Source: Paracoccaceae bacterium
GTDB taxonomy: Bacteria > Pseudomonadota > Alphaproteobacteria > Rhodobacterales > Rhodobacteraceae
Direction of reading: 5' to 3'
NCBI GenBank assembly: GCA_018607905.1
Contig: JABBAP010000067.1
Coordinates: forward strand, 1 to 64,000
DNA: 64,000 nt
The notes below the pieces were generated by a model. That model saw only the letters and a program-made list of their open reading frames with translations, did no database searches and was not told the DNA's origin. A program made the position numbers and the translations under genes. This document shows, one piece after another, positions 1-64,000 of the stretch (the first letter of the stretch is position 1; every line of letters starts with the position of its first letter).

Positions 1-54
1 AACTCTCGACCCTAACCTTGGCAAGGTTATGCTCTACCCCTGAGCTACGCCCGC
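1..54 (-). tRNA. tRNA-Gly (GCC anticodon), 3' end cut off by the window edge
   Basis: Read on the minus strand the gene begins GCGGGCGTAGCTCAG, a standard acceptor and D-arm start. The anticodon stem-loop follows as AACCTTGCCAAGGTT with GCC in the loop, giving tRNA-Gly decoding GGC/GGU. The variable loop and the start of the T-arm (GTCGAGAGTT) are visible. The rest of the T-arm and the 3' acceptor strand lie outside the window. Confidence 0.93.
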
Positions 55-145
55 GTCCTTTTCGTGAGGCAGTCTATACCGAGGGAACGGCGCATAGGGC
101 AAGGGGAAAATGCACCCGAATTACGAAAAAGTTAGCGGTGTGGTG

Positions 146-976
146 TTATGCGTCGGACATGGCCTCGGAGGAGGGTTGCACGTCGTCTTCTGCCAGGTCG
201 AAGTCTTCGGTGTGGGCGATGACGCCGTCGTTTGTGAGGAGGATAACGCCGTAGGCGGCGGGTTCCGCAGTGGAGAGCGACATGCTGGGGTCGTCAAAGG
301 CGAGAGGTGTTTGGTGGCAGGTGCTTTTGAAAACGGTAAAGCCGTGTCCGTGCCAACTGCCTGAAATGGTGCGGTGCAAGTGACCGCATAATAAATGCAC
401 AGGGACATCAGCAAATGCGAGGGTTTGCGCCATGCGTTTGTCGTCGCGCATGCGGATTTGATCCAGCCCCTTAAGGCCAACCTTAAAGGGCGGATGATGG
501 GCAAAGAGGGCGACGTTTTGGCCCTCTGCTTTTGCGGCGGCCAATTGGGTGTTGAGCCAGTCAAAGCGCGCGTCGCAATAAGCGCCAAAATGGGCATAGC
601 TGACGAAGGGCGGGCCGTACTGCGTGTCGATGGTGAGCACGCGGGTATTGCCGTAGACGAAGGCGTCTTGGACAAAACCATTTGCATCAAGTGTGGCCCA
701 CGGAAAGGCCGCTGTGAGGTTATCCCGTTGATCATGGTTGCCGCACATCAGGGTGATGGGTTTGTCACAGGATTTGAGGACTTCGCCAAAACGGGCGTAT
801 TCTTCGGGTGTGCCAGAGTTGGTGAGATCACCCATGAGGATCACGCGTTCCGCATCGGGGTGGTGATCAAACGCATGTTTGAGCGCGCGCTTGAAGTTTT
901 CATACGGATCAAGGCCGATGATCGTCTGACCCACGGGTTTAATGTGAATGTCGGTGAGGGCCAGAAGTTTTGTCAT
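146..976 (-). CDS. Metallophosphoesterase, CpdA-like class III phosphodiesterase
   Basis: This 276-residue protein carries the full calcineurin-like metal-binding set: D9-I-H11, G-D50 with N53, GNHD (79-82), the histidine pair H160-H161 before PP, and GHLHR (198-202). This is the pattern of class III cyclic-nucleotide phosphodiesterases such as CpdA, which hydrolyse cAMP with two bound metal ions in the cytoplasm. No signal peptide or membrane segment is present. It begins nine bases after the pyruvate carboxylase stop codon on the same strand, so the two are probably co-transcribed. The family also includes enzymes acting on other phosphodiesters, so cAMP as substrate is an inference. The last ~25 residues are acidic and look disordered. 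Confidence 0.85.
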   Translation of the reverse strand: MTKLLALTDIHIKPVGQTIIGLDPYENFKRALKHAFDHHPDAERVILMGDLTNSGTPEEYARFGEVLKSCDKPITLMCGNHDQRDNLTAAFPWATLDANGFVQDAFVYGNTRVLTIDTQYGPPFVSYAHFGAYCDARFDWLNTQLAAAKAEGQNVALFAHHPPFKVGLKGLDQIRMRDDKRMAQTLAFADVPVHLLCGHLHRTISGSWHGHGFTVFKSTCHQTPLAFDDPSMSLSTAEPAAYGVILLTNDGVIAHTEDFDLAEDDVQPSSEAMSDA

Positions 977-985
977 ATCAGTGTG

Positions 986-3900
986 TTACTCTAACTCGAT
1001 CAGCAGGTCTTTGGCATCAACTTGGCTGCCAGCGGGGGCGTGGACGGCCTTGATCGTGCCGTCGGTTTCCGCATGGATGCCCGTTTCCATTTTCATGGCT
1101 TCGATGGTCAAAAGCATATCGCCAGATTTGACTTTCTGTCCAGCGGCAACCACCACGGATGAAATCACGCCCGGCATTGGGGCGCCGATGTGGGCGGGGT
1201 TGCCCAACTCGGCTTTGGGGCGTTTGGCGGTGCTGGCCGCGACCTTGCGGTCTGTGACGCGGATCGTGCGGGGCTGGCCGTTCAGTTCGAAAAATACGCG
1301 GGCTTCGCCGTTCTCATCTGTTTCGCCAATCGCTTGCAGGCGAATTTCGAGGGTTTTGCCGGGGTCGATTTCCGCCGCGATCTGTTCGGAGGGTTCCATG
1401 CCGTAGAAGAATGTTTTGGTCGGCAGGGTGCGCACGGGGCCGTACGTGCGGTGGCGGCCCATGTAATCGAGGAAGACTTTTGGGTACATCAGGTAGCCGT
1501 TGAAATCCTCGTCGTCGATTTCTAGGCCTTCCAGCTCGCTGATCAGATCGGCGCGGGCTGCGTCCAGATCGGTGGGCTGCATGTGCGCACCCGGCCGTGT
1601 GGTGGCAGGCGTGTCGCCCTTGAGGATTTTGGACTGGATTTTAGTGGGGAATCCGCCCGGAGGTTGGCCAAGGTTGCCGCGCATCATATCGACGACGCTG
1701 TCAGGGAAGGCCACGTCGGTTTTTGGGTTTTCAACATCGTCACGCGACAGGTTTTGGGACACCATCATCAAGGCCATGTCACCGACCACTTTGGAGGATG
1801 GCGTGACCTTAACGATATCGCCGAACATTTGGTTCACATCGGCGTAGGTTTGGGCCACCTCGGACCAGCGATCCTCTAGGCCCAAAGACCGCGCTTGCGC
1901 CTTTAGGTTGGTGAACTGACCACCTGGCATTTCGTGCAAGTAAACCTCTGACGCGGGGGCGGAAAGGCCCGATTCAAACGCTGCGTATTGGCCGCGCACG
2001 CCTTCCCAGTAATCGGATATTTCGCGCACTGCGGTCATGTCGATGCCTGTGTCGCGATCGGTGTGGCGCAGGGATTCAACGATGGAGCCGAGGCAGGGTT
2101 GCGAGGTGCCACCAGAAAAGGCGTCCATTGCTGCATCTACGGCGTCAACGCCTGCTTCGGCAGCGGCCAAAATGGTTGCGCCTGCGATGCCTGACGTGTC
2201 GTGGGTGTGAAAGTGGATCGGCAGGCCGACTTCTTCTTTCAGCGCTTTGACCAGCACACGGGCGGCGGCGGGTTTTAGCAGGCCTGCCATGTCTTTTAGG
2301 CCGATCAGGTGTGCGCCAGCCGCTTTCAGCTTTTTCCCCATGTTTGTGTAGTAATTCAGGTCATATTTAGCGCGATCAGGGTCAAGAATGTCGCCTGTGT
2401 AACAGATTGTGCCTTCGCAGATTTTGCCGTTTTCGACCACAGCGTCCATGGCGACGCGCATGTTTTCAACCCAGTTGAGGCTGTCAAACACACGGAACAC
2501 ATCAACGCCAGTAACGGCGGCTTGGCGCACAAATTCCTGCACAACATTGTCGGGATAGTTGGTGTAGCCGACGCCGTTAGAGGCCCGCAGCAACATTTGT
2601 GTCATCAGGTTTGGCATCTTTGCACGCAGGTCGCGCAGGCGCTGCCACGGGCATTCTTGCAAGAAACGATAGGCCACATCAAAGGTCGCGCCGCCCCAAC
2701 ATTCCACCGAAAACAGTTGCGGCAGGTTGTGGGCGTAGGCATCCGCGACCTTAATCATATCGTGGGATCGCATGCGCGTGGCGAGCAGGGACTGGTGCCC
2801 GTCGCGCATTGTGGTGTCTGTTAGCAGCAGTTGTTTCTGATCTGCCATCCAATCGACGACGGCCTGTGGGCCTTTGGCATCCAGCAGATTGCGCGTGCCG
2901 TTGGCAGGTGTTTCAGCGCGAAAGGCAGGAGCCTTGGGGGCCTTGGCGGTGGCGGCGGGTTTTGGGCGGCCGTCCACATCTGGGTGGCCGTTCACGGTGA
3001 TATCCGCCACGTATGTCAGGATTTTGGTTGCACGATCACGGCGTTTTTTGAAACGGAACAGTTCGGGCGTCGTGTCGATGAATTTGGTGGTGTAGCTGTT
3101 GTCGAGAAACGTTGGGTGTTTCAGCAGGTTTTCCACAAAGGCGATGTTAGTGGACACGCCACGGATGCGAAACTCGCGTAGGGCGCGGTCCATGCGGGCG
3201 ATTGCTTCGGACGGGGTGGGGGCCCATGTGGTGACTTTTTCCAAGAGGGAATCGTAAAACCGCGTGATGACCGCGCCAGAATAGGCTGTGCCGCCATCAA
3301 GGCGCACGCCCATGCCAGTGGCAGCGCGGTAGGCGGTGATGCGGCCATAATCGGGGATAAAGTTGTTTTGCGGATCCTCAGTCGTGACGCGGCATTGAAC
3401 GGCGTGACCGCGCAGTTGCACGTCTGCTTGGGACGGGGTTCCTGTGGCGTCGGCCAGTGTTGCGCCTTCGGCGATGCGGATTTGGGCGCGCACGATGTCG
3501 ATGCCCGTGACTTCTTCGGTGACGGTGTGTTCCACTTGGACGCGGGGATTTACCTCGATGAAGAAAAATTCGTCGGTGTCCATATCCATGAGGAATTCGA
3601 CTGTGCCTGCGCATTCATAGCCAACATGGGCGCAGATTTTGCGGCCCAAGGCGCAGATTTCGGTCCGTTGTTCGGGGGTTAGATAGGGGGCGGGTGCGCG
3701 TTCGACCACTTTTTGGTTGCGGCGTTGCACGGAACAGTCGCGTTCCCACAGGTGGTAGATCTCGCCGTGTTGATCGCCAAGGATTTGAACCTCTACGTGG
3801 CGAGCGCGTTGCACGAGGCGCTCTAGGTAGCCTTCTCCATTGCCAAATGCGGCTTCTGCTTCGCGCCGCCCTTCGAGGACTTTTTCCTCTAATTCTTCAG

Positions 3901-4429
3901 GGGACATGATGGCGCGCATGCCGCGACCGCCACCACCCCAAGATGCCTTGAGCATGAAGGGATAGCCGACTGCGTTGGCCATTTTGTGGACTTGATCCAT
4001 ATCGTCGGGCAGCAGATCGGTGGCAGGAACAACGGGAACGCCTGCTTCAATCGCGACGCGACGCGCAGAAGCTTTGTCGCCTAGCTGGCGCATGGTTTTG
4101 GCCTGTGGACCGATGAACGTGAAGCCAGCATCGGTGCAGGCATCAACGAAATCTGGGTTTTCGGACAGCAGACCATAGCCCGGATGAACCGCGTCTGCGC
4201 CAGACATTTTGGCGACGCGGACGATTTCTTCGATGCTCAGATAGGCGGCAACGGGGCCAAGGCCTTCCCCGATTTTATAGGCTTCGTCTGCTTTGAAACG
4301 GTGCAGGCCAAGTTTGTCTTCCTCCGCATAGATCGCGACGGTTTTTTTGCCCATTTCATTGGCGGCCCGCATGATGCGGATGGCGATTTCACCACGGTTT
4401 GCGATCAGAATTTTGGAGAAGGTTTTCAT
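986..4429 (-). CDS. pyc: Pyruvate carboxylase, full-length single-chain enzyme
   Basis: The protein has 1147 residues, the normal length for the single-chain biotin enzyme that makes oxaloacetate from pyruvate, bicarbonate and ATP to refill the TCA cycle. In order there is a biotin carboxylase domain (ATP-grasp loop KASWGGGGRGMRA near residues 161-173; EVNPRVQVEHTVTE further on), a carboxyltransferase domain opening with DTTMRDGHQS near residue 540, and a biotin-carrier domain with the biotinyl lysine K1113 in EAMKMETG. The ATG at 4429 follows a weak purine-rich stretch. The metallophosphoesterase gene follows closely. A CTGC-N3-GCAG palindrome lies about 70 bases upstream, suggesting control by a PhaR-type repressor that senses carbon storage (inference). 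Confidence 0.97.
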   Translation of the reverse strand: MKTFSKILIANRGEIAIRIMRAANEMGKKTVAIYAEEDKLGLHRFKADEAYKIGEGLGPVAAYLSIEEIVRVAKMSGADAVHPGYGLLSENPDFVDACTDAGFTFIGPQAKTMRQLGDKASARRVAIEAGVPVVPATDLLPDDMDQVHKMANAVGYPFMLKASWGGGGRGMRAIMSPEELEEKVLEGRREAEAAFGNGEGYLERLVQRARHVEVQILGDQHGEIYHLWERDCSVQRRNQKVVERAPAPYLTPEQRTEICALGRKICAHVGYECAGTVEFLMDMDTDEFFFIEVNPRVQVEHTVTEEVTGIDIVRAQIRIAEGATLADATGTPSQADVQLRGHAVQCRVTTEDPQNNFIPDYGRITAYRAATGMGVRLDGGTAYSGAVITRFYDSLLEKVTTWAPTPSEAIARMDRALREFRIRGVSTNIAFVENLLKHPTFLDNSYTTKFIDTTPELFRFKKRRDRATKILTYVADITVNGHPDVDGRPKPAATAKAPKAPAFRAETPANGTRNLLDAKGPQAVVDWMADQKQLLLTDTTMRDGHQSLLATRMRSHDMIKVADAYAHNLPQLFSVECWGGATFDVAYRFLQECPWQRLRDLRAKMPNLMTQMLLRASNGVGYTNYPDNVVQEFVRQAAVTGVDVFRVFDSLNWVENMRVAMDAVVENGKICEGTICYTGDILDPDRAKYDLNYYTNMGKKLKAAGAHLIGLKDMAGLLKPAAARVLVKALKEEVGLPIHFHTHDTSGIAGATILAAAEAGVDAVDAAMDAFSGGTSQPCLGSIVESLRHTDRDTGIDMTAVREISDYWEGVRGQYAAFESGLSAPASEVYLHEMPGGQFTNLKAQARSLGLEDRWSEVAQTYADVNQMFGDIVKVTPSSKVVGDMALMMVSQNLSRDDVENPKTDVAFPDSVVDMMRGNLGQPPGGFPTKIQSKILKGDTPATTRPGAHMQPTDLDAARADLISELEGLEIDDEDFNGYLMYPKVFLDYMGRHRTYGPVRTLPTKTFFYGMEPSEQIAAEIDPGKTLEIRLQAIGETDENGEARVFFELNGQPRTIRVTDRKVAASTAKRPKAELGNPAHIGAPMPGVISSVVVAAGQKVKSGDMLLTIEAMKMETGIHAETDGTIKAVHAPAGSQVDAKDLLIELE

Positions 4430-4498
4430 GTATGCTGTCCCTTGAGGTGGCCCTAAGCAGAAGTCGTAGCGGCTGATACATTCTGTTACAATTGAAAA

Positions 4499-4513
4499 TG
4501 CTGCAGTGCAGTA
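4499..4513. promoter_or_regulatory. PhaR-type palindrome upstream of pyc
   Basis: TGCTGCAGTGCAGTA is a near-perfect palindrome containing CTGC-AGT-GCAG. CTGC-N3-GCAG is the site reported for PhaR, the polyhydroxyalkanoate-responsive repressor, in Paracoccus. It lies 70-84 bases upstream of the pyc start, between a possible -35 (TTGTCG) and -10 read on the minus strand. A perfect version occurs at 8437-8451. The role is inferred. Confidence 0.5.
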
Positions 4514-4553
4514 GATGCGACAATTTTATCGTTAACAGCGCAATATTCGAAAA

Positions 4554-4568
4554 GAACATTTTGCGAAC
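4554..4568. promoter_or_regulatory. LexA (SOS) box, GAAC-N7-GAAC
   Basis: GAAC, seven bases (ATTTTGC), then GAAC forms an exact direct repeat 42 bases before the uvrD start codon. GTTC-N7-GTTC, or its complement, is the alphaproteobacterial LexA operator, unlike the E. coli palindrome. The downstream gene is a DNA-repair helicase, which supports the reading. Confidence 0.7.
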
Positions 4569-4609
4569 ACGTACTTTATCTTATCACACGAACGGGTTAG
4601 AATGGCGCC

Positions 4610-7063
4610 ATGAGCAGTTGGGAAGAATCAGACGCCTTTGAACAGGCCGCAAATGTGCCGTTGTCGCAGCGCGCCATGCAAGCACGCCCTGCGCCCTATT
4701 TGGATGGTTTAAACCCTGCGCAGCGCGACGCGGTTGAAACGCTGGACGGGCCTGTTTTGATGCTGGCGGGTGCGGGAACGGGCAAGACCAAGGCCCTGAC
4801 CACGCGGATCGTACATTTGATGAATACTGCAAGGGTGCAACCAAACGAGATTTTGGCGGTGACGTTTACCAACAAAGCTGCACGCGAGATGAAGAACCGT
4901 GTGGGCGGTATGATGGGCGGCGCGGTTGAGGGCATGCCTTGGCTCGGGACGTTCCACAGTGTGTGTGTGAAATTGTTGCGCCGTCATGTGGAATTGGTTG
5001 GGTTGAAATCCAACTTTACGATTTTGGACACGGATGATCAGCTGCGATTGCTGAAACAGTTGATCCGTGCCGAGCAGATTGACGAGAAACGCTGGCCTGC
5101 GCGGATGTTGGCGGGGCTGATTGATGGCTGGAAAAACCGTGCGATTACGCCTGATAAAGTACCTGCATCCGAGGCCGATGTTTACAACAACAAAGGCAGT
5201 GATCTGTACGAGGCGTATCAGGCGCGGTTGATCACGTTAAATGCTTGCGATTTTGGGGATTTGCTGCTGCATGTCGTGACGATTTTCCAGAAACATCCAG
5301 ATGTTTTGGCGACCTATCAAAAGTGGTTCCGCTATATTTTGGTGGACGAATATCAAGATACCAACGTGGCGCAATATTTGTGGCTGCGGCTTTTGGCGGC
5401 GGATCATAAGAATATTTGCTGTGTGGGGGATGACGACCAGTCGATCTATGGCTGGCGCGGGGCCGAAGTGGGCAACATCCTGCGGTTTGAAAAGGATTTT
5501 CCGGGCGCGAAGATTGTTAAGCTGGAGCAGAATTATCGCTCCACCCAACATATTTTGGGCGCGGCATCGGGTGTGATTGCGGGAAATGAAACGCGGCTGG
5601 GTAAAACGCTGTGGACGGATCGAAATGACGGCGAAAAAGTGCGGCTTATCGGGCACTGGGACGGCGAAGAAGAAGCCCGTTGGATTGGCGAAGAGATTGA
5701 ATCGTTTCAGCGTGGGGCGCGGGGAAATGACCCTGTGAACCCTGAAAACATGGCGATTCTGGTGCGGGCATCGCACCAAATGCGCGCGTTTGAGGATCGG
5801 TTTTTGACGATTGGGTTGCCGTACCGCGTGATTGGCGGGCCTCGGTTCTACGAACGGATGGAAATTCGCGATGCGATGGCGTATTTCCGTGTCGCCGTGA
5901 GCCCTGACGATGCGCTGGCGTTTGAGCGGATTGTGAACACGCCCAAACGTGGGATCGGCGACAAGGCGCAACAAAAGATCAATCAGGTGGCGCGCGATCA
6001 CGGTGTGAGCCTGATCGAAGGGGCGCGGATTGCCGTAGAACAGGGCATTATCAAGGGTAAAGGCGGGGCCGAGTTGGGCAAGCTGGTTGATGGGATTGCC
6101 CGTTGGACCAAGCTGACGCGCGGCCCATTGTTGAGCACGACAATCGGGGATGCAGTGATTGATGATGGCGGCCCAAGCGAGGTGCTGGAATACGGCCCGC
6201 CGACCCACAGCCATTTGGAATTGGCCGAGATTATTCTGGAAGAATCTGGCTACACCGACCACTGGCGCAATGACAAAACACCCGAAGCGCCGGGGAGGTT
6301 GGAGAACCTGAAAGAGCTGGTCAAAGCGTTGGAGAATTTCGAAAATCTGCAAGGGTTTTTGGAACACGTTAGCCTGATCATGGACAACGAACAGGATGAT
6401 GGGCAGCCCAAGGTTTCGATCATGACGTTGCACGGATCAAAGGGGCTGGAATTTCCTGTGGTGTTTTTGCCCGGTTGGGAAGATGGATTGTTCCCCTCGC
6501 AGCGATCAATGGATGAAAGCGGGACCAAAGGGTTAGAAGAAGAGCGTCGTTTGGCCTATGTGGGGATCACGCGGGCGGAGGAGTTTTGCACGATATCCTT
6601 TGCGGCGAACAGACGGGTGTTTGGGCAGTGGCAATCCTCGATGCCGAGCCGTTTCATTGATGAAATGCCTGAAAAACACGTGGATGTACTGACACCGCCC
6701 GGATTGTACGGCGGTGGATTTGGTGCAGCGGCGAGCAGTTCGACCTTTGAAGGCGTTTCTGCGGGATCGGATCTGATGGAAAAGGCCAGCCGTGCAGATG
6801 CGTATAATTCACCCGGTTGGCGGCGGATGCAGGCGCGGGCTGCGCAACGCGGTGTAGGCCAACCAACTGGCGGCAAAAATATCGTGATTGATAGCCAGGC
6901 GGTGTCGTCGTTCGGGCTTGGGGATCGGGTGTTTCACCAGAAATTCGGCTATGGTGCGGTGACGGGGATTGAAGGCGACAAGCTGGAGATTTCGTTCGAT
7001 AAAGCAGGCGTCAAAAAGGTTGTCGCGAGTTATGTGACCGCCCCTGACGATGTGCCGTTCTAG
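4610..7063 (+). CDS. uvrD: UvrD/PcrA-type ATP-dependent DNA helicase
   Basis: This 817-residue superfamily 1A helicase acts 3'-5' in nucleotide-excision and mismatch repair. Visible motifs are the Q-motif region NPAQRDAV, Walker A GAGTGKT (54-60), Walker B ILVDEYQDTN, motif III GDDDQSIYGWRG, motif V LHGSKGLEF and motif VI YVGITRAEE. The C-terminal ~50 residues (HQKFGYGAVTGIEGDKLEI) match the Tudor-like RNA-polymerase-binding domain of PcrA/UvrD. It is somewhat longer than E. coli UvrD (720), with extra sequence near residues 490-545 and before the Tudor domain. A LexA box precedes it, so SOS induction is likely. The stop codon lies 12 bases from that of the convergent M50 protease gene. Confidence 0.95.
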   Translation: MSSWEESDAFEQAANVPLSQRAMQARPAPYLDGLNPAQRDAVETLDGPVLMLAGAGTGKTKALTTRIVHLMNTARVQPNEILAVTFTNKAAREMKNRVGGMMGGAVEGMPWLGTFHSVCVKLLRRHVELVGLKSNFTILDTDDQLRLLKQLIRAEQIDEKRWPARMLAGLIDGWKNRAITPDKVPASEADVYNNKGSDLYEAYQARLITLNACDFGDLLLHVVTIFQKHPDVLATYQKWFRYILVDEYQDTNVAQYLWLRLLAADHKNICCVGDDDQSIYGWRGAEVGNILRFEKDFPGAKIVKLEQNYRSTQHILGAASGVIAGNETRLGKTLWTDRNDGEKVRLIGHWDGEEEARWIGEEIESFQRGARGNDPVNPENMAILVRASHQMRAFEDRFLTIGLPYRVIGGPRFYERMEIRDAMAYFRVAVSPDDALAFERIVNTPKRGIGDKAQQKINQVARDHGVSLIEGARIAVEQGIIKGKGGAELGKLVDGIARWTKLTRGPLLSTTIGDAVIDDGGPSEVLEYGPPTHSHLELAEIILEESGYTDHWRNDKTPEAPGRLENLKELVKALENFENLQGFLEHVSLIMDNEQDDGQPKVSIMTLHGSKGLEFPVVFLPGWEDGLFPSQRSMDESGTKGLEEERRLAYVGITRAEEFCTISFAANRRVFGQWQSSMPSRFIDEMPEKHVDVLTPPGLYGGGFGAAASSSTFEGVSAGSDLMEKASRADAYNSPGWRRMQARAAQRGVGQPTGGKNIVIDSQAVSSFGLGDRVFHQKFGYGAVTGIEGDKLEISFDKAGVKKVVASYVTAPDDVPF

Positions 7064-7075
7064 GGTGATCGCTGC

Positions 7076-7738
7076 TTAAGTGACATCGCCGCGAAACATC
7101 TGCCAATGGATTTTGATGGATGGCATGAACAGTAGCAAGAAGCCGAGAACCACAAAACAGGTGATCATGGCTGGTATCCACAGGACTGCGCAAACAAGGC
7201 CGACAAAGCCTGCGATTTTTATCGCTTCAGCGCGATCAAACCAGCGGCGCATGGTCAGGTAAAACAGTTTGCCGCCATCCAGTGGTTGCACAGGGATCAT
7301 GTTCATGCAGAACAAGAAAAAGTTAATGTTTGCAAACCAGTAGACATATTTGGCGGCGAAATAGAGGCTGCTTTCTTGCACAAACGGGAATGCCAGTGAA
7401 CAGATCGCCCAAAGCGCGAGGTTCACGATTGGGCCCATTGCGACGACAAATTCTTCCTCGGCGCGGGGCAGGGCGCGAACGCCTGCGCAAAAACCGCCAC
7501 CGCCGTAGATCATCACACGTTTGACAGCGTGGCCTTGGACGATTGTGCCCCAAGCGTGGCCAAATTCATGCAGGAAAATAGCCACTACGATCAACAAGAA
7601 GTAGATGACTTTGTCGAGGTAGATGCCGTTCAGCGGTTGAATGAAGATGAACGCCAAAAACAGAATGGATGCGCCGATTTCAACGGGAACCCCGAAGGGG
7701 CCGCGAAATGTGAAAATAGGGGTGTCGTTTGTGAACAC
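7076..7738 (-). CDS. Site-2 protease family (M50) membrane metalloprotease
   Basis: This 220-residue integral membrane protein has the M50 zinc motif HEFGH (57-61) inside a hydrophobic helix and the second ligand motif PLDGG in a later segment (MIPVQPLDGGKL). It lacks PDZ and CBS domains, so it is the short form of the family. Such proteases cut within the membrane, often releasing anti-sigma factors or other regulators. The substrate here is unknown. It starts MFTNDTPIFTFRG and has about five hydrophobic segments. It stands alone, convergent with uvrD, and the DUF1127 gene upstream has its own terminator. Confidence 0.9.
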   Translation of the reverse strand: MFTNDTPIFTFRGPFGVPVEIGASILFLAFIFIQPLNGIYLDKVIYFLLIVVAIFLHEFGHAWGTIVQGHAVKRVMIYGGGGFCAGVRALPRAEEEFVVAMGPIVNLALWAICSLAFPFVQESSLYFAAKYVYWFANINFFLFCMNMIPVQPLDGGKLFYLTMRRWFDRAEAIKIAGFVGLVCAVLWIPAMITCFVVLGFLLLFMPSIKIHWQMFRGDVT

Positions 7739-7846
7739 GGGTGTTGGCCTGATTAGTATTTTTTCAAAGCTTAGGAAAAATACGAAAGCGCCGCCATTGC
7801 AGAATGTATTTAATGCGATGGGTGTGCCGAAAGGGTCGCAAACGTG

Positions 7847-7879
7847 AAAAAGGCACCGCGTGGGAGACGCGATGCCTTT
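7847..7879 (-). terminator. Intrinsic terminator of the DUF1127 gene with a CUCCC loop
   Basis: On the minus strand GGCATCGCGT pairs with ACGCGGTGCC (ten pairs, one G-U) around a loop that is exactly CTCCC, followed by TTTTT. The G-U pair would be a C-A mismatch on the other strand, which fixes the direction. The loop matches that of the small-RNA terminator at 8250-8284. Confidence 0.85.
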
Positions 7880-7900
7880 GGGGTTGCGTGCAGAATTTTT

Positions 7901-8113
7901 TTAAACGCCGTAAACAGCTTGGTTTGCTACGGATTTGATTGAGCTGCGGGTCAGGCCAAGATCAAACAATTCTTCGCGTGACAGGGTGCTGAGTTGTTTA
8001 ATTGTTTGACGGTACTGGTAGTAGTGAACGGCAGTTTCAACCAAACCAGACAGAGCTGCGAAAAAGTTGCCAAATACAGGGCGGGCGGATGTGTTTGTTG
8101 CGAAAGTTGTCAT
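7901..8113 (-). CDS. DUF1127 small protein, possible RNA-binding stress regulator
   Basis: The product is a 70-residue basic protein ending in the DUF1127 core (QLSTLSREELFDLGLTRSSI). The start is set at the ATG at 8113, seven bases after AAAGGAC; an upstream in-frame start would run into the small-RNA region. DUF1127 proteins are abundant, stress-induced and, in Rhodobacter sphaeroides, one (CcaF1) is encoded with the CcsR small RNAs and binds RNA. Here a CUCCC-loop small RNA is encoded just upstream on the same strand and the gene's own terminator carries the same loop, so a comparable RNA-linked role is plausible. It may be co-transcribed with that RNA by read-through. Confidence 0.88.
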   Translation of the reverse strand: MTTFATNTSARPVFGNFFAALSGLVETAVHYYQYRQTIKQLSTLSREELFDLGLTRSSIKSVANQAVYGV

Positions 8114-8249
8114 GACAGATGTCCTTTGTTTTGCGTTTTGTTTTCTAACCCTGAGATAGGGGATCCCCAGAAATTGAGTAGGGGGATAATGGGCAAAACC
8201 GATATGCACTGAGTGCATGGGCGCCACATTGTGTGCGCGGTTTGAGCAT

Positions 8250-8420
8250 AAAAAAACGGCGGTACGTGGGAGACGCACCGCCGTAATAATTAGGATCGTG
8301 TCAACAGGGAGGAAAACCACGATCCCATATTTCAGCCAAAAGGCCGTTTGCTTAGGACTTCACTTTGGGACAGCCCGCTTGCGCGGTAGGGGAGGAACTG
8401 CATGTCCGTGTAGCTCTAAG
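8250..8420 (-). ncRNA. Candidate cuckoo/CcsR-like small RNA with CUCCC anti-Shine-Dalgarno loops
   Basis: No protein fits this gap, but the minus strand holds an ordered set of structures. First comes an unpaired CCTCCCC (complement of 8389-8395) next to a CCGC-GCAA-GCGG hairpin. Second is an eight-pair hairpin, GGATCGTG/CACGATCC (8318-8325 with 8293-8300), with CCTCCC in its loop. Third is a 12-pair terminator hairpin (8256-8284) whose loop is exactly CTCCC, followed by seven T. Repeated CCUCC motifs exposed in loops define the alphaproteobacterial cuckoo family, including CcsR, which are often next to DUF1127 genes as here. The 3' end is firm. The 5' end is estimated and could be nearer 8430. 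Confidence 0.62.
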
Positions 8421-8436
8421 CGTTGAGACTAATTTA

Positions 8437-8451
8437 TGCTGCAGTGCAGCA
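8437..8451. promoter_or_regulatory. Perfect PhaR-type palindrome upstream of the small RNA
   Basis: TGCTGCA-g-TGCAGCA is a perfect 15-bp palindrome containing CTGC-N3-GCAG. It shares 14 of 15 bases with the site upstream of pyc. Read on the minus strand it sits just upstream of a TAAATT-like -10 for the small RNA, so a bound repressor would cover the promoter. The binding protein is inferred. Confidence 0.5.
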
Positions 8452-8477
8452 ATTGAGTAGTTGAGAAATTTGCATTT

Positions 8478-8502
8478 CAGCTATGCACTTTTTGCATAGC
8501 TG
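8478..8502 (-). terminator. Ten-pair hairpin just after tupA, possible terminator
   Basis: CAGCTATGCA and TGCATAGCTG form a perfect ten-base inverted repeat around a five-base loop, six bases past the tupA stop codon. No T-run follows on the minus strand (GAAATGCAAATTTC), so it may be a processing or mRNA-stability hairpin rather than an intrinsic terminator. Confidence 0.45.
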
Positions 8503-8508
8503 CAGACG

Positions 8509-9348
8509 TTAGTTTTGAGCAGAATCAGAGGGGCAAAAGGCTTTGCTGTCTTGTTCCGGCTGGGCATTTGGGCAAAAAAGCTGTTTATTTTCAACGCGAA
8601 ACTCTGCGATGGCCTGTTGCCCTGTGGGCGAGGTAATCCAATCGGCAAGGCGACGGGCGGAGGCGGTGTCTGCGTGGGGGTGGATTTCGGGATTCACCAA
8701 AATAAGGCCGTAGGGGTTGCGCAATTGCGATTCACCTTGGAACAGAATCGTCAGATTTTGGGTGTTGCCAAAGGATAACCACGTGCCGCGATCCGACATA
8801 AGATAGGCGTCCGTGGCGGCGGCCATGTTCAATGCGGCCCCCATTCCAGCACCAATTTCGCGGTACCAAGTGCCGTTTGTGGCGATTTCGGCAGCCGTCC
8901 AGAGTTCGCGTTCTTTTTTATGGGTGCCGCTGTCATCGCCGCGTGAAATGAACAGGGATTGTGCTGCATGAATGGTGTTGAGGGCTTGGGTTGTGGTTTT
9001 TGAGGTGCCCACGTCCGCAGGATCGGATTTTGGGCCGATGATAACATAATCGTTGTACATCACATCGCGGCGTTCAATGCCGTAACCATTCGCAACGAAC
9101 GCGTCTTCGGATGCGCGGTGGTGCACCAAAAGGGCGTCCGCATCGCCGTTTTGCGCGATTTTAATGGCTTGTCCGGTGCCCACGGCGACGACGTGAACGG
9201 TGATGCCTGTTTCAGCCGTGAATTTCGGGAGCAGAAATTCGTACAGGCCAGAGTTCTGTGTGGAGGTGGTTGAGGCCAGCGTGATGGATGTGTCCGCAGC
9301 GGCAGTCGTTGCGAACATCAGTGCGGCGAGCAAGGATAGGAATTTCAT
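8509..9348 (-). CDS. tupA: Tungstate ABC transporter, periplasmic binding protein
   Basis: This 279-residue protein has a cleavable signal peptide (about residues 1-18, ending TTAAA-D). It is followed at the mature N-terminus by STTSTQNSGLYEFLLP, the anion-binding signature of TupA-type tungstate receptors. The central SRGDDSGTHKKE stretch is also typical of the family. It should bind tungstate in the periplasm and pass it to TupBC, feeding tungsten-cofactor enzymes such as formate dehydrogenases. The start overlaps the end of tupC by four bases, so the three genes form one operon read B-C-A. A cysteine pair near the C-terminus (FCPNAQ and FCPSD) may form a disulfide. Confidence 0.9.
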   Translation of the reverse strand: MKFLSLLAALMFATTAAADTSITLASTTSTQNSGLYEFLLPKFTAETGITVHVVAVGTGQAIKIAQNGDADALLVHHRASEDAFVANGYGIERRDVMYNDYVIIGPKSDPADVGTSKTTTQALNTIHAAQSLFISRGDDSGTHKKERELWTAAEIATNGTWYREIGAGMGAALNMAAATDAYLMSDRGTWLSFGNTQNLTILFQGESQLRNPYGLILVNPEIHPHADTASARRLADWITSPTGQQAIAEFRVENKQLFCPNAQPEQDSKAFCPSDSAQN

Positions 9349-10046
9349 AAAAGCTGGCCCTGAAGGAATTGAACGGCGTCATCGCTTTTTGCATTTGAAA
9401 AGAAATCTTTGGCAAGGGCGTTTTCGCGCAATTGACCGTTTGTGAAGAATAAAACCCGCGTGGCCATGCGGCGGGTTTGCACCAGATCATGGTGCGCCAT
9501 CAGGATTGGCGTGGTTTTGGCGACATCAGTGATGATCGCTTCCATCGCGGCAGAAGCGGCGGGGTCGAGGCCCGCGAAGGGTTCATCGAGCAGGAGCACG
9601 TTTGGATCCGTGACGAGTGCGCGGGCGAGGTTCATGCGGCGCAGCTCTCCACCCGACAAGGTTGCAGCAGGGGCGTTGGCGCGATCTGTGAGGCGGGCGC
9701 GTTCAAGGGCGGTGGCAACTTTGACAGCGCGATCTGCGCGGGCGACACCGTGGGATTGAAGGGCGAAGTCGATGTTGGCTTGCACGGTGCGGCGCAACAC
9801 GACGGGGGTTTGCAGCATGTAGCCGCGTGTGGCGCGGTTTTGATCGGCTGGTTCGCCCGACCACTGAACGGTGCCATTTGTGGGTGAGATTGTGCCGTGA
9901 CACAGCGCGAGGAACAAGGATTTGCCAGCACCATTCGGGCCAAGCGTGGCGGTGATGCCGTTTAGCGCGAGATCGAGCGTGATGGGGCCAAGCAAGGGTT
10001 CGCCGCCGATGATAACTTCGGCTTGGGCCAGTGCAAGATCGCTCAT
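9345..10046 (-). CDS. tupC: Tungstate ABC transporter, ATP-binding protein
   Basis: This 233-residue ABC ATPase has Walker A GPNGAGKS (36-43), signature LSGGELRR, Walker B VLLLDEPFAGLDP and the switch histidine in MAHHDL. It powers tungstate import from the cytoplasmic face of the membrane. It overlaps the genes on both sides by four bases (ATGA), showing tight translational coupling within the tup operon. The substrate is assigned from the neighbouring TupA-type receptor and TupB-type permease, not from the ATPase itself. Confidence 0.9.
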   Translation of the reverse strand: MSDLALAQAEVIIGGEPLLGPITLDLALNGITATLGPNGAGKSLFLALCHGTISPTNGTVQWSGEPADQNRATRGYMLQTPVVLRRTVQANIDFALQSHGVARADRAVKVATALERARLTDRANAPAATLSGGELRRMNLARALVTDPNVLLLDEPFAGLDPAASAAMEAIITDVAKTTPILMAHHDLVQTRRMATRVLFFTNGQLRENALAKDFFSNAKSDDAVQFLQGQLL

Positions 10047-10744
10047 GCGCGGACCGTTTGGTATTTTTCGCCCATGCGCGCAATTGTGTGGGTGAGCAGG
10101 TTCACCGAAAACGCGATGACCAGCAGAACAAGACCGAGCGCGAGGGCGAGTTGCAGGTTCCCTTTGGAGGTTTCCAGCGCGATTGTTGTGGTCATCACGC
10201 GGGTGAGGCCGTTGATGTTGCCCCCCACGATGATGACGGCGCCCACCTCGGCCAAGGCGCGACCGAAGCCTGCGAGGATGGCTACGGAGACGGCGAAACG
10301 GGCATCCCAGATGATGGTTCGGATGCGCAAAAACCGTGGTGTATCGAGCGCGTTGAACAGGCTGATGTATTCGCGGTTGAGCGGTTGCACCGCTTGGTGT
10401 GTGAGCGACAGGATGATCGGGAAGATCAGAACGGTTTGCGCGACGATCATGGCAGTAGGGGTGAACAACAGGCCGAGGGTGCCGAGCGGGCCAGAGCGCG
10501 ACAACAGGAGGTAAATGGCGAGGCCGACGACCACAGGGGGCAGCGCCATGAAAGCGCTGGAGATCACCAGCAGCATGCGACGACCGGGGAATTGTAGGAT
10601 CGCGAGGGCAGCCCCTGCGGGGATCGCGAACAGGGCCGCGATGAGCGTGGCAGACAGGCTGACGCGCAACGACAGGGCGATAATCGTCATGAGATCTTTG
10701 TCACCAGAGAGGATCAGACCGATTGCAGTTGTGAAGATTTCCAT
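10043..10744 (-). CDS. tupB: Tungstate ABC transporter, permease
   Basis: This 233-residue permease has about five to six hydrophobic helices. A binding-protein-dependent transport motif (EAA loop) appears as ALAEVGAVIIVGGNINGLTR. The opening MEIFTTAIGLILSGDKDL is typical of TupB/WtpB-like permeases. It forms the membrane channel of the tungstate importer and is the first gene of the operon. The 138 bases between it and the divergent mrp gene must hold both promoters; I saw no clear molybdate- or tungstate-responsive operator there. Confidence 0.9.
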   Translation of the reverse strand: MEIFTTAIGLILSGDKDLMTIIALSLRVSLSATLIAALFAIPAGAALAILQFPGRRMLLVISSAFMALPPVVVGLAIYLLLSRSGPLGTLGLLFTPTAMIVAQTVLIFPIILSLTHQAVQPLNREYISLFNALDTPRFLRIRTIIWDARFAVSVAILAGFGRALAEVGAVIIVGGNINGLTRVMTTTIALETSKGNLQLALALGLVLLVIAFSVNLLTHTIARMGEKYQTVRA

Positions 10745-10882
10745 GAGTTTGTCGCACCTTGCGGCGCATCGCCTCTTGCCCTTTTTCGCGTGATGGACAA
10801 GTTAAGGCCCAAGCGCGGTGGAGCGCAACCCACGCTTTGCGCCCTAAACGGTGAAAGCGGGATGATCTGAAGGATTAAACAC

Positions 10883-11953
10883 ATGGCTATAACCCAAACC
10901 GATGTTTTAGAGGCGCTGAAGGTGCTCAAGCTGCAAGATGGCCGTGATGTCGTTAGTGCGGATTATGTGCGCGCAGTCAGTATTGAGGGTGGCGCGGTGC
11001 GCTTTGTGTTGGAGGTTCCACCAGAGTTGGGGCCGAGCATGGAGCCTGTGCGCCAAGCAGCCGAACAGATCGTGAGCCGCATGGACGGCGTTGAAAGCGC
11101 GTCTGTTTTGTTGACGGCCCACGGCCCTGCACCAAAAGCGCCAGAACCACCGAGTTTGAAAATTGGCGGGCATCCAAAGCCAAGCGCGGATCAAGCGCCT
11201 GTTGCGGGAGTGGATCGCATTTTGGCGATTGCGTCTGGTAAGGGCGGCGTTGGGAAATCCACGGTGTCGAGCAATTTGGCGGTGGCTTTGGCCAAGCAAG
11301 GGCGCCGTGTTGGTTTGTTGGACGCGGATATTTATGGCCCAAGCCAACCGCGCATGATGGGTGTGAACAAACGACCGAGTTCGCCAGACGGGAAGACGAT
11401 TATTCCATTGCAGGCGCACGGCGTGACGATGATGTCGATTGGGTTGATGCTGGAAGAGGACCAAGCGGTTGTTTGGCGTGGCCCAATGTTGATGGGTGCG
11501 TTGCAACAGATGCTGGGACAGGTTGAATGGGGCGAATTGGACGTGCTGATCGTTGATTTGCCGCCTGGCACGGGGGATGTGCAGCTGACTTTGGCGCAAA
11601 AAGCCAAAGTGACGGGCGCGATTGTGGTGTCCACCCCCCAAGACGTGGCGCTGATTGATGCGCGCAAAGCGATGAACATGTTTGAAAAGACCAAAACGCC
11701 AATTCTGGGCATGATCGAGAATATGTCGACTTATGTCTGCCCGAAATGTGGCCACGAAGCACATTTGTTTGGGCATGGTGGGGCCAAGGATGAGGCCGAA
11801 CGGTTGGGATTGCCGTTTCTGGGGGCGATTCCTTTGGAGTTGGACATCCGATTGGCAGGCGATTCTGGCACGCCGATTGCGGCCACTGACAGCCCGATTG
11901 CTGAGGCTTACGCTGATATTGCACGGCGTTTGGTCGGAGGCGGTCTGGCCTAG
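10883..11953 (+). CDS. apbC: Mrp/ApbC iron-sulfur cluster carrier ATPase
   Basis: The 356-residue protein has an N-terminal DUF59/MIP18-like domain (residues 1-90), a linker, then a deviant-Walker P-loop ATPase beginning [11 protein letters not shown] near residue 117. The CPKCG motif near residue 283 gives the CXXC pair that holds a bridging [4Fe-4S] cluster between two monomers. It carries and transfers Fe-S clusters to target enzymes in the cytoplasm. The start ATG at 10883 is preceded by GAAGGATTAAACAC. It is divergent from the tup operon. It ends 92 bases before rpmG, which has its own promoter. Confidence 0.94.
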
Positions 11954-11973
11954 GGTTTTCGGGCTCATTTGGG

Positions 11974-12001
11974 TTGACAGGTTTGCTGGGTGTTGTAGAA
12001 G
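11974..12001 (+). promoter_or_regulatory. Sigma-70 promoter of rpmG
   Basis: TTGACA (11974-11979) and TAGAAG (11996-12001) are separated by 16 bases, a near-consensus housekeeping promoter between mrp and rpmG. The predicted start is near 12008. Confidence 0.75.
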
Positions 12002-12045
12002 GCAAATTCGAGATTTTGCAGCGCTGTCTGCCGAGGAGATATCAC

Positions 12046-12213
12046 ATGGCTAAGCCAACCACTATTAAAGTTCGCCTGAATTCCACAGCGGACACTGGTC
12101 ATTTCTATGTGACCAAGAAAAACTCGCGCACGATGACTGAGAAAATGGTTGTTCGTAAGTACGACCCAGTTATCCGTAAGCACGTTGAATACAAAGAAGG
12201 TAAGATCAAGTAA
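12046..12213 (+). CDS. rpmG: 50S ribosomal protein L33
   Basis: This 55-residue basic protein starts [23 protein letters not shown] and contains [17 protein letters not shown], the L33 signature. It binds 23S rRNA near the ribosomal E site. The cysteine pairs of zinc-binding L33 paralogues are absent, so this is the zinc-independent form. The start is fixed by GAGGAGAT five bases upstream; a longer in-frame reading would begin inside the promoter. It is monocistronic: its own sigma-70 promoter precedes it and an intrinsic terminator follows within 30 bases. Confidence 0.97.
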
Positions 12214-12241
12214 TCTGATCTAACTCGATTTAAGTAAAAAG

Positions 12242-12266
12242 GCCGCGATGTATTCGCGGCTTTTTT
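12242..12266 (+). terminator. Intrinsic terminator of rpmG
   Basis: GCCGCGA pairs with TCGCGGC around TGTAT, followed by TTTTTT. The 12267-12498 stretch beyond it is AT-rich with a few short hairpins (for example GGCTC-CGAGA-GAGCC near 12336) and no gene I can support. Confidence 0.92.
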
Positions 12267-12498
12267 CGTTTTGGAGGGCTGGTGTGGAAGTCTGGTGTTT
12301 TTGGGTGCGGTTGTTGGGCCCAAAAGCGAAAGGAGCGGCTCCGAGAGAGCCACCCCAATCAAAAAGGTATAAATGCTTAAATAAAACGACACCGCGTCGT
12401 TAACCTAACGTAAACAATCTTAGGGCGATTTGCCCGTGAATAGTTCGTTAAAAAATACTCACAAAGGGCAATTGGGCCATAATTCACGCCCAGAAATG

Positions 12499-12521
12499 AA
12501 AAAGGCCAGCAAGAGCTGACC
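12499..12521 (-). terminator. Intrinsic terminator of efp
   Basis: On the minus strand GGTCAGC pairs with GCTGGCC (one G-U or T-G step) around TCTT, followed by TTTTT, 35 bases after the efp stop codon. Confidence 0.85.
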
Positions 12522-12555
12522 TTAAATTTTATAGAATCATGTGCTTTACGCCACG

Positions 12556-13119
12556 TTATGCGCGCTCTGTGTATTCCATTGTTTCTGTGTTCACGACGAT
12601 TTTTTCGTCTTGGCCAACAAACGGTGGGATCATGACGCGAATTCCGTTGTCCAGAACGGCAGGTTTGAAACTGTTCGCAGCTGTTTGCCCTTTTACCGCT
12701 GGTTCGGTTTCGACAACCGTACAGATTACCTTTTGCGGCAAGGAAGCAGAGATTGCTTCGGCCTCGTAATATTCGATTTTGATGGTCATGCCGTCTTGCA
12801 AAAATGGGCGGCGATCGCCGAGGATATCGGCCGGAAGTTCGATTTGGTCGTAGGTTTCAAGATCCATGAAAACCAACATTCCATCTGTTTCGTATAGGAA
12901 TTGCTGATCTTTTTGGTCCAAACGCACTTTTTCGACCTTATCTGCGGAGCGAAACCGTTCGTTCAATTTGGAACCGTTGCGCAGGTTCTTCATTTCGACC
13001 TGAGCAAAAGCACCGCCTTTGCCTGGTTTCACATGATCGACCTTAACGGCGATCCAGAGACCCGCATTGTGTTCCAAGATATTACCTGGTCGAATCTCGT
13101 TGCCGTTTATCTTTGGCAT
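12556..13119 (-). CDS. efp: Elongation factor P
   Basis: The protein has 187 residues and three OB-like domains, the usual EF-P size. EF-P enters the ribosomal E site and rescues ribosomes stalled at proline runs. The loop [10 protein letters not shown] places K34 at the position that carries the lysyl or rhamnosyl modification in other bacteria. No epmA, epmB or earP is in the window, so the modification is open. The C-terminal motif [20 protein letters not shown] is characteristic. It has its own promoter and terminator, so it is a single-gene unit. Confidence 0.97.
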
Positions 13120-13160
13120 GAATTTTACCCTTCGCGCAGTTGATTTTTGAGCCGTTTTGT

Positions 13161-13189
13161 TCTATATGATTAAGCAATGCTCAATACAA
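13161..13189 (-). promoter_or_regulatory. Promoter of efp
   Basis: On the minus strand TTGTAT (complement of 13184-13189), 17 bases, then TATAGA (complement of 13161-13166). This places the transcript start near 13154, about 35 bases before the efp ATG. Confidence 0.6.
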
Positions 13190-13330
13190 CCCACACTACA
13201 CGTTCGTCGGGCCTCATCGGGAGGTATGCAAAAAACGCATGGCTCCTCTGCGTTTCAGGCCCTATCGAATCGCCGCAAAGTTGCCATATTGCGGTTACTG
13301 CCACAAAAACAAAAAAGTAAAGAGGACGTG

Positions 13331-13642
13331 ATGTTCGATTACGTTGATGAGACTGCTATCAACAACGACCAAGGTAAACGCTCGCAAAAGCTGTTTGCTG
13401 CTGTTGTACTTGCCGCGCTGGATGATGCCATCGCGGATGATAAAAAATACGGGAATGGTGTAGATTCTATCGCACGGTGGGCGCGTTCACGCGACGGCCG
13501 TGAGGTACTGATGTGCGCCGGTATCGAGCCGACTGAACGGTGTGTTAAAGGTATGATGGAATTCGTAGGCCGCGGCGTACGGACATCTGTTGCGCTGAGC
13601 CGCGAAGAAAGCGAACGGCAACAGGCTGCTAAGGCAGCTTAA
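13331..13642 (+). CDS. Small conserved Rhodobacterales protein of unknown function
   Basis: The 103-residue protein starts MFDYVDETAINND. Its ATG at 13331 follows AAAGAGGACGTG, a good ribosome site; the longer in-frame reading to 13157 begins in the efp promoter and is unlikely. It appears all-helical and soluble, with the conserved-looking stretch ARSRDGREVLMCAGIEP and a single FVGRGVRTSVALSREES run near the end. I recall near-identical proteins throughout Rhodobacterales (possibly family DUF6280, unverified) and no assigned function. It is monocistronic and bounded by a strong terminator. Confidence 0.85.
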   Translation: MFDYVDETAINNDQGKRSQKLFAAVVLAALDDAIADDKKYGNGVDSIARWARSRDGREVLMCAGIEPTERCVKGMMEFVGRGVRTSVALSREESERQQAAKAA

Positions 13643-13660
13643 GCCCAGATATTTCAAAAA

Positions 13661-13689
13661 AACGCCCTGCATTTGCGGGGCGTTTTTTT
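13661..13689. terminator. Bidirectional terminator between convergent genes
   Basis: AACGCCC and GGGCGTT flank a ten-base loop, with AAAAAA before and TTTTTTT after. It can stop both the small protein transcript (+) and the long leftward Ter/SPFH operon ending with the rhomboid gene (-). Confidence 0.88.
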
Positions 13690-13702
13690 GTGCGTTGCCG
13701 GA

Positions 13703-14446
13703 TTACCGTCTGCGACGGCGCACGATGGGTATGGTTGTGGGCGCGTTTGTGGGAGGATGAGGCGGTTTGCCCTCAGTTTGGACCCAGAATGTTTTTGCAC
13801 CCCGTGTGAACCAGAACGGCATTGCAATCAGCAAGCCAGAGGCAAAGCCGCCGATATGCGCCCAATAGGCGATGCCGCCCCCTGAGCCTGTGTTCGATAG
13901 CCCGCCAAAGATTTGCATCGCAAACCAGCCACACAACACGGCCCAAGCGGGCAGGGTGAAGGTTTTAAAGAACACAATGAAGATGATGACGATATCAACG
14001 CGCGCTTTGGGATAGAGCAAAAGATACCCGCCCAAGACCCCTGCAATTGCCCCAGATGCGCCGACTATTGGAACGGCTGAGTTCGGATCGGCGAGGATTT
14101 GGATGCCAGAGGCTGCGAACCCGCACAGCAGGTAGAACAGCAAGAACGGGACGTGGCCAAATGCGTCTTCGATATTGTCGCCAAAGATGTACAGAAACAG
14201 CATGTTGCCGATGATGTGCATCCAGCCGCCGTGCAAAAACATGCTGGTCACAAGGGTTTCGAATGCGGAACCTGACGTGATTTCGGCGGGCACGATGGCC
14301 CAAGCATCCCAAAACGCACCGAGCGCGGCGGGATCGCCGCTGAGGGCGGGGTAATAGGCGAGAAAGACCACGATGTTGGCCACCAGCAGCGCGTAGGTGA
14401 CAAAGGGTGTGTTGCGCGACGGGTTGTGGTCGCGAATGGGGAACAT
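13703..14446 (-). CDS. Rhomboid family intramembrane serine protease
   Basis: This 247-residue protein has six hydrophobic helices. The catalytic serine lies in GASGAIAG, the catalytic histidine in AHIGGFASG, and the family motif HGGWMHIIGNMLFLYIFG is in the second helix region. It cuts substrates within the membrane. The C-terminal tail is proline-rich and ends in five arginines in the cytoplasm. It is the last gene of the leftward block and its ATG overlaps the zinc-ribbon gene's stop region by one base, so it is probably co-expressed with that stress module. Its substrate is unknown. Confidence 0.93.
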   Translation of the reverse strand: MFPIRDHNPSRNTPFVTYALLVANIVVFLAYYPALSGDPAALGAFWDAWAIVPAEITSGSAFETLVTSMFLHGGWMHIIGNMLFLYIFGDNIEDAFGHVPFLLFYLLCGFAASGIQILADPNSAVPIVGASGAIAGVLGGYLLLYPKARVDIVIIFIVFFKTFTLPAWAVLCGWFAMQIFGGLSNTGSGGGIAYWAHIGGFASGLLIAMPFWFTRGAKTFWVQTEGKPPHPPTNAPTTIPIVRRRRR

Positions 14447-15555
14447 CAGGTTTGCCCGTTCAAAGCGATGACAGCGCCAAGAAGGCCCGCGATGATCAGG
14501 CCAGAAATGATGGCGATTGCGATCTTGATTTTGGAATATGGGCGTTCACCACGCACCGCACCCGTTTGGCCGTTCACCACAAAACGATAGGTCGTGCCAC
14601 GGTATTTATAGGCCGCCATCCAGATCGGCAGCAGGACGTGTTTGAAGGTGACATCAGAAATGGCGGTGTCGACGTGGTTCACACGCTGTTTGTCACCACC
14701 GATATCGAATTTTACATCCCGCAGGATCATGCGATCCATATGATGGCGGGCCTCATCAAATCCATCATCAAGCGCGATGGTGTAACCTTCGGCGCGCAAC
14801 CCTGCGAGGTATTGCGGATCGTAGGGTGTGAGTGCGGAGAGATCCCACGGAGCGAGCGCGTCGGTGTAGGATTTGGGGAGCGATTTAGAGGCGAGAACCA
14901 GTACATCGTCAAAGAATCGCGCGACGCGGCCTCGGGCTGGGGACCAACGGACCTTTTGGACTTGGCGGTTTTCGACTACGGATTTGCCGTCCCGTTTTAC
15001 GCGCACCTGTTCGGTGACATAGTAAATATCGCCGCGCGATCCTGAATAGGTGGATTTCGTGTCGGCGTCATAGGTCCAGTAAGGGACATAGATGCCCTGC
15101 AAAGCGCGGCCCTTGCGGGCGTATTCCTGCAATCCGTTGGGGGCAAACCAAAGCGAGCCGAGCCAATCTGTCATTTGGCGGCGCGCGTTGGGTTCGCTCA
15201 GGACGAATGGAACCAGCGCGCGGGGTTTGATCTGGCGTTCTGTCCCCGTGCCGGTGACCACGGGTGTGGCGCAAAACGGGCATTCGGCGGCGTGTGTTTT
15301 GCTGTCAAATTCCACATGCGCGCCGCAATTTTCACAGCTGATGGTGTTGATTTTTGCGGTTTCGGATTTTGGCAGCTCATCACGCAGGGCTTGTTTGAAA
15401 TCCAACTCCTTGATCGCGGTGGCGTTTGTGGTGGAGCCGATGGGCTCAACCGCGCCGCAGTGATCGCACAGCAATTGGTTCGTGCCAGGGGCAAAACGCA
15501 TGTCCGAGCCGCAGGTGTTGCAGGGGAATTTATGTTCAATCGGGGCGGCGTCCAT
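14446..15555 (-). CDS. Zinc-ribbon protein with C-terminal membrane anchor (YdjG-like)
   Basis: The 369-residue protein opens with two TFIIB-like zinc ribbons: CNTCG...CDHCG (residues 12-35) and CENCG...CPFCA (near 74-96). A long beta-rich middle follows, then one C-terminal transmembrane helix (about 345-366). Annotated relatives are often mislabelled as primosomal protein N'-like; there is no helicase domain. In Bacillus subtilis a similar membrane-anchored ribbon protein (YdjG) works with an SPFH protein (YdjI) to place PspA at the stressed membrane. Here the SPFH partner is two genes upstream. The function in this organism is inferred from that context. Confidence 0.8.
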   Translation of the reverse strand: MDAAPIEHKFPCNTCGSDMRFAPGTNQLLCDHCGAVEPIGSTTNATAIKELDFKQALRDELPKSETAKINTISCENCGAHVEFDSKTHAAECPFCATPVVTGTGTERQIKPRALVPFVLSEPNARRQMTDWLGSLWFAPNGLQEYARKGRALQGIYVPYWTYDADTKSTYSGSRGDIYYVTEQVRVKRDGKSVVENRQVQKVRWSPARGRVARFFDDVLVLASKSLPKSYTDALAPWDLSALTPYDPQYLAGLRAEGYTIALDDGFDEARHHMDRMILRDVKFDIGGDKQRVNHVDTAISDVTFKHVLLPIWMAAYKYRGTTYRFVVNGQTGAVRGERPYSKIKIAIAIISGLIIAGLLGAVIALNGQT

Positions 15556-15560
15556 TTAGA

Positions 15561-16124
15561 TCAAAGCCATTTGTGAAAGGTCTTAGGGACCATGATGCGC
15601 AAGGCGTTGTCGCGCAAGCGAAAGTGACGCCAGATGTGGAAAAGCGCGTGGACCGCGACAATAGCTGCGAGGGTGTAGAATTGGATGATGTGAAAATCGC
15701 CAACGTATTCGTTTAGGTGCCGCCAGCCCATTGGTGGTGCGATTGGAAGGAAGCCGCCTGCTTTTAGCAGCACACTAGAGGTAAGGCCGAGCAGAAACCC
15801 TGTGAGGCCGACGGTGAACAGGCCCCAGATGATGGTTTTATGCACGATCTGATGGAACCGGCGCGCCCAAGCGGGCAGTTTTGGGCCAGGTTTGCCCGCA
15901 AGACCACGGCGCATGAGGTCGGCTGTCCACAGGATCGATATCGCCACGAAGATCACCGCAAGGTTGGAATGAACGAGGAAGGCCTCGCGCCCGAAAGGGA
16001 CAACGTCTTTGGGTTGAACGAGGACGAACCAGATCAACAGGGGCAGCATGATCCAGTGGGTCCATTTAAGCAAAGTGCGTCGATGGGGCCATCTGGATCG
16101 GAGGTGCGTGAGTGCTGCCCGCAT
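15561..16124 (-). CDS. Cytochrome b/b6-type (b561-like) membrane protein
   Basis: Starting at the ATG at 16124 the protein has 187 residues and four hydrophobic helices with histidines suited to two b-type hemes: KWTHW in helix 1, LVHSNLAV in helix 2, FHQIVHKT before helix 3, and VHALFHIWRHF in helix 4. The longer in-frame reading would overlap the SPFH gene by ~97 bases and lacks family sequence, so it is rejected. It probably shuttles electrons across the inner membrane. Its place between the SPFH and zinc-ribbon genes, with 5-base gaps, is unusual and suggests a redox link to the membrane-stress block. Confidence 0.82.
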   Translation of the reverse strand: MRAALTHLRSRWPHRRTLLKWTHWIMLPLLIWFVLVQPKDVVPFGREAFLVHSNLAVIFVAISILWTADLMRRGLAGKPGPKLPAWARRFHQIVHKTIIWGLFTVGLTGFLLGLTSSVLLKAGGFLPIAPPMGWRHLNEYVGDFHIIQFYTLAAIVAVHALFHIWRHFRLRDNALRIMVPKTFHKWL

Positions 16125-16129
16125 CGGGA

Positions 16130-17242
16130 TTATGCGGCTGGCGGTGGCGGTGGCATTACGGTGAACAGTTGCGCCAGTTCCATGACATCGACAGCGCGTT
16201 TCCAGCCGTCTTGCCCTGCGGTCCATACGTGGGTTTCACGACTTAGCGATCCATCTGCGGCCATGCGACCAAGAGAGGCGCGTGAAAACGGGCCTTTGGT
16301 TTCGCCGTTCACGGCGGTGTGCCAAACTTTTTCCACGGGTGGCGGCGGCGGCGTCATCGCGGTTGGTTGGGCGGCCACGGGGCGTTGTCCCCACGGGCCT
16401 TGGTTCATTTGTTGGGCCATTGCCATGCCCATGCCCGCGCCCATACCAGCAGCCATGGAGCCACCCGCGGCGCTGTCAGGATTGCTCATGGCTTCGGCGG
16501 CGGAGTATTTCATGAACTGATCAAGATCCCCTGCCAGCCCCATGGAGGTGCGTTTATCGAGCGCTTCTTCTACCTTTGGCGGCAGAGAGATGTTTTCGAT
16601 GTAAAGATTTGGAATGGAGAGGCCAAATTCAGCCAATGCGGGCGCAATTTTGCTGGCAAGAAGTTTGCCCAGATCAATGGTGTTTGCCGCCATATCAAGG
16701 ACGGGAATGCCAGAGTTGGCGATTGCGGCAGAAAACTGCGTGGTGATGATATTGCGGATTTGATAGCTGATTTCATCCATCGTGAATTCGCCGTCTGTGC
16801 CGACAACTTCGGAGAGGAATTTGGCGGGATCAGATACTTTGATTTCATACGTACCATAGGCGCGAATGCGCACGGGGCCAAATTCTGGGTCGCGGCAAAT
16901 GATCGGGTTTTTCGTACCCCATTTTAGATCGGTGAACCGCGTTGTGTTGACGTAGTAAATCTCTGATTTGAAGGGGCTTTCAAAGCCGTGATCCCAATAT
17001 TGCAGGGTCGTCATGATCGGCATGTTGTTGGTTTCCAACATATAAAGCCCAGGCGCGAACACATCAGCAAGCTGGCCTTCGTGCACCATGACGGCCGCCT
17101 GGCCTTCGCGCACTGTCAGTTTCGCGCCGTATTTAATTTCGTGGCCTTCGCGCTCAAAACGCCAAACCATTGTGTCGCGTGTGTCGTCTGTCCAGTGGAT
17201 GACGTCTACAAATTCACCTGTCAGAAAATCTAAAATACCCAT
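16130..17242 (-). CDS. SPFH-domain protein with C-terminal GYF_2 domain (YdjI-like)
   Basis: The protein has 370 residues. Residues ~20-240 form an SPFH/virion-core-like domain (AAVMVHEGQLADVFAPGLY; NPIICRDPEFGPVRIRAYG). A glycine-, alanine- and methionine-rich linker (AAGGSMAAGMGAGMGMAM) and a proline patch follow. It ends with a GYF_2 domain of about 50 residues (WHTAVNGETKGPFSRASLGR). SPFH proteins build ring- or cage-like scaffolds on membranes, and GYF_2 domains bind proline-rich peptides, including possibly its own. There is no membrane helix, so membrane contact needs a partner, plausibly the zinc-ribbon protein. Confidence 0.88.
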   Translation of the reverse strand: MGILDFLTGEFVDVIHWTDDTRDTMVWRFEREGHEIKYGAKLTVREGQAAVMVHEGQLADVFAPGLYMLETNNMPIMTTLQYWDHGFESPFKSEIYYVNTTRFTDLKWGTKNPIICRDPEFGPVRIRAYGTYEIKVSDPAKFLSEVVGTDGEFTMDEISYQIRNIITTQFSAAIANSGIPVLDMAANTIDLGKLLASKIAPALAEFGLSIPNLYIENISLPPKVEEALDKRTSMGLAGDLDQFMKYSAAEAMSNPDSAAGGSMAAGMGAGMGMAMAQQMNQGPWGQRPVAAQPTAMTPPPPPVEKVWHTAVNGETKGPFSRASLGRMAADGSLSRETHVWTAGQDGWKRAVDVMELAQLFTVMPPPPPAA

Positions 17243-17254
17243 GGGGTTCTCCTG

Positions 17255-18193
17255 TTAAATTCGGTTTGATTTCAATGCGTCGTTGGCCACAGAGCGCAGC
17301 AACGGGCGGGCGCGTTCCGGGGTCATGCCCACGCGCAGGCGCGGATCATAGAGCATTTTGAGAAGGATTTCGTCGTGCTTGGTGAGCAGGGCGAACTCCT
17401 CGTCGTCGTTAAAAATGGAGGGGCGGATGTTGGGGTCATCGTTGGCTAGGCCGAGCGCTTGGGTCATCTCTTCCTCGATGCAGGAGCGACGCATTATGGC
17501 GCTGTGTTCTGCTTTCACGAGGACAACGGCACCCGAGTAATCGGTCGGGCTGTCGGCGTTGGACAATGCGTAGGCGACGCAAAAGATGTTGCGCGGGCTG
17601 GTTTCAATTTCGCGCACGATTGACGGCAGCAGTTGCGGGACCGTGGCAGCCAAAAGTCCGGGGTCAATTTGTTGCTCGTCGCGGTTGAGGAATAACATCA
17701 CAAAGTTGGCGTTTTTGATGTTGGTGACGCGAATGTTCAGCCCCGTAAGTGCGCCCAAACGTGCGGCAAATGAGCTGACGAGTTTTTTGTCTTTTGCTTT
17801 TTGAACCGCAGTGACAGAGGCGCCGAAATGCAGCCCGATGCGTACAGGTTTTTGCCAACGCCGCAGGTAGGATGATGTTTGCTCTTCGACAAAAACGCCT
17901 GCCTCGTTTGTGTATTCATCATACAGCGCGACCCGTTCAAAATTGCGCACCAAATCATCTGCGGTGAACGGCGCGTCTTTTGGACTATGTTCTTGGCGCA
18001 GTTTACCTTGGGATAAAAGGCGGGCTTGGACGGAGGCGTAGTAGGATTTAATCCGCACACTTTCGTCCGAAACAGCAGGCTTGATCATGGCTGGTCTGGG
18101 TTTTGGGGTCAGCACAGGGTTGGGCGCAACAATGGCTTCCTCGCAGCCAGCCAGAAACAAGGTGATCACCAGCAGAATTCGGCCAAGTGTCAT
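17255..18193 (-). CDS. DUF2927 lipoprotein, zincin-like fold with altered active site
   Basis: The start is the ATG at 18193, giving 312 residues with a lipoprotein signal (RILLVITLFLAGC, lipobox LAGC); the TTG at 18223 would put residues ahead of the signal. The mature protein is exported and lipid-anchored. Near the C-terminus CIEEEMTQALGLAND resembles a metzincin helix but has EExxQ where HExxH is expected, as I recall for DUF2927 generally, so peptidase activity is doubtful. DDEEFALLTKHDEILLKMLYD follows. It lies 12 bases from the SPFH gene and 37 from TelA, inside the operon, and would be the block's periplasmic sensor or partner (inference). Confidence 0.8.
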   Translation of the reverse strand: MTLGRILLVITLFLAGCEEAIVAPNPVLTPKPRPAMIKPAVSDESVRIKSYYASVQARLLSQGKLRQEHSPKDAPFTADDLVRNFERVALYDEYTNEAGVFVEEQTSSYLRRWQKPVRIGLHFGASVTAVQKAKDKKLVSSFAARLGALTGLNIRVTNIKNANFVMLFLNRDEQQIDPGLLAATVPQLLPSIVREIETSPRNIFCVAYALSNADSPTDYSGAVVLVKAEHSAIMRRSCIEEEMTQALGLANDDPNIRPSIFNDDEEFALLTKHDEILLKMLYDPRLRVGMTPERARPLLRSVANDALKSNRI

Positions 18194-18230
18194 TACAGAG
18201 TCGTTGCCCCTTTGGTGCGCCAAGCGCGCA

Positions 18231-19418
18231 TTACGCGCCTGTGCTGGTTCCGATATTGTCGCCGGTGCCTGTTGATTTGGCTTTGGCAGCGGACAGAGTT
18301 TTCTTCAACTCGTCTTCCATGGTGATCAGTTCTTTTTCAGCGTCCGCACGTTTTGCTTTGCCTTCATCCGCGATGGCCAAACTCTCTTCGATGGTGTCGA
18401 TAAGATATTGGTTGGCCTTTTTGATGCTTTCGATGTCGAACACGCCGCGCTCCATTTGCTTGCGCACTTCGCGGTTGGCTTCTTGCAGGTTGGCCGCGTT
18501 GGATTCCAGCAACTCGTTCGTCAGATCATTGGCCTGTTTCACCACTTCGGCAGCTTCACGCGAACGGTGGATCGTTACGGCTTGGGCCAATTGGGTTTCC
18601 CACAGCGGCACCGTGTTCACGAGCGTTGAGTTGATTTTTGTGACCAAAGATTTATCGTTTTCTTGGACAAGACGGATGGATGGCAAGGATTGCATTGTGA
18701 CCTGACGCGTAAGTTTCAGATCGTGCACACGGCGTTCCAGATCATCACGTGCGGCGCGCAGATCGCGCAATTCCTGTGCTTTGATAATGCCTTTGTCTTT
18801 GGACGCTTTTGCGACCTCTTTTTCTTTGGCAGGGATGATTTTATCATCCAGTTCTTTCAATTTCTCGGTACCCGCAGCTATATAAAGCGCAAGTTCGTCG
18901 TAGAATGCGAGCGTTTTGCCATACAACTTATCAAGGGATTTGATGTCTTTGAGCAGCACATGTTCGTGCTCCAGCAGCTCGTCCGTGATGCGGTCGATCT
19001 GGCCTTGCACGTCTTCGTAACGGGCCATGAATTTCGCAACGGGTGCGGCGCGGCCAAGGATTTTTTCCCACCACGATAACTTGCGGTTCGGGTTCAGCTC
19101 GTCGATGGAAAATCCACGGATCGAGGTGACCATGTTGCGTAGGCTTTCACCCGCTGGACCAACGTCTTTGTTGCGTACACCAGACAGCATCTCTTGGCTG
19201 ATCAGTTGCATTTCTTCTTGCGCCTTGGAACCAAACTCGATGATGGACTGTGTGTTTTCCATATCAATCTCGTCCATGCGGGACTTAATCGACATTTGCA
19301 GATCTGGCGTCACTTCGGACACCACGATCAACTCGTTCTTTGGCTCTGGCAGGACCACGGCATTGATTGCTTCGACTTCTTTCAGGGCGCCTGCGGCTTT
19401 GGTACGGATATCGGACAT
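18231..19418 (-). CDS. telA: TelA/KlaA-type toxic anion resistance protein
   Basis: This 395-residue, almost wholly helical coiled-coil protein matches TelA/YceH: VVSEVTPDLQMSIKSRMDEI near the start, NPNRKLSWWEKILG near residue 120, and the MQSLPSIRLVQENDKSLVTKIN and NTVPLWETQLAQAV motifs in the second half. TelA was named for tellurite resistance on plasmids, but chromosomal copies belong to Ter-linked membrane and chemical stress systems. It lies 12 bases from the XpaC-like gene, its usual partner. Confidence 0.93.
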   Translation of the reverse strand: MSDIRTKAAGALKEVEAINAVVLPEPKNELIVVSEVTPDLQMSIKSRMDEIDMENTQSIIEFGSKAQEEMQLISQEMLSGVRNKDVGPAGESLRNMVTSIRGFSIDELNPNRKLSWWEKILGRAAPVAKFMARYEDVQGQIDRITDELLEHEHVLLKDIKSLDKLYGKTLAFYDELALYIAAGTEKLKELDDKIIPAKEKEVAKASKDKGIIKAQELRDLRAARDDLERRVHDLKLTRQVTMQSLPSIRLVQENDKSLVTKINSTLVNTVPLWETQLAQAVTIHRSREAAEVVKQANDLTNELLESNAANLQEANREVRKQMERGVFDIESIKKANQYLIDTIEESLAIADEGKAKRADAEKELITMEDELKKTLSAAKAKSTGTGDNIGTSTGA

Positions 19419-19430
19419 GGGTGTCTCCTG

Positions 19431-20342
19431 TTAACTGGCCTTGAGGCCCTCTTGTTTCAGTCGGTCGCGAAGAACCTCGATTTCAACATCAAGATCGGTT
19501 CGGTTGTCCAGCATCATGGTTTCACGCTGGTTATTAAAGCTGGTTTCCAAATCCGTAAGCAAGGATTCGTATTTCGTTTTGGCGTCTGTATCACGGCTTT
19601 TGCTGTAAAGATCGGCAAATTTGATCGTCGCATCGCGTGCGCCCTTTAAATAGACGCCCAGAAATTTGCGTGCGCCCGACAAATCGCGTGGATCGTCCTC
19701 AACCGCACGAAACATTTCACGCACGGATGTCGCGAGGGATTCGACGCGGGCTTCCATCTTACGATCACCAATACGGCGCGATGCGGTGATGGTTTCCGCC
19801 AGCAATCCTTCGGCTTTGTCCACGGCTTTGGCGACCCGTTCGGTTTCAAATTCGGACATGCCCTCCATGCCTTTTTTGCGCAGCGGGTCGATACCAAAAC
19901 TGAACACATGGGCCGCCATTGCGAGGATGGCGAACACGATGGCAGCAGCGATACCGTCGCCTGTGGCAAAGGCCCCAGCCATGAAAACGCCGATACCCGT
20001 CAGGGCGGTGGCGAACATCTTGCGTGGGATCGCAGGGGGACGCGCGACTTTGCGGTCTTGGTACGCGGCCTCGGCAATCAGGCCGTCGCGCAGCAGCCAA
20101 GCGGCCAACAGAAGGATCGCCAGCGCGCCAAATTCGGTGAGCATTCCAGTGGCGTCGCCACGGCGCATTTCGCCGATGCCTGAAAACAAAAGAGGCAGCG
20201 GCGCGATAAACAGGAATTTTGAGCGGAAGCTGGAGTTTACGACACGGCGACCGCGAAACTTGCTTGCGGGGAATGCGGGCGCAGGGGTTGCGTTTTTCGG
20301 GCTACCTTCAGGGCTGTGTTGCCCACCAAATTTCTGCGCCAT
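19431..20342 (-). CDS. XpaC-like membrane protein (5-bromo-4-chloroindolyl phosphate hydrolysis family)
   Basis: From the ATG at 20342 the protein has 303 residues. A basic N-terminal tail, four hydrophobic helices (about residues 40-160) and a C-terminal helical domain (VAKAVDKAEGLLAETI; ARKFLGVYLKGARDATIKFADLY) match the XpaC family, which is regularly paired with TelA. The family name comes from a screening phenotype and is not a proven enzyme activity. The start was chosen because the longer frame runs through a separate small ORF. TGATG couples it to that small ORF. Confidence 0.85.
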   Translation of the reverse strand: MAQKFGGQHSPEGSPKNATPAPAFPASKFRGRRVVNSSFRSKFLFIAPLPLLFSGIGEMRRGDATGMLTEFGALAILLLAAWLLRDGLIAEAAYQDRKVARPPAIPRKMFATALTGIGVFMAGAFATGDGIAAAIVFAILAMAAHVFSFGIDPLRKKGMEGMSEFETERVAKAVDKAEGLLAETITASRRIGDRKMEARVESLATSVREMFRAVEDDPRDLSGARKFLGVYLKGARDATIKFADLYSKSRDTDAKTKYESLLTDLETSFNNQRETMMLDNRTDLDVEIEVLRDRLKQEGLKAS

Positions 20343-20434
20343 CAGGACAGGCTTCCAAAGCTGCCGAATGACACCGTGAAAATGGTGGCGACCAGTATAA
20401 TATAGGATATCCACTGCAAAGTTGGTGCAGACAC
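20342..20434 (-). CDS. Possible 30-residue membrane peptide upstream of the XpaC-like gene
   Basis: A GTG at 20434 lies six bases after GGGGGA and opens a 30-codon frame. It encodes a short polar N-terminus, a hydrophobic run (WISYIILVATIFTVSFGSF) and a serine-rich end. Its TGA overlaps the XpaC-like ATG as TGATG, the same coupling style seen elsewhere in this window. A strong ribosome site, a single transmembrane-like segment and coupling together argue for a real small protein, but the length makes chance possible. I do not recognise a family. Confidence 0.45.
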   Translation of the reverse strand: MSAPTLQWISYIILVATIFTVSFGSFGSLS

Positions 20435-20583
20435 GCTGTTCCCCCGAGATAACGGCATTAGGCCCGTTCGGGGTTTAATATATGACGCCGTGGTGGCGGA
20501 TACTAGGGTTTAGACGCGGATTTTATACCGCGTCCTTTGTTTCGACGCTCTACGTCGGCAGATTTCTGCCTTTCGCGCTGGGT

Positions 20584-21399
20584 TTAGTGCCCGTCTGGAC
20601 CGCGTTCTTTGGCCAGTTTGCGTTGATAGCCAGTTTGCACAAGTTCAACCAAAACCAGCACAACGACCGAGAAATAGAAGGTCATCTTGGACATTGGCAA
20701 CAATGCGTAGCCGAAGACTTTGATCTGAAGGCTATCGTCGTGCATGGCGTGCGCCGCCGCTGGGCCTGCCTCGCCGAGCAGAACAACACCGACAATCAGC
20801 AGGATAAAGAGGCCAAGAACTTCGTACATGCGGTTCTTTTGCAGGAATGCCGTGACCCCATCTGCCAGCACCAGCATGGCAAGGCCAGAGGTGAGGATCG
20901 CGATGGCAAGGACAGGGAAGACATCAGTGATCGCAAGTGCGGACAGGATGCTGTCAAAGCTGAACACAAGGTTCATGATCACGATCAGCATCACAACTTG
21001 GCGCGCGGATTTGCCTGATTTACCATCTGCATCGTGGCCCAAATCGTGAATTGTGAGCATGTGGGTGATCTCTTTGAAGGCGGTGTACATGATGAAAACG
21101 CCACCAAAGATAAACACGACAGTCGAAAAGTTGACGCCGCCTGTGATGATGCCTGGCATATCAAAGATGTAGAACGGATCTTTGAGCGCGTCGATCAGCT
21201 GGATCATCGTGAACAATAGGACGACCCGCAGAACCACGGCGATAATGATGCCCCAAAAACGGACACGTTTCTGGTATTCCTTGGGTGCGCGTTGGCTCTC
21301 GATTGAGATGTACAGCAGGTTATCAAAGCCAAGAACGGCCTGAAGAAAGATCAAAACGCCAAGGTTGGCGAGGTTTTCAATCGTTAATAAGTCAGCCAT
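20584..21399 (-). CDS. TerC family integral membrane protein
   Basis: From the ATG at 21399 (after AAAAAGGGGAAC) the protein has 271 residues and about seven hydrophobic helices. The TerC acidic motifs are present: AVLGFDNLLYISIES in the first helix and VFSFDSILSALAIT in a later one, suited to metal binding. TerC proteins are linked to tellurite resistance and, in several bacteria, to manganese export or metalation of exported enzymes. It is the first gene of the leftward block and would tie that block to metal or envelope stress. About 150 bases with two short hairpins (20513-20534, 20557-20570) separate it from the small ORF, so a second promoter is possible. Confidence 0.9.
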   Translation of the reverse strand: MADLLTIENLANLGVLIFLQAVLGFDNLLYISIESQRAPKEYQKRVRFWGIIIAVVLRVVLLFTMIQLIDALKDPFYIFDMPGIITGGVNFSTVVFIFGGVFIMYTAFKEITHMLTIHDLGHDADGKSGKSARQVVMLIVIMNLVFSFDSILSALAITDVFPVLAIAILTSGLAMLVLADGVTAFLQKNRMYEVLGLFILLIVGVVLLGEAGPAAAHAMHDDSLQIKVFGYALLPMSKMTFYFSVVVLVLVELVQTGYQRKLAKERGPDGH

Positions 21400-21535
21400 C
21401 GCGCGTGTTCCCCTTTTTCGGATGCCATTTGCCCCGCATTTAGCCCAAGACCTTTGGGAAGGGCAAGCACCTGACGCTAACGCCTTAGAATCGCGCATAT
21501 CTTTCTATTTTGCGGGAATCATTCCATCCGATAGG

Positions 21536-21590
21536 CTGAACTTACGTAGGGTCAAAGGTTTTGGCGCCTATGGGCTGCAATTAAGTTCAG
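21536..21590 (+). promoter_or_regulatory. Long-range inverted repeat in the cold-shock gene leader
   Basis: CTGAACTTA (21536-21544) and TAAGTTCAG (21582-21590) are perfect complements enclosing 37 bases, about 70 bases before the csp start. Cold-shock mRNAs often carry structured leaders that open or refold with temperature. The structure is read from sequence; the role is inferred. Confidence 0.4.
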
Positions 21591-21659
21591 GCGATCCGTT
21601 TTTGGCTCTGCAAGGAAGCTGGCGCGAAGTGCGTTGGTGAATGCGAAGGGAATACGGTT

Positions 21660-21869
21660 ATGGCCAAAGGTATGGTCAAGTGGTTCAACGCCGACAAGGG
21701 GTACGGTTTCATTGAGCCAGAAGGGGGTGGAAACGATATTTTCGTCCACATCTCTCAAGTGCAAGCGTCTGGGTTACAGTCGCTCGAAAACAATCAACCG
21801 ATTGAATTTGAAATGGTCGATGGCGTGGATGGACGCCAGATGGCTGGGAACATCACGCTGACGCAATAG
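21660..21869 (+). CDS. Cold-shock protein, CspA family
   Basis: The product is a 69-residue single cold-shock domain. It has RNP1 (KGYGFIEPEG) and RNP2 (DIFVHISQV), preceded by MVKWFNADKG. It binds single-stranded RNA or DNA and melts RNA structure. The ATG at 21660 follows GAAGGGAATACGGTT. A structured leader lies upstream. The stop codon directly abuts the stop of the convergent pseudouridine synthase gene, with no base between them and no terminator visible. Confidence 0.96.
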   Translation: MAKGMVKWFNADKGYGFIEPEGGGNDIFVHISQVQASGLQSLENNQPIEFEMVDGVDGRQMAGNITLTQ

Positions 21870-22733
21870 TCATTTGCGGTTGGGGCGTTTGGCCGGTGGT
21901 CTGCCGTGCGGTTTGCCTTGTGACTGCCCTTGCGGGGGTGCGTTACGCGGTTTTCTCGTGACTTTGCGAGAGGATTTCTTGACGGCGTGTGATTCTGGTG
22001 GCGCGATCCCAAGCTGGTCACGCAACACTTTGCTGCGCACCTCTTCTACTTCGCCAGATGCGAGTGTGTTCAGCTGGAATGGGCCGTAGGAAATGCGGAT
22101 CAAGCGGTTCACGGTCAGGCCGATAACCTCAACTGCGCGGCGGATTTCGCGGTTTTTTCCTTCGCGTAGGGCAATTGTCAGCCACGCGTTGGCGCCTTGC
22201 AGTTTGTCGATGCTGATTTGCATGGGCTGAAAATTCTCGCCCTCAACTGTGACGCCTTTGCGTAAGGGTTCGATGCTGGCCTCGGTCGGCGTGCCTTTGA
22301 CGCGGACGCGGTATTTGCGCACCCAACCTGTGGATGGCAATTCAAGTTTGCGTTTCAGCTCCCCGTCGTTGGTGAGCAAAAGCAGGCCTTCGGAATTGAT
22401 ATCAAGACGACCCACAGACATGACGCGGGGCAGGGTCTCTGGCAGCTCGTCAAAAACCGTCGTGCGGCCTTTTTCATCGCGTTCCGTTGTCACCAAACCC
22501 AAAGGTTTATTGTAAAGCCACAGTTTTGCAGGCTGTTTTTCGGCAATCGGTTTGCCGTCCACGGTGATCGTGTCGGTGTCGGACACTTTGATGGCTGGCG
22601 TGTCGAGCGGCTGGCCGTTCAACGTGATGCGCCCTGCATCAATCATACGTTCCACTTCACGGCGCGACGCTACGCCTGCGCGGGACAGGAATTTGGCGAT
22701 ACGTTCGCCTTCGTCTGGGAGTTTGTTGGTCAT
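21870..22733 (-). CDS. rluB: rRNA large-subunit pseudouridine synthase, RluB/RsuA family
   Basis: Starting at the ATG at 22733 the protein has 287 residues. An S4 RNA-binding domain ([20 protein letters not shown]) is followed by the catalytic domain with the active-site aspartate in [17 protein letters not shown] and the ENREIRR-type motif seen here as [15 protein letters not shown]. The last ~40 residues are a lysine-, arginine- and proline-rich tail typical of RluB. It should make pseudouridine in 23S rRNA (position 2605 in E. coli). It is divergent from tadA with only about 50 bases between starts. Confidence 0.92.
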
Positions 22734-22785
22734 GGGCGTCCTATAGGGGGGTTTCATGTGCTTGTCCAAGGGAAGCGGGCGCGCT

Positions 22786-23244
22786 ATGGCCGTTGATATG
22801 GAATTTACGTCTTATATGGATCAGGCATTGGATGAGGCACGGGCTGCGGGCGCGCGGGGCGAGGTGCCAGTGGGGGCGGTGATTGTGCGCGGTGGTGTGG
22901 TTTTGGCGGCCGCGGGGAACCGCACGCGCGAATTGAATGATCCGACGGCCCACGCAGAAGTTTTGGCAATTCGGGCTGCGTGTGCGGCCGAGGGTGTTGA
23001 ACGCCTGAACGGTGCGGATTTATACGTGACGTTGGAGCCATGCCCGATGTGCGCGGCGGCGATTTCGAACGCACGGATTGCGCGGTTGTATTACGGTGCG
23101 GGCGATCCAAAATCGGGCGGTGTGGCCCAAGGTCCAAGAGTGTTTGAGCATGCGCAGTGCCACCATGTGCCAGAGGTTTACGACGGGATTAAAGAAACAG
23201 AGGCCGCCGCGCTGTTGGTTTCGTTTTTTGCGAGCAAGCGTTGA
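22786..23244 (+). CDS. tadA: tRNA-specific adenosine deaminase
   Basis: TadA converts A34 to inosine in tRNA-Arg(ACG). The 152-residue protein has the zinc and catalytic motifs HAEVLAIR and [10 protein letters not shown]. The ATG at 22786 follows AAGGGAAG; an alternative ATG at 22756 with GGGGGG before it would add ten residues ([10 protein letters not shown]), and ATG 22798 would remove four. The family's usual N-terminus fits 22786 or 22798 best. It is divergent from rluB. Confidence 0.92.
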
Positions 23245-23256
23245 ATGGCGCGTGCT

Positions 23257-23302
23257 GGGGTTTTACCCCAGACCCCAAGATATTTCTGCTCAAAAGAAAC
23301 GG
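23257..23302 (+). repeat. Intergenic repeat with hairpin, copy 1
   Basis: GGGG-TTTTA-CCCC forms a small hairpin. It is followed by AGACCCCAAGATATTTCTG and CTCAAAAGAAACGG. The second part resembles the dispersed GAGTATTT / GGACAAAAGAA repeat at 42072, 48423, 58611 and 32740. It fills much of the tadA-gatC gap. Confidence 0.5.
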
Positions 23303-23382
23303 ATGTGTGGGTTGTCTTGCACGGGGCGTGGCGGTACATGCTTGGGCTGAAAATATGTGTTTAACCGCGAGAGTGAACAGCC

Positions 23383-23670
23383 ATGTCGATTGATAAAGAA
23401 ACAGCGCGCCGTGTGGCGCATTTGGCCCGCATTGAAGTGGCCGAGGATCAGTTGGAGCATTTGGCGGGCGAGCTGAATGGTATTCTGGGGTTCATGGAAC
23501 AGTTGAACGAAGTGGATGTTGAGGGTGTGGAGCCAATGACATCTGTGACACCGATGCGTTTGCCACGCCGCGCCGATGTTGTGACGGATGGAGATAAACA
23601 GGGTGCGATTTTGAAAAACGCGCCAGATGCACGCGAAGGGTTTTTCGCAGTGCCAAAGGTTGTGGAGTAA
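23383..23670 (+). CDS. gatC: Asp-tRNA(Asn)/Glu-tRNA(Gln) amidotransferase subunit C
   Basis: This 95-residue protein starts [19 protein letters not shown] and ends in the GatC pattern [13 protein letters not shown]. It stabilises the GatCAB complex that converts mischarged Glu-tRNA(Gln) and Asp-tRNA(Asn). gatA follows four bases after its stop; gatB is not in the window, as is common in Rhodobacterales. The start is preceded by GAGAGTGAACAGCC. Confidence 0.95.
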
Positions 23671-23674
23671 GAAC

Positions 23675-25162
23675 ATGAGCACTTTGAACAGCCTGACCAT
23701 TGCGGATGCGCGCGACAAGTTGCGCAGCAAAGAGATTTCGTCTGTAGAGCTGACGGAGGTTTGTAATGCTGCCGTTGCGGGGTCGGATGCCCTGAATGCG
23801 TTTTCGGTGAAGACACCTGAATTGGCGCTGGATCAAGCTAGGGTCGCAGATGCGCGGATCGCGGCAGGGGGTGCCCCTGATTTATGCGGCATTCCGCTCG
23901 GGATCAAAGATTTGTTCTGCACCAAAGGTGTGGCGTCGCAGGCGGCCTCGAACATATTGGGCGGTTTCAAGCCAGAGTATGACAGCACCGTCACGTCCAA
24001 GTTGTGGGATGCGGGCGCGGTGATGCTGGGCAAATTGAACATGGATGAGTTTGCGATGGGATCGTCCAACGAAACCTCAGCCTATGGACCAGTTGTGAGC
24101 CCTTGGCGGCGCAAAGGATCGGACGCGGAATTGACGCCGGGTGGATCATCTGGTGGGTCTGCATCGGCGGTTTCTGCTGATTTGTGTTTGGCAGCGACCG
24201 GTACAGATACCGGTGGTTCCATTCGCCAGCCTGCCGCGTTTACCGGTATTGTTGGAGTAAAACCAACCTATGGCCGTGTGTCGCGTTGGGGGATTATCGC
24301 GTTTGCGTCGTCGCTCGATCAAGCGGGCCCGATGACCAAGACAGTTCGCGACAGTGCCATTTTCATGAACGCGATTTCTGGGCATGATGCCAAAGACAGC
24401 ACGTCGGCGAATATCGCTGTGCCTGATTTTGAAGCGGCCCTTACAGGCGATATTCGCGGCAAAAAGATTGGCATCCCGAAGGAATACCGTTTGGATGGTA
24501 TGCCAGACGAGATTGAAAAACTGTGGTCCCAAGGGGCAGATATGCTGCGCGATGCGGGGGCTGAAATTGTTGATGTGACGTTGCCGCACACAAAATACGC
24601 GCTGCCAGCGTATTACGTATTGGCACCAGCGGAAGCGTCTTCAAATCTGGCGCGCTATGACGGTGTGAAATACGGTCACCGCGCCAAATTGCAAGCAGGC
24701 GAGGGCATTCACGAGATGTACGCGCGCACCCGCGCCGAAGGGTTTGGCAAAGAAGTGCAGCGCCGCATTATGATCGGGGCGTATGTTTTGTCGGCTGGAT
24801 TTTACGATGCCTATTATCGCCGCGCTCAACGGGTTCGCACATTGATCAAGAAAGATTTCGAGGACGTTTATGCAACTGGCGTGGATGCTATCCTGACCCC
24901 TGCAACACCGTCTGCGGCGTTTGGTTTGGGCGAAATGGCGGATGTTGATCCAGTGAAAATGTATCTGAACGATGTGTTTACCGTGACAGTGAACCTTGCG
25001 GGGTTGCCGGGTGTGTCTGTTCCTGCGGGGCTGGATTCGCAAGGATTGCCGCTGGGATTGCAGTTGATTGGCAAGCCGTGGGAAGAAGCAGATATGCTGA
25101 ACACCGCTTATGCGCTGGAACAATCGGCAGGTTTTGTTTCCAAGGCGGATAAATGGTGGTAA
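23675..25162 (+). CDS. gatA: Asp-tRNA(Asn)/Glu-tRNA(Gln) amidotransferase subunit A
   Basis: This 495-residue amidase-signature enzyme releases ammonia from glutamine for GatB. The Ser-cisSer-Lys triad is visible: the lysine in [10 protein letters not shown], the cis-serine in [10 protein letters not shown] and the nucleophilic serine in [11 protein letters not shown]. The start is the ATG at 23675, four bases after gatC, after GGAGTAAGAAC; the longer frame overlaps gatC and is rejected. The length is normal for GatA. Confidence 0.96.
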
Positions 25163-25191
25163 ACACCTAAAAAGTGATCAAGAGGTATAAA

Positions 25192-25851
25192 ATGCGGGCG
25201 ATTTTAACGACGATAGCGATGTGTGGTGTTCTGGCAGCCTGTGCGGCGCCACAGCGGCCAAATGATCAGGACCAGTATTTCGACAATATCACGCCTGATC
25301 CTGCGGCGTTGGAGGCTGAGAACAGCCGCTTGCGCACGGCAGAAACGGGAACGGGCGAGCAAACAGTGCAATTGCCCAGTGAAACCACGGGCAGGCGTAA
25401 ACCTGCCGTGACAGAAAACGCGGCGATTTCGAACACCCAAGATTTTAAGGCTGTAACGGCGCGAGAAACCATCGCGTCTGACGCGGCGAAACTTGCCGAG
25501 TTGAAGCAATCTTACAAAGTGATTGAGCCTGAAGCTTTGCCAACGCGGGGTCGCACTGGTGTGAATTTGGCGGCCTATGCGCTGTCACAAAAACATTCAG
25601 TGGGTACAAAAGCCTTCGGTCGATTTAATACGGGTTCTGGTGGCTGCTCGCGCTACCGCAATGACCCAGATGCAGCGCAGCGTGCGTTTTTGGATGCGGG
25701 TGGCCCTGCGAAGGATCGCAAGCGTCTGGATGGTGACGGCGACGGGTTTGCCTGTAGCTGGAACCCCGACAAATATCGCAGCCTGTTGCAGAATGTGGGC
25801 ACGACCCCAGCAGCACCAACGGTAACAGAACTCCCATCCACCGATAGCTGA
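25192..25851 (+). CDS. Lipoprotein with C-terminal excalibur calcium-binding-like domain
   Basis: From the ATG at 25192 (after AAGAGGTATAAA) the protein has 219 residues. A lipoprotein signal with lipobox LAAC is followed by a low-complexity region of ~110 residues rich in Glu, Thr and Ala. The C-terminal domain has the excalibur features: paired cysteines, GSGGCSRYRNDPDAA and the DGDGDGFAC loop that resembles an EF-hand. It is exported and membrane-anchored. Its stop overlaps the amidase start (TGATG), suggesting a joint envelope role. The exact function is not known. Confidence 0.85.
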   Translation: MRAILTTIAMCGVLAACAAPQRPNDQDQYFDNITPDPAALEAENSRLRTAETGTGEQTVQLPSETTGRRKPAVTENAAISNTQDFKAVTARETIASDAAKLAELKQSYKVIEPEALPTRGRTGVNLAAYALSQKHSVGTKAFGRFNTGSGGCSRYRNDPDAAQRAFLDAGGPAKDRKRLDGDGDGFACSWNPDKYRSLLQNVGTTPAAPTVTELPSTDS

Positions 25852-26576
25852 TGTTGAAATCGCCGAATTGTGGCGTTCGCAAACACGGGTTGGCGCCAGA
25901 TATGGTGGTGCTGCATTACACGGCTATGGAAACGGCGCAGGCAGCGATTGAACGGCTGTGTGATCCTGAGGCCGAGGTTTCAGCCCATTACGTGATTGCA
26001 GAAGATGGCACCGTCACGCAGTTGGTGGCGGATACGGATCGTGCGTGGCACGCGGGCGCTGGGCAATGGGGTTGGGTTTCTGATGTGAATTCACATTCCA
26101 TCGGGTTTGAGCTGGCCAACCTTGGGCCAGACAGTGAAATGCCACAATTCCCTGAGGCACAAATGGCCGCATTGGAACGGGAACTGGCGCGAGTTTGCAC
26201 GACGTTTGATATCTCGCCTGAGCGGGTGATCGGGCATTCCGATATGGCGCCCGGGCGCAAAATTGACCCTGGCCCGCATTTTGACTGGGCGCGTTTGGCG
26301 CAAAAAGGTCTGTCGGTTTGGGTGAACAGTGCAGCCCCAGCATCAGATGAAGCGGATCAAAGCACGTTTCGTACCGCTGCATTTTATTTCGGATATCGGC
26401 CAACAGATAACAGCGATGAAAGCTGGGAAATAGTGCTCGATGCCTTTCGATTGCGGTTTCGACCCCGTGTTTCTGGGCCACTTGATGCGACAGATGTGGG
26501 TATCATGGTGCGTTTGGCTGAAAAATGGCCGTGTCAGGCCGTTGACCCCGGTACACCACACGGCGTAGAGGCTTAG
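25851..26576 (+). CDS. N-acetylmuramoyl-L-alanine amidase, AmpD/AmiD type
   Basis: The 241-residue protein has an Amidase_2 fold: zinc ligand histidine in VVLHYTAM, AHYVIAEDGTVTQLV, the GFELAN core, and the second ligand region VIGHSDMAPGRKIDPGPHFDW. There is no signal peptide, so like AmpD it probably recycles anhydro-muropeptides in the cytoplasm, although the neighbouring lipoprotein could argue for export by another route. The C-terminal ~70 residues resemble a peptidoglycan-binding helical domain (FYFGYRPTDNSDESWEIVLDAF in two parts). The last 35 bases of the gene contain the rnpB promoter. Confidence 0.9.
   Translation: MLKSPNCGVRKHGLAPDMVVLHYTAMETAQAAIERLCDPEAEVSAHYVIAEDGTVTQLVADTDRAWHAGAGQWGWVSDVNSHSIGFELANLGPDSEMPQFPEAQMAALERELARVCTTFDISPERVIGHSDMAPGRKIDPGPHFDWARLAQKGLSVWVNSAAPASDEADQSTFRTAAFYFGYRPTDNSDESWEIVLDAFRLRFRPRVSGPLDATDVGIMVRLAEKWPCQAVDPGTPHGVEA
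26542..26571 (+). promoter_or_regulatory. rnpB promoter inside the end of the amidase gene
   Basis: TTGACC (26542-26547) and TAGAGG (26566-26571) are 18 bases apart. The expected start, near 26578, is exactly where the RNase P RNA P1 helix begins. The promoter lies entirely in amidase coding sequence. Confidence 0.65.
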
Positions 26577-26577
26577 C

Positions 26578-26955
26578 TGCGTGGATGGCTGGACGGCTGC
26601 ACGCCGCAAGGCGTGAGGAAAGTCCGGACTCCAAAGAACAACGGCGGCGGGTAACGCCCGCCCGGGGCAACCCGAGGGAAAGCGCCACAGAGAACAGACT
26701 GCCTGCGTTCGCGCAGGTAACGGTGAAACGGTGGAGTAAGAGCCCACCGCGGTGGTGGTAACATCACTGGCATGGCAAGCCCCGCTGGGAGCAAGACCAA
26801 ATAGGGATCGCGTGGGCGCAAGTCCGAGGATGTTCTTTCCTCAGCAGGTCCGGGTTGGTTGCAAGAGCCTGTTGGCAACGACAGGCCCAGATGAATGGTC
26901 GTCTATGGGGGTTCGCCCCTTGGACAAAATCCGGCTTACAGGCCATCCGCGCATT
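26578..26955 (+). ncRNA. rnpB: RNase P RNA, class A
   Basis: RNase P RNA is the catalytic RNA that trims tRNA 5' ends. The universal core GAGGAAAGTCCGGACTCC lies near 26612 and the 3' core ATCCGGCTTACAGGCCA near 26930. P1 pairs GCGTGGATGGC (26579-26589) with GCCATCCGCGC (26942-26952). The P15 loop region carries GGGTTCGCCC. Length ~378 nt fits alphaproteobacterial class A RNAs. It starts one or two bases after the amidase stop codon. No clear T-rich terminator follows. Confidence 0.96.
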
Positions 26956-27104
26956 TAACTTTCTAGAGTATGGGCTTCGGTGGGACAGATGTGTCGCGAA
27001 TCAATATCTAGGGTCTAAGTGATGTTTGAATCGAAAGATTCGAGGTAATTTTTCCACCAAAAAGTCAATGTTCTTAGTATGTTCTCATGTGTTTCTCAAA
27101 CGGT

Positions 27105-27130
27105 TGGGATTTTATGGGAAAAATATGGGA
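27105..27130 (+). repeat. Three TGGGA repeats, MraZ-box-like cluster A
   Basis: TGGGA occurs at 27105, 27115 and 27126, spacing 10 and 11 bases. E. coli MraZ binds three TGGGN repeats with five-base spacers in front of its own gene, the same geometry. This cluster is 435 bases before the mraZ start. The surrounding 26960-27300 DNA is AT-rich with no supportable gene. Confidence 0.5.
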
Positions 27131-27139
27131 AATTATCAC

Positions 27140-27157
27140 ACCACTACATGTTGTGGT
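27140..27157. repeat. Imperfect 18-bp palindrome in the mraZ upstream region
   Basis: ACCAC-t-ACATGT-t-GTGGT is symmetric except for one pair of bases. It lies ten bases beyond the TGGGA cluster. It could be an operator for an unknown regulator; no known consensus comes to mind. Confidence 0.35.
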
Positions 27158-27253
27158 TGAGGGTCTCAGAGTAACAATTTGAGCCATTTTTCGCCTAATT
27201 TTTACGAAAATTGCGCAGGCCAGAAGATCAATGTGGCGCTCTTGTTCAATAAA

Positions 27254-27288
27254 TCCCATAAAAAACACTTTCTTTCCATAATTTCCCA
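27254..27288 (-). repeat. TGGGA repeats in opposite orientation, cluster B
   Basis: On the minus strand TGGGA reads from 27288 and 27258, and TGGAA from 27278. The offsets are 10 and 30 bases, so all are on one helical face. The cluster overlaps the likely start region of the mraZ leader transcript. Confidence 0.4.
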
Positions 27289-27314
27289 TGTAATACCTGT
27301 TCTCACGATGAAGT

Positions 27315-27329
27315 TGGGATCATAAGGGA
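27315..27329 (+). repeat. TGGGA/AGGGA pair, MraZ-box-like cluster C
   Basis: TGGGA at 27315 and AGGGA at 27325 are separated by five bases, the MraZ-box spacing. They lie just inside the proposed leader transcript. Confidence 0.45.
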
Positions 27330-27466
27330 CAACAAGATCCCGCGAATGACCAAGTCAGGTTTCATACAGGCGCCCAGCAGCATCAAAATAGAGATCCGAC
27401 GTGGGTTGCGAGCAGACACCCCCCCAAGGTGGCACCACAGTTGGACATCCCTTTACGGGACGAGGG

Positions 27467-27511
27467 CGGAGGATCAAGCAGTGGCAGCAGCTTGATCCTC
27501 CGTTTCCATTT
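27467..27511 (+). terminator. 13-pair hairpin before mraZ, partial terminator
   Basis: CGGAGGATCAAGC (27467-27479) pairs perfectly with GCTTGATCCTCCG (27490-27502) around a ten-base loop, followed by TTTCCATTTT. A second perfect hairpin, CCCCAAAA-TTGG-TTTTGGGG (27518-27537), follows at once. The imperfect T-run suits partial rather than complete termination. Confidence 0.75.
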
Positions 27512-27564
27512 TAAGACCCCCAAAATTGGTTTTGGGGTGACGAGGACAAAAAGGAGCACCCTTC

Positions 27565-28077
27565 GTGGCGCGACGTTTTAGAGGCGAAAGTATCCACAAA
27601 GTGGACGCTAAGGGCAGGGTGTCTATCCCGGCCCCGTTTCGACGTGTGTTGGAAGAAGGTGATTCCGATTGGACCGAGGGTCTAAACCCGAACATGGTCT
27701 TGGTGTACGGTGGCAAATCACGCGACTACATCGAAGGCTACACGATGAAATCCATGGATGATGTGGACGAGCAAATCGCCAATCTGCCCCGTGGGTCGCG
27801 CAGGCGCCGTGCGCTTGAACACATGTTCTCTGGCCAATCGTTGCAGCTGAGCGTTGATGAAACGGGCCGTTTGGTTCTGTCTCCGAAATTGCGTGAAAAA
27901 ATCGGCATTAAATCCGAAGCCATTTTTGTGGCCACGGGCGATACGTTCCAAATCTGGGAGCCAAGCGCGTATGACGACTATGTCGCTGCGATCGAGGATT
28001 GGATGGAAGAGGAAGTGGACGATTTTGATCCGCTGACTTTGTTGGATGAGCCCGTCGCGGACACAGTCGAAGGGTAA
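27565..28077 (+). CDS. mraZ: MraZ, DNA-binding regulator of the dcw cluster
   Basis: This 170-residue protein has two AbrB/SpoVT-like half-folds with the hallmarks [13 protein letters not shown] (from D14) and [12 protein letters not shown] (from D99). MraZ forms a ring and binds TGGG-type repeats before its own gene to repress the division and wall cluster. Three such clusters lie upstream. The start is GTG at 27565 after AAAAAGGAGCACCC. The C-terminal ~30 residues are strongly acidic. The protein is slightly longer than the E. coli one (152). Confidence 0.95.
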
Positions 28078-28084
28078 GGTGCGC

Positions 28085-29083
28085 ATGGAACACGTTGCGC
28101 AAACTGCTTCCCCGCATATTCCCGTATTGTTGACCCCAATCTTAGACGCAGTTGCACCGATGTCTGGCCGTTGGGTCGATGGCACGTTTGGGGCAGGTGG
28201 TTACACGCGCGCATTTCTTGACGCGGGCGCGGCGCAGGTTTTCGCGATTGATCGCGATCCTGAGGTGTTTGAACGGGCCAAAGATTGGTCTGGCGAATAC
28301 GGTGATCGTTTGGCGCTGGTTGAGGGCACCTTTGGGCAGATGGACACGCTGATCGAGGGATTAGTTGACGGCGTTGTGCTCGATATCGGTGTTTCGTCGA
28401 TGCAGATTGATCAGGCGGAGCGTGGGTTTTCGTTTCAAAAAGACGGCCCGCTAGACATGCGGATGAGCCAAACAGGGCAAACGGCGGCAGATGTTGTGAA
28501 CACCGCGTCTGAGGCCGAACTGGCGGATATTCTGTTTCAATATGGCGAAGAACGCGCGTCACGGCGCATTGCCAAAGCGATGGTCGATGCCCGTAAGATT
28601 GCCCCCGTTTTAACGACCGCGCAGTTGGTTGAAATCATCGAGGCGACCTTGCCAAAATCAAAGCCAGGTCACGCGCACCCTGCCACACGATCCTTTCAGG
28701 CGCTGCGCATTGCAGTGAATGATGAGTTGGGGCAATTGGTGCGGGGTTTGTTCGCGGCCGAATCCATTCTGGCGGCGGGCGGTGTGTTGGCCGTAGTGAC
28801 GTTTCATTCGCTAGAAGATCGCATTGTGAAGCGGTTTTTGGCTGCGCGATCTGGATCAAAACCCAAAGGTAATCGCTGGGCCCCAGAAGAAGTCCGCGAT
28901 GCGCCACAGTTTGAATTGATGGGCCGAAAATCGATTTCTGCGCGCGATGATGAATTAGAAGCAAACCCACGTGCGCGATCCGCAAAGCTGCGCCTTGCAC
29001 GGCGCACCGACGCACCCGTTGGGGATGTTGAGTTTGCTGGATTGGGCCTGCCAAAGTTAAGTTTAAAGAGTGTAAGTCTATGA
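28085..29083 (+). CDS. rsmH: 16S rRNA (cytosine-1402-N4)-methyltransferase
   Basis: This 332-residue SAM-dependent enzyme methylates C1402 of 16S rRNA at the P site. Motifs: [13 protein letters not shown] near the start, [13 protein letters not shown] for SAM binding, [11 protein letters not shown], and [12 protein letters not shown] near the C-terminus. The ATG at 28085 lies seven bases after mraZ with AAGGTG before it; the longer frame overlaps mraZ. It overlaps ftsL by four bases. Confidence 0.95.
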
Positions 29084-29457
29084 AAACATTCCTGTATATG
29101 ATGTGTTGCGCTATTGTGATCAGCGGTGCCTATTGGGCCTACAAAGAAAACTACCGCACGCAAGCCAGCCTGCGCCGTGTCAGTGATTTGCAGCAACAAA
29201 TCGCCGCTGAACGGGAATCTATTTCAGTTTTAAAGGCCGAGTGGGCGTATTTGAACCGCCCTGATCGCCTGCGTGAATTGGTCGATTTGAATTATGACGC
29301 ACTGGGCCTATTGCCGTTGATGCCCGATCATTTTGCCGAGGTGGAATTGGTTGCCTATCCACAAGTGCAAATAGAGGCGAACGAGTTGGTGGACCCCGTT
29401 TCAACGAGCAATTCGGGTAGCGATGCGCGGCGTAGTCCAGACAAGGAATTCCCATAA
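29080..29457 (+). CDS. ftsL: Cell division protein FtsL
   Basis: The 125-residue protein has the FtsL layout: a very short cytoplasmic start, one transmembrane helix (about residues 4-22) and a periplasmic coiled coil ([34 protein letters not shown]). FtsL joins FtsB and FtsQ to activate septal synthesis. Sequence similarity in this family is low, so position between rsmH and ftsI is a main part of the evidence. It overlaps rsmH by four bases and ftsI by one. Confidence 0.92.
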
Positions 29458-31238
29458 TGAGAACGCCTCTTCGTCCGTTAGCGCGTGTTTTGGATGCCCG
29501 TGAAAAGGGTGAAAACCCTGATGTAATCGAGGCCGAAGAACGCGCCATTCGCAATGTCAAAGTACAGATGCGGATGCGGCGACGTGCCGAAAGCCGTTTG
29601 CTGGTTTTAGGGATATTTTTCTTTGCTTCCTTCATGGTTGTTGGCGCACGCATGGCCAGTTTGGCGGCGTCTGTGCCGACTGAACCCGTGTCCACGGCAT
29701 CCATTCCGCAAATCGCAAATCAGCGTGCCGATATCATTGATCGCAACGGCGAGATTTTGGCGACCAATCTGGCGACGACCGCGTTGTACGCGCAGCCTCC
29801 CCTGATGGTGGACCCTAAAGCTGCTGCCGAAGGGCTAGCACAGATATTCCCTGATCTTGATTTGGCTAAACTGAGCGAAGATTTTTCGGGCAAGCGTAAG
29901 TTCCTGTGGATCAAAAAGAAAATTAGTCCTGAACAGCAACAACTGGTGCATGATCTGGGTGAACCTGGTCTGTTGTTTGGCCCACGCGAGATGCGGCTTT
30001 ATCCAAATGGTAAGCTGGCGGCGCATATTTTGGGTGGCGCGAGTTTTGGCAAAGAAGGCGTGAACGCCGCCGAAGTGATCGGCATTGCGGGCGTGGAACG
30101 GTATTTCGACGAGACCCTGCGCGATCCTGCGCGCGACGGCGAACCGTTGCAATTGTCCATCGACATGACTGCGCAATCAGCCATGCGCGATGTGCTTGCT
30201 GGCGGTGTGAAGTTGATGAGCGCCAAAGGTGCGGGTGCGATCCTGATGGATATTCACACCGGTGAAATCTTGTCGATGGCATCACTGCCTGATTTTGACC
30301 CCAACAATCGCCCACGGGTTTTGACCGAAGGGGATCAATCCGACAGCCCACTGTTTAACCGCGCCAGCCAAGGCGTTTACGAGCTGGGCTCGACGTTTAA
30401 GATCTTTCAAGCGGGTATCAACCTGGAAAAAGGGTTGGTGAACGAAAATACGATGATCGACACCAAAGGCCCGTTGAAGTGGGGCAAGTTTAAGATTCGC
30501 GACTTTCACGATTACGGCAAACAACTGTCTGTGACCGATGTGATTGTGAAGTCATCTAACATCGGCACAGCGCGCATGGCGTTGGCAGCGGGTGCAGGTG
30601 CGCAGCAGGAAATGCTCGAAAAACTCGGATTTTTTGATGCGGTTCCGTTGGAATTGAATGAGGCGCGGCAAACGCGACCTCTGTTGCCAAAACGCTGGTC
30701 CGACATTTCGACAATGACCATTTCGTATGGCCACGGCATTGCCGCGACGCCGCTGCATTTGGCCACGGCCTATGCGACGATGGGCAATGGCGGGTACAAA
30801 GTGAAGCCGACGATCATCAAGCAAAAAGGCGTGCAGCCTGATCGCGAGCAGGTCATTTCTGAACGCACCTCGCAGAAATTGGTGAAGATGTTGCGTGCGG
30901 TTGTGACGCGAGGCACCGCGAGCTTTGGCGAGGTTAAGGGCTATGAAGTTGCGGGTAAAACCGGCTCGGCGGATAAGCCGAAACCGGGTGGCGGATATTA
31001 CGACAAAAAGGTCATTTCCACCTTTGCCAGCGTGTTTCCTGCCAGCAATCCAAAATACGTTCTGGTGGTTACACTGGACGAGCCATCTATCGTTGCGCAC
31101 GGCGAAGAGCGCCGCACCGCGGGTTGGACGGCAGTGCCTGTTTCAGCAGAAATTGTTTCGCGTTTAATGCCGATCCTTGGGTTGCGCCCGAATGTTGCGT
31201 CCGCTGGGAATCTTCAATACACGGCAGCTGGAAACTGA
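29457..31238 (+). CDS. ftsI: Septal peptidoglycan transpeptidase FtsI (PBP3)
   Basis: The 593-residue protein has a cytoplasmic N-terminus, one transmembrane helix (about 46-64), a PBP dimerisation domain and a transpeptidase domain. Active-site motifs are STFK (S312, K315), SSN (366-368) and KTG (501-503). It cross-links septal wall in the periplasm and is the target of beta-lactams such as cephalexin. The start overlaps the ftsL stop by one base. The next gene, murE, begins 21 bases later. Confidence 0.95.
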   Translation: MRTPLRPLARVLDAREKGENPDVIEAEERAIRNVKVQMRMRRRAESRLLVLGIFFFASFMVVGARMASLAASVPTEPVSTASIPQIANQRADIIDRNGEILATNLATTALYAQPPLMVDPKAAAEGLAQIFPDLDLAKLSEDFSGKRKFLWIKKKISPEQQQLVHDLGEPGLLFGPREMRLYPNGKLAAHILGGASFGKEGVNAAEVIGIAGVERYFDETLRDPARDGEPLQLSIDMTAQSAMRDVLAGGVKLMSAKGAGAILMDIHTGEILSMASLPDFDPNNRPRVLTEGDQSDSPLFNRASQGVYELGSTFKIFQAGINLEKGLVNENTMIDTKGPLKWGKFKIRDFHDYGKQLSVTDVIVKSSNIGTARMALAAGAGAQQEMLEKLGFFDAVPLELNEARQTRPLLPKRWSDISTMTISYGHGIAATPLHLATAYATMGNGGYKVKPTIIKQKGVQPDREQVISERTSQKLVKMLRAVVTRGTASFGEVKGYEVAGKTGSADKPKPGGGYYDKKVISTFASVFPASNPKYVLVVTLDEPSIVAHGEERRTAGWTAVPVSAEIVSRLMPILGLRPNVASAGNLQYTAAGN

Positions 31239-31259
31239 TCACAACGACGAGGGCATAGG

Positions 31260-32741
31260 ATGACCAAAAGGACGCTTAAGACGCTTGGTTTAACCGCGAC
31301 GCACGGCGTGATTTCGGACCCTGTTATCACCGGCGTTTGTGTCGATAGCCGTGTGTGCAAAGCGGGTAATTTGTTCGCAGCAATGCCCGGATCAGCGGTT
31401 CATGGTGGTGCGTTCATTCAATACGCGCTGCGCATGAGGGCGGCGGCGATTTTGACTGATGCCGTTGGATTTGAAATTGCCCAAAATGATGTGGGCGTGA
31501 TTGACATTCCGGTTGTGGTTTCAAGCGATCCGCGCCGTGATTTGGCGCTGGCTTGTGCGCGCTGTTACGCGGGGCAACCCGCCAGCATGGTTGCGGTGAC
31601 GGGGACAAATGGCAAAACATCCGTAGCAAATTTCACGCGCCAGATTTGGGAATTGATGGGGCAAGCGGCCGTGAACTTTGGCACCACAGGTGTTGAAGGC
31701 GCGTATGCTGCTGCGATGAGCCACACAACGCCAGAACCTGTGACCCTGCATAAGTTGCTGAAAACGCTAAAAGACGAGGGCATTACGCATGCCGCGATGG
31801 AAGCATCTTCGCATGGATTAGAGCAGCGCCGTTTGGATGGTGTTTATCTAACAGCGGGCGCGTTCACGAATTTCACCCAAGATCATTTGGATTACCACGA
31901 AACCTTCGATGCGTATTTCAATGCCAAGGCGGGCCTGTTTACGCGGGTTTTGCCCCCCGAGGGATCAGCGGTGATCAACATTGATGATCCAAAAGGCGGG
32001 ATTCTGGCGGATATTGCACTGTCGCGCGGCCAAGATGTTATTACGCTTGGAACAGGGCAGGGTGATCTGCAAATTCTGGGAAGTCGGTTTGATGCCACGG
32101 GCCAAGACGTACGGTTTTCGTGGCGTGATGAGGTGTTTACCGCGCGGCTAAATCTGATCGGTGGATTTCAGGCACAGAATGTTTTGACCGCTGCCCTGCT
32201 GGTGATTGCCTGCGGTGCTCAAAGCGGTGATGTGTTCCGCTGTTTGCCCGAATTGCAAACTGTTCCCGGGCGCATGCAGCTGGCGGCCACGCGCAAAAAT
32301 GGCGCTGCGGTTTTTGTCGATTATGCCCACACGCCAGATGCGCTGGAAACTGCGCTAAAGGCGATGCGGCCCCACACCCTAGGACGGTTGTTGGTGGTGT
32401 TTGGGGCTGGTGGTGATCGGGACCAAGGTAAGCGGCCTTTGATGGGGGCAGCGGCAAGCGAATACAGCGATGTTGCCTTCGTGACGGATGATAATCCGCG
32501 ATCCGAAGACCCGGATATGATCCGCAAAATGATAATGCCTGAATGCCCAGAAGCAACCGAGATTGGCGATCGCGCGCAGGCGATCTTGACGGCTGTGGAT
32601 GCGTTGCAACCCGGTGACGCATTGTTGATTGCGGGCAAGGGGCATGAAACAGGGCAAACCATTGGCGATGATGTGTTGCCGTTTGACGACGTAGAACAGG
32701 CGAGCGTGGCGGTGCATGCGCTTGATGGATTAGGTGCATGA
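31260..32741 (+). CDS. murE: UDP-MurNAc-tripeptide synthetase (meso-diaminopimelate adding)
   Basis: This 493-residue Mur ligase has P-loop GTNGKTS (115-121), the conserved histidine region EASSHGLEQRRLDGV and the C-terminal DNPR motif in TDDNPRSEDPDMI, which selects meso-diaminopimelate over lysine. It acts in the cytoplasm after MurD. The ATG at 31260 follows GGGCATAGG. The gene overlaps murF by four bases. Confidence 0.96.
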   Translation: MTKRTLKTLGLTATHGVISDPVITGVCVDSRVCKAGNLFAAMPGSAVHGGAFIQYALRMRAAAILTDAVGFEIAQNDVGVIDIPVVVSSDPRRDLALACARCYAGQPASMVAVTGTNGKTSVANFTRQIWELMGQAAVNFGTTGVEGAYAAAMSHTTPEPVTLHKLLKTLKDEGITHAAMEASSHGLEQRRLDGVYLTAGAFTNFTQDHLDYHETFDAYFNAKAGLFTRVLPPEGSAVINIDDPKGGILADIALSRGQDVITLGTGQGDLQILGSRFDATGQDVRFSWRDEVFTARLNLIGGFQAQNVLTAALLVIACGAQSGDVFRCLPELQTVPGRMQLAATRKNGAAVFVDYAHTPDALETALKAMRPHTLGRLLVVFGAGGDRDQGKRPLMGAAASEYSDVAFVTDDNPRSEDPDMIRKMIMPECPEATEIGDRAQAILTAVDALQPGDALLIAGKGHETGQTIGDDVLPFDDVEQASVAVHALDGLGA

Positions 32742-34141
32742 GTATTTTGTGGACAAAAGAAGCAGCAGTCGCGGCCACAGGTGGTGACGCGATTGGGGAT
32801 TGGTCCGTTGGCGGCGTTTCAATTGATACGCGCGAATTGAATGCAGGTGATTTGTTTGTGGCGTTGAAAGACGTGCGCGATGGACATGATTTCGTGGCGC
32901 AAGCCTTGGCGGCGGGTGCGGGTGCTGCGATGGTATCGCACCGACCCGAAGGCGTTTCAAAGGATGCGCCGTTGTTGATCGTGGCGGATGTTTTGCGCGG
33001 GCTGGAAGATTTAGGTTTGGCTGCGCGGGCGCGTACGAATGCCAAAGTGATTGGTGTGACGGGCTCGGTTGGTAAGACGGGCACAAAGGAAATGTTGCGT
33101 GCAGCGCTGCAGGTGCAGGGCAAAGTTCACGCGGCAGTGCGCAGTTTTAACAACCACTGGGGCGTGCCTCTGACACTGGCGCGGATGCCTGCGGATACGG
33201 ATTTTGCGGTGATCGAGATTGGGATGAACAACCCGGGGGAGATTGGCCCGCTGGCGAAAATGGCGCAGTTGGATGTGGCCGTGATCACGACAGTTGCCGC
33301 CGTTCACATGGCCGCATTTGACAATGTGGAACAGATTGCCGATGCGAAAGCTGAGATATTTGAAGGGCTTAGCGAAAATGGCGTGGCTATTTTGAATGCG
33401 GATATTCCGACGCTGCCGATTTTGAAAAAGGCACGTGGTGATGGGCGCAGTGTTTTGTTTGGCCAAAGCGCGGGCGCGGATATTCGACTGATCAAAGCAT
33501 CGGTGTCCGATCATGGATCTGCAGTCGAGGCAGTTTTACACGGCGATCCAATCCTGTTCAAACTGGGCGCACCTGGCGAACATTTGGCCATGAACGGATT
33601 GGCTGTATTGGCAGCCGTGGAAGCCGCTGGCGGTGATGTTGCGCAAAGCATGTTGGCGCTGGCCAGTTGGCAGGCGCCATCTGGGCGCGGGCAACGGTTT
33701 ACGGTTCAGCTGGGTGAAACAGGCGGTTCGGTCGAGCTGATCGACGAGAGTTACAACGCCAATCCAACGTCGATGGTCGCCGCGTTGGCGGTTTTGGCCG
33801 CGGCGACGCCCGCACAGGAAAATGGGCGGCGCGTCGCGTTTCTGGGCGATATGTTGGAATTGGGCCCGCAGGAACAGGCCTATCATTCAGATTTGTCGGA
33901 TGCTGTGCCAATGGCAGCAATAGACAAGGTGCATACCAGCGGGCCGTTGATGGCGGCGTTGCACGCGGCATTGCCAGATCATAGGCGAGGCCAGCATTTT
34001 GACGCGGCTGCACAGATGGCAGCTTGTGTGAATAGGTTGCTGGATTCTGGCGACGTTGCTATGGTAAAGGGCTCGTTAGGATCAAAAGTCGGACAAGTGG
34101 TCACGGCAATCAAAACGCTTGGACAAACCAGCGAAAAATAG
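32738..34141 (+). CDS. murF: UDP-MurNAc-pentapeptide synthetase
   Basis: This 467-residue Mur ligase adds D-Ala-D-Ala to the tripeptide precursor. Visible features are TGSVGKTGTKEML (P-loop), SFNNHWGVPLTLA, and DESYNANPTSMVAAL near residue 335. The N-terminus MSILWTKEAA is encoded by DNA that matches the dispersed GAGTATTT / GGACAAAAGAA repeat, so the repeat supplies or shaped the first codons. The start overlaps murE by four bases. Confidence 0.96.
   Translation: MSILWTKEAAVAATGGDAIGDWSVGGVSIDTRELNAGDLFVALKDVRDGHDFVAQALAAGAGAAMVSHRPEGVSKDAPLLIVADVLRGLEDLGLAARARTNAKVIGVTGSVGKTGTKEMLRAALQVQGKVHAAVRSFNNHWGVPLTLARMPADTDFAVIEIGMNNPGEIGPLAKMAQLDVAVITTVAAVHMAAFDNVEQIADAKAEIFEGLSENGVAILNADIPTLPILKKARGDGRSVLFGQSAGADIRLIKASVSDHGSAVEAVLHGDPILFKLGAPGEHLAMNGLAVLAAVEAAGGDVAQSMLALASWQAPSGRGQRFTVQLGETGGSVELIDESYNANPTSMVAALAVLAAATPAQENGRRVAFLGDMLELGPQEQAYHSDLSDAVPMAAIDKVHTSGPLMAALHAALPDHRRGQHFDAAAQMAACVNRLLDSGDVAMVKGSLGSKVGQVVTAIKTLGQTSEK
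32740..32763 (+). repeat. Dispersed repeat forming the first codons of murF, copy 2
   Basis: GAGTATTTTGT followed by GGACAAAAGAAGC matches the intergenic copies at 42072, 58611 and the split copy at 48423/48531, but here it is translated as residues 2-9 of MurF. Confidence 0.55.
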
Positions 34142-34156
34142 GGGCGGAACCGTTTA

Positions 34157-35242
34157 ATGCTATATTTTCTAAGCCAATACGGCGACGGGGGCGATTTTTT
34201 CAATCTGTTCCGCTACATCACTTTCCGCGCTGGTGGGGCGTTTTTTACCGCGCTCGTCCTCAGCTTTATCTTCGGCCAACCGCTGATTAACTATCTGAAA
34301 GGCTGGCAGAAAAAAGGCCAACCGATCCGCGAAGACGGCCCAGAGGGGCACATCATCGCAAAGGCGGGTACGCCGACGATGGGCGGGATGCTTATTCTGG
34401 GAACGATGCTGGTCAGCACGTTGTTATGGGCGCGTACGGACAATGGCTATGTCTGGACAGTTTTGCTGGTGACGATGGGGTTTGCGGCGATCGGGTTTTT
34501 GGATGATTACCTAAAGGTAAAACAGCAAAACGTGGCTGGTTTTAGCAGTAAAGCACGACTTGCACTGGGATTTTTGATTGCGCTGATTGCGGCGATTTAC
34601 GTGTCCACATTGCACAACGATGAATTGTCGCGCCAAGTGGCGGTTCCTGTGTTCAAAGATGCGCTGCTGAACTTTGGCATTTTCTACTTTCCGTTTGTGA
34701 TGATCACGATTGTTGGGGCTGCGAATGCAGTGAACCTGACGGATGGGTTGGATGGTTTGGCGATCATGCCGGTGATGATTTGCGCCGCCACGTTGGGCAT
34801 TATTGCCTATGTCGTGGGGCGTACGGATTTCACGCAGTATCTGGATGTGCATTACGTCGCGGGTACGGGCGAGCTGCTAGTGTTTACGTCGGCGATCATC
34901 GGGGGTGGGCTTGGTTTCCTGTGGTATAATGCGCCGCCTGCCGCTGTTTTCATGGGCGATACGGGCTCGCTCGCGCTCGGTGGGGCGCTTGGTGCGATGG
35001 CGGTTTGTATCAAACACGAGATCGTTCTGGGCATCGTTGGTGGGCTATTCGTGGTCGAGGCATTGTCTGTAATTATCCAGGTTCTGTATTTCAAAAAGAC
35101 CGGCAAACGGGTGTTTTTGATGGCGCCAATTCACCACCATTTTGAAAAACGTGGCTGGGGTGAAGCGCAGATTGTTATTCGGTTTTGGATCATCTCATTG
35201 ATCCTTGCGCTGATCGGTCTTGCCACTTTGAAGATTAGATAA
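34157..35242 (+). CDS. mraY: Phospho-MurNAc-pentapeptide transferase (lipid I synthesis)
   Basis: This 361-residue protein has ten predicted membrane helices. MraY motifs are all present: the aspartates in [20 protein letters not shown] and the histidine cluster [13 protein letters not shown]. It links the UDP-MurNAc-pentapeptide to undecaprenyl phosphate at the inner membrane. The start ATG 34157 follows GGGGCGGAACCG. murD begins two bases after its stop. Confidence 0.97.
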
Positions 35243-35244
35243 CC

Positions 35245-36642
35245 ATGATCCCTGTACGCGGATATGATGGGCATTCTGTTGCGGTTTTAGGGCTGGGGCG
35301 GTCTGGTTTGGCGACAGCGCGGGCGCTGGCGGCTGGTGGGGCGCTGCCCGTGTGTTGGGACGATAATGCAGCGGCACAAGATGCGGCCAAGGCCGAGGGT
35401 TTTCTGGTTGCCGATCTGCATAAAGACAAAAACTGGGCGGGGATCAGTTGTTTGATAACCTCGCCGGGCATCCCGCATTTGTACCCTGCACCGCATCCTG
35501 TGATCATTAAGGCATGGGAAATGGGCGCGGTCGTCGACAATGACATCGGTCTGTTTTTCCGCAGTTACGGCACCCCTGAATGGGATGACTTTGAGGTTCT
35601 GCCCCGCGTAGTTTGCGTTACAGGATCAAACGGGAAATCCACCACCACCGCGTTGATCCACCACATCCTAGAAGAGGCGGGGCGTGATGTGCAGATGGGC
35701 GGCAATATTGGGCGCGGTGTGCTGGATTTGGAACCTGCATCAAACGGGCAGATCACGGTGTTGGAATTGTCGTCGTATCAAACCGAATTGGCGCGCTCGC
35801 TCGGGCCGGATATCGCGGTTTTCATGAACCTAAGCCCCGATCATTTGGATCGTCACGGTGGGCTTGGTGGCTATTTCGCGGCCAAATCACGGTTGTTTAC
35901 CGCAGGCGGGCCAGATCGCTCGATCATCGGTGTGGATGAAATGGAAGGCCAGTATTTGGCGGCGCAATTGCGCGAAACGCAAGGGTCGGGCGAACCCGTT
36001 ATCCGCATCTCATCGGGGCGTAAATTGCAGGGCGATGGCTGGTCTGTTTTCGCACGCAAAGGGTTTTTGGCGGAATGGCGCAAAGGGCGGCAGATGGCCT
36101 CGATTGATCTGCGCAATATTCGTGGATTGCCGGGCGCGCATAATCATCAAAATGCCTGTGCAGCTTATGCCGTGTGTCGCTCTATCGGGCTTGCGCCACG
36201 CCTGATCGAGGAACATTTGGCGAGTTATCCAGGCCTGCCGCATCGCTGCCAAATTATTGCTGAAAAGAACGGTGTTTTGTTTGTGAATGACAGCAAAGCC
36301 ACCAACGCAGATGCCGCTGAAAAGGCCCTGAGCGCGTTCAAAAATATTCACTGGATTGTGGGAGGCGAGCCTAAAACAGGCGGCATTGCAGGGCTTGCAC
36401 CGCTGTTTGATCGGGTGAAACGGGCGTATCTAATTGGTGCGGCTGCGGATGAGTTTGCGGCCCAATTGGGTGAAACAGATTACGTGATTGTAACTGATCT
36501 GGATATGGCGGTGACCGAGGCTGCTGCATCCGCGCAAAAAGGCGATGTGGTGTTGCTGGCGCCTGCATGCGCCAGCTTTGATCAATTCACAAGTTTTGAG
36601 GCGCGCGGCGACGCATTTGTCGCCGCTGTTAACGCGCTCTAG
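35245..36642 (+). CDS. murD: UDP-MurNAc-L-alanine:D-glutamate ligase
   Basis: This 465-residue Mur ligase has an N-terminal Rossmann domain ([17 protein letters not shown]), P-loop [18 protein letters not shown], the [13 protein letters not shown] motif and C-terminal domain sequence [11 protein letters not shown]. It adds D-glutamate to UDP-MurNAc-L-Ala. It is the last dcw gene present: ftsW, murG and murC, which normally follow in Rhodobacterales, are replaced by the oppositely oriented topA. The two stop codons share the four bases CTAG. Confidence 0.96.
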
Positions 36643-39305
36643 TCTTCTGCTTCTGGCTCAACCGCTGCCTTTTTCTTTGGCGTGGCTTTCTTTTTGGCAG
36701 CAGGCTTTTTCGCGGCTGGTTTCTTGGCGGCGGCCTTTTTCTTTGGGGCCGCTTTCTTTTTAGGCGCAGCCTTTTTCTTTTTGCCTTTGGTCAGGGCCTT
36801 GGCATCCACCAAAGCAACCGCTTCTTCCAAAGTAATCGCTGTCGGCTCCAGTTCCTTTGGCAAGGTCGCGTTGATCTTTTCCCACTTCACATAAGGGCCA
36901 TAACGCCCGTCCATGACGTTGATCGCGCCGCCCTCGGTTGGATGTTCGCCCAGTTCTTTCAATGGCTCTGCGGCCTGACCTCGCCCGCCGCCTTTGGCGA
37001 GCTTTTCTGCAATCAATTCAATGGCGCGGTTCATGCCAACGATGAAAACTTCTTCGGGATCTTTCATGTTCGCATAGATTTTGCGCGCGGTTTTCTTGCC
37101 TTCCTCGATGGGCATTTGCCACATCACATAGGGGCCAAAACGACCAATGGCCGCGGTGACTTCGCCGCCATCTGGGTGATCGCCAACTTTGCGTGGTAGC
37201 GACAATAATTTGAGCGCGAGTGCGAGATCGACGTTCTCTAACTCAGTGCCTTTTTGGATCGAAGCCCGTGGTGGTTTTGGCTCTTCGTCGGTCGCTGTGC
37301 GGCGTTGAACATAGGGGCCAAAGCGGCCTGAACGAAGCGTGATTGGATCGCCATTTTCGTCTTCGCCCAACAACTTACCGTCTGGACCAGCGATATCGCC
37401 GCCCTCTACTTCGCCAGAAAGCGGGCGTGTGTAGCGGCATTCTGGATAGTTGGAGCAGCCGATAAATGCGCCACCAGAACGGGCTGTGCGCATGGAAAGT
37501 CGCCCTTCGCCACAGTTTTTACAGATACGTGGATCAGAGCCGTCTTCATTGGCTGGAAAAATGTGCGGTGCAAGAACTTCGTTAATTTTTTCAAGCACTT
37601 CGGTGATGCGCAGATCGGCAGTTTCGCCAATGGCTGCGGAAAAATCACGCCAGAAACGCGACAGAACAGCCTTATAATCTTCGCGACCACCCGAAATATC
37701 ATCGAGTTCGTCTTCCAGTTTCGCGGTGAAATCATAGCCGACGTATTGGCGGAAATAATTCTCTAAGAATGCAATCACAAGACGCCCCTTGTCTTCGGGG
37801 ATCAGGCGGTTCTTTTCTTTGCGCACATATTCGCGGGTTTGGATCGTGGTCACGATGCTCGCATAGGTCGACGGGCGGCCAATGCCGAGTTCTTCCATGC
37901 GTTTCACCAACGTCGCCTCGGTATAACGTGGCGGAGGTTGGGTGTGGTGTTGCTCTGGATTGACGGTCTTTTTGGCTGTCGGCTCGCCTTGCGCAATTTG
38001 CGGCAAGCGCTGGTCATCATCATCCACAACCTGATCGTCGCGGCCTTCTTCATAGACGCGCAAGAAACCGTCGAACAGAACGACTTGGCCCGTGGCACGC
38101 AGCATGATTTGGCCGTCGTCAGAACCGATATCAACCGTGGTGCGTTCCATCTTGGCCGCTTCCATTTGGGATGAAATCGTGCGCTTCCAAATCAGGTCAT
38201 ACAGCTTGCGTTGATCTGCTTCTAGCCGTGTTAAACTGTCGGGTGTCGCGTCCATATCTGTGGGGCGGATACATTCGTGCGCTTCTTGGGCGTTCTTGGC
38301 TTTGTTCTTGTAAACACGAGGTTTTTCAGGAACGTACTCTGCGCCGTACAGGGATTTAATTGTGCTGCGTGCGGCGGTGATGGCTTCTGGTGCCATGTCG
38401 ATGCCGTCGGTCCGCATGTAGGTGATGTAGCCCGCTTCATAGAGGCGCTGCGCGGTGCTCATGGCTTGGCGTGCGCCCATGCCAAATTTGCGGCTGGCCT
38501 CTTGTTGTAGGGTGGACGTCATGAAGGGTGGGGATGGGTTGCGGGCTGCTGGTTTTGCCTCCACGCTTTTGACAGACATGTCGCGTGAATTGATTGCGGC
38601 AACCGCAAGTTCGGCGGATTCTGACGTCGCGATATCGAATTTATCGAGCTTTTTGCCACCCAAAACAGTGAGGCGTGTTTCGAAATCTTGACCACGTGGT
38701 GTGGTTAATACGGCCTTAACTGTCCAGTATTCGCGGTTTTTAAATGCCTCGATTTCCATTTCGCGTTCTACGATGATGCGCAGGGAAACGGACTGAACAC
38801 GGCCAGCGGATTTCGCACCGGGTAGCTTGCGCCAAAGCACGGGCGAGAGTTTGAAGCCAACGAGGTAATCAAGGGCGCGGCGCGCGAGATATGCCTCGAC
38901 CAATTCCATGTCCACATCGCGCGGGTTTTTCATTGCGGTGGTGACGGCATCTTTGGTGATTGCGTTGAAAACGACACGTGAAATCTTGGTCGATTTCTTG
39001 ATCGCTTTGCGCTTTTTCAACGCCTCTTCTAGGTGCCAAGAAATCGCCTCGCCTTCGCGATCAGGGTCGGTTGCGAGGATCAGTTCGTCGTCGTCTTTTA
39101 GAGCGTCAACAATGGCGCGAAGATGCTTTTGGCTGTCGCTCGCGACCTCCCATTTCATCTCAAAGTCGTTGTCGGTGTCCACTGATCCGTCTTTTGGCGG
39201 CAGGTCACGAACGTGTCCGTAGGATGCCAAAACGGTGAAGTTGTCACCTAAATATTTGTTTATTGTCTTGGCCTTAGCCGGGGACTCGACGACAACTACT
39301 GGCAT
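36639..39305 (-). CDS. topA: DNA topoisomerase I
   Basis: This 888-residue type IA topoisomerase relaxes negative supercoils. A Toprim domain starts at [19 protein letters not shown] and contains [19 protein letters not shown]. The active-site tyrosine lies in [11 protein letters not shown]. One intact zinc finger (CKNCGEGRL...CSNYPEC, near residues 582-607) and further degenerate finger-like repeats follow. The last ~50 residues are a Lys-Ala-Pro repeat tail (KKKAAPKK units) common in alphaproteobacterial TopA and likely to bind DNA nonspecifically. It is separated from dprA by 128 bases. Confidence 0.97.
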
Positions 39306-39433
39306 TTTTTATCCTGTGAATCACTGCATTACTTTGGCCGTTTCAGGCGTGCGGAAAATGTGTTGTTGCGAGGGGAGATGTCAATGGGGTGTGAACATTT
39401 GGTTTTTGAACGGGCGTAAATGTTGCGACTTGA

Positions 39434-40546
39434 TCAAACTGCAAGCGCGAGGAGGCCGCCTGGACGGCGGTGAATTTTGCCCTCTAACTCTAGGGTCGTT
39501 AGATGGGGCGCAATTTCGGATGCGGGCAGACCAACGTCGCGGATCAAGCTGTCCTCTGGCACGGCTGTTGGGCCGAGCAGTGTGAGGATTTTTGTGGCAA
39601 TTTGATCGGGTGGCGTTAGGGCGAGTGTTCTTTGCTTTGGGGCTGATGGTGCGATTGGCTCTGGTGCGATGAGTGTGTCGATAACGTCTTGCGCGGAGCG
39701 GATGAGTGTTGCGCCGTCGCGGATGAGCGCGTTGCAGCCTGCCGCACGGGGGTCCATCGGGTTGCCAGGAATGGCCATGACGTCACGCCCGAGGTCGATT
39801 GCGTCCCGCGCGGTGATTAGGGAGCCAGAGCGGATCGCGCCTTCCACGACGAGGGTTGCTTGGGCCACGCCTGCGATGATGCGGTTGCGTTGGGGGAAAT
39901 GGCGGGCTTGCGGGATAAGGCCGAGCGCGTTTTCGGAAATGCGGACACCTTGGGCGGCGATATCGTCGTGTAGGGCGGCATTTTCGCGGGGGTAAACCAC
40001 ATCGACGCCGCCTGCTTGGACAGCGATCGTTCCTGTTGGCAAGGCGGCTGTGTGGGCTGCGGCGTCGATACCCCGTGCCAGCCCTGACGCGATGACAAAC
40101 CCTTCAGCGCTGAGATCGGTGACAAGTTTGCGGGTCATGCGCGTGCCAAGGCTGGAGGCATTGCGCGCGCCGACGATGGCGATTGTGGGGCGATTTAGCA
40201 GCGTTATATCGCCCATTGCCCATAAAATTGGGGGCGGATCGGGGATGTGGCTCAGCAGTTCGGGGTATTCTGGATCGGCAAAACAGAGGAGTTTGAGACC
40301 CATTGCGGTGCCGTTGGTGAGTTCATCGTAGGCCGCTTTGTGAGAGAATGTTGAGTAGGCAGAAACGCCAGCATCTCGGGCAATTTGAGGGAGGAAATCC
40401 AACGCAGCCTCGGCGGATCCGTGTTCATCGAGCAAGCGAAAAAACGTGGCTGGGCCAACGCGGCGCGAGCGGATGAGGCGGAGCCAGTTAAGCCTGTCTG
40501 TCTGGGTCAGTGGCGTTGGCAGGGGATTCGTTAACGATGTGTTCAT
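39434..40546 (-). CDS. dprA: DNA processing protein DprA
   Basis: The 370-residue protein has a SAM-like N-terminal part (RLNWLRLIRSRRVGPATFFRLL), the DprA Rossmann core (IVGARNASSLGTRM; SGLARGIDAAAHTAAL; GGVDVVYPREN) and a C-terminal winged helix (LEGKIHRRPGGLLAL). DprA loads RecA on incoming single-stranded DNA in transformation and in gene-transfer-agent uptake. The ATG at 40546 overlaps the upstream Tat-protein gene by 59 bases and has AGAGG directly against it, so a downstream non-ATG start is possible. It appears to be the third gene of an operon with the two Tat-signal genes. Confidence 0.94.
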   Translation of the reverse strand: MNTSLTNPLPTPLTQTDRLNWLRLIRSRRVGPATFFRLLDEHGSAEAALDFLPQIARDAGVSAYSTFSHKAAYDELTNGTAMGLKLLCFADPEYPELLSHIPDPPPILWAMGDITLLNRPTIAIVGARNASSLGTRMTRKLVTDLSAEGFVIASGLARGIDAAAHTAALPTGTIAVQAGGVDVVYPRENAALHDDIAAQGVRISENALGLIPQARHFPQRNRIIAGVAQATLVVEGAIRSGSLITARDAIDLGRDVMAIPGNPMDPRAAGCNALIRDGATLIRSAQDVIDTLIAPEPIAPSAPKQRTLALTPPDQIATKILTLLGPTAVPEDSLIRDVGLPASEIAPHLTTLELEGKIHRRPGGLLALAV

Positions 40547-40988
40547 CCTCTGAGGCTGTCATCTCTTGGTTAACAGGGGATGAATCGTCGTCAGATTGAT
40601 TTTCGTCGTCGGACGTGTTTAATTTCAACGACTTATCCGAAATCTTAACAACTTGTTGCGAAACCTGGCTTTGCATGTGCGCCAATCCCGGTTGTGGGAA
40701 GGGATTTACTGCTTGGCTGAGTCCGTAGGCGTTTGGTGTGGTTATCACGTTGTTCTTAAGGAGTTCTGAATAAACCTGTTTTGCCATGCCTTCATCGAGC
40801 TTTAGCAACCGTTGCAACATCGAGGGAGAGGCGTTGTTGTGCACGCGGGTGATGAAGCTGGCCCACAGATAGGGCTGTTCCATAGAGGCCGCTGCGGCAA
40901 CGGGGGCGGCACCTGCAAGCGCCTTGAGGGGCATCATCGGCAGGGTCGCGGTTGCGGCAAGATTTGTTAGAAAAGTACGGCGTTTCAT
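40488..40988 (-). CDS. Tat-signal small protein of unknown function, related to the next gene
   Basis: The 166-residue protein starts MKRRTFLTNLAATATLPMM, a twin-arginine signal (KRRTFL). A helical domain of ~65 residues follows (PYLWASFITRVHNNASPS; MLQRLLKLDEGMAKQVYSEL; LKNNVITTPNAYGL). The rest is a low-complexity acidic tail rich in Asp, Ser, Glu and Asn. The helical domain matches, residue by residue, the N-terminal domain of the protein encoded just upstream (FWADYMTRLHSRCTPDML; KTIHSQLVADNVLT). It should be exported folded, although the acidic tail carries no known motif. It lies between that gene (4-base overlap) and dprA. I do not recognise the family. Confidence 0.8.
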   Translation of the reverse strand: MKRRTFLTNLAATATLPMMPLKALAGAAPVAAAASMEQPYLWASFITRVHNNASPSMLQRLLKLDEGMAKQVYSELLKNNVITTPNAYGLSQAVNPFPQPGLAHMQSQVSQQVVKISDKSLKLNTSDDENQSDDDSSPVNQEMTASEDEHIVNESPANATDPDRQA

Positions 40989-41839
40989 GGGGTTATCAAC
41001 TCCTTGGTCATCACGATGCAGGCCAGTGGGAAGGTTCCATCCAGCAAATCCACATCAACGGTTTGCAGACCTTGGCTGACCCAACCCATCTTTTCGTAAA
41101 AGGCGCGGGCGCGGGGGTTTTCGGCGATCACATCCAACTTGGCTTGGCTGTGGCCCGCGGATTTAATGGCGTCGCAGCCTGCGGAAATGAGCGCCGCTGC
41201 GGAGCCCGTTCCACGGGCTGTAGGGGAGACATACATTTGGTATACCTCGTTGTTTTTAATGGCACAAAACCCGATTGGGGCACCGATTGGGCCTGTAACA
41301 AGCGTGGTTTCGAGCATGTCCGTGAGACGCGCATGAAAGCTGTCGGGCGTGCGTTGCGCCGTAAGCTCGGCGGGAACGTGCTCAGCGTGGGATTCAACCC
41401 AACCGTTGTGCCAAATTTTAGCCAAGGCATCATGGTCATCAGGATGGGCTGCGCGAATTTCGGGGGCTTGTTTCATGGGGGTTTTTTGCGCCTTTGTTGC
41501 CTGTGTTTCAGGTTTTGACTGTGGGCGTTTGGCGCTGTTCTGTCCAAAGGTTTTTTGCGGTTGTTTGGCCAAAAGATTGGGGTGTGCGTGGCCCGAAGCC
41601 GTAAGAACATTATCGGCAACCAATTGAGAATGAATGGTTTTTGCCAATGTTTTATCCGCGCGAAAGAATGGTGCGAGCATGTCTGGCGTGCAGCGGGAAT
41701 GCAGGCGTGTCATGTAATCGGCCCAGAAATAGGCGGCAGCGGGTGCTGTGGCCGTTGGGGCCGCAGCAAGGGTAACGGCGGGCAATGCAGGCGTTGCAAA
41801 GAGGGCCGCGAGGGACTGGGTGAATTGGCGTCTGTTCAT
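40985..41839 (-). CDS. Tat-signal helical domain fused to a GNAT acetyltransferase
   Basis: From the ATG at 41839 the protein has 284 residues. A Tat signal (MNRRQFTQSLAALFATPALP) leads into the same helical domain as the downstream gene (residues ~37-80), then a Gln/Lys/Thr-rich linker. The last ~160 residues, from MKQAPEIRAAHPDDHDALA, are a complete GNAT domain with VYQMYVSPTARGTGSAAALI (acetyl-CoA loop) and ARAFYEKMGW. A Tat-exported GNAT is odd because acetyl-CoA is cytoplasmic. Either the fusion stays inside, or an internal start at ATG 41476 makes a separate cytoplasmic enzyme. The longer frame (to 41884) lacks a ribosome site. Confidence 0.8.
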   Translation of the reverse strand: MNRRQFTQSLAALFATPALPAVTLAAAPTATAPAAAYFWADYMTRLHSRCTPDMLAPFFRADKTLAKTIHSQLVADNVLTASGHAHPNLLAKQPQKTFGQNSAKRPQSKPETQATKAQKTPMKQAPEIRAAHPDDHDALAKIWHNGWVESHAEHVPAELTAQRTPDSFHARLTDMLETTLVTGPIGAPIGFCAIKNNEVYQMYVSPTARGTGSAAALISAGCDAIKSAGHSQAKLDVIAENPRARAFYEKMGWVSQGLQTVDVDLLDGTFPLACIVMTKELITP

Positions 41840-41959
41840 GCAGGTTATATGGGGATGAAATCGCCAGTTGCGAGTGGTTCGCAATGATTATCACGGGGTT
41901 GTGAGGTGTTAACCTTTGCCCGAAAAGAGTTAATTTTCGCAAAAATAGCGGGCTGCAAA

Positions 41960-42003
41960 GCGTATGCAAACGGTATGCAAAGCGTATGGCACGTGTATGG
42001 CAC
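41960..42003 (+). repeat. Four tandem 11-bp repeats upstream of the Tat-GNAT/dprA operon
   Basis: The units are GCGTATGCAAA, CGGTATGCAAA, GCGTATGGCAC and GTGTATGGCAC, back to back, with a degenerate fifth unit before them (GGGCTGCAAA). A period of 11 places equivalent bases on nearly one DNA face, as in multi-site operators. They lie about 120-165 bases upstream of the start at 41839. The 41840-42093 gap holds no gene. Confidence 0.75.
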
Positions 42004-42011
42004 TTTTATTT

Positions 42012-42027
42012 GTTAACCTTGGTTAAC
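42012..42027. promoter_or_regulatory. GTTAACC-TT-GGTTAAC palindrome, CtrA-like
   Basis: This is a perfect 16-bp palindrome of two TTAACC half-sites; further GTTAACC and GTTAA copies lie at 41909 and 41929. CtrA boxes are TTAA-N7-TTAA(C); the spacing here is N6, so the match is not exact. CtrA controls competence and GTA-recipient genes including dprA in Rhodobacter capsulatus, which makes the location suggestive. Confidence 0.4.
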
Positions 42028-42071
42028 AGGCCCGTTTTGGGTGTTACGGTGTGTAATAAAAGGTGAGGTTT

Positions 42072-42093
42072 GAGTATTTTGGGACAAAAGAAA
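42072..42093 (+). repeat. Dispersed repeat GAGTATTT / GGACAAAAGAA, copy 3
   Basis: GAGTATTTTG followed by GGACAAAAGAAA abuts the end of the leftward membrane-protein gene. It lies outside any coding frame I support. Confidence 0.6.
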
Positions 42094-42600
42094 TTAGGTC
42101 AGCGCATGCAGTTTTCCGTTTGCGGTGCGTTTCAACAGCCATTGAAGAAACAGGAAATAGGCAGCCCCGTAAATTGCGCCCCAAATGATGAAATGTATGC
42201 CGATGGACGGATTGATAAATTCGGCAAGCCAGTCGTCTTTTGTGAGCGAGATGAGAAGGCGGCTTAGGCCGTAGCCCAGTGCAGCGCCGCAGAGAGTTGT
42301 TGGGAAGAAGCCGTCGAATTTGAACCGGCGTAATATTGAACGGCACCCAATGAGTGCAATTAACAAAACCCAGCTGAACAAAAATGAAAACAGCCCAATA
42401 ATTGAGAAAATCATAGCTGCTTCGAATCGTGGTTCCCAGACTTGCGATGTTTCAATGGACGGCACGTATTCGATAAGCCCAGCAACCACGATCATCGCAA
42501 CCAAGGCCACGGCAAGCATGACGACAAAGGTCCAAAATCCAGCGAGCGCATTTGTCTGTTTGGTGATGTGCGGGCGGAGCGCGTCGTTGAGGGTCAGCAT
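42094..42600 (-). CDS. Hypothetical membrane protein, four predicted helices
   Basis: The 168-residue protein has hydrophobic segments at about residues 20-45, 62-87, 102-116 and 135-155, with a polar N-terminus (MLTLNDALRPHITKQ). It has no motif I recognise. It is transcribed leftward, about 100 bases past the end of a second small membrane protein gene, and may share its transcript. Codon use looks like that of neighbours. Its start is an unopposed ATG; no better start is visible. Confidence 0.6.
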   Translation of the reverse strand: MLTLNDALRPHITKQTNALAGFWTFVVMLAVALVAMIVVAGLIEYVPSIETSQVWEPRFEAAMIFSIIGLFSFLFSWVLLIALIGCRSILRRFKFDGFFPTTLCGAALGYGLSRLLISLTKDDWLAEFINPSIGIHFIIWGAIYGAAYFLFLQWLLKRTANGKLHALT

Positions 42601-42703
42601 GGCAAGGCTTTCGCGAGATCGGTTGAGTTTGAGCTGTTTTACTCTGCGAATGCGGTTTTTCTGTGGAAGGGGGTAAATAGGGAAGGTTCAGATCGGTGTG
42701 GAT

Positions 42704-43189
42704 TTAAGAAAGTTGTTTTTCAAAGGCTTTGGGCCAGAAGAAATAGAGGATGAGCCAGAAGGGGATGGCGAAGATTAGGAAGGTGAGCAGCAGCATGCCT
42801 GCTGTAAAAATGCTCGATAAGAAGGGTTCTTTGGGATCGCCGCCTGACAGAAAAGTCAGAACGCCGAGTAGGAGTGCAGGTAGGGTGCAGGCAGCGCACA
42901 CGCAAAGCAAGCCGATGTAGCCTTTTGTACGCGCGACGATCCCGATTGGGAACGCAACGGCGAAACCTGCCCAGCTGTAGATGAAGGACAGCATCAAATA
43001 AAAGCCAAGCCCTCCCATTCCGGTTTCCCAAAGAGCGTCCTCCCCGAAGAGCAGGCCGTTGAGGGAAACGAGGCCCCAGCCAAACACTGACACCGCAATG
43101 ATTGTTGCGATTGCGGCGATGGGGAAAGCGTGGATCGGCAACTTCGTCGCGTTTTCTGGGGGAACGCGCCACAGAGGGAGGTGCGTCAT
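42704..43189 (-). CDS. Hypothetical four-helix membrane protein downstream of tldD
   Basis: From the ATG at 43189 the protein has 161 residues. It has a short polar head (MTHLPLWRVPPENATKLP) and hydrophobic segments at roughly 20-43, 60-85, 90-110 and 130-152. It overlaps tldD by the four bases ATGA, so it is translated with tldD. The longer frame extends into tldD and is rejected. No family is recognised; a role linked to TldD peptidase processing is only a guess from position. Confidence 0.7.
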   Translation of the reverse strand: MTHLPLWRVPPENATKLPIHAFPIAAIATIIAVSVFGWGLVSLNGLLFGEDALWETGMGGLGFYLMLSFIYSWAGFAVAFPIGIVARTKGYIGLLCVCAACTLPALLLGVLTFLSGGDPKEPFLSSIFTAGMLLLTFLIFAIPFWLILYFFWPKAFEKQLS

Positions 43190-44613
43190 ATCTTCGAGCC
43201 ACCCACGGTCAATCCGCCGATCATCAGGGTGGGTTGGCCGACGCCCACTGGCACCCATTGGCCTTGTTTGCCGCAGTTGCCCATTCCTGGATCAAGCGCC
43301 ATGTCGTTGCCGATGGCGCGGATGTGTTTCAGGGCGGTTGCGCCGTCACCAATCAGGGTTGCGCCTTTGACGGGTGCGCCGACGACGCCATTTTTCACGC
43401 GGTAGGCTTCGGTGCAGGAAAACACGAATTTGCCGTTGGTGATATCCACTTGGCCGCCGCCAAAGCCGACGGCGTGAATGCCGTCTTTCAGATCTGACAC
43501 GATGTCGCCAGGGTTGATCGTGCCGCCCAGCATGTAGGTGTTGGTCATGCGGGGCATTGGCGCGTGTTGATAGCTTTCGCGGCGGCCATTGCCTGTGGGA
43601 GCGACCCCCATGAGGCGGGCGTTTTGGCGGTCTTGCATGTAGCCGACGAGTATTCCGTCCTTGATGAGGGTGTTTTTGCCAGATTGCGTGCCCTCATCAT
43701 CGAAGCTGATCGAGCCGCGGCGGTCTGGAATGGTGCCATCGTCCAGGACGGTGACGCCTTTGGCGGCGATGCGTTGGCCGAGCAGACCTGCGAAGGCGGA
43801 GGTTTTCTTGCGGTTGAAATCGCCCTCTAACCCGTGGCCGATGGCTTCGTGCAGCAGGATGCCGGGCCAACCCGGGCCGAGGACCACATCGAAGGTACCA
43901 GCGGGGGCGGGTTCGGCATCGAGGTTGACGAGGGCGACGCGCAGGGCCTCGCGTGCTTTGATTTGCCAATTGGCGGGGTCGATCAATCCGGTAAGGCCGT
44001 AACGACCACCGCCGCCTGCGGAACCAGATTCGCGGCGACCGTCTTGATCGACGATGACCGAGACGTTGAGGCGGGTCATCGGGCGCACGTCGCGCACGCG
44101 GATGCCTTCCGGGCGCAGAATTTCGATTTCTTGCAAACTGGCGGAGATGGAGGCGGAGACTTGGACGACGCGCGGGTCTAGGTCGCGGGTGAATGCATCT
44201 ATTTCGCGCAGAGTTTCGACTTTGACGGAAAATTCAGCGTCGGCCATGGGATCGGCGTCGGTGTAGAGGCGTTGATTTGTGGCTTGGGGGGCTGGGGCCA
44301 TAGTTGCGCCACCTGATCCAACGGCCAATCGCGCGGTTTCGGCGGCGCGTTTTAGGGCGGCTTCGGTCATTTCGGTGGAATGGGCGTATCCCGTGGTTTC
44401 GCCTTTGACGGCGCGCAGGCCGAAGCCTTCGGAGGCGTCATAGCTGGCGGTTTTGAGGCGATTGTCGTCAAAAACCAACGATTCAGAGCGGCGGCGTTCA
44501 AGGAACAACTCGCCATCATCAGCGCCATCCGTGGCTGCGCGCAGGATTTTGAGTGCGGCATTTTCGTCAAATTGTGTTTCAAACGGGCGAAATGGGCTTT
44601 GATCGGTGGCCAA
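43186..44613 (-). CDS. tldD: TldD family metalloprotease
   Basis: This 475-residue protein has the zinc motif HEAIGHGLEGD near residue 255 and the TldD core features DDEGTQSGKNTLIKDGILVGYM and TNTYMLGGTI. TldD works with TldE (PmbA) to cut unfolded peptides, including microcin precursors and CcdA. tldE is not in the window. It is divergent from coxB, with about 185 bases between start codons. Confidence 0.95.
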   Translation of the reverse strand: MATDQSPFRPFETQFDENAALKILRAATDGADDGELFLERRRSESLVFDDNRLKTASYDASEGFGLRAVKGETTGYAHSTEMTEAALKRAAETARLAVGSGGATMAPAPQATNQRLYTDADPMADAEFSVKVETLREIDAFTRDLDPRVVQVSASISASLQEIEILRPEGIRVRDVRPMTRLNVSVIVDQDGRRESGSAGGGGRYGLTGLIDPANWQIKAREALRVALVNLDAEPAPAGTFDVVLGPGWPGILLHEAIGHGLEGDFNRKKTSAFAGLLGQRIAAKGVTVLDDGTIPDRRGSISFDDEGTQSGKNTLIKDGILVGYMQDRQNARLMGVAPTGNGRRESYQHAPMPRMTNTYMLGGTINPGDIVSDLKDGIHAVGFGGGQVDITNGKFVFSCTEAYRVKNGVVGAPVKGATLIGDGATALKHIRAIGNDMALDPGMGNCGKQGQWVPVGVGQPTLMIGGLTVGGSKI

Positions 44614-44798
44614 AGGGGCGATTCCTTCTATTTATGGTTCAAGCGGGCCAAAAAGCTGCGGTATGCGGCAAATAGAACGCTTGTCCTTTAGACTGTAATA
44701 TTGTTTTTAGGGCGCAGTAGACAACAGGGGATTCTGGTGTGCGTTTCGCATGGGACTCCCGACCGACAAAAAAGTCGATCAGAATAGGACTGGATCAT

Positions 44799-45713
44799 AT
44801 GCAAGCTGTGAGCGCATTGAAGAAAATTGGGGCAACACTCGCAGGTGTTTCGCTGGCTGGAGCCGTTTGGGCGCAAGATGGCGCTGACGCGACTTTGCCT
44901 GAGCTGAAAACACTGGGTATTCCGAACCAAGACGGCTACGGATTTCAAGCACCAGCGACCGAGTTGATGACGGATGTGATCGCTTTGGACACGTTTCTTT
45001 TGTGGATCATCACGATCATCTCTCTGTTTGTGACCGGGTTGTTGTTGTATTGTGTGTTTGTGTTCAACGCCAAGCGCAACAAAAAGCCAGCGACATTCAC
45101 GCATAACTCTGTGCTTGAGGTTGCTTGGACAGTTGTTCCGATCATCGTTCTGATCATCATGATCCCACCGTCCCTGACATTGTTGTTCAAGCAACAGGAA
45201 ATCCCTGCAGCCGACATCACGATCAAAGCCACGGGCAACCAGTGGTATTGGTCACACGAATATGTGGATCATGGCTTTGGTTTTGACAGCTTCATGCTTC
45301 CAAAAGAAGATCTGGCAGCAAACGGCTATGAGCAAGACGAGTATTTGCTGGCGACAGACACAGCCGTGGTTGTGCCGACAGGTAAGGTCATCGTTGTGCA
45401 GGTAACGGGCGCGGATGTGATCCATGCGTGGACGATCCCAGCGTTTGGCGTAAAGCAAGATGCCGTTCCGGGCCGTTTGGCGCAGTTGTGGTTCGAAGTG
45501 GACGAAGGCAAAGAGGGCATTTATTTCGGTCAGTGTTCTGAATTGTGTGGCAAAGACCATTCGTACATGCCGATCACCGTGAAAGCCGTTTCCCAAGCGG
45601 ATTACGACACATGGTTGGCCAGTGCCAAAGCGGAATACGCGCAAGGTCCCGTGACTGTTAAAGTTGCTGACGCCAACATGATTAAAGTTCTGGAAACCGA
45701 AGCAGCGAACTAA
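44799..45713 (+). CDS. coxB: Cytochrome c oxidase subunit II
   Basis: From the ATG at 44799 the protein has 304 residues. A signal-like N-terminus (about 1-24, ending VWA-Q) is followed by two membrane helices (about 60-85 and 103-125) and a periplasmic cupredoxin domain. The CuA site is complete: a histidine in VIHAWTIP, then CSELCGKDHSYMP. It accepts electrons from cytochrome c in the aa3-type oxidase. The operon order coxB-ctaB-small ORF-ctaG-coxC is typical for Rhodobacterales, where subunit I (ctaD) lies elsewhere. Confidence 0.96.
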   Translation: MQAVSALKKIGATLAGVSLAGAVWAQDGADATLPELKTLGIPNQDGYGFQAPATELMTDVIALDTFLLWIITIISLFVTGLLLYCVFVFNAKRNKKPATFTHNSVLEVAWTVVPIIVLIIMIPPSLTLLFKQQEIPAADITIKATGNQWYWSHEYVDHGFGFDSFMLPKEDLAANGYEQDEYLLATDTAVVVPTGKVIVVQVTGADVIHAWTIPAFGVKQDAVPGRLAQLWFEVDEGKEGIYFGQCSELCGKDHSYMPITVKAVSQADYDTWLASAKAEYAQGPVTVKVADANMIKVLETEAAN

Positions 45714-45740
45714 GCTGCTTCGACTTCAACCCGAAAGCCA

Positions 45741-46700
45741 ATGGATAATCCCGTGAGCGATGCAACCGCAAATGACTATGGGCAGGACAGCCAGTTCGAT
45801 GACTATTTCGCGCTGCTGAAACCCCGTGTGATGTCGCTTGTTGTGTTCACGGCGGCCGTTGGTTTGCTGGTCGCGCCTGTGGGCGTGAACCCGGTTATCG
45901 GTTTTGCATCCATTCTGTTCATCGCGCTTGGTGCGGGTGCATCTGGTGCGCTGAACATGTGGTGGGACGCGGATATTGACGCGATCATGAAGCGCACGGT
46001 GAAACGCCCTGTGCCTGATGGCCGTGTGACTCCGAAAAACGCGATGATTGTTGGCCTGTGGCTGTCGGTGATTGCGGTGGGGATGCTGGCGCTGACTGCG
46101 AATTTCTTTGCGGCAGGATTGCTGGCCTTTACGATTTTCTTTTACGCCGTGGTTTACACCATGTGGCTGAAACGCTGGACCCCGCAAAACATTGTTATTG
46201 GTGGTGCGTCTGGTGCCTTCCCGCCGATGGTGGGTTGGGCTGTGGCGACGGGTGGCATTTCGGTTGAAAGCGTGGCGATGTTTATGCTGATCTTTATCTG
46301 GACGCCGCCACATTTTTGGGCGTTGAGCCTGTTTATGAACGATGATTACACCCGTGCTGGCGTGCCGATGTTGCCCGTAACCCACGGCACCCGTGTGACG
46401 CGAAACAACATTCTGGGTTATACTGTTTTGCTGTTTGTGGTGGCGATTGCCACGGCGTTTACAGGCATTGGCGGGCCGATCTATCTGGCGACTGCGGTGA
46501 TTTTGAATGTGTTGTTTTTGATTGGTGCGATGAAGTTGTGGAAACGCACTGACGCGCAAGCAGACGACGATAACTTCGCGGCGGAACGCAAGTTTTTCCG
46601 CCTGTCGCTGGTGTATTTGTTTGCAAGTTTCGCAGCCCTTTTGGGAGACGCGGTGCTGCGCGGATTTGATCTGTTGAACACATGGCCGGTGGTGATCTGA
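45741..46700 (+). CDS. ctaB: Heme O synthase (protoheme IX farnesyltransferase)
   Basis: This 319-residue UbiA-type prenyltransferase has about nine membrane helices. The first Asp-rich motif is NMWWDADIDAIMKRT, and conserved KPRVMSLVVFTA and FFYAVVYTMWLKRWTPQNIV stretches fit CtaB. It adds a farnesyl group to heme B, the first step toward heme A for the oxidase encoded around it. It overlaps the following small gene by one base. Confidence 0.95.
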   Translation: MDNPVSDATANDYGQDSQFDDYFALLKPRVMSLVVFTAAVGLLVAPVGVNPVIGFASILFIALGAGASGALNMWWDADIDAIMKRTVKRPVPDGRVTPKNAMIVGLWLSVIAVGMLALTANFFAAGLLAFTIFFYAVVYTMWLKRWTPQNIVIGGASGAFPPMVGWAVATGGISVESVAMFMLIFIWTPPHFWALSLFMNDDYTRAGVPMLPVTHGTRVTRNNILGYTVLLFVVAIATAFTGIGGPIYLATAVILNVLFLIGAMKLWKRTDAQADDDNFAAERKFFRLSLVYLFASFAALLGDAVLRGFDLLNTWPVVI

Positions 46701-46894
46701 TGGCGATAAAAGCTGAACATCCGCTGCATGGTCGCAGAAAACGCTCCAACATGATGTTGGGCGCGGTTTTGGGCGGTTTTGTTACTTTGGTTTTTGCAAT
46801 CACGATTGTGAAGATGTCCAATGGCGAGAGCCTAGAGGCGTATGATCACACGACCCGCTACAGCATTGAGCCAAAAGCGGAGGCCAGTGAATGA
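46700..46894 (+). CDS. Small single-helix protein between ctaB and ctaG (CoxF-like position)
   Basis: The 64-residue protein has a basic head (IKAEHPLHGRRKRSN), one membrane helix (MMLGAVLGGFVTLVFAITIV) and a polar tail ending in Glu-rich sequence. The ATG at 46700 overlaps the ctaB stop, and its own end overlaps ctaG by four bases. Small one-helix proteins in this position are regular in alphaproteobacterial cox operons and are annotated as oxidase assembly or CoxF-like proteins. The function is unproven. Confidence 0.85.
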   Translation: MAIKAEHPLHGRRKRSNMMLGAVLGGFVTLVFAITIVKMSNGESLEAYDHTTRYSIEPKAEASE

Positions 46895-47481
46895 GCGATC
46901 AGCCAAACACATCTCAGAACCGCTCGCTGGTGTTTAAACTGGTGACTTTGGTGTCTTGCATGTTGGCGTTGTCGTTTGCGTCTGTGCCTTTGTACGATTG
47001 GTTTTGCCGCGTCACAGGCTGGGGCGGTGTGACGAATGTTGCCGCAGGGCCAAGCAGCACGGTGCTGGAGCAAACCATTAAAATTCGCTTTGATGGGTCA
47101 TTGGAACGCGGCATGCCGTGGACGTTCAAACCTGTTGTGCGCGAGATGGAATTAAAGATCGGTGAAACGGGTTTGGCGTTTTATGAAGCGCATAATCCGA
47201 CAGACAAACCGATTGCTGGCACGGCCAGTTTCAATGTTTACCCGTATTCAACGGGAACCTATTTCAACAAGATTGCTTGTTTCTGTTTTGAAATGCAGAT
47301 CCTGCAACCTGGTGAAACCGTTCAGATGCCAGTGACATTCTTTGTTGACCCTGACATGCTGAACGATAAAGAAGCGAAATACGCGAAAACGATCACATTG
47401 AGCTATACGTTTCATGTGACGGATTTGCCCGAAGACGAGGTATCGGCGTTGTCTAACGGCGTTGATACTCAAGTAAACTAA
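46891..47481 (+). CDS. ctaG: Cytochrome c oxidase assembly protein CtaG/Cox11
   Basis: This 196-residue protein has one N-terminal membrane helix (about 14-33) followed by VPLYDWFCRVTGWGG. The periplasmic immunoglobulin-like domain carries the copper-binding CFCFEMQ motif (here KIACFCFEMQIL). It delivers Cu(I) to the CuB site of subunit I. It overlaps the small upstream gene by four bases and ends 29 bases before coxC. Confidence 0.96.
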   Translation: MSDQPNTSQNRSLVFKLVTLVSCMLALSFASVPLYDWFCRVTGWGGVTNVAAGPSSTVLEQTIKIRFDGSLERGMPWTFKPVVREMELKIGETGLAFYEAHNPTDKPIAGTASFNVYPYSTGTYFNKIACFCFEMQILQPGETVQMPVTFFVDPDMLNDKEAKYAKTITLSYTFHVTDLPEDEVSALSNGVDTQVN

Positions 47482-47510
47482 GAAGATTGCGATAATAGGG
47501 ACGAACCACC

Positions 47511-48314
47511 ATGGCGCATGAGAAAAACCACGACTACCACATTTTGAATCCAAGCATCTGGCCACTGTTTGGCGCAGTAAGTGCGTTTACAATGTTGGCG
47601 GGGGCAGTTGCCTTCATGAAAGACCATTCCTTCCCTTGGATCATGTTGATCGGGTTTGTGATGGTTCTATACACGATGTTTGCATGGTGGTCCGAAGTTG
47701 TGGACGAAGCCCATGTTGGCGATCACACACCGGTTGTGGTGATTGGTCTGCGCTACGGTGTGATCATGTTTATCATGTCCGAGGTGATGTTCTTTGTGGC
47801 GTGGTTCTGGTCGTTCTTTAAGCACGCGCTTTATCCGATGACAGAAGGCTCGCCCATCATTGATGGTGTTTGGCCCCCTGTTGGGATTGAAACCTTTGAC
47901 CCTTGGCATTTGCCGCTGATCAACACGTTGATCCTGCTGTGTTCTGGCTGTTTGGCCACTTGGGCGCACCACGCGATTGCACATGACAATGATCGCGATG
48001 CGTTGAAAAAAGGCCTGTGGGGCGCGGTATTGTTGGGCATTTTGTTCACAATTTTCCAAGCCTATGAGTACAGCCACGCGGCGTTCGGCTTTTCTGGAAA
48101 CATTTACGGTGCCAACTTCTTTATGGCGACTGGATTCCACGGCTTTCACGTTGTGATCGGCACGATCTTCCTCGCTGTGTGTTTGGTGCGGGCTTACAAA
48201 GGCCACTTCACACCAGAGCGTCACGTTGGCTTCGAAGCCGCCGCTTGGTACTGGCACTTTGTTGATGTGGTTTGGTTGTTCTTGTTTGCAGCCATCTACA
48301 TCTGGGGCGGCTAA
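47511..48314 (+). CDS. coxC: Cytochrome c oxidase subunit III
   Basis: This 267-residue protein has seven predicted membrane helices. Family features include [15 protein letters not shown] at the start, a conserved Trp/His-rich [19 protein letters not shown], the [11 protein letters not shown] motif, and the [16 protein letters not shown] ending. It stabilises proton pumping and binds lipid in the aa3 oxidase. It is the last core gene of the cox operon, followed by a terminator-like hairpin before SURF1. Confidence 0.97.
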
Positions 48315-48360
48315 GGTTGGCCACCTGTTTGGGTTCGAACAGGGATAAAAGTTTGGGAGG

Positions 48361-48394
48361 GCGCGGGCTGTAGAGTTCGCGCTTTTCCTATTTT
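48361..48394 (+). terminator. Terminator-like hairpin after coxC
   Basis: GCGCGGGCT (48361-48369) pairs with AGTTCGCGC (48374-48382) around GTAG, with two G-U pairs, then TTTTCCTATTTT. It could separate the cox operon from SURF1, at least partly. Confidence 0.6.
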
Positions 48395-48422
48395 GGGCGG
48401 TGCGGGATGCGCGTTCGGATGT

Positions 48423-48548
48423 GAGTATTTAAAGCGTTTCGACTTAATGTTGAAACGCAATTCCCTGCCTCCGCCAATTGGCGGAACGGGATTTGCGTTA
48501 CGAAATGTTTTGGAAAAGTAGAAAAGCATAGGACAAAAGAAGCATGAG
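48423..48548 (+). repeat. Dispersed repeat apparently split by a ~100-base palindromic element, copy 4
   Basis: GAGTATTT (48423-48430) and GGACAAAAGAAGCATGAG (48531-48548) are the two halves of the dispersed repeat. Between them are an inverted repeat GCGTTTC/GAAACGC (48434-48458), a perfect palindrome CCGCCAATTGGCGG (48471-48484), and imperfect flanking arms (AACGCAATTCCC against GGGATTTGCGTT). The second half supplies the SURF1 start codon. Confidence 0.6.
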
Positions 48549-49269
48549 CCTACGGATGATTTTGCCGCTGTTGTTTGGCGTTGCTGGGGTGGCCGTGCTG
48601 TTGTGGCTGGGGTTTTGGCAGCTGGATCGGCTGGCGTGGAAAGAGGCGCGGCTCGATACGATACGCGCCAAGATGGCCGCCGAGCCTGATCCGCTGATTG
48701 ATCATTTCAAATCCACCGCGCCGATTTCGGAGACGAATTACACGCGGGTGACGTTTGAAGGTGTGATGACCGACAAAGAAGCGCATGTTCTGACATCGTT
48801 GAAATATACAGGGCCAGGAAGCCAATCTGGGCCAGGGTTTCGGGTGTTGAAAGAAGTGGTTTGGAACGGCAAGAATTTTCTGCTGGATCTGGGGTTTGTG
48901 CCTGAAGACCAAAAGAACGATCAGCGTCCCGTTGGGCCTGTTCGGGTGGTCGGGAATATCCTGAACCCTGATGATTATGACGCGTCTTTCACACCTGATC
49001 CCGATCTGGAAAAGAACATTTGGTTCGCGCGGTATTTGCCGATGATGGGTCAAGAATTGGGCGTGATCCCGTTCATGGTGGTGGTGGAACGCGCAGAAGT
49101 GATGAAAGATGGCGCTTGGGTGCCATTTGACGCCGTAACCCCGTTGCCCGTGTCGGTGAATATCCCTAATGATCACCGCGAATATGCGATCACTTGGTTC
49201 TCGCTCGCGCTGGTTTGGTTTGGCATGACGGGCTACCTGTTGTGGCGCATTCGTCAAAAGACTGTTTAG
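48544..49269 (+). CDS. SURF1 family cytochrome oxidase biogenesis protein
   Basis: The 241-residue protein has the SURF1 layout: an N-terminal helix (PLLFGVAGVAVLLWLGFWQL, about residues 8-27), a periplasmic domain with GPGFRVLKEVVW and LLDLGFVPEDQ, and a C-terminal helix (WFSLALVWFGMTGYLLW). It helps deliver heme A to subunit I. The start ATG is embedded in the dispersed repeat, which also provides an AGGACAAAAG ribosome-site-like sequence. The thrC start lies eight bases after its stop. Confidence 0.93.
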   Translation: MSLRMILPLLFGVAGVAVLLWLGFWQLDRLAWKEARLDTIRAKMAAEPDPLIDHFKSTAPISETNYTRVTFEGVMTDKEAHVLTSLKYTGPGSQSGPGFRVLKEVVWNGKNFLLDLGFVPEDQKNDQRPVGPVRVVGNILNPDDYDASFTPDPDLEKNIWFARYLPMMGQELGVIPFMVVVERAEVMKDGAWVPFDAVTPLPVSVNIPNDHREYAITWFSLALVWFGMTGYLLWRIRQKTV

Positions 49270-49277
49270 AGGCTGAT

Positions 49278-50666
49278 ATGAAATACATCTCGACCCGTGG
49301 GCAAGCGCCCGAGCTGACATTTGAAGAGGCGATGCTGACCGGATTGGCGCGCGATGGCGGGCTGTATGTTCCAGCTGAGTGGCCGACGTTGAGCGCCGCG
49401 CAGATTGCTGGGTTTGCGGGTAAGTCGTACCAAGATGTGGCGTTTGAGGTGATGAAACCGTTTGTGGGCGACACGTTCACAGACAGTGAGTTTCGCGAGA
49501 TTATCGCCAAGGCCTATGCCTGTTTTGAACATGATGCGGTCTGTCCTGTGAAGCAGTTGGATCACAATCATTACCTGCTAGAACTGTTCCACGGGCCAAC
49601 GCTGGCGTTTAAGGACGTGGCGATGCAGTTGATCGGGCAGATGTTTGAAGTGGCGCTGAAACGCTCGGGCAAACGGGTGACGATTGTTGGGGCGACGTCA
49701 GGGGATACAGGGAGTGCCGCGATTGAAGCGTTTCGCGGGTTGGATGCAGTTGATGTGTTCATCATGTACCCGCATGGCCGTGTGTCCGAGGTGCAGCGAC
49801 GCCAGATGACCACGCCGACGGAAGACAACGTGCATGCGCTGGCGGTCGATGGGGATTTCGATACCTGTCAGGCGCTGCTGAAAGACATGTTCAACGATTT
49901 TGAATTTCGCGATGGGGTTAAATTGGCGGGTGTGAATTCCATCAACTGGGCGCGGGTTTTGGCGCAAGTGGTGTATTATTTCACCAGCGCGGTGAGCCTT
50001 GGTGCGCCGCATCGCAAGGTCTCTTTCTGCGTGCCGACTGGTAATTTTGGCGATGTGTTCGCGGGCTATGTGGCCAAACGCATGGGGTTGCCGATTGATC
50101 GTTTGGTAATTGCGACCAATCAGAATGATATCCTGCACCGCACGTTGCAGACGGGGGATCATGCCAAGACGGGTGTGGAACCATCCATCAGCCCGTCGAT
50201 GGATATTCAGGTGTCCTCGAACTATGAACGCTTGGTGTTTGATCTGTATGACCGCGAGGGCGACGCGGTCAGCCAATTGTTTGAAGCGTTGAAGGATGTG
50301 GGCTCGTTCAAGCTGTCCCAAGGGGCACTGGGGCGGATGGGCGATGAGTTTGATTCTGGGCGGGTTTCTGAGGAAGAAACCAGCGCCGCGATTGCGGATT
50401 TTCGGGCGCGCACGGGCGAGGTTTTATGCCCGCATTCCGCGATTGGCGCAAAGATTGGCGATGAAATGCAATCAGACGTGCCGATGATTACGTTGGCCAC
50501 TGCGCATCCCGCGAAGTTTCCTGCCGCAGTTGAGGCGGCGTGTGGTGTTAACCCCGCGTTACCGCCCCACATGGCAGATTTGTTTGAACGCGACGAGCGG
50601 GTGACGCGCGTTGCAGGTGATTTGGCGGCTGTTGAGGCCGTTATTCGAAAAGGAATTCGCAATTGA
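49278..50666 (+). CDS. thrC: Threonine synthase
   Basis: This 462-residue PLP enzyme turns O-phosphohomoserine into threonine. The PLP lysine lies in LAFKDVAMQLIGQ, and GATSGDTGSAAIEAFRG forms the phosphate-binding loop. MKYISTRGQAPELTFEEAML is the usual N-terminus and sets the start at ATG 49278. It overlaps the M16 peptidase start by four bases, an order conserved in Rhodobacterales. Confidence 0.96.
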   Translation: MKYISTRGQAPELTFEEAMLTGLARDGGLYVPAEWPTLSAAQIAGFAGKSYQDVAFEVMKPFVGDTFTDSEFREIIAKAYACFEHDAVCPVKQLDHNHYLLELFHGPTLAFKDVAMQLIGQMFEVALKRSGKRVTIVGATSGDTGSAAIEAFRGLDAVDVFIMYPHGRVSEVQRRQMTTPTEDNVHALAVDGDFDTCQALLKDMFNDFEFRDGVKLAGVNSINWARVLAQVVYYFTSAVSLGAPHRKVSFCVPTGNFGDVFAGYVAKRMGLPIDRLVIATNQNDILHRTLQTGDHAKTGVEPSISPSMDIQVSSNYERLVFDLYDREGDAVSQLFEALKDVGSFKLSQGALGRMGDEFDSGRVSEEETSAAIADFRARTGEVLCPHSAIGAKIGDEMQSDVPMITLATAHPAKFPAAVEAACGVNPALPPHMADLFERDERVTRVAGDLAAVEAVIRKGIRN

Positions 50667-51925
50667 GCGTTCAATTACACACACTTTCTAACGGATTTCG
50701 CGTTGTTACCGAACACATGCCGGGGCTGAAATCGGCATCATTGGGCATTTGGGTCGGGGCAGGCGGACGCCACGAGCGGCCCGAGCAGAACGGCATTGCG
50801 CATTTTCTGGAACACATGGCGTTTAAGGGCACAAAAAAGCGCAACTCCCTGCAAATTGCTGAGGCAATTGAAGATGTTGGTGGCTATATCAACGCCTATA
50901 CTAGCCGCGAAATGACCGCGTATTACGTGCGCGTTTTAGAAAACGACGTGGCGCTGGCGATGGATGTGATTTCGGACATTGTGCTGAATTCGGTTTTTGA
51001 TCCCGCAGAGGTGGAAATTGAACGCGGCGTGATCCTGTCGGAAATCGGTCAATCGCTCGATACGCCAGACGATGTGATTTTTGATTGGCTGCAAGAAGTG
51101 TCTTATCCAGATCAACCGATTGGGCGCACGATTTTGGGGCCAGAGGAACGGGTTCGTTCATTCACCCGCGATGATCTAAAGGCGTTTGTGGCAGAGCAAT
51201 ATCGCCCAGATCAGATGGTTTTATCTGCGGCGGGGGCTGTGGATCACGATCAGTTGGTGAAAATGGCCGAGGCTGCGTTTGGCGATTTGGAGCGGGGCAC
51301 ATCGCCCATTTTGCAACCTGCTGTGTATCACGGCGGCGAACATCGGGTGATTAAGGATTTGGAGCAGGCGCATTTTGCGCTGGCGTTTGAAACCTCCAGC
51401 TACCGCGATGATGAGATTTATACGGCGCAGGTGTTCTCATTGGCGCTTGGGGGTGGGATGTCGTCCCGTCTGTTCCAAGAAGTGCGTGAAAAACGTGGGC
51501 TGTGCTACACGATTTATGCGCAGGCTGGTGCTTACGTCGATACGGGCAGCCTGATGATTTATGCGGGCACGTCGGGCAGTGATGTGGCGGAATTGTCCAC
51601 CTTGTGCATTGATGAATTGCGCCGTGCAGCTGACGACATGAGTGAGGCCGAAGTGAACCGTGCGCGTGTTCAAATGAAGGCTGGCATGTTGATGGGGTTG
51701 GAAAGCCCGTCGTCGCGGTGTGAACGCCTTGCGCGGATGGTTATGATCTGGGGTCGGGTGCCTGCGCTTGATGAAGTTGTCGCCAAAATTGACGGCGTTG
51801 ATCGTGCTGGCGTTGCGGATTACGGCGCCCGTTTGTGCGCAAGCGGCGTGCCTTCACTGGCGTTGTACGGGCCTGTTGCAGCTGCCCCTGAGGTTGGGAT
51901 TTTGGCGGATCGCTTGGCTGCGTAG
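50663..51925 (+). CDS. M16 family zinc peptidase (mitochondrial-processing-peptidase-like)
   Basis: This 420-residue protein has the inverted zinc motif HFLEH (47-51), followed by MAFKGTKKRN and a downstream glutamate in EIERGVILSEIG. The glycine-rich region SLALGGGMSSRLFQEVREKRGL matches the beta-subunit of mitochondrial processing peptidase, its eukaryotic relative. There is no signal peptide, so it works in the cytoplasm. The start is TTG at 50663 after AAAAGGAATTCGC, overlapping thrC. Confidence 0.93.
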   Translation: MSVQLHTLSNGFRVVTEHMPGLKSASLGIWVGAGGRHERPEQNGIAHFLEHMAFKGTKKRNSLQIAEAIEDVGGYINAYTSREMTAYYVRVLENDVALAMDVISDIVLNSVFDPAEVEIERGVILSEIGQSLDTPDDVIFDWLQEVSYPDQPIGRTILGPEERVRSFTRDDLKAFVAEQYRPDQMVLSAAGAVDHDQLVKMAEAAFGDLERGTSPILQPAVYHGGEHRVIKDLEQAHFALAFETSSYRDDEIYTAQVFSLALGGGMSSRLFQEVREKRGLCYTIYAQAGAYVDTGSLMIYAGTSGSDVAELSTLCIDELRRAADDMSEAEVNRARVQMKAGMLMGLESPSSRCERLARMVMIWGRVPALDEVVAKIDGVDRAGVADYGARLCASGVPSLALYGPVAAAPEVGILADRLAA

Positions 51926-51999
51926 GGGCGACGGTTAAAGTTTGACGGGTGGGTCAAAATAAAGAACAATCATCCAATAATTTCCCAAAGGATTTTGAG

Positions 52000-52620
52000 A
52001 TGCTACAACTTTTAGAACGCCAAGTCGGATTTGACGATGCTTCCATCGGGTTTCCATCTGTAGATACTTGTATGGCGGTGGTTTTGCAGACTGAAACGGG
52101 GTTGTTTGGATGGCACAGTCTAAACACGTCACGTGATGCGATGGAGAAAAATGCAGGCGATTTGCTTATGTTTGTGCGCAGTCAGCCGACGTCTGTTCCC
52201 GTTCGTTTGTATGTTGCAATGAACCGAGAGCAGCATGGGCAAGCCGGCGGTGGGTGGCGTGCGGAATTAGAGGCCATAGCAGAGGGATTGCACTATCATG
52301 GTCCTGCAACGGGCATTGACCTCAAGGTGAATGAGGGAACCTACGTTCAGTTTGAACGCAATGCAGGGTCGCGGACGTGTCAGGTCTCTTACAAGCGGAA
52401 TTCAAAAATGGATTACGAGACGTTTGCGACACGTCTTCACGCAAGCTCTATTCGGCATCGCCAATTGGGTGGAGCAAATGGGTTCAAAGAGGTTTATACG
52501 TCAGCCGCTGGGGACGGGAAAACCAAGGTTTATACCAAAGTTCAGACAAACGCGACGTCCGCAAATGGCCAGTTGAATTCAGTTTCAAGTTCGCAAAGTA
52601 ACTCTATTACCATCGCTTAA
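52000..52620 (+). CDS. Uncharacterised protein, no family recognised
   Basis: From the ATG at 52000 (nine bases after AAAGGA) the protein has 206 residues; an upstream GTG at 51949 would add 17 residues (MGQNKEQSSNNFPKDFE). It looks soluble, with mixed alpha and beta character (IGFPSVDTCMAVVLQTETGL; VPVRLYVAMNREQHG) and a polar Ser/Asn/Gln-rich tail. Early text resembles small CheD-like or chemoreceptor-associated proteins only loosely, not enough to assign. It stands alone between the M16 peptidase and bioY and could be accessory. Confidence 0.6.
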   Translation: MLQLLERQVGFDDASIGFPSVDTCMAVVLQTETGLFGWHSLNTSRDAMEKNAGDLLMFVRSQPTSVPVRLYVAMNREQHGQAGGGWRAELEAIAEGLHYHGPATGIDLKVNEGTYVQFERNAGSRTCQVSYKRNSKMDYETFATRLHASSIRHRQLGGANGFKEVYTSAAGDGKTKVYTKVQTNATSANGQLNSVSSSQSNSITIA

Positions 52621-52785
52621 ACCTAAACGGCCTGATGGCAGTGGGATGCGTAACGACTGTTTCGCACAGCGGTCCTTTGTTAGGCTGCTCTCCTTTATCG
52701 AAAACTTTCAACCTTTGGGTTATTCGCACTTGCAGCATTTTTTGACTCTGCTACAAAAACCGCTCAATAACAAAAGGTTATCTCC

Positions 52786-53391
52786 ATGAACTCTACTGTT
52801 TCTAATCGTGTCCTGAGCGATACGTTCTGGTCTGCTGAAGGCGATGCTGTTTGGATCAAACGCGCGCTTTTGGTGATTGCTGGCGTTGCTGTGCTGGCAA
52901 TTTGTGCAAAGATTAAGTTTCCGATTTACGGCTCTCCTGTTCCTGTGAGCCTTGGGACGTTTGGCGTTCTGGCTGTGGGCGCGGCCTATGGGCTGCGGCT
53001 GGGTCTGGTGACAGTGCTGGCTTATTTGGCAGTTGGTGCGCTGGGGATGGATGTGTTCTCTGGTTCAAGTGCAGAAAAAGCGGGTTTGGTTTACATGATG
53101 GGCGGCACGGGCGGTTACCTGTTTGGGTTCGTTTTGGCGACGGCGGCGCTTGGTTTCTTGGCGCAACGTGGCTGGGATCGGTCTGTGATCTGGATGGCTG
53201 TGGCGATGATGATCGGCACGGTTGCGATCTATGTGCCGGGTCTGTTGTGGCTGAACACGTTTGCAAATGGCTGGGGCCAGACGATGGCTTGGGGGCTGAC
53301 GCCTTTCATCGTTGGTGACGTTCTGAAACTGGCCTTGGCGGCGGTGTTGTTGCCTGCTTTGTGGAAGCTGGTTGGATCTGCGCGCACCTAA
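52786..53391 (+). CDS. bioY: BioY biotin transporter, substrate-binding component
   Basis: This 201-residue membrane protein has six predicted helices. BioY motifs are PVPVSLGTFGVLAVGAAYGL and the GGTGGYLFGFVLA loop. BioY is the S-component of an ECF biotin importer and can work alone at low efficiency. No bioM or bioN is next to it. The ribosome site AAAGG lies inside a small inverted repeat, ATAAC-N5-GTTAT (52767-52781). I did not find the BioR box (TTATNNATAA) in the 52621-52785 gap. Confidence 0.93.
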   Translation: MNSTVSNRVLSDTFWSAEGDAVWIKRALLVIAGVAVLAICAKIKFPIYGSPVPVSLGTFGVLAVGAAYGLRLGLVTVLAYLAVGALGMDVFSGSSAEKAGLVYMMGGTGGYLFGFVLATAALGFLAQRGWDRSVIWMAVAMMIGTVAIYVPGLLWLNTFANGWGQTMAWGLTPFIVGDVLKLALAAVLLPALWKLVGSART

Positions 53392-53417
53392 GCGACCAGA
53401 AATTTGAACAGATTTTG

Positions 53418-53446
53418 AAGGAGGCCGTTGAGGCCTCCTTTCTTTT
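53418..53446 (+). terminator. Intrinsic terminator of bioY
   Basis: AAGGAGGCC pairs with GGCCTCCTT around GTTGA, followed by TCTTTTT. Confidence 0.92.
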
Positions 53447-53484
53447 TATGTATGCGGGGGCAAACCAGACAAGGGACCCTGAGC

Positions 53485-54186
53485 ATGTTTTCCAACAATT
53501 TTATCGAAAAAGAGATGATGGCCGAATTGGCGGCGAAGATGCTGTTGGAAATCAAGGCGGTGAATTTTCGCGCCGATGAACCTTATACCTTTGCCAGTGG
53601 GTTGGCGTCGCCGGTTTATATTGATTGCCGAAAGCTGATTTCATACCCAGCGATCCGCAGTGCGTTGATGGATTTCGCCGTGGCGACGTTGTACCGCGAC
53701 GTTGGCTTTGACCAGTTTGATGCGGCGGCGGGCGGCGAAACGGCGGGTATTCCGTTTGCAGCGTGGATTGCCGAACGGATGAACCTGCCGATGCAATATG
53801 TGCGCAAAAAGCCAAAAGGCTATGGCCGTGATGCGCAGATTGAGGGCGATATTTCCGAGGGTCAGCGGGTTTTGTTGGTTGAGGATTTGACCACGGACGG
53901 CGGATCAAAACTGCGGTTTGCAGAGGCGATCCGCAAAACAGGCGCGAGTTGTGATCACACGCTGGTGGTATTTTATTACGATATTTTCAAGAACACCCAC
54001 GAGATGCTGGCCGAAAATGGGCTGAAGCTGCACTACCTTGTGACGTGGTGGGATGTGTTGAAAGTTGCGCGCGCGCAGGGCGAATTTGACGCCGCCACGC
54101 TCGATCAAGTGGAGGCGTTTTTGAACGCGCCGCTGGAATGGTCCAAGGCAAATGGCGGCGTGTACGAACTGCCCTCCGCGAGCTAG
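53485..54186 (+). CDS. pyrE: Orotate phosphoribosyltransferase
   Basis: The enzyme, 233 residues from ATG 53485 (after AAGGGACCCTGAGC), joins orotate to PRPP in UMP synthesis. The PRPP loop is [17 protein letters not shown], and [16 protein letters not shown] is the conserved orotate-side motif. The longer frame starts in the bioY terminator and is rejected. Its stop codon shares CTAG with the convergent MFS gene. Confidence 0.95.
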
Positions 54187-55382
54187 GCCGTTTGCGGTTT
54201 TGCCCGTTCGTTGATCGGGATGTGGATCAATGCCGATAGCAGGCCGAGCACGACTGCAGACCACCACATAAGGCTGTAATCGCCAGTGATGTCGTACATG
54301 CGACCGCCGAGCCATGCGCCGATAAAGCTGCCTGTTTGATGGCCCAAAAAGATCATTCCGACCAGTGTGGACAGGAAGGTGAGGCCTTGGGTTTGCGCAA
54401 CCAACCCCATCGTGAGCGGGACAGTGGAGAGCCAGAGCACGCCCATAACTGCCGAGAATACGTAGACGCTGGCGGGCGAGATTGGGACCAAAAGGAACGC
54501 GGTGATCACGATTGCGCGGCTGGTGTAAATGGTGGTGAGGGTCCATTTTTTCGACAAATGCTGGCCCGTCCACCCCGCGCCAAACGATCCGATGATGTTG
54601 AACAGCCCGATAAGGCCGAGCGACCAGCCCCCGACAATCACGGCGAGGCCCTTGTCTGCGACATAGGCGGGCAGGTGGGTTGAAATGAACGCGACGTGAA
54701 AGCCGCAGACGAAAAAGCCCAAGAATAGGCAGATGAAGCTGCGATCATTCAGGGCGGATTTGATGGCTTTGCCGAACTCGCCGCTGCTGGCATTGGCGGC
54801 TGTGGGTGCGCCGACGCGGGCGATAAAAATGAGGACGGGCAGGATCAGTAAGAAACTGGCGGCGATGACAAAAATGCCTGTGCGCCAGCCCACATATCCA
54901 ACAAGGGCGAGCGATGCGGGGGCAGCGATAAACATGCCAAGCGATGCGGCGGCGGTGCCAAGGCCCATGACGAAACTGCGCTGTTGCGGCGTTACGATTT
55001 TGCCCAAAGCGACGATCACAACGGGGAAAGAACAGGCCCCTGTGCCCATGCCAACGATGATGCCTGTAAGCACGAAAAGTTGCGGCATATCCACTACGCC
55101 GCGCAGATAAAACCCAAGCGCGGAGAGGATTGCACCAACGGCCAAAACCCGAGCAGAGCCGTAGCGATCGGCGACCATGCCCGCGACGGGTTGGGTAAAG
55201 CCCCAGCACAGAGCTTGGATCGCAACAGAAAGCGAGAACACCTCGCGCCCCCAACCCAGATCGGCGGACATAGGGCGCAGGAACACGCCGAAAGTGGCGG
55301 TGAAACCAAAGCCGAGGAAGGCGACGATACACCCCGCGATGATCGCTGCGGTGATGGGTTTTGGCTGGGTTTGGGTGGTCAT
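54183..55382 (-). CDS. Major facilitator superfamily transporter
   Basis: The 399-residue protein has twelve predicted membrane helices. The opening [30 protein letters not shown] and [16 protein letters not shown] (the loop 2-3 motif) place it with the oxalate/formate-antiporter or monocarboxylate-like MFS groups. The substrate is not known. It has no neighbouring catabolic genes; a promoter should lie in 55383-55635. Convergent with pyrE, sharing CTAG. Confidence 0.88.
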
Positions 55383-55635
55383 GGCGGTGCTTTTGCGTTG
55401 GGTGATGATGTGGGTAGCCTAGAGCGGCTTGCGCGGGTGGTCTATGGCGAAAAACTGTGGATAAGCGGAGATTTCCTGTGGATGGTCTGTGGATTTAGTA
55501 AAGTTTTTCTTTACATGAAGCAGGAATAGGCACACCATATCTAGTATGAAAAGCGGAAAGAACCCGCAAACCTTGCGATGTGCACTATGATTTGATGCGC
55601 AATCACAAGCAGACGAAGAATTGAAGGCAGTGGTT

Positions 55636-56139
55636 ATGGCAAGCGTAGAACAGTACCTCGATACGGATGAAATGCATCCAATTGACGTGGTTGAGACCCT
55701 TGCTCAGCATTACGATTGGGCCTTTGATCGCGTTGCAGAAGATCAGATCACGATGGCCATTGAAGGAGCGTGGCGGACCTATTCGATCACGCTGGCGTGG
55801 TCTGCGTATGACGAAACGCTGCGGATGATTTGCACGTTTGAGATGGACCCACCAGAAGACCGCCTTGGCCCGCTGTATGAATCGCTAAATCTAGCGAATG
55901 ACAAATGCTGGGCCGGTGCGTTTTCGCTTTGGCGCGAGCAGCGTTTGATGGTTTATCGGTACGGTTTGATGTTGGGCGGTGGCCAAGCGGCAGCCCCCGA
56001 ACAGATCGACCAAATGCTCAGCGCGGCGGTTGTGGCGTGCGAGCGGTTTTACCCCGCATTTCAGCTGGTGTGTTGGGGCAACGAAGATGTCGGCCCCGCC
56101 ATGGAAATCGCGATGTCAGAGGCCTATGGCCGCGCCTAG
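55636..56139 (+). CDS. YbjN domain-containing protein
   Basis: The 167-residue soluble protein has the YbjN fold signature: HPIDVVETLAQHYDWAFDR at the start and WRTYSITLAWSAYDETLRM in the middle. YbjN proteins resemble type III secretion chaperones and affect stress and motility in enterobacteria; in alphaproteobacteria the role is unknown. The start ATG 55636 follows GAAGGCAGTGG; a TTG at 55621 would add five residues. It is convergent with the phosphatase gene and shares CTAG. Confidence 0.85.
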   Translation: MASVEQYLDTDEMHPIDVVETLAQHYDWAFDRVAEDQITMAIEGAWRTYSITLAWSAYDETLRMICTFEMDPPEDRLGPLYESLNLANDKCWAGAFSLWREQRLMVYRYGLMLGGGQAAAPEQIDQMLSAAVVACERFYPAFQLVCWGNEDVGPAMEIAMSEAYGRA

Positions 56140-56615
56140 TAATCGTCTCCCTGATAGCGGTTGGGTTTGTCTGCGTCCGCTGGATTTGCGATAAAATCAG
56201 CCCAAACACCCCCTGGCCGCCAGATGCCATCCATTTGATCAAACGCAAAATCTTTTTCAGGGCCTTTGCCGCCCTTTGCGTAGCGATAGAAAAACGCGGA
56301 AACACGCGCGTTGTAGATGCAGTGAACGTGGATTGTTTTGCCCGCCAGCGTTTCGAGTGTTTCGCAGAATTGCGCGAAATCTGCATCCGTGGGGGCGTCG
56401 AAATCGACGGGGATATAGATGTATTCTAGCCCTAGGGCCGCGACGGATTTGGTTTCATCAACCAGCGCGCCTTTGTTGGTGTGGGGGCCAAGATTTACGA
56501 TATGAGTGACGCCGTTTGACTTGAGGGTGGCCAATTGCGCCTCGGTCGGTTGGCCGGATGTTGTGATGTTTGCATTGATGCGGCGAAAGTTGATGAAATC
56601 TGTTGGGTCGGTCAT
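56136..56615 (-). CDS. Protein tyrosine phosphatase-like protein with CX4R loop
   Basis: From the ATG at 56615 the protein has 159 residues. A DSP-like core includes FRRINANITTSGQPTEAQ at the start and IHVHCIYNARVSAFFYRY, where the active-site loop reads C-IYNA-R. Classical PTPs have C-X5-R; a four-residue loop occurs, as I recall, in this bacterial group, so catalysis is plausible but not certain. The longer frame to 56789 overlaps the divergent methyltransferase gene and is rejected. Confidence 0.78.
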   Translation of the reverse strand: MTDPTDFINFRRINANITTSGQPTEAQLATLKSNGVTHIVNLGPHTNKGALVDETKSVAALGLEYIYIPVDFDAPTDADFAQFCETLETLAGKTIHVHCIYNARVSAFFYRYAKGGKGPEKDFAFDQMDGIWRPGGVWADFIANPADADKPNRYQGDDY

Positions 56616-56728
56616 TTTTTTGGCCTTGGGTTGGGGTTGAGTTAAAGATGGGGCGGAGGTGTCGGGTTGGCAAATGAATTTCTTTGATGAAGGGTATTCA
56701 CAGGATGAATTTGAATGGGAACAGCGGC

Positions 56729-57373
56729 ATGAATGTTGATTATTGGCTAGGTAAATGGGATCGAAATGAGATTGGGTTCCATGCGGCAAAGGTGAACAAG
56801 TTTCTGGCGGCGCACATCGGGGCCTTGAATTTGCCGGCTGGCGCGCGGGTTTTTGTGCCTTTGTGTGGCAAGACGCGCGATATGGGTTGGTTGCTGGAAC
56901 AGGGGTTTGAGGTGGTCGGTGCTGAGTTGAGCGAATTGGCGATTGTGCAGTTGTTTGAGGATTTGGCGCTGGTTCCCGAGATTGCGGAATTGGGCGATGT
57001 GAAGTGGTATTCTGGGACGGGGATCACGGTTTTTGTCGGTGATATATTTGATGTTCGCGGCGATATGCTTGGCGAGATTGCGGCCGTTTATGATCGTGCG
57101 GCGTTGGTGGCGTTGCCAGAGGTGGTGCGTGCGGATTATGTGGATCATGTGGCGCGGATTACAGGTGGCGCGCCCCAGATATTGTTGACGTTTGAATATG
57201 ATCAGGCGGCGATGACAGGGCCGCCGTTTTCGATCACCGTTGCGATGGTTGAGGCGTTGTTTGCGCCGCAATTTGAGGTGCAGTTGTTGGAGGATGCCAC
57301 CGTTGAAGGCGGGTTTAAGGGGCGCATTCCTGCAGTGGAAAAAGCCTGGGTGTTGCGGGCTGCGCGGGCTTGA
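56729..57373 (+). CDS. Thiopurine S-methyltransferase family protein
   Basis: From the ATG at 56729 the protein has 214 residues. TPMT features are NVDYWLGKWDRNEIGFH, the SAM site RVFVPLCGKTRDMGWL and YDRAALVALPE. Bacterial TPMTs methylate selenium and tellurium species and can give tellurite resistance; thiopurines are not natural substrates. It is divergent from the phosphatase gene and overlaps nothing. A link to the TelA/TerC block is only thematic, as it lies 35 kb away. Confidence 0.9.
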   Translation: MNVDYWLGKWDRNEIGFHAAKVNKFLAAHIGALNLPAGARVFVPLCGKTRDMGWLLEQGFEVVGAELSELAIVQLFEDLALVPEIAELGDVKWYSGTGITVFVGDIFDVRGDMLGEIAAVYDRAALVALPEVVRADYVDHVARITGGAPQILLTFEYDQAAMTGPPFSITVAMVEALFAPQFEVQLLEDATVEGGFKGRIPAVEKAWVLRAARA

Positions 57374-57431
57374 ACTTCGCGAGGGTATCGCCCAAGGTTG
57401 CGCCAGAATGGGCGCAGTTTTTGGAGAGAAC

Positions 57432-58253
57432 ATGTCGTTAGAGCGTGTGAATGCAGGTGGTTTGGTTTTGCTTGGATGTGGCAAGATGGGGTCTGCGATG
57501 TTGCAAGGGTGGCTGGCAGAGGGGGTTGATCCGAAATCGGTGGCGATCCTTGATCCGCACCCGTCTGATTGGGTCGTTGGTTTGCAGGGGCGTGGTGTTG
57601 CGTTGAACGGCGATCTGCCTGCGGTTCCCGCCGTGTGTATCGTCGCGGTAAAGCCGCAAATGATGGGCGATGCGTTGCCCCGATTGCAGGCACTGGGGAA
57701 TGGTTCAACGGTGTTTATTTCTGTGGCCGCGGGCACGCCGATCGCTGCGTTTGCGGCAGTTTTAGGAGATAAAACACCGATCATTCGGGCGATGCCAAAT
57801 ACGCCAGCGGCGGTGTCCAAAGGGATTACCGCGTTGATTGGGAACGAAAATATCGCTGAAGAAGATATGGCGATGGCCGAGGGGTTGTTGCAGGCGGTTG
57901 GCCAAACGGTGCGCTTGGATGATGAAAGCCAAATGGACGCGGTGACGGCTGTGTCTGGCTCTGGCCCTGCGTATGTTTTTCATTTGATCGAAACATTGGC
58001 GGCGGCGGGCGTGGCCGAGGGGCTGCCAGCTGAATTGGCGATGCAATTGGCCAAAGCGACGGTTGCAGGGGCGGGCGTTTTGGCGGAATTGGCACAGGAA
58101 GATCCGAGCCAGTTGCGGTTGAATGTGACGTCGCCTGCGGGGACAACTGCGGCGGCGTTGGAGGTTTTGATGGACACTGAGAACGGGTTTCTGCCCTTGT
58201 TAAAACGCGGTGTAAAAGCGGCGGCGGATCGCAGCAGGGAGTTGGCAAAATGA
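57432..58253 (+). CDS. proC: Pyrroline-5-carboxylate reductase
   Basis: From the ATG at 57432 the protein has 273 residues. The NADPH-binding start LVLLGCGKMGSAML, IIRAMPNTPAAVSKG and the SGSGPAYVFHLIETL helix are all ProC hallmarks. It makes proline, the final biosynthetic step. The longer frame lies over the methyltransferase gene. It overlaps csaA by four bases. Confidence 0.95.
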   Translation: MSLERVNAGGLVLLGCGKMGSAMLQGWLAEGVDPKSVAILDPHPSDWVVGLQGRGVALNGDLPAVPAVCIVAVKPQMMGDALPRLQALGNGSTVFISVAAGTPIAAFAAVLGDKTPIIRAMPNTPAAVSKGITALIGNENIAEEDMAMAEGLLQAVGQTVRLDDESQMDAVTAVSGSGPAYVFHLIETLAAAGVAEGLPAELAMQLAKATVAGAGVLAELAQEDPSQLRLNVTSPAGTTAAALEVLMDTENGFLPLLKRGVKAAADRSRELAK

Positions 58254-58591
58254 GCGATGAGATCGGGTTTGATGATTTCCTGAAGGTCGATATTCGGGTC
58301 GGGACAATCACGCGCGCCGAGCCGTTTCCCGAGGCGCGCAAGCCTGCGATTAAGCTGTGGGTCGATTTTGGTGGCGAGCTGGGGGAGAAGAAATCCTCGG
58401 CGCAGATTACCAAACATTACACGGTGGAGAGTTTGGTGGGGCGGCAAGTGATGGCTGTGGTGAATTTTCCACCCCGTCAGATCGGGCCGATGCGATCTGA
58501 AATTCTGGTGTTGGGTGTTTCAGATGCAGAGGACGGGATTGTGTTGTTAAGCCCAGATCAAAATGTGCCCAATGGCGGGCGGATGCATTAG
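58250..58591 (+). CDS. csaA: tRNA-binding domain protein, CsaA type
   Basis: This 113-residue protein is a single EMAP/Trbp111-like OB-fold: FLKVDIRVGTITRAEPFPEA, WVDFGGELGEKKSSAQI and FPPRQIGPMRSEILVLG. CsaA binds tRNA and was described as a secretion chaperone in Bacillus. It overlaps proC by ATGA. Confidence 0.93.
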   Translation: MSDEIGFDDFLKVDIRVGTITRAEPFPEARKPAIKLWVDFGGELGEKKSSAQITKHYTVESLVGRQVMAVVNFPPRQIGPMRSEILVLGVSDAEDGIVLLSPDQNVPNGGRMH

Positions 58592-58610
58592 ATTTGTGGC
58601 GTTGGGATTT

Positions 58611-58638
58611 GAGTATTTGAGGACAAAAGAAACATGAG
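58611..58638 (+). repeat. Dispersed repeat, copy 5, carrying a start codon
   Basis: GAGTATTTGA followed by GGACAAAAGAAACATGAG. The ATG here is the start of the following dehydrogenase, exactly as the split copy supplies the SURF1 start. Confidence 0.6.
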
Positions 58639-59602
58639 CGGATTACCAAGTTTATACGTTTCGCGGCCTTTGCCTGATGCGGTTTTAGATGCGGCGCGTC
58701 AGCATTTTGATGTCACCGTGCGCGGGGAGACTTTGCCGATGAGTGCGGACGAGATGCGCACGGCGTTAACGGGGTTTGATGCGATTTTGCCGACCTTGGG
58801 CGACCCGTTAGGGGCCGATGCGTTTGGTGGTGATATTCGCTGTAAGATGCTGGGGAATTTTGGCGTTGGGTATAACCATATTGATGTGGCGGCGGCGCAG
58901 AGTGCGGGGATCGCCGTGTCCAATACGCCCGGTGCGGTGACGGATGCCACGGCGGATATTGCGGTCTTGTTGATGTTGATGGCGGCGCGGCGGGCATCTG
59001 TGGGGGAGGCGGCGGTTCGGGATGGCTTGTGGGATGGCTGGCATCCGACGCAATTTTTGGGGCTGCATGTGTCTGGCAAAACGCTGGGGATTGTCGGCAT
59101 GGGGCGCATTGGTAAGGCGATTGCAAAGCGGTGCCATTTTGGATTTGGCATGGATGTGGTGTTTTACAACCGATCAAAAGTTGCCGATTGCGGTGTGCCA
59201 AATGCGCGCCAATTGGACAGTGTTTTGGACGTGATGGCGACGGCAGATGTGGTTTCGCTATCGGTGCCTGGGGGCGGGGCGAACCAGCACATGATCGGCG
59301 CGGCGGAGTTGGCGGCGATGAAACCGCACGGGGTTTTGGTGAACACGGCGCGGGGCGAAGTGGTGGATGAGGCCGCGTTAATTGCGGCGTTGGAAAGTGG
59401 TTCGATTGGGGGTGCGGGTCTGGATGTTTATGAAAACGAACCCAAAGTGCCAGAGGCGCTGCGGCGGTTGGAAAACGTAAGTTTGCTGCCCCATTTAGGA
59501 ACGGCGGCGCTGGAAGTGCGGGTTGGCATGGGGTTGATGGCGGTCGAAAATCTGCGGGCGTTTTTTGCCGGTGAGACAGTGCCAAATGAGGTTACTGCTT
59601 AG
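58634..59602 (+). CDS. D-isomer 2-hydroxyacid dehydrogenase (glyoxylate/hydroxypyruvate reductase-like)
   Basis: This 322-residue NAD(P)H enzyme has the Rossmann motif GIVGMGRIGKAIAKR, the arginine in NTARGEVVDE, glutamate in VYENEPKVPEAL and the catalytic histidine in LLPHLGTAALEVR. The exact substrate among glyoxylate, hydroxypyruvate and related acids cannot be told. Its start codon sits in the dispersed repeat. Its end overlaps the convergent gene by 11 bases. Confidence 0.9.
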   Translation: MSGLPSLYVSRPLPDAVLDAARQHFDVTVRGETLPMSADEMRTALTGFDAILPTLGDPLGADAFGGDIRCKMLGNFGVGYNHIDVAAAQSAGIAVSNTPGAVTDATADIAVLLMLMAARRASVGEAAVRDGLWDGWHPTQFLGLHVSGKTLGIVGMGRIGKAIAKRCHFGFGMDVVFYNRSKVADCGVPNARQLDSVLDVMATADVVSLSVPGGGANQHMIGAAELAAMKPHGVLVNTARGEVVDEAALIAALESGSIGGAGLDVYENEPKVPEALRRLENVSLLPHLGTAALEVRVGMGLMAVENLRAFFAGETVPNEVTA

Positions 59603-61250
59603 TCAGCGTGCCTTCGTAAGCGGCGATCAGGCCTGTGATCGGTGTTTTAAACTGAACATTGAAGGTGAATGTGCCGCCCTGCGCGGATTCAAAACTGCGG
59701 CCTTGAGGGAGGAACGCGGTTGGCATGGGGATGCCAAGAAACGCCCAGCGACGCGGGATGAGGTCGAGTTCGCCGTTTTTTAGCACCAGCGCGAGGGAGA
59801 CTGTGATGGGGCCAAAACGCTCGGTCAGCAGATGTGCGTTGCGCCCTGTGCCCTCTGCCTGAAAACTGTGGAATTTCTTGCCGCCAAAGTTGCGCTCCCA
59901 AAGTTCGCCGTTGTTTTGTGGGGTGAAAGTGACCGTGACGGGTGTTGCCGCGTTTGCGGCGGGCAGGCGCAGGAAGAAGCCCGCGAGCGCGGAAAGTGGA
60001 CCTGTGCCACGGGTGACGCGGGCGGTTCCTGACCATTTGGTGATGCCGTTTGGGGTGTGCAGATCGCGGATTTGATCGGGGAGGTTTTGGAACGCCTCGC
60101 CCAAGATGCGTTCGTACAGGGGGGCGGTTGCAGGGAGGTTTTCGCGGATGCCTGTGGTGATCGTGCGGCGTTCGAACAGGGTGTCGTAATCGGCAAGCGT
60201 TAGAGCATCGGTGGCCGCGCGTGCCCCGTTTTTCGGGCGTTCACCGTTGAGCATTTTTCGAATGATCGCCTCAATCGCCATTGAGGGGATGTAGGGGCCG
60301 TCGTCGCCTTCGGCCAGCAGGTTCCATGTGCGGGTGATGGGGCCGTTCGGGCCATCGCCTGTGACGCGCACGAACATGCCGCCGCGATGTTCGCCAAATT
60401 TCATCAGGTTGAGGATTTTGTAAAACAGTGGCGAGGCGGGTGCGAGGTTTGGCAACAGGCCGCGGCCGCGTAGTTTTGCCAGCAGGTTGAGCGCGCGGTG
60501 CAGGATTTCGGGAACCGGGCCAGCGCCCATCCAGATGCTGTCGAGGTTTGGGTATTCGGGCGGGATGACCTGAAGATCAGGCACGTCGACGAGGGAGAAG
60601 TGGATGTTGCGCAGGGGCAGTTCGCCAGGGGGTGCGATGGTGGTGCGTTGGCTCTCGGATAATCCTTTGGCGGTGGTGACGCGGCCGTTGCGAGTGAGGG
60701 TGATGGGGTGGCCAGCGTAGCCGACAACCGCGCGCATGACGTTGAGGCCGATGCCTGCGTATGGCGACGGGGCGATGCCCCCTGTGATGGTTTTAACGTC
60801 GAGGTCGCGCGAGATTTCGCGGGCAACGGCAGCGGTGAGGACGGGGAAGGAGGACACGCCAGAGAGCACGAAAACGTCTGCTTTTTGCGCGGCGGTGTTC
60901 AGCGCGGTGATGCCTGTGACAAAATCGGAAGCGTCGGCAAAATCAACGTATGGGATTGCGTGTTCAATGGCTGTGCGCGGCACGGCGTAGGGATCATCGC
61001 CGTAGTTTTGGAAGGGGCCAGAGGCATCGACGATGAGGTCGGGTTTTTGCGACGCGAGGTGGGCAGAGATATCGGCGCGGTCGAGTTTGCGAGGGAGGAG
61101 CGTTGGGGCGCCTTGGTAGGTGGCGCAAAAGGTTTCGGCTTTTTGTAGGGAACGGCCCGCGATGAGGAGGGTTAGGTCTGGCAGATCGTTGAGGAGTTCT
61201 GCAAGCCTGCCGCCAAAAACGCCGTAACCGCCGAGGATAAGGATTTTCAT
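59592..61250 (-). CDS. Saccharopine-dehydrogenase-like protein fused to DUF4166
   Basis: This 552-residue protein begins with an NAD(P)-binding domain (MKILILGGYGVFGGRLAEL) and the saccharopine-dehydrogenase-like core (DLIVDASGPFQNYG; YVDFADASDFVTGI). From about residue 370 a second domain follows, with LYERILGEAFQNLPDQIR and FFLRLPAANAATPVTV, matching DUF4166 as I recall it. The fusion is known in Rhodobacterales and Rhizobiales; the reaction is unknown. Confidence 0.82.
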   Translation of the reverse strand: MKILILGGYGVFGGRLAELLNDLPDLTLLIAGRSLQKAETFCATYQGAPTLLPRKLDRADISAHLASQKPDLIVDASGPFQNYGDDPYAVPRTAIEHAIPYVDFADASDFVTGITALNTAAQKADVFVLSGVSSFPVLTAAVAREISRDLDVKTITGGIAPSPYAGIGLNVMRAVVGYAGHPITLTRNGRVTTAKGLSESQRTTIAPPGELPLRNIHFSLVDVPDLQVIPPEYPNLDSIWMGAGPVPEILHRALNLLAKLRGRGLLPNLAPASPLFYKILNLMKFGEHRGGMFVRVTGDGPNGPITRTWNLLAEGDDGPYIPSMAIEAIIRKMLNGERPKNGARAATDALTLADYDTLFERRTITTGIRENLPATAPLYERILGEAFQNLPDQIRDLHTPNGITKWSGTARVTRGTGPLSALAGFFLRLPAANAATPVTVTFTPQNNGELWERNFGGKKFHSFQAEGTGRNAHLLTERFGPITVSLALVLKNGELDLIPRRWAFLGIPMPTAFLPQGRSFESAQGGTFTFNVQFKTPITGLIAAYEGTLTKQ

Positions 61251-61386
61251 GGATGCCCCTTTTCGCGATGAGCCTAGGGTTTTGGGCGGTGAGCAGCGAT
61301 AGGGCGAATGGGCGCAGGGGATTTGGAGGCGTGGGGTGTTTTGGTGTAAGATTGCAGGGATTGGGCCAGAAACAAGGAGAATTGCG

Positions 61387-61812
61387 ATGAAAACCCCGTG
61401 GCATTTATGGGTGATCGGCGTGGTGACGCTGTTGTTTAATGCGGGTGGTGCGTTTGATTATGTGATGACGCAAACCCAGAACGAAGCGTATATGGCGCAA
61501 TTTTCAGAGGCGGAACTGGCGTATTTTTACAGCTTTCCTGCGTGGGTTCAGGGCAGCTGGGCGATTGCGGTTTGGGGCGCATTGCTGGGATCGTTGTTTT
61601 TGGTGCTCCGCCGTGCGTGGGCAGTTTGGGCGTTTGGCGTTTCAATTGTGATGATGCTGGTGACGATGGTGCATAACTTTGGATTGGCTGAGGTGAAAAT
61701 GCACGAGGTCGTCGGGCCAGAGGCGATTTGGTTTTCGGGTGTGATTGTTTTGGTGACGGTGGGGACATTTTTCTATGCGCGGATGATGGCGCGGCGTGGG
61801 GTTTTGCGTTAG
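61387..61812 (+). CDS. Hypothetical four-helix membrane protein
   Basis: From ATG 61387 (after AAGGAGAATTGCG, a strong site) the protein has 141 residues and four hydrophobic segments (about 6-26, 56-78, 84-104, 115-134). KTPWHLWVIGVVTLLFNAGGAFDYVMT is the recognisable opening of a small proteobacterial family often labelled sugar transporter or hypothetical. The tail ends in basic residues. Function unknown. Confidence 0.75.
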   Translation: MKTPWHLWVIGVVTLLFNAGGAFDYVMTQTQNEAYMAQFSEAELAYFYSFPAWVQGSWAIAVWGALLGSLFLVLRRAWAVWAFGVSIVMMLVTMVHNFGLAEVKMHEVVGPEAIWFSGVIVLVTVGTFFYARMMARRGVLR

Positions 61813-61842
61813 CAGACGGGGATCAGAGATAAAGGATTTGCC

Positions 61843-62304
61843 GTGACCTATCGTATTCAGTTTGTTTGCCTTGGAAATATTTGTCGATCCCCCACTGCCG
61901 AGGGCGTGATGCGGGGCCTGATCGAGCAAGCGGGGGCGGATATTGAAGTAGATAGCGCGGGCACCAGCGGGTGGCATGACGGGAAGTTGCCTGACGCACG
62001 ATCCATGGCAGAGGCGGCGCGGCGGGGCTATGACCTTTCGGCGCAGCGATCCAGTCAGGTGACGCAGGACGATTTTGAGGCGTTTGATCTGATTATCGGT
62101 ATGGATCACAGCAATATGGCGAATTTGCGTGCCATTCAGCCGTGCGGATCAAAGGCGGAGTTGAAGATGCTGCTGGATTATCTGCCCGATCAGCCGCTGC
62201 GCGAAGTGCCAGACCCGTATTATGAAGACGGGTTTGACAGCGTTTTTGATTTGATCGAGGCGGCGTGCGCAGCGATGTTGCGCGATCTGACCGCTAAAGA
62301 ATAA
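61843..62304 (+). CDS. Low-molecular-weight protein tyrosine phosphatase
   Basis: This 153-residue protein has the P-loop VCLGNICRSPTAEGV (C-X5-R) at the N-terminus and the general acid aspartate in DPYYEDGFDSVFDLIE. The family dephosphorylates protein tyrosines, often on exopolysaccharide kinases. Start is GTG 61843 after AAAGGATTTGCC. It overlaps the convergent MAPEG gene by 11 bases. Confidence 0.94.
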   Translation: MTYRIQFVCLGNICRSPTAEGVMRGLIEQAGADIEVDSAGTSGWHDGKLPDARSMAEAARRGYDLSAQRSSQVTQDDFEAFDLIIGMDHSNMANLRAIQPCGSKAELKMLLDYLPDQPLREVPDPYYEDGFDSVFDLIEAACAAMLRDLTAKE

Positions 62305-62689
62305 GGCCGAGCGCGAGGCCGATGACCCCCAAAAGATGCGAAAGAATCGTCAGCAGCATGCCGTAGGCGCGGTATCTGACGGGCTTATCTTCGCTGTAAA
62401 AGTGGATGGCGTGCAGGATGCGGCCAATGATCAGCAGGGCCGCGAGTGTTAGGGCGGTTGGGCTGGAGTTCATCGCCTCGTTCAAGCCAATCAGGATCAG
62501 GCCGAGCGGGATTTGTTCAGCGGCATTTGCGTGACCGCGAATTTTCTTGGCCAGTTGTGGGTCTGAATTATCGCCCATTGCAATGCGCTGGCCGCGTCGT
62601 TGGAGCGCGATGCGCAGGGTCATAAAGATATAGAGCGCACCCAGAATGACGGCGGCGGCGGCGGTAACATTCAGCGGGAAATCGGTCAT
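62294..62689 (-). CDS. MAPEG family membrane protein
   Basis: This 131-residue protein has four membrane helices. MAPEG features are LYIFMTLRIALQRRGQRIAMGD and the HANAAEQIPLGLILIGLNE motif in helix 2. Bacterial members may act as glutathione-dependent transferases or peroxidases. It follows the BI-1 gene on the same strand but a strong terminator separates them. Confidence 0.9.
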   Translation of the reverse strand: MTDFPLNVTAAAAVILGALYIFMTLRIALQRRGQRIAMGDNSDPQLAKKIRGHANAAEQIPLGLILIGLNEAMNSSPTALTLAALLIIGRILHAIHFYSEDKPVRYRAYGMLLTILSHLLGVIGLALGLIL

Positions 62690-62716
62690 GGGGCGGTCTT
62701 TCGGTTAGGTGGATAC

Positions 62717-62744
62717 AAAAAAGCCGGGGACGAACCCCGGCTTT
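62717..62744 (-). terminator. Intrinsic terminator of the BI-1 gene
   Basis: On the minus strand AAGCCGGGG pairs with CCCCGGCTT around TTCGT, then TTTTTT. Confidence 0.93.
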
Positions 62745-62763
62745 AGGTGTTGATTTGTGATGG

Positions 62764-63528
62764 TTATTCTTGGCTGCCAAAGAGCGACAACATCATCATG
62801 AACATATTGAGGAAGTTCAGATACAAGTTGAGCGCACCCATGATTGCAGATTTACCAAGCCATTCGGTGTCGCCGTGGTGGGCGTGTGCCAAATAGGTGT
62901 TCTTGATGTTCTGCGTGTCATAAGCAGTGAGGCCCGCAAAAACCAGAATACCGATGATATTCACGGCGAACATGATCGCACTGGAGCCGATCCAGATGTT
63001 GATGACGGATGCCACGATGATACCGATCAGGCCCATGAACAAGAAGCTGCCCCAACCAGACAAGTCTTTCTGTGTGGTGTAGCCCCAGATCGAGATCGAG
63101 GAGAACATGATCGCGGTTGCAAAGAAGATCGTTGCGATCGACATGCCTGTGAAGACCGCGAAGATCCAAGAGATCGACAGGCCCATCAGTGCGGAAAACG
63201 CCCAGAACACGATTTGTGCAGTGCCCATCGACATGCGATTGATCATGGCGCTAAAGCCAAAGACAACGGCGAGCGGTGCGAACATGATGATGTAGCGAAC
63301 CGGGCTGGTGTACATTGTTTGCAAAAGACCAACTGAGAAGATTTGTGTTTCTTGGCCAGCTGTTGCGCGGGCAAAGTCCATGCCTACGAAGTAAGCGACG
63401 ATACCTGTGATAAACATTGCTACGGACATAAGGCCGTAAACTTTGTTCATGTGCGCGCGCAGCCCTGCGTCTATTTCTGCGGATTGTACACCCGCGCCAG
63501 CGCGGCGGACTGTGTCGTATTGTGCCAT
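62764..63528 (-). CDS. Bax inhibitor-1/YccA family membrane protein
   Basis: This 254-residue protein has a polar head (AQYDTVRRAGAGVQSAEIDAGLRAHMNKVYGLM) and seven membrane helices, including FAGLTAYDTQNIKNTYLAH near the end, the BI-1 calcium/pH-sensing aspartate region. Bacterial BI-1 proteins leak calcium and affect FtsH-linked stress. It has its own terminator. The start is preceded by AAGGAGAAAACTCA. Confidence 0.94.
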   Translation of the reverse strand: MAQYDTVRRAGAGVQSAEIDAGLRAHMNKVYGLMSVAMFITGIVAYFVGMDFARATAGQETQIFSVGLLQTMYTSPVRYIIMFAPLAVVFGFSAMINRMSMGTAQIVFWAFSALMGLSISWIFAVFTGMSIATIFFATAIMFSSISIWGYTTQKDLSGWGSFLFMGLIGIIVASVINIWIGSSAIMFAVNIIGILVFAGLTAYDTQNIKNTYLAHAHHGDTEWLGKSAIMGALNLYLNFLNMFMMMLSLFGSQE

Positions 63529-63636
63529 TGAGTTTTCTCCTTGAAAAAACAGTTAAAAAGACTGCCAAACGGATGCCTGACAGTTTCCCTTATGAATATT
63601 GGGCTAAAGCCGCAGTTTTTCAAGGTAAATCGGTAG

Positions 63637-63673
63637 GAAACTGTGCGGAATTGTTCGAATTTCGCACAGTTTC
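63637..63673. repeat. Perfect 11-bp inverted repeat between DUF1127 and BI-1 genes
   Basis: GAAACTGTGCG and CGCACAGTTTC enclose 15 bases. It starts 19 bases after the DUF1127 stop. No T-run follows, so it is not a standard terminator; it may be an operator or a 3' RNA structure. Confidence 0.55.
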
Positions 63674-63692
63674 TTTGCGAGGATGCGTTGGT

Positions 63693-63908
63693 TTAGCGTT
63701 TCCAGTGGGACGGCGCATCCCAAAGGGCGCGATTGGCCTCTGCGATGGCTTGGTCGCGCGAAATACCGATGTCATCGAGCTGGGCATCGGTAAGGGATTT
63801 CAGGCGTTTACGCTCATTTGAGAGGCGCACAAAGGCGAAAAGCCGTGCCATGTAACCGCCGCGTGGGGCGGAGCTGCGGGCAATTGCGATACGGGAAAGA
63901 GTAGTCAT
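63693..63908 (-). CDS. DUF1127 small protein, second copy
   Basis: From ATG 63908 (after AAAGGACACG) the protein has 71 residues, with the DUF1127 core LKSLTDAQLDDIGISRDQAI followed by a short tail typical of the longer subgroup (ANRALWDAPSHWKR). It differs from the copy at 7901 in both ends, so it belongs to another subgroup. No CUCCC-loop terminator is present. Its promoter region (63909-64000) is cut by the window edge. Confidence 0.9.
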   Translation of the reverse strand: MTTLSRIAIARSSAPRGGYMARLFAFVRLSNERKRLKSLTDAQLDDIGISRDQAIAEANRALWDAPSHWKR

Positions 63909-64000
63909 GATCGTGTCCTTTCTGATTCCTAGATACAAAATCGTGTTTGCATCAAATTTCTTGATATCTGTTTGCCACAGGGGTATGTATTTGAAAAACG

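Follow-up and report, generated by a model that had tools for sequence, protein, structure and literature searches.

Tolerance of tellurite or xenobiotics has long been associated with TelA and XpaC, with no mechanism to explain it. A 2026 Listeria paper still calls the TelA/XpaC mechanism unknown, and it describes a response of the Listeria XpaC-TelA genes to bacteriocin and a TelA mutant reportedly more sensitive to nisin and tellurite (PMC12791056, citing Collins 2010). In Bacillus subtilis, pspA-ydjGHI and xpaC-yaaN are given as separate operons under one sigma factor, and the sigma-W table includes pspA-ydjGHI, xpaC-yaaN and yceC-H (PMC3498285). YdjI is described as requiring YdjG/H at the membrane and as positioning PspA (PMC8581546), and the architecture reported for YdjG provides a reference for two zinc ribbons combined with a transmembrane helix (PMC11237479). 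Our literature search found no report on the combination of XpaC-TelA with an SPFH protein and a zinc-ribbon (ZnR) membrane protein; a 2012 review of Ter systems may mention it. Here we describe an operon that unites the XpaC-TelA and SPFH-ZnR pairs, which are separate elsewhere, and adds an overlooked membrane peptide of 30 residues.

The window, i.e. the whole stretch of DNA analysed, comprises 64,000 nucleotides. A sequence-only reading had described nine neighbouring genes in it as one inner-membrane system, and all nine were confirmed on the minus strand at approximately the coordinates given there. In the direction of transcription, with Pfam matches above the cut-off in brackets, they encode TerC (20584..21399; PF03741, 5e-38), a single-helix membrane peptide of 30 amino acids (20342..20434), an XpaC-like membrane protein with two hydrophobic helices by hydropathy (19431..20342; PF10112, 1.7e-27), the soluble protein TelA (18231..19418; PF05816, 1.5e-109), a DUF2927 lipoprotein (17255..18193; PF11150, 8e-56), an SPFH protein (16130..17242; Band_7_1, PF13421, 6e-99), a cytochrome b561-type four-helix membrane protein (15561..16124, the gene starting at 16124; PF01292, 2.7e-8), the YdjG-like ZnR protein (14446..15555) and a rhomboid protease (13703..14446; PF01694, 1e-33). 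The genes are separated by -1 (peptide/XpaC), 12 (XpaC/TelA), 37 (TelA/DUF2927), 12 (DUF2927/SPFH), 5 (SPFH/cytochrome b561), 5 (cytochrome b561/ZnR) and -1 (ZnR/rhomboid) nt. The exception to this tight spacing is terC, which lies 149 nt from the peptide gene and possibly forms its own transcription unit. Inspection by eye revealed a terminator-like hairpin with a T-run 3′ of the rhomboid gene (at about 13654..13689). Scanning for promoter boxes upstream of the peptide gene revealed no common position, and anti-phage defence models gave no match for six proteins.

Gene order was compared in one TelA locus per genus from 105 Rhodobacteraceae-type genera, the denominators being the loci with enough contig, and in a second, overlapping sample of named loci. 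TelA was found in 105 of the 120 genera of the family that were sampled. The one-per-genus loci show the order [30-aa membrane peptide]-XpaC-TelA-DUF2927 lipoprotein-SPFH/GYF-(cytochrome b561)-ZnR, with the peptide present in 99/105, XpaC in 103/105, DUF2927 in 99/103, SPFH in 96/102 and ZnR in 88/95. These counts tolerate overlaps; figures from the overlap-filtered survey were not used for presence because the filter hid XpaC in seven loci, and for DUF2927 and RluB a loose iterative HMM survey picks up shadow ORFs on the antisense strand. XpaC, TelA, SPFH and ZnR are encoded on one strand in 81/90 one-per-genus and 64/67 named loci with enough sequence, which exceeds chance, and median gaps across loci are 25 (XpaC/TelA), 8 (TelA/DUF2927) and 27 nt (DUF2927/SPFH). 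Conservation of gene order in related genomes had been set beforehand as a test, and the two pairs were indeed found as one conserved block. Most of the nine-gene block is thus well supported as a conserved operon. RluB upstream is also conserved (83/101 loci), so that synteny within the family accounts for part of the order, and a downstream family, carbohydrate-kinase-like by eye, recurs in 46 loci. That the arrangement reflects nothing else than synteny of a chromosome segment between these two neighbours, with no functional tie, is nevertheless highly improbable given the operon spacing and the coupled peptide, the presence of the core without RluB outside the family, and the survival of both halves in genomes where the operon is split.

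The unity of all nine genes was not supported. TerC, cytochrome b561 and rhomboid are optional members. Cytochrome b561 was detected in 16/92 one-per-genus and 22/70 named loci and, among the genes inserted on the same strand between SPFH and ZnR, is the most frequent (36 loci). A rhomboid gene near TelA occurs in 1/89 one-per-genus and 9/68 named loci; all nine belong to the eleven best-matching loci, so that this clade-specific addition is otherwise confined to the nearest relatives. DUF2927, too, is absent from 5/79 named loci and from four core loci outside the family. TerC was present in 19/99 one-per-genus loci, a low frequency for a Ter-like operon of metal or tellurite detoxification whose metal exporter would be TerC. 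Such a function could be proposed from the adjacency of terC in the window, from the family name of TelA, from the 42/73 named loci with TerC upstream of XpaC, and from the short gap between TerC and the peptide (median 92 nt in 19 loci and 84 nt in 41 loci, with 0 and 5 loci, respectively, at ≤50 nt). A Pfam scan found no TerD-type domain among the block genes, and we give this explanation little credence.

The possible tiny membrane peptide of the sequence-only reading proved to be a real gene coupled to XpaC, as judged from sequence conservation. Of 191 XpaC-bearing loci, drawn from two overlapping sets, 177 have a related peptide, and none appeared in the reverse-complement control. The gene has a GTG start preceded by a G-rich Shine-Dalgarno sequence, and in the window its stop codon shares bases with the start codon of XpaC (TGATG). 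This overlap recurs in 105 loci, and in 67 the stop lies within 5 nt. Median pN/pS was 0.61 in frame compared with 0.99 and 1.59 in the shifted frames. No Pfam family matches the peptide, and the evidence for it is its conservation.

Co-occurrence, likewise proposed as a test, was tight: among 120 genera TelA and SPFH were both present in 104 and both absent from 14, with one genus each carrying only one of them (Fisher, 3e-16), and in both exceptions the gene sits at a contig end. In 237 genomes of the class outside the family, seven of the eight with PF13421 at E≤1e-70 also had TelA at E≤1e-60, compared with 14/237 overall (p 4e-9). An rpoB tree of 40 genomes (28/105 carriers, chosen by hand, and 12/14 genomes lacking both genes, two having no rpoB match) shows seven changes in the presence of TelA/SPFH, at least four of them on branches with support. 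Co-absence carries less weight because a single deletion can remove adjacent genes. Beyond the family, four loci (L139, L140, L142 and L144, representing three family codes, with L142 and L144 from one genus) keep XpaC-TelA-SPFH-ZnR alone, and no match to DUF2927 or RluB was found in the fetched stretches; these four genes therefore constitute the core. Conserved order, tight spacing, co-occurrence and this minimal core together document the linkage of the two pairs.

The joint operon might nevertheless serve common expression only, with two independent membrane-stress modules that make no physical contact. This is possible, though we doubt it. In six genomes the operon is split, and in 6/6 the break leaves XpaC-TelA together and SPFH-ZnR together elsewhere, both halves being retained; in split genome G085, TelA is followed by about 9 kb of contig with no SPFH. 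SPFH-ZnR pairs also stand alone in four other lineages (Vibrio, Comamonas, Tsukamurella and Enterococcus plasmids), and B. subtilis has both modules in one regulon, unlinked. A phylum-wide search outside the class found no TelA-SPFH linkage: four genomes had both genes, always on different contigs. Of the TelA loci retrieved from outside the family, most had no SPFH nearby, and the TelA-bearing outside genomes G129 and G341 encode a PF13421 protein that has no ZnR neighbour. Independence of the modules is harder to reconcile with the near-complete lack of TelA or SPFH singly in the 120 genera, and with a distance-matrix correlation (73 loci, descriptive only) of 0.62 for TelA-ZnR against 0.39 for TelA-RluB and 0.46 for ZnR-RluB.

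The SPFH protein carries a C-terminal GYF_2 domain (2.7e-19) between two polyproline runs, and PPP is found within the final 15 residues of 168/170 near-full-length relatives. ZnR had no Pfam match over the cut-off and was assigned by hydropathy and by alignment with relatives adjoining SPFH genes in Enterococcus, Tsukamurella, Comamonas and Vibrio. It has two N-terminal ribbons and one C-terminal hydrophobic helix; C12, C15, C33, C74, C77, C92 and C95 are invariant in 31 aligned relatives, and C30 is kept in at least 90% of these. The DUF2927 protein was, as proposed, a lipoprotein with an altered zincin motif: its lipobox cysteine C17 is invariant in 71 aligned sequences and the motif consensus is C-I-H-E-E-L-A-Q-G-L-G-L-x-N-D, on which its probable membership of a zincin-like fold rests. 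An active zincin protease was rejected, HExxH occurring anywhere in 0/175 sequences.

TelA of the window is the only TelA match in its genome, and its predicted structure is an all-helical, long hairpin of moderate confidence (mean pLDDT 63). Homology to PspA was not detected: comparison with the single PspA sequence of this genome gave an hhalign probability of 0.2, and a fold search of the model against the PDB returned generic helical proteins only, with no match at E≤0.001. A PspA-like action of TelA is hence no more than conjectural. PDB sequence searches with TelA, SPFH and DUF2927 yielded nothing meaningful, and none of 119 pattern matches in viral contigs was a TelA relative. The statement that PspA is absent was correct for the window but not for the genome, in which one PspA relative, the only match, lies on another contig (G000:C55:13439-14032, E 8e-15). 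Its presence argues against TelA taking the place of PspA. A PspA relative over the cut-off was found in only 23/120 family genomes, and most of these operons consequently occur without PspA. Of the overall interpretation, then, the two-pair block, the peptide and the lipoprotein were upheld, while the nine-gene unity and the genome-wide absence of PspA were not.

On balance we lean towards a membrane-stress operon in which the XpaC-TelA module, with the peptide, and the SPFH-ZnR module, both of older origin, are joined and TelA is positioned by the scaffold; the mechanism is what we infer from the arrangement. The peptide would be translated together with XpaC, and both would provide the membrane seat of TelA. 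By analogy with YdjG/H and YdjI in Bacillus, ZnR may anchor an otherwise soluble oligomer of SPFH to the inner membrane, and binding between the GYF domain of one SPFH chain and the polyproline tail of another may cluster the scaffold. The scaffold would then position TelA, in the place held by PspA-YdjH in Bacillus. The DUF2927 protein could be a non-proteolytic periplasmic sensor or a contact to peptidoglycan or the outer membrane, and cytochrome b561, TerC and rhomboid are probably lineage additions. Only tentatively do we extend this to a membrane-repair machine, usually without PspA, in which XpaC, TelA and the peptide are the client of SPFH-ZnR platforms glued together by GYF-polyproline contacts and the dead-zincin lipoprotein reports from the periplasm.

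The genetic tie between TelA/XpaC and an SPFH scaffold, seen in about 100 genera, provides a specific, testable partner and with it concrete access to the old puzzle of how TelA may act. The operon is found in most sampled genera of the family, some genera of Rhodobacteraceae are genetically tractable, and it includes a conserved 30-aa membrane protein without a Pfam family.

Compared with pspA-ydjGHI of B. subtilis, whose genome alone among 14 controls matches PF13421 at 1e-20, the locus shares a PF13421 SPFH protein beside a two-zinc-ribbon membrane protein; in the Bacillus scaffold a YpeB/NTF2-like domain follows the ribbons. It differs in having XpaC-TelA in place of PspA and YdjH, neither a PspA nor a TPM (YdjH) domain being found among the block genes by Pfam scan; in an SPFH protein whose C terminus is GYF/polyproline where the Bacillus one has a zinc ribbon; and in the additional DUF2927 protein and 30-aa peptide. 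The stand-alone pairs likewise have SPFH directly followed by ZnR of the same family, but neither TelA nor XpaC lies in the 7 kb that were read to their left and right; the Enterococcus pair is accompanied by a YdjH-like TPM gene. The yceCDEFGH genes belong to TerC/TelA-type families. With these and with Ter systems the block has the TerC and TelA families in common, whereas it contains no TerD-type genes and TerC is optional. Finally, XpaC and TelA families are adjacent as in published descriptions of xpaC-yaaN (B. subtilis) and lmo1966-lmo1967 (Listeria), but here the scaffold pair follows them and a coupled membrane peptide precedes them.

All nine genes of the block (13703–21399) were confirmed on the minus strand, transcribed in the order TerC, a 30-residue peptide, XpaC, TelA, a DUF2927 lipoprotein, an SPFH protein, cytochrome b561, a zinc-ribbon membrane protein (ZnR) and rhomboid. 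The tight spacing described in the sequence-only reading holds for the eight genes from the peptide through rhomboid, with intergenic gaps of −1 to 37 nt, whereas TerC, on the upstream side, is 149 nt away from the peptide. This arrangement is operon-like, and the genes may be transcribed as a single unit. Elongation factor P lies 583 nt downstream of rhomboid, and a terminator-like hairpin between the two was spotted by eye. A cold-shock-like gene was also seen by eye on the plus strand (21660–21869), with RluB on one side and TerC on the other.

TelA was found in 105 of 120 Rhodobacteraceae-type genomes, one genome per genus. The stretch around each TelA (up to 20 kb as the contig permitted, 4.5 kb at the shortest) was searched with HMMs of the window genes, and presence was counted only in loci with sufficient contig. 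A second set comprised named loci, the best 80 of 585, and is skewed toward close relatives; among these the closest named species was Neptunicoccus sediminis (89%), with Amylibacter at 79–83%. The sets overlap, three TelA proteins being identical in both. Most genes were conserved in the one-per-genus and named loci, respectively: the peptide in 99/105 and 74/77, XpaC in 103/105 and 79/79, DUF2927 in 99/103 and 74/79, SPFH in 96/102 and 79/80, and ZnR in 88/95 and 70/73. XpaC, TelA, SPFH and ZnR all lay on the same strand in 81 of 90 one-per-genus loci, and 64 of 67 named loci contained all four. RluB was present in 83/101 and elongation factor P in 1/89 one-per-genus loci. The nine genes had been taken as one set; this stands for the most part from the peptide to ZnR, but not for TerC (19/99 and 42/73), the cytochrome (16/92 and 22/70) and rhomboid (1/89 and 9/68). 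The nine rhomboid-bearing named loci were all within the eleven best-matching ones. These counts identify the three genes as optional members. The DUF2927 gene can also be lost, since it is absent between TelA and SPFH in five named loci (L159, L160, L165, L166 and L186). A diverged second XpaC-like gene precedes XpaC in 12/105 one-per-genus loci (e.g. L033, 7133–8161), and a second, different cytochrome-b561-like family was seen by eye between SPFH and ZnR in 10 loci, including L177. Large plasmids of Pseudorhodobacter carry the block from RluB to ZnR and those of Paracoccus from TelA to ZnR; XpaC was undetected in the single Paracoccus copy examined.

The sequence-only reading had suggested checking co-occurrence. 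Among the 120 genera, TelA and a strong SPFH match occurred together in 104, neither in 14, TelA only in one and SPFH only in one (Fisher 3e-16), with G059, one of the 14, scored as SPFH-absent despite a weak PF13421 match barely over the Pfam cut-off. In both singletons the gene lies at a contig end of an incomplete assembly. An rpoB tree of 40 of the 120 genomes gave seven changes of presence state, at least four of them on supported branches. A single deletion can remove both of these neighbouring genes, and six split genomes are therefore more telling than co-absence. SPFH-ZnR is on a separate contig from TelA in G083, G062, G004, G110 and G085, and DUF2927-SPFH-ZnR lies 37 kb from TelA in G018. 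All six retain both halves, with XpaC-TelA and SPFH-ZnR still paired; DUF2927 accompanies TelA in four and SPFH in G018, and in G004 was found beside neither.

In a phylum sample of 328 genomes, SPFH was within about 4 kb of TelA in all 23 TelA-bearing family genomes, and one more family genome had neither. Beyond the class, four genomes had both, on different contigs every time, so that linkage is confined to Alphaproteobacteria among the sampled genomes. TelA is rare beyond the family (22/241 class genomes over the cut-off, four of these 22 in the family). Among 18 outside TelA loci examined (two further fetched loci belonged to the family), XpaC-TelA-SPFH-ZnR occurred in the same order in L139, L140, L142 and L144, the last two from the same genus; neither DUF2927 nor peptide relatives were found in these four. 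The remaining loci gave no SPFH match within the fetched stretch and weak XpaC matches in some only; in L149 and L151 the HMM missed a TelA that Pfam reports. Six outside genomes gave a PF13421 match above 300 bits; each has ZnR next to SPFH, and five of them have TelA. Immediately upstream of XpaC in L140, an ORF end resembling FtsW/RodA was seen by eye.

The window peptide has 30 residues and a GTG start. Relatives precede XpaC in 177 of 191 XpaC-bearing loci (100 one-per-genus, 75 named and 2 more, the sets overlapping); searching the opposite strand of these stretches gave none. In 105 loci the peptide's stop codon and the XpaC start codon overlap, and in 67 they are at most 5 nt apart. 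The consensus, about MSGTGLQKLAYVLLLALILGVATGGLGG with many positions under half, describes a single hydrophobic helix plus a glycine-rich end, and the ribosome-binding site is G-rich. Median pN/pS was 0.61 in frame compared with 0.99 and 1.59 in the shifted frames (171 trimmed peptides, 1071 non-independent pairs). A Pfam search matched no family.

The DUF2927 protein had been described as an altered-zincin lipoprotein, and its relatives agree: the lipobox cysteine is invariant (71/71), and HExxH is absent from all 175 sequences. Active metzincins carry HExxHxxGxxH; at this site DUF2927 has E-E-x-x-Q-x-x-G-x-x-N-D, and judged by this altered motif it is probably not a protease. In the window SPFH protein, hydropathy indicated no membrane helix. 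Its C-terminus (16130–16330) has a GYF_2 domain flanked by polyproline runs, and PPP occurs among the last 15 residues of 168/170 near-full-length relatives. Since polyproline is the ligand of GYF domains, chain-to-chain contacts are plausible, and this pair could act as self-binding glue. The TelA model (mean pLDDT 63) has two long helices, residues 125–204 and 207–308, and gave no significant match against the PDB.

PspA had been reported missing. The genome's own relative lies on a different contig (C55; 4862–5542 of locus L289), but 85 of 105 TelA carriers lacked PspA in our search, since it passed the cut-off in 23/120 genomes, 20 of them with TelA (hand count). By eye, a TetR-like regulator gene lies near the L289 relative, and a psp operon was not recognised there.

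According to PMC8581546, the SPFH protein YdjI positions PspA in Bacillus subtilis and requires YdjG and YdjH at the membrane. Plasmids from Enterococcus, Tsukamurella, Comamonas and Vibrio carry ZnR relatives adjoining SPFH genes; the Enterococcus pair is accompanied by a TPM gene, a set that corresponds to the YdjI-YdjG-YdjH trio of PMC11237479. By analogy, ZnR would anchor an SPFH platform that positions XpaC, the peptide and TelA; we infer their recruitment to it, the action of TelA and sensing by DUF2927. The XpaC-TelA and SPFH-ZnR halves are each already known; a conserved operon uniting them with a coupled 30-residue peptide was not found in the open-licence literature searched. The sigma-W regulon table of PMC3498285 lists XpaC-YaaN, PspA-YdjGHI and YceC-H, so the two modules fused here are co-regulated in the distant B. 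subtilis, which is the strongest external argument for a common function.
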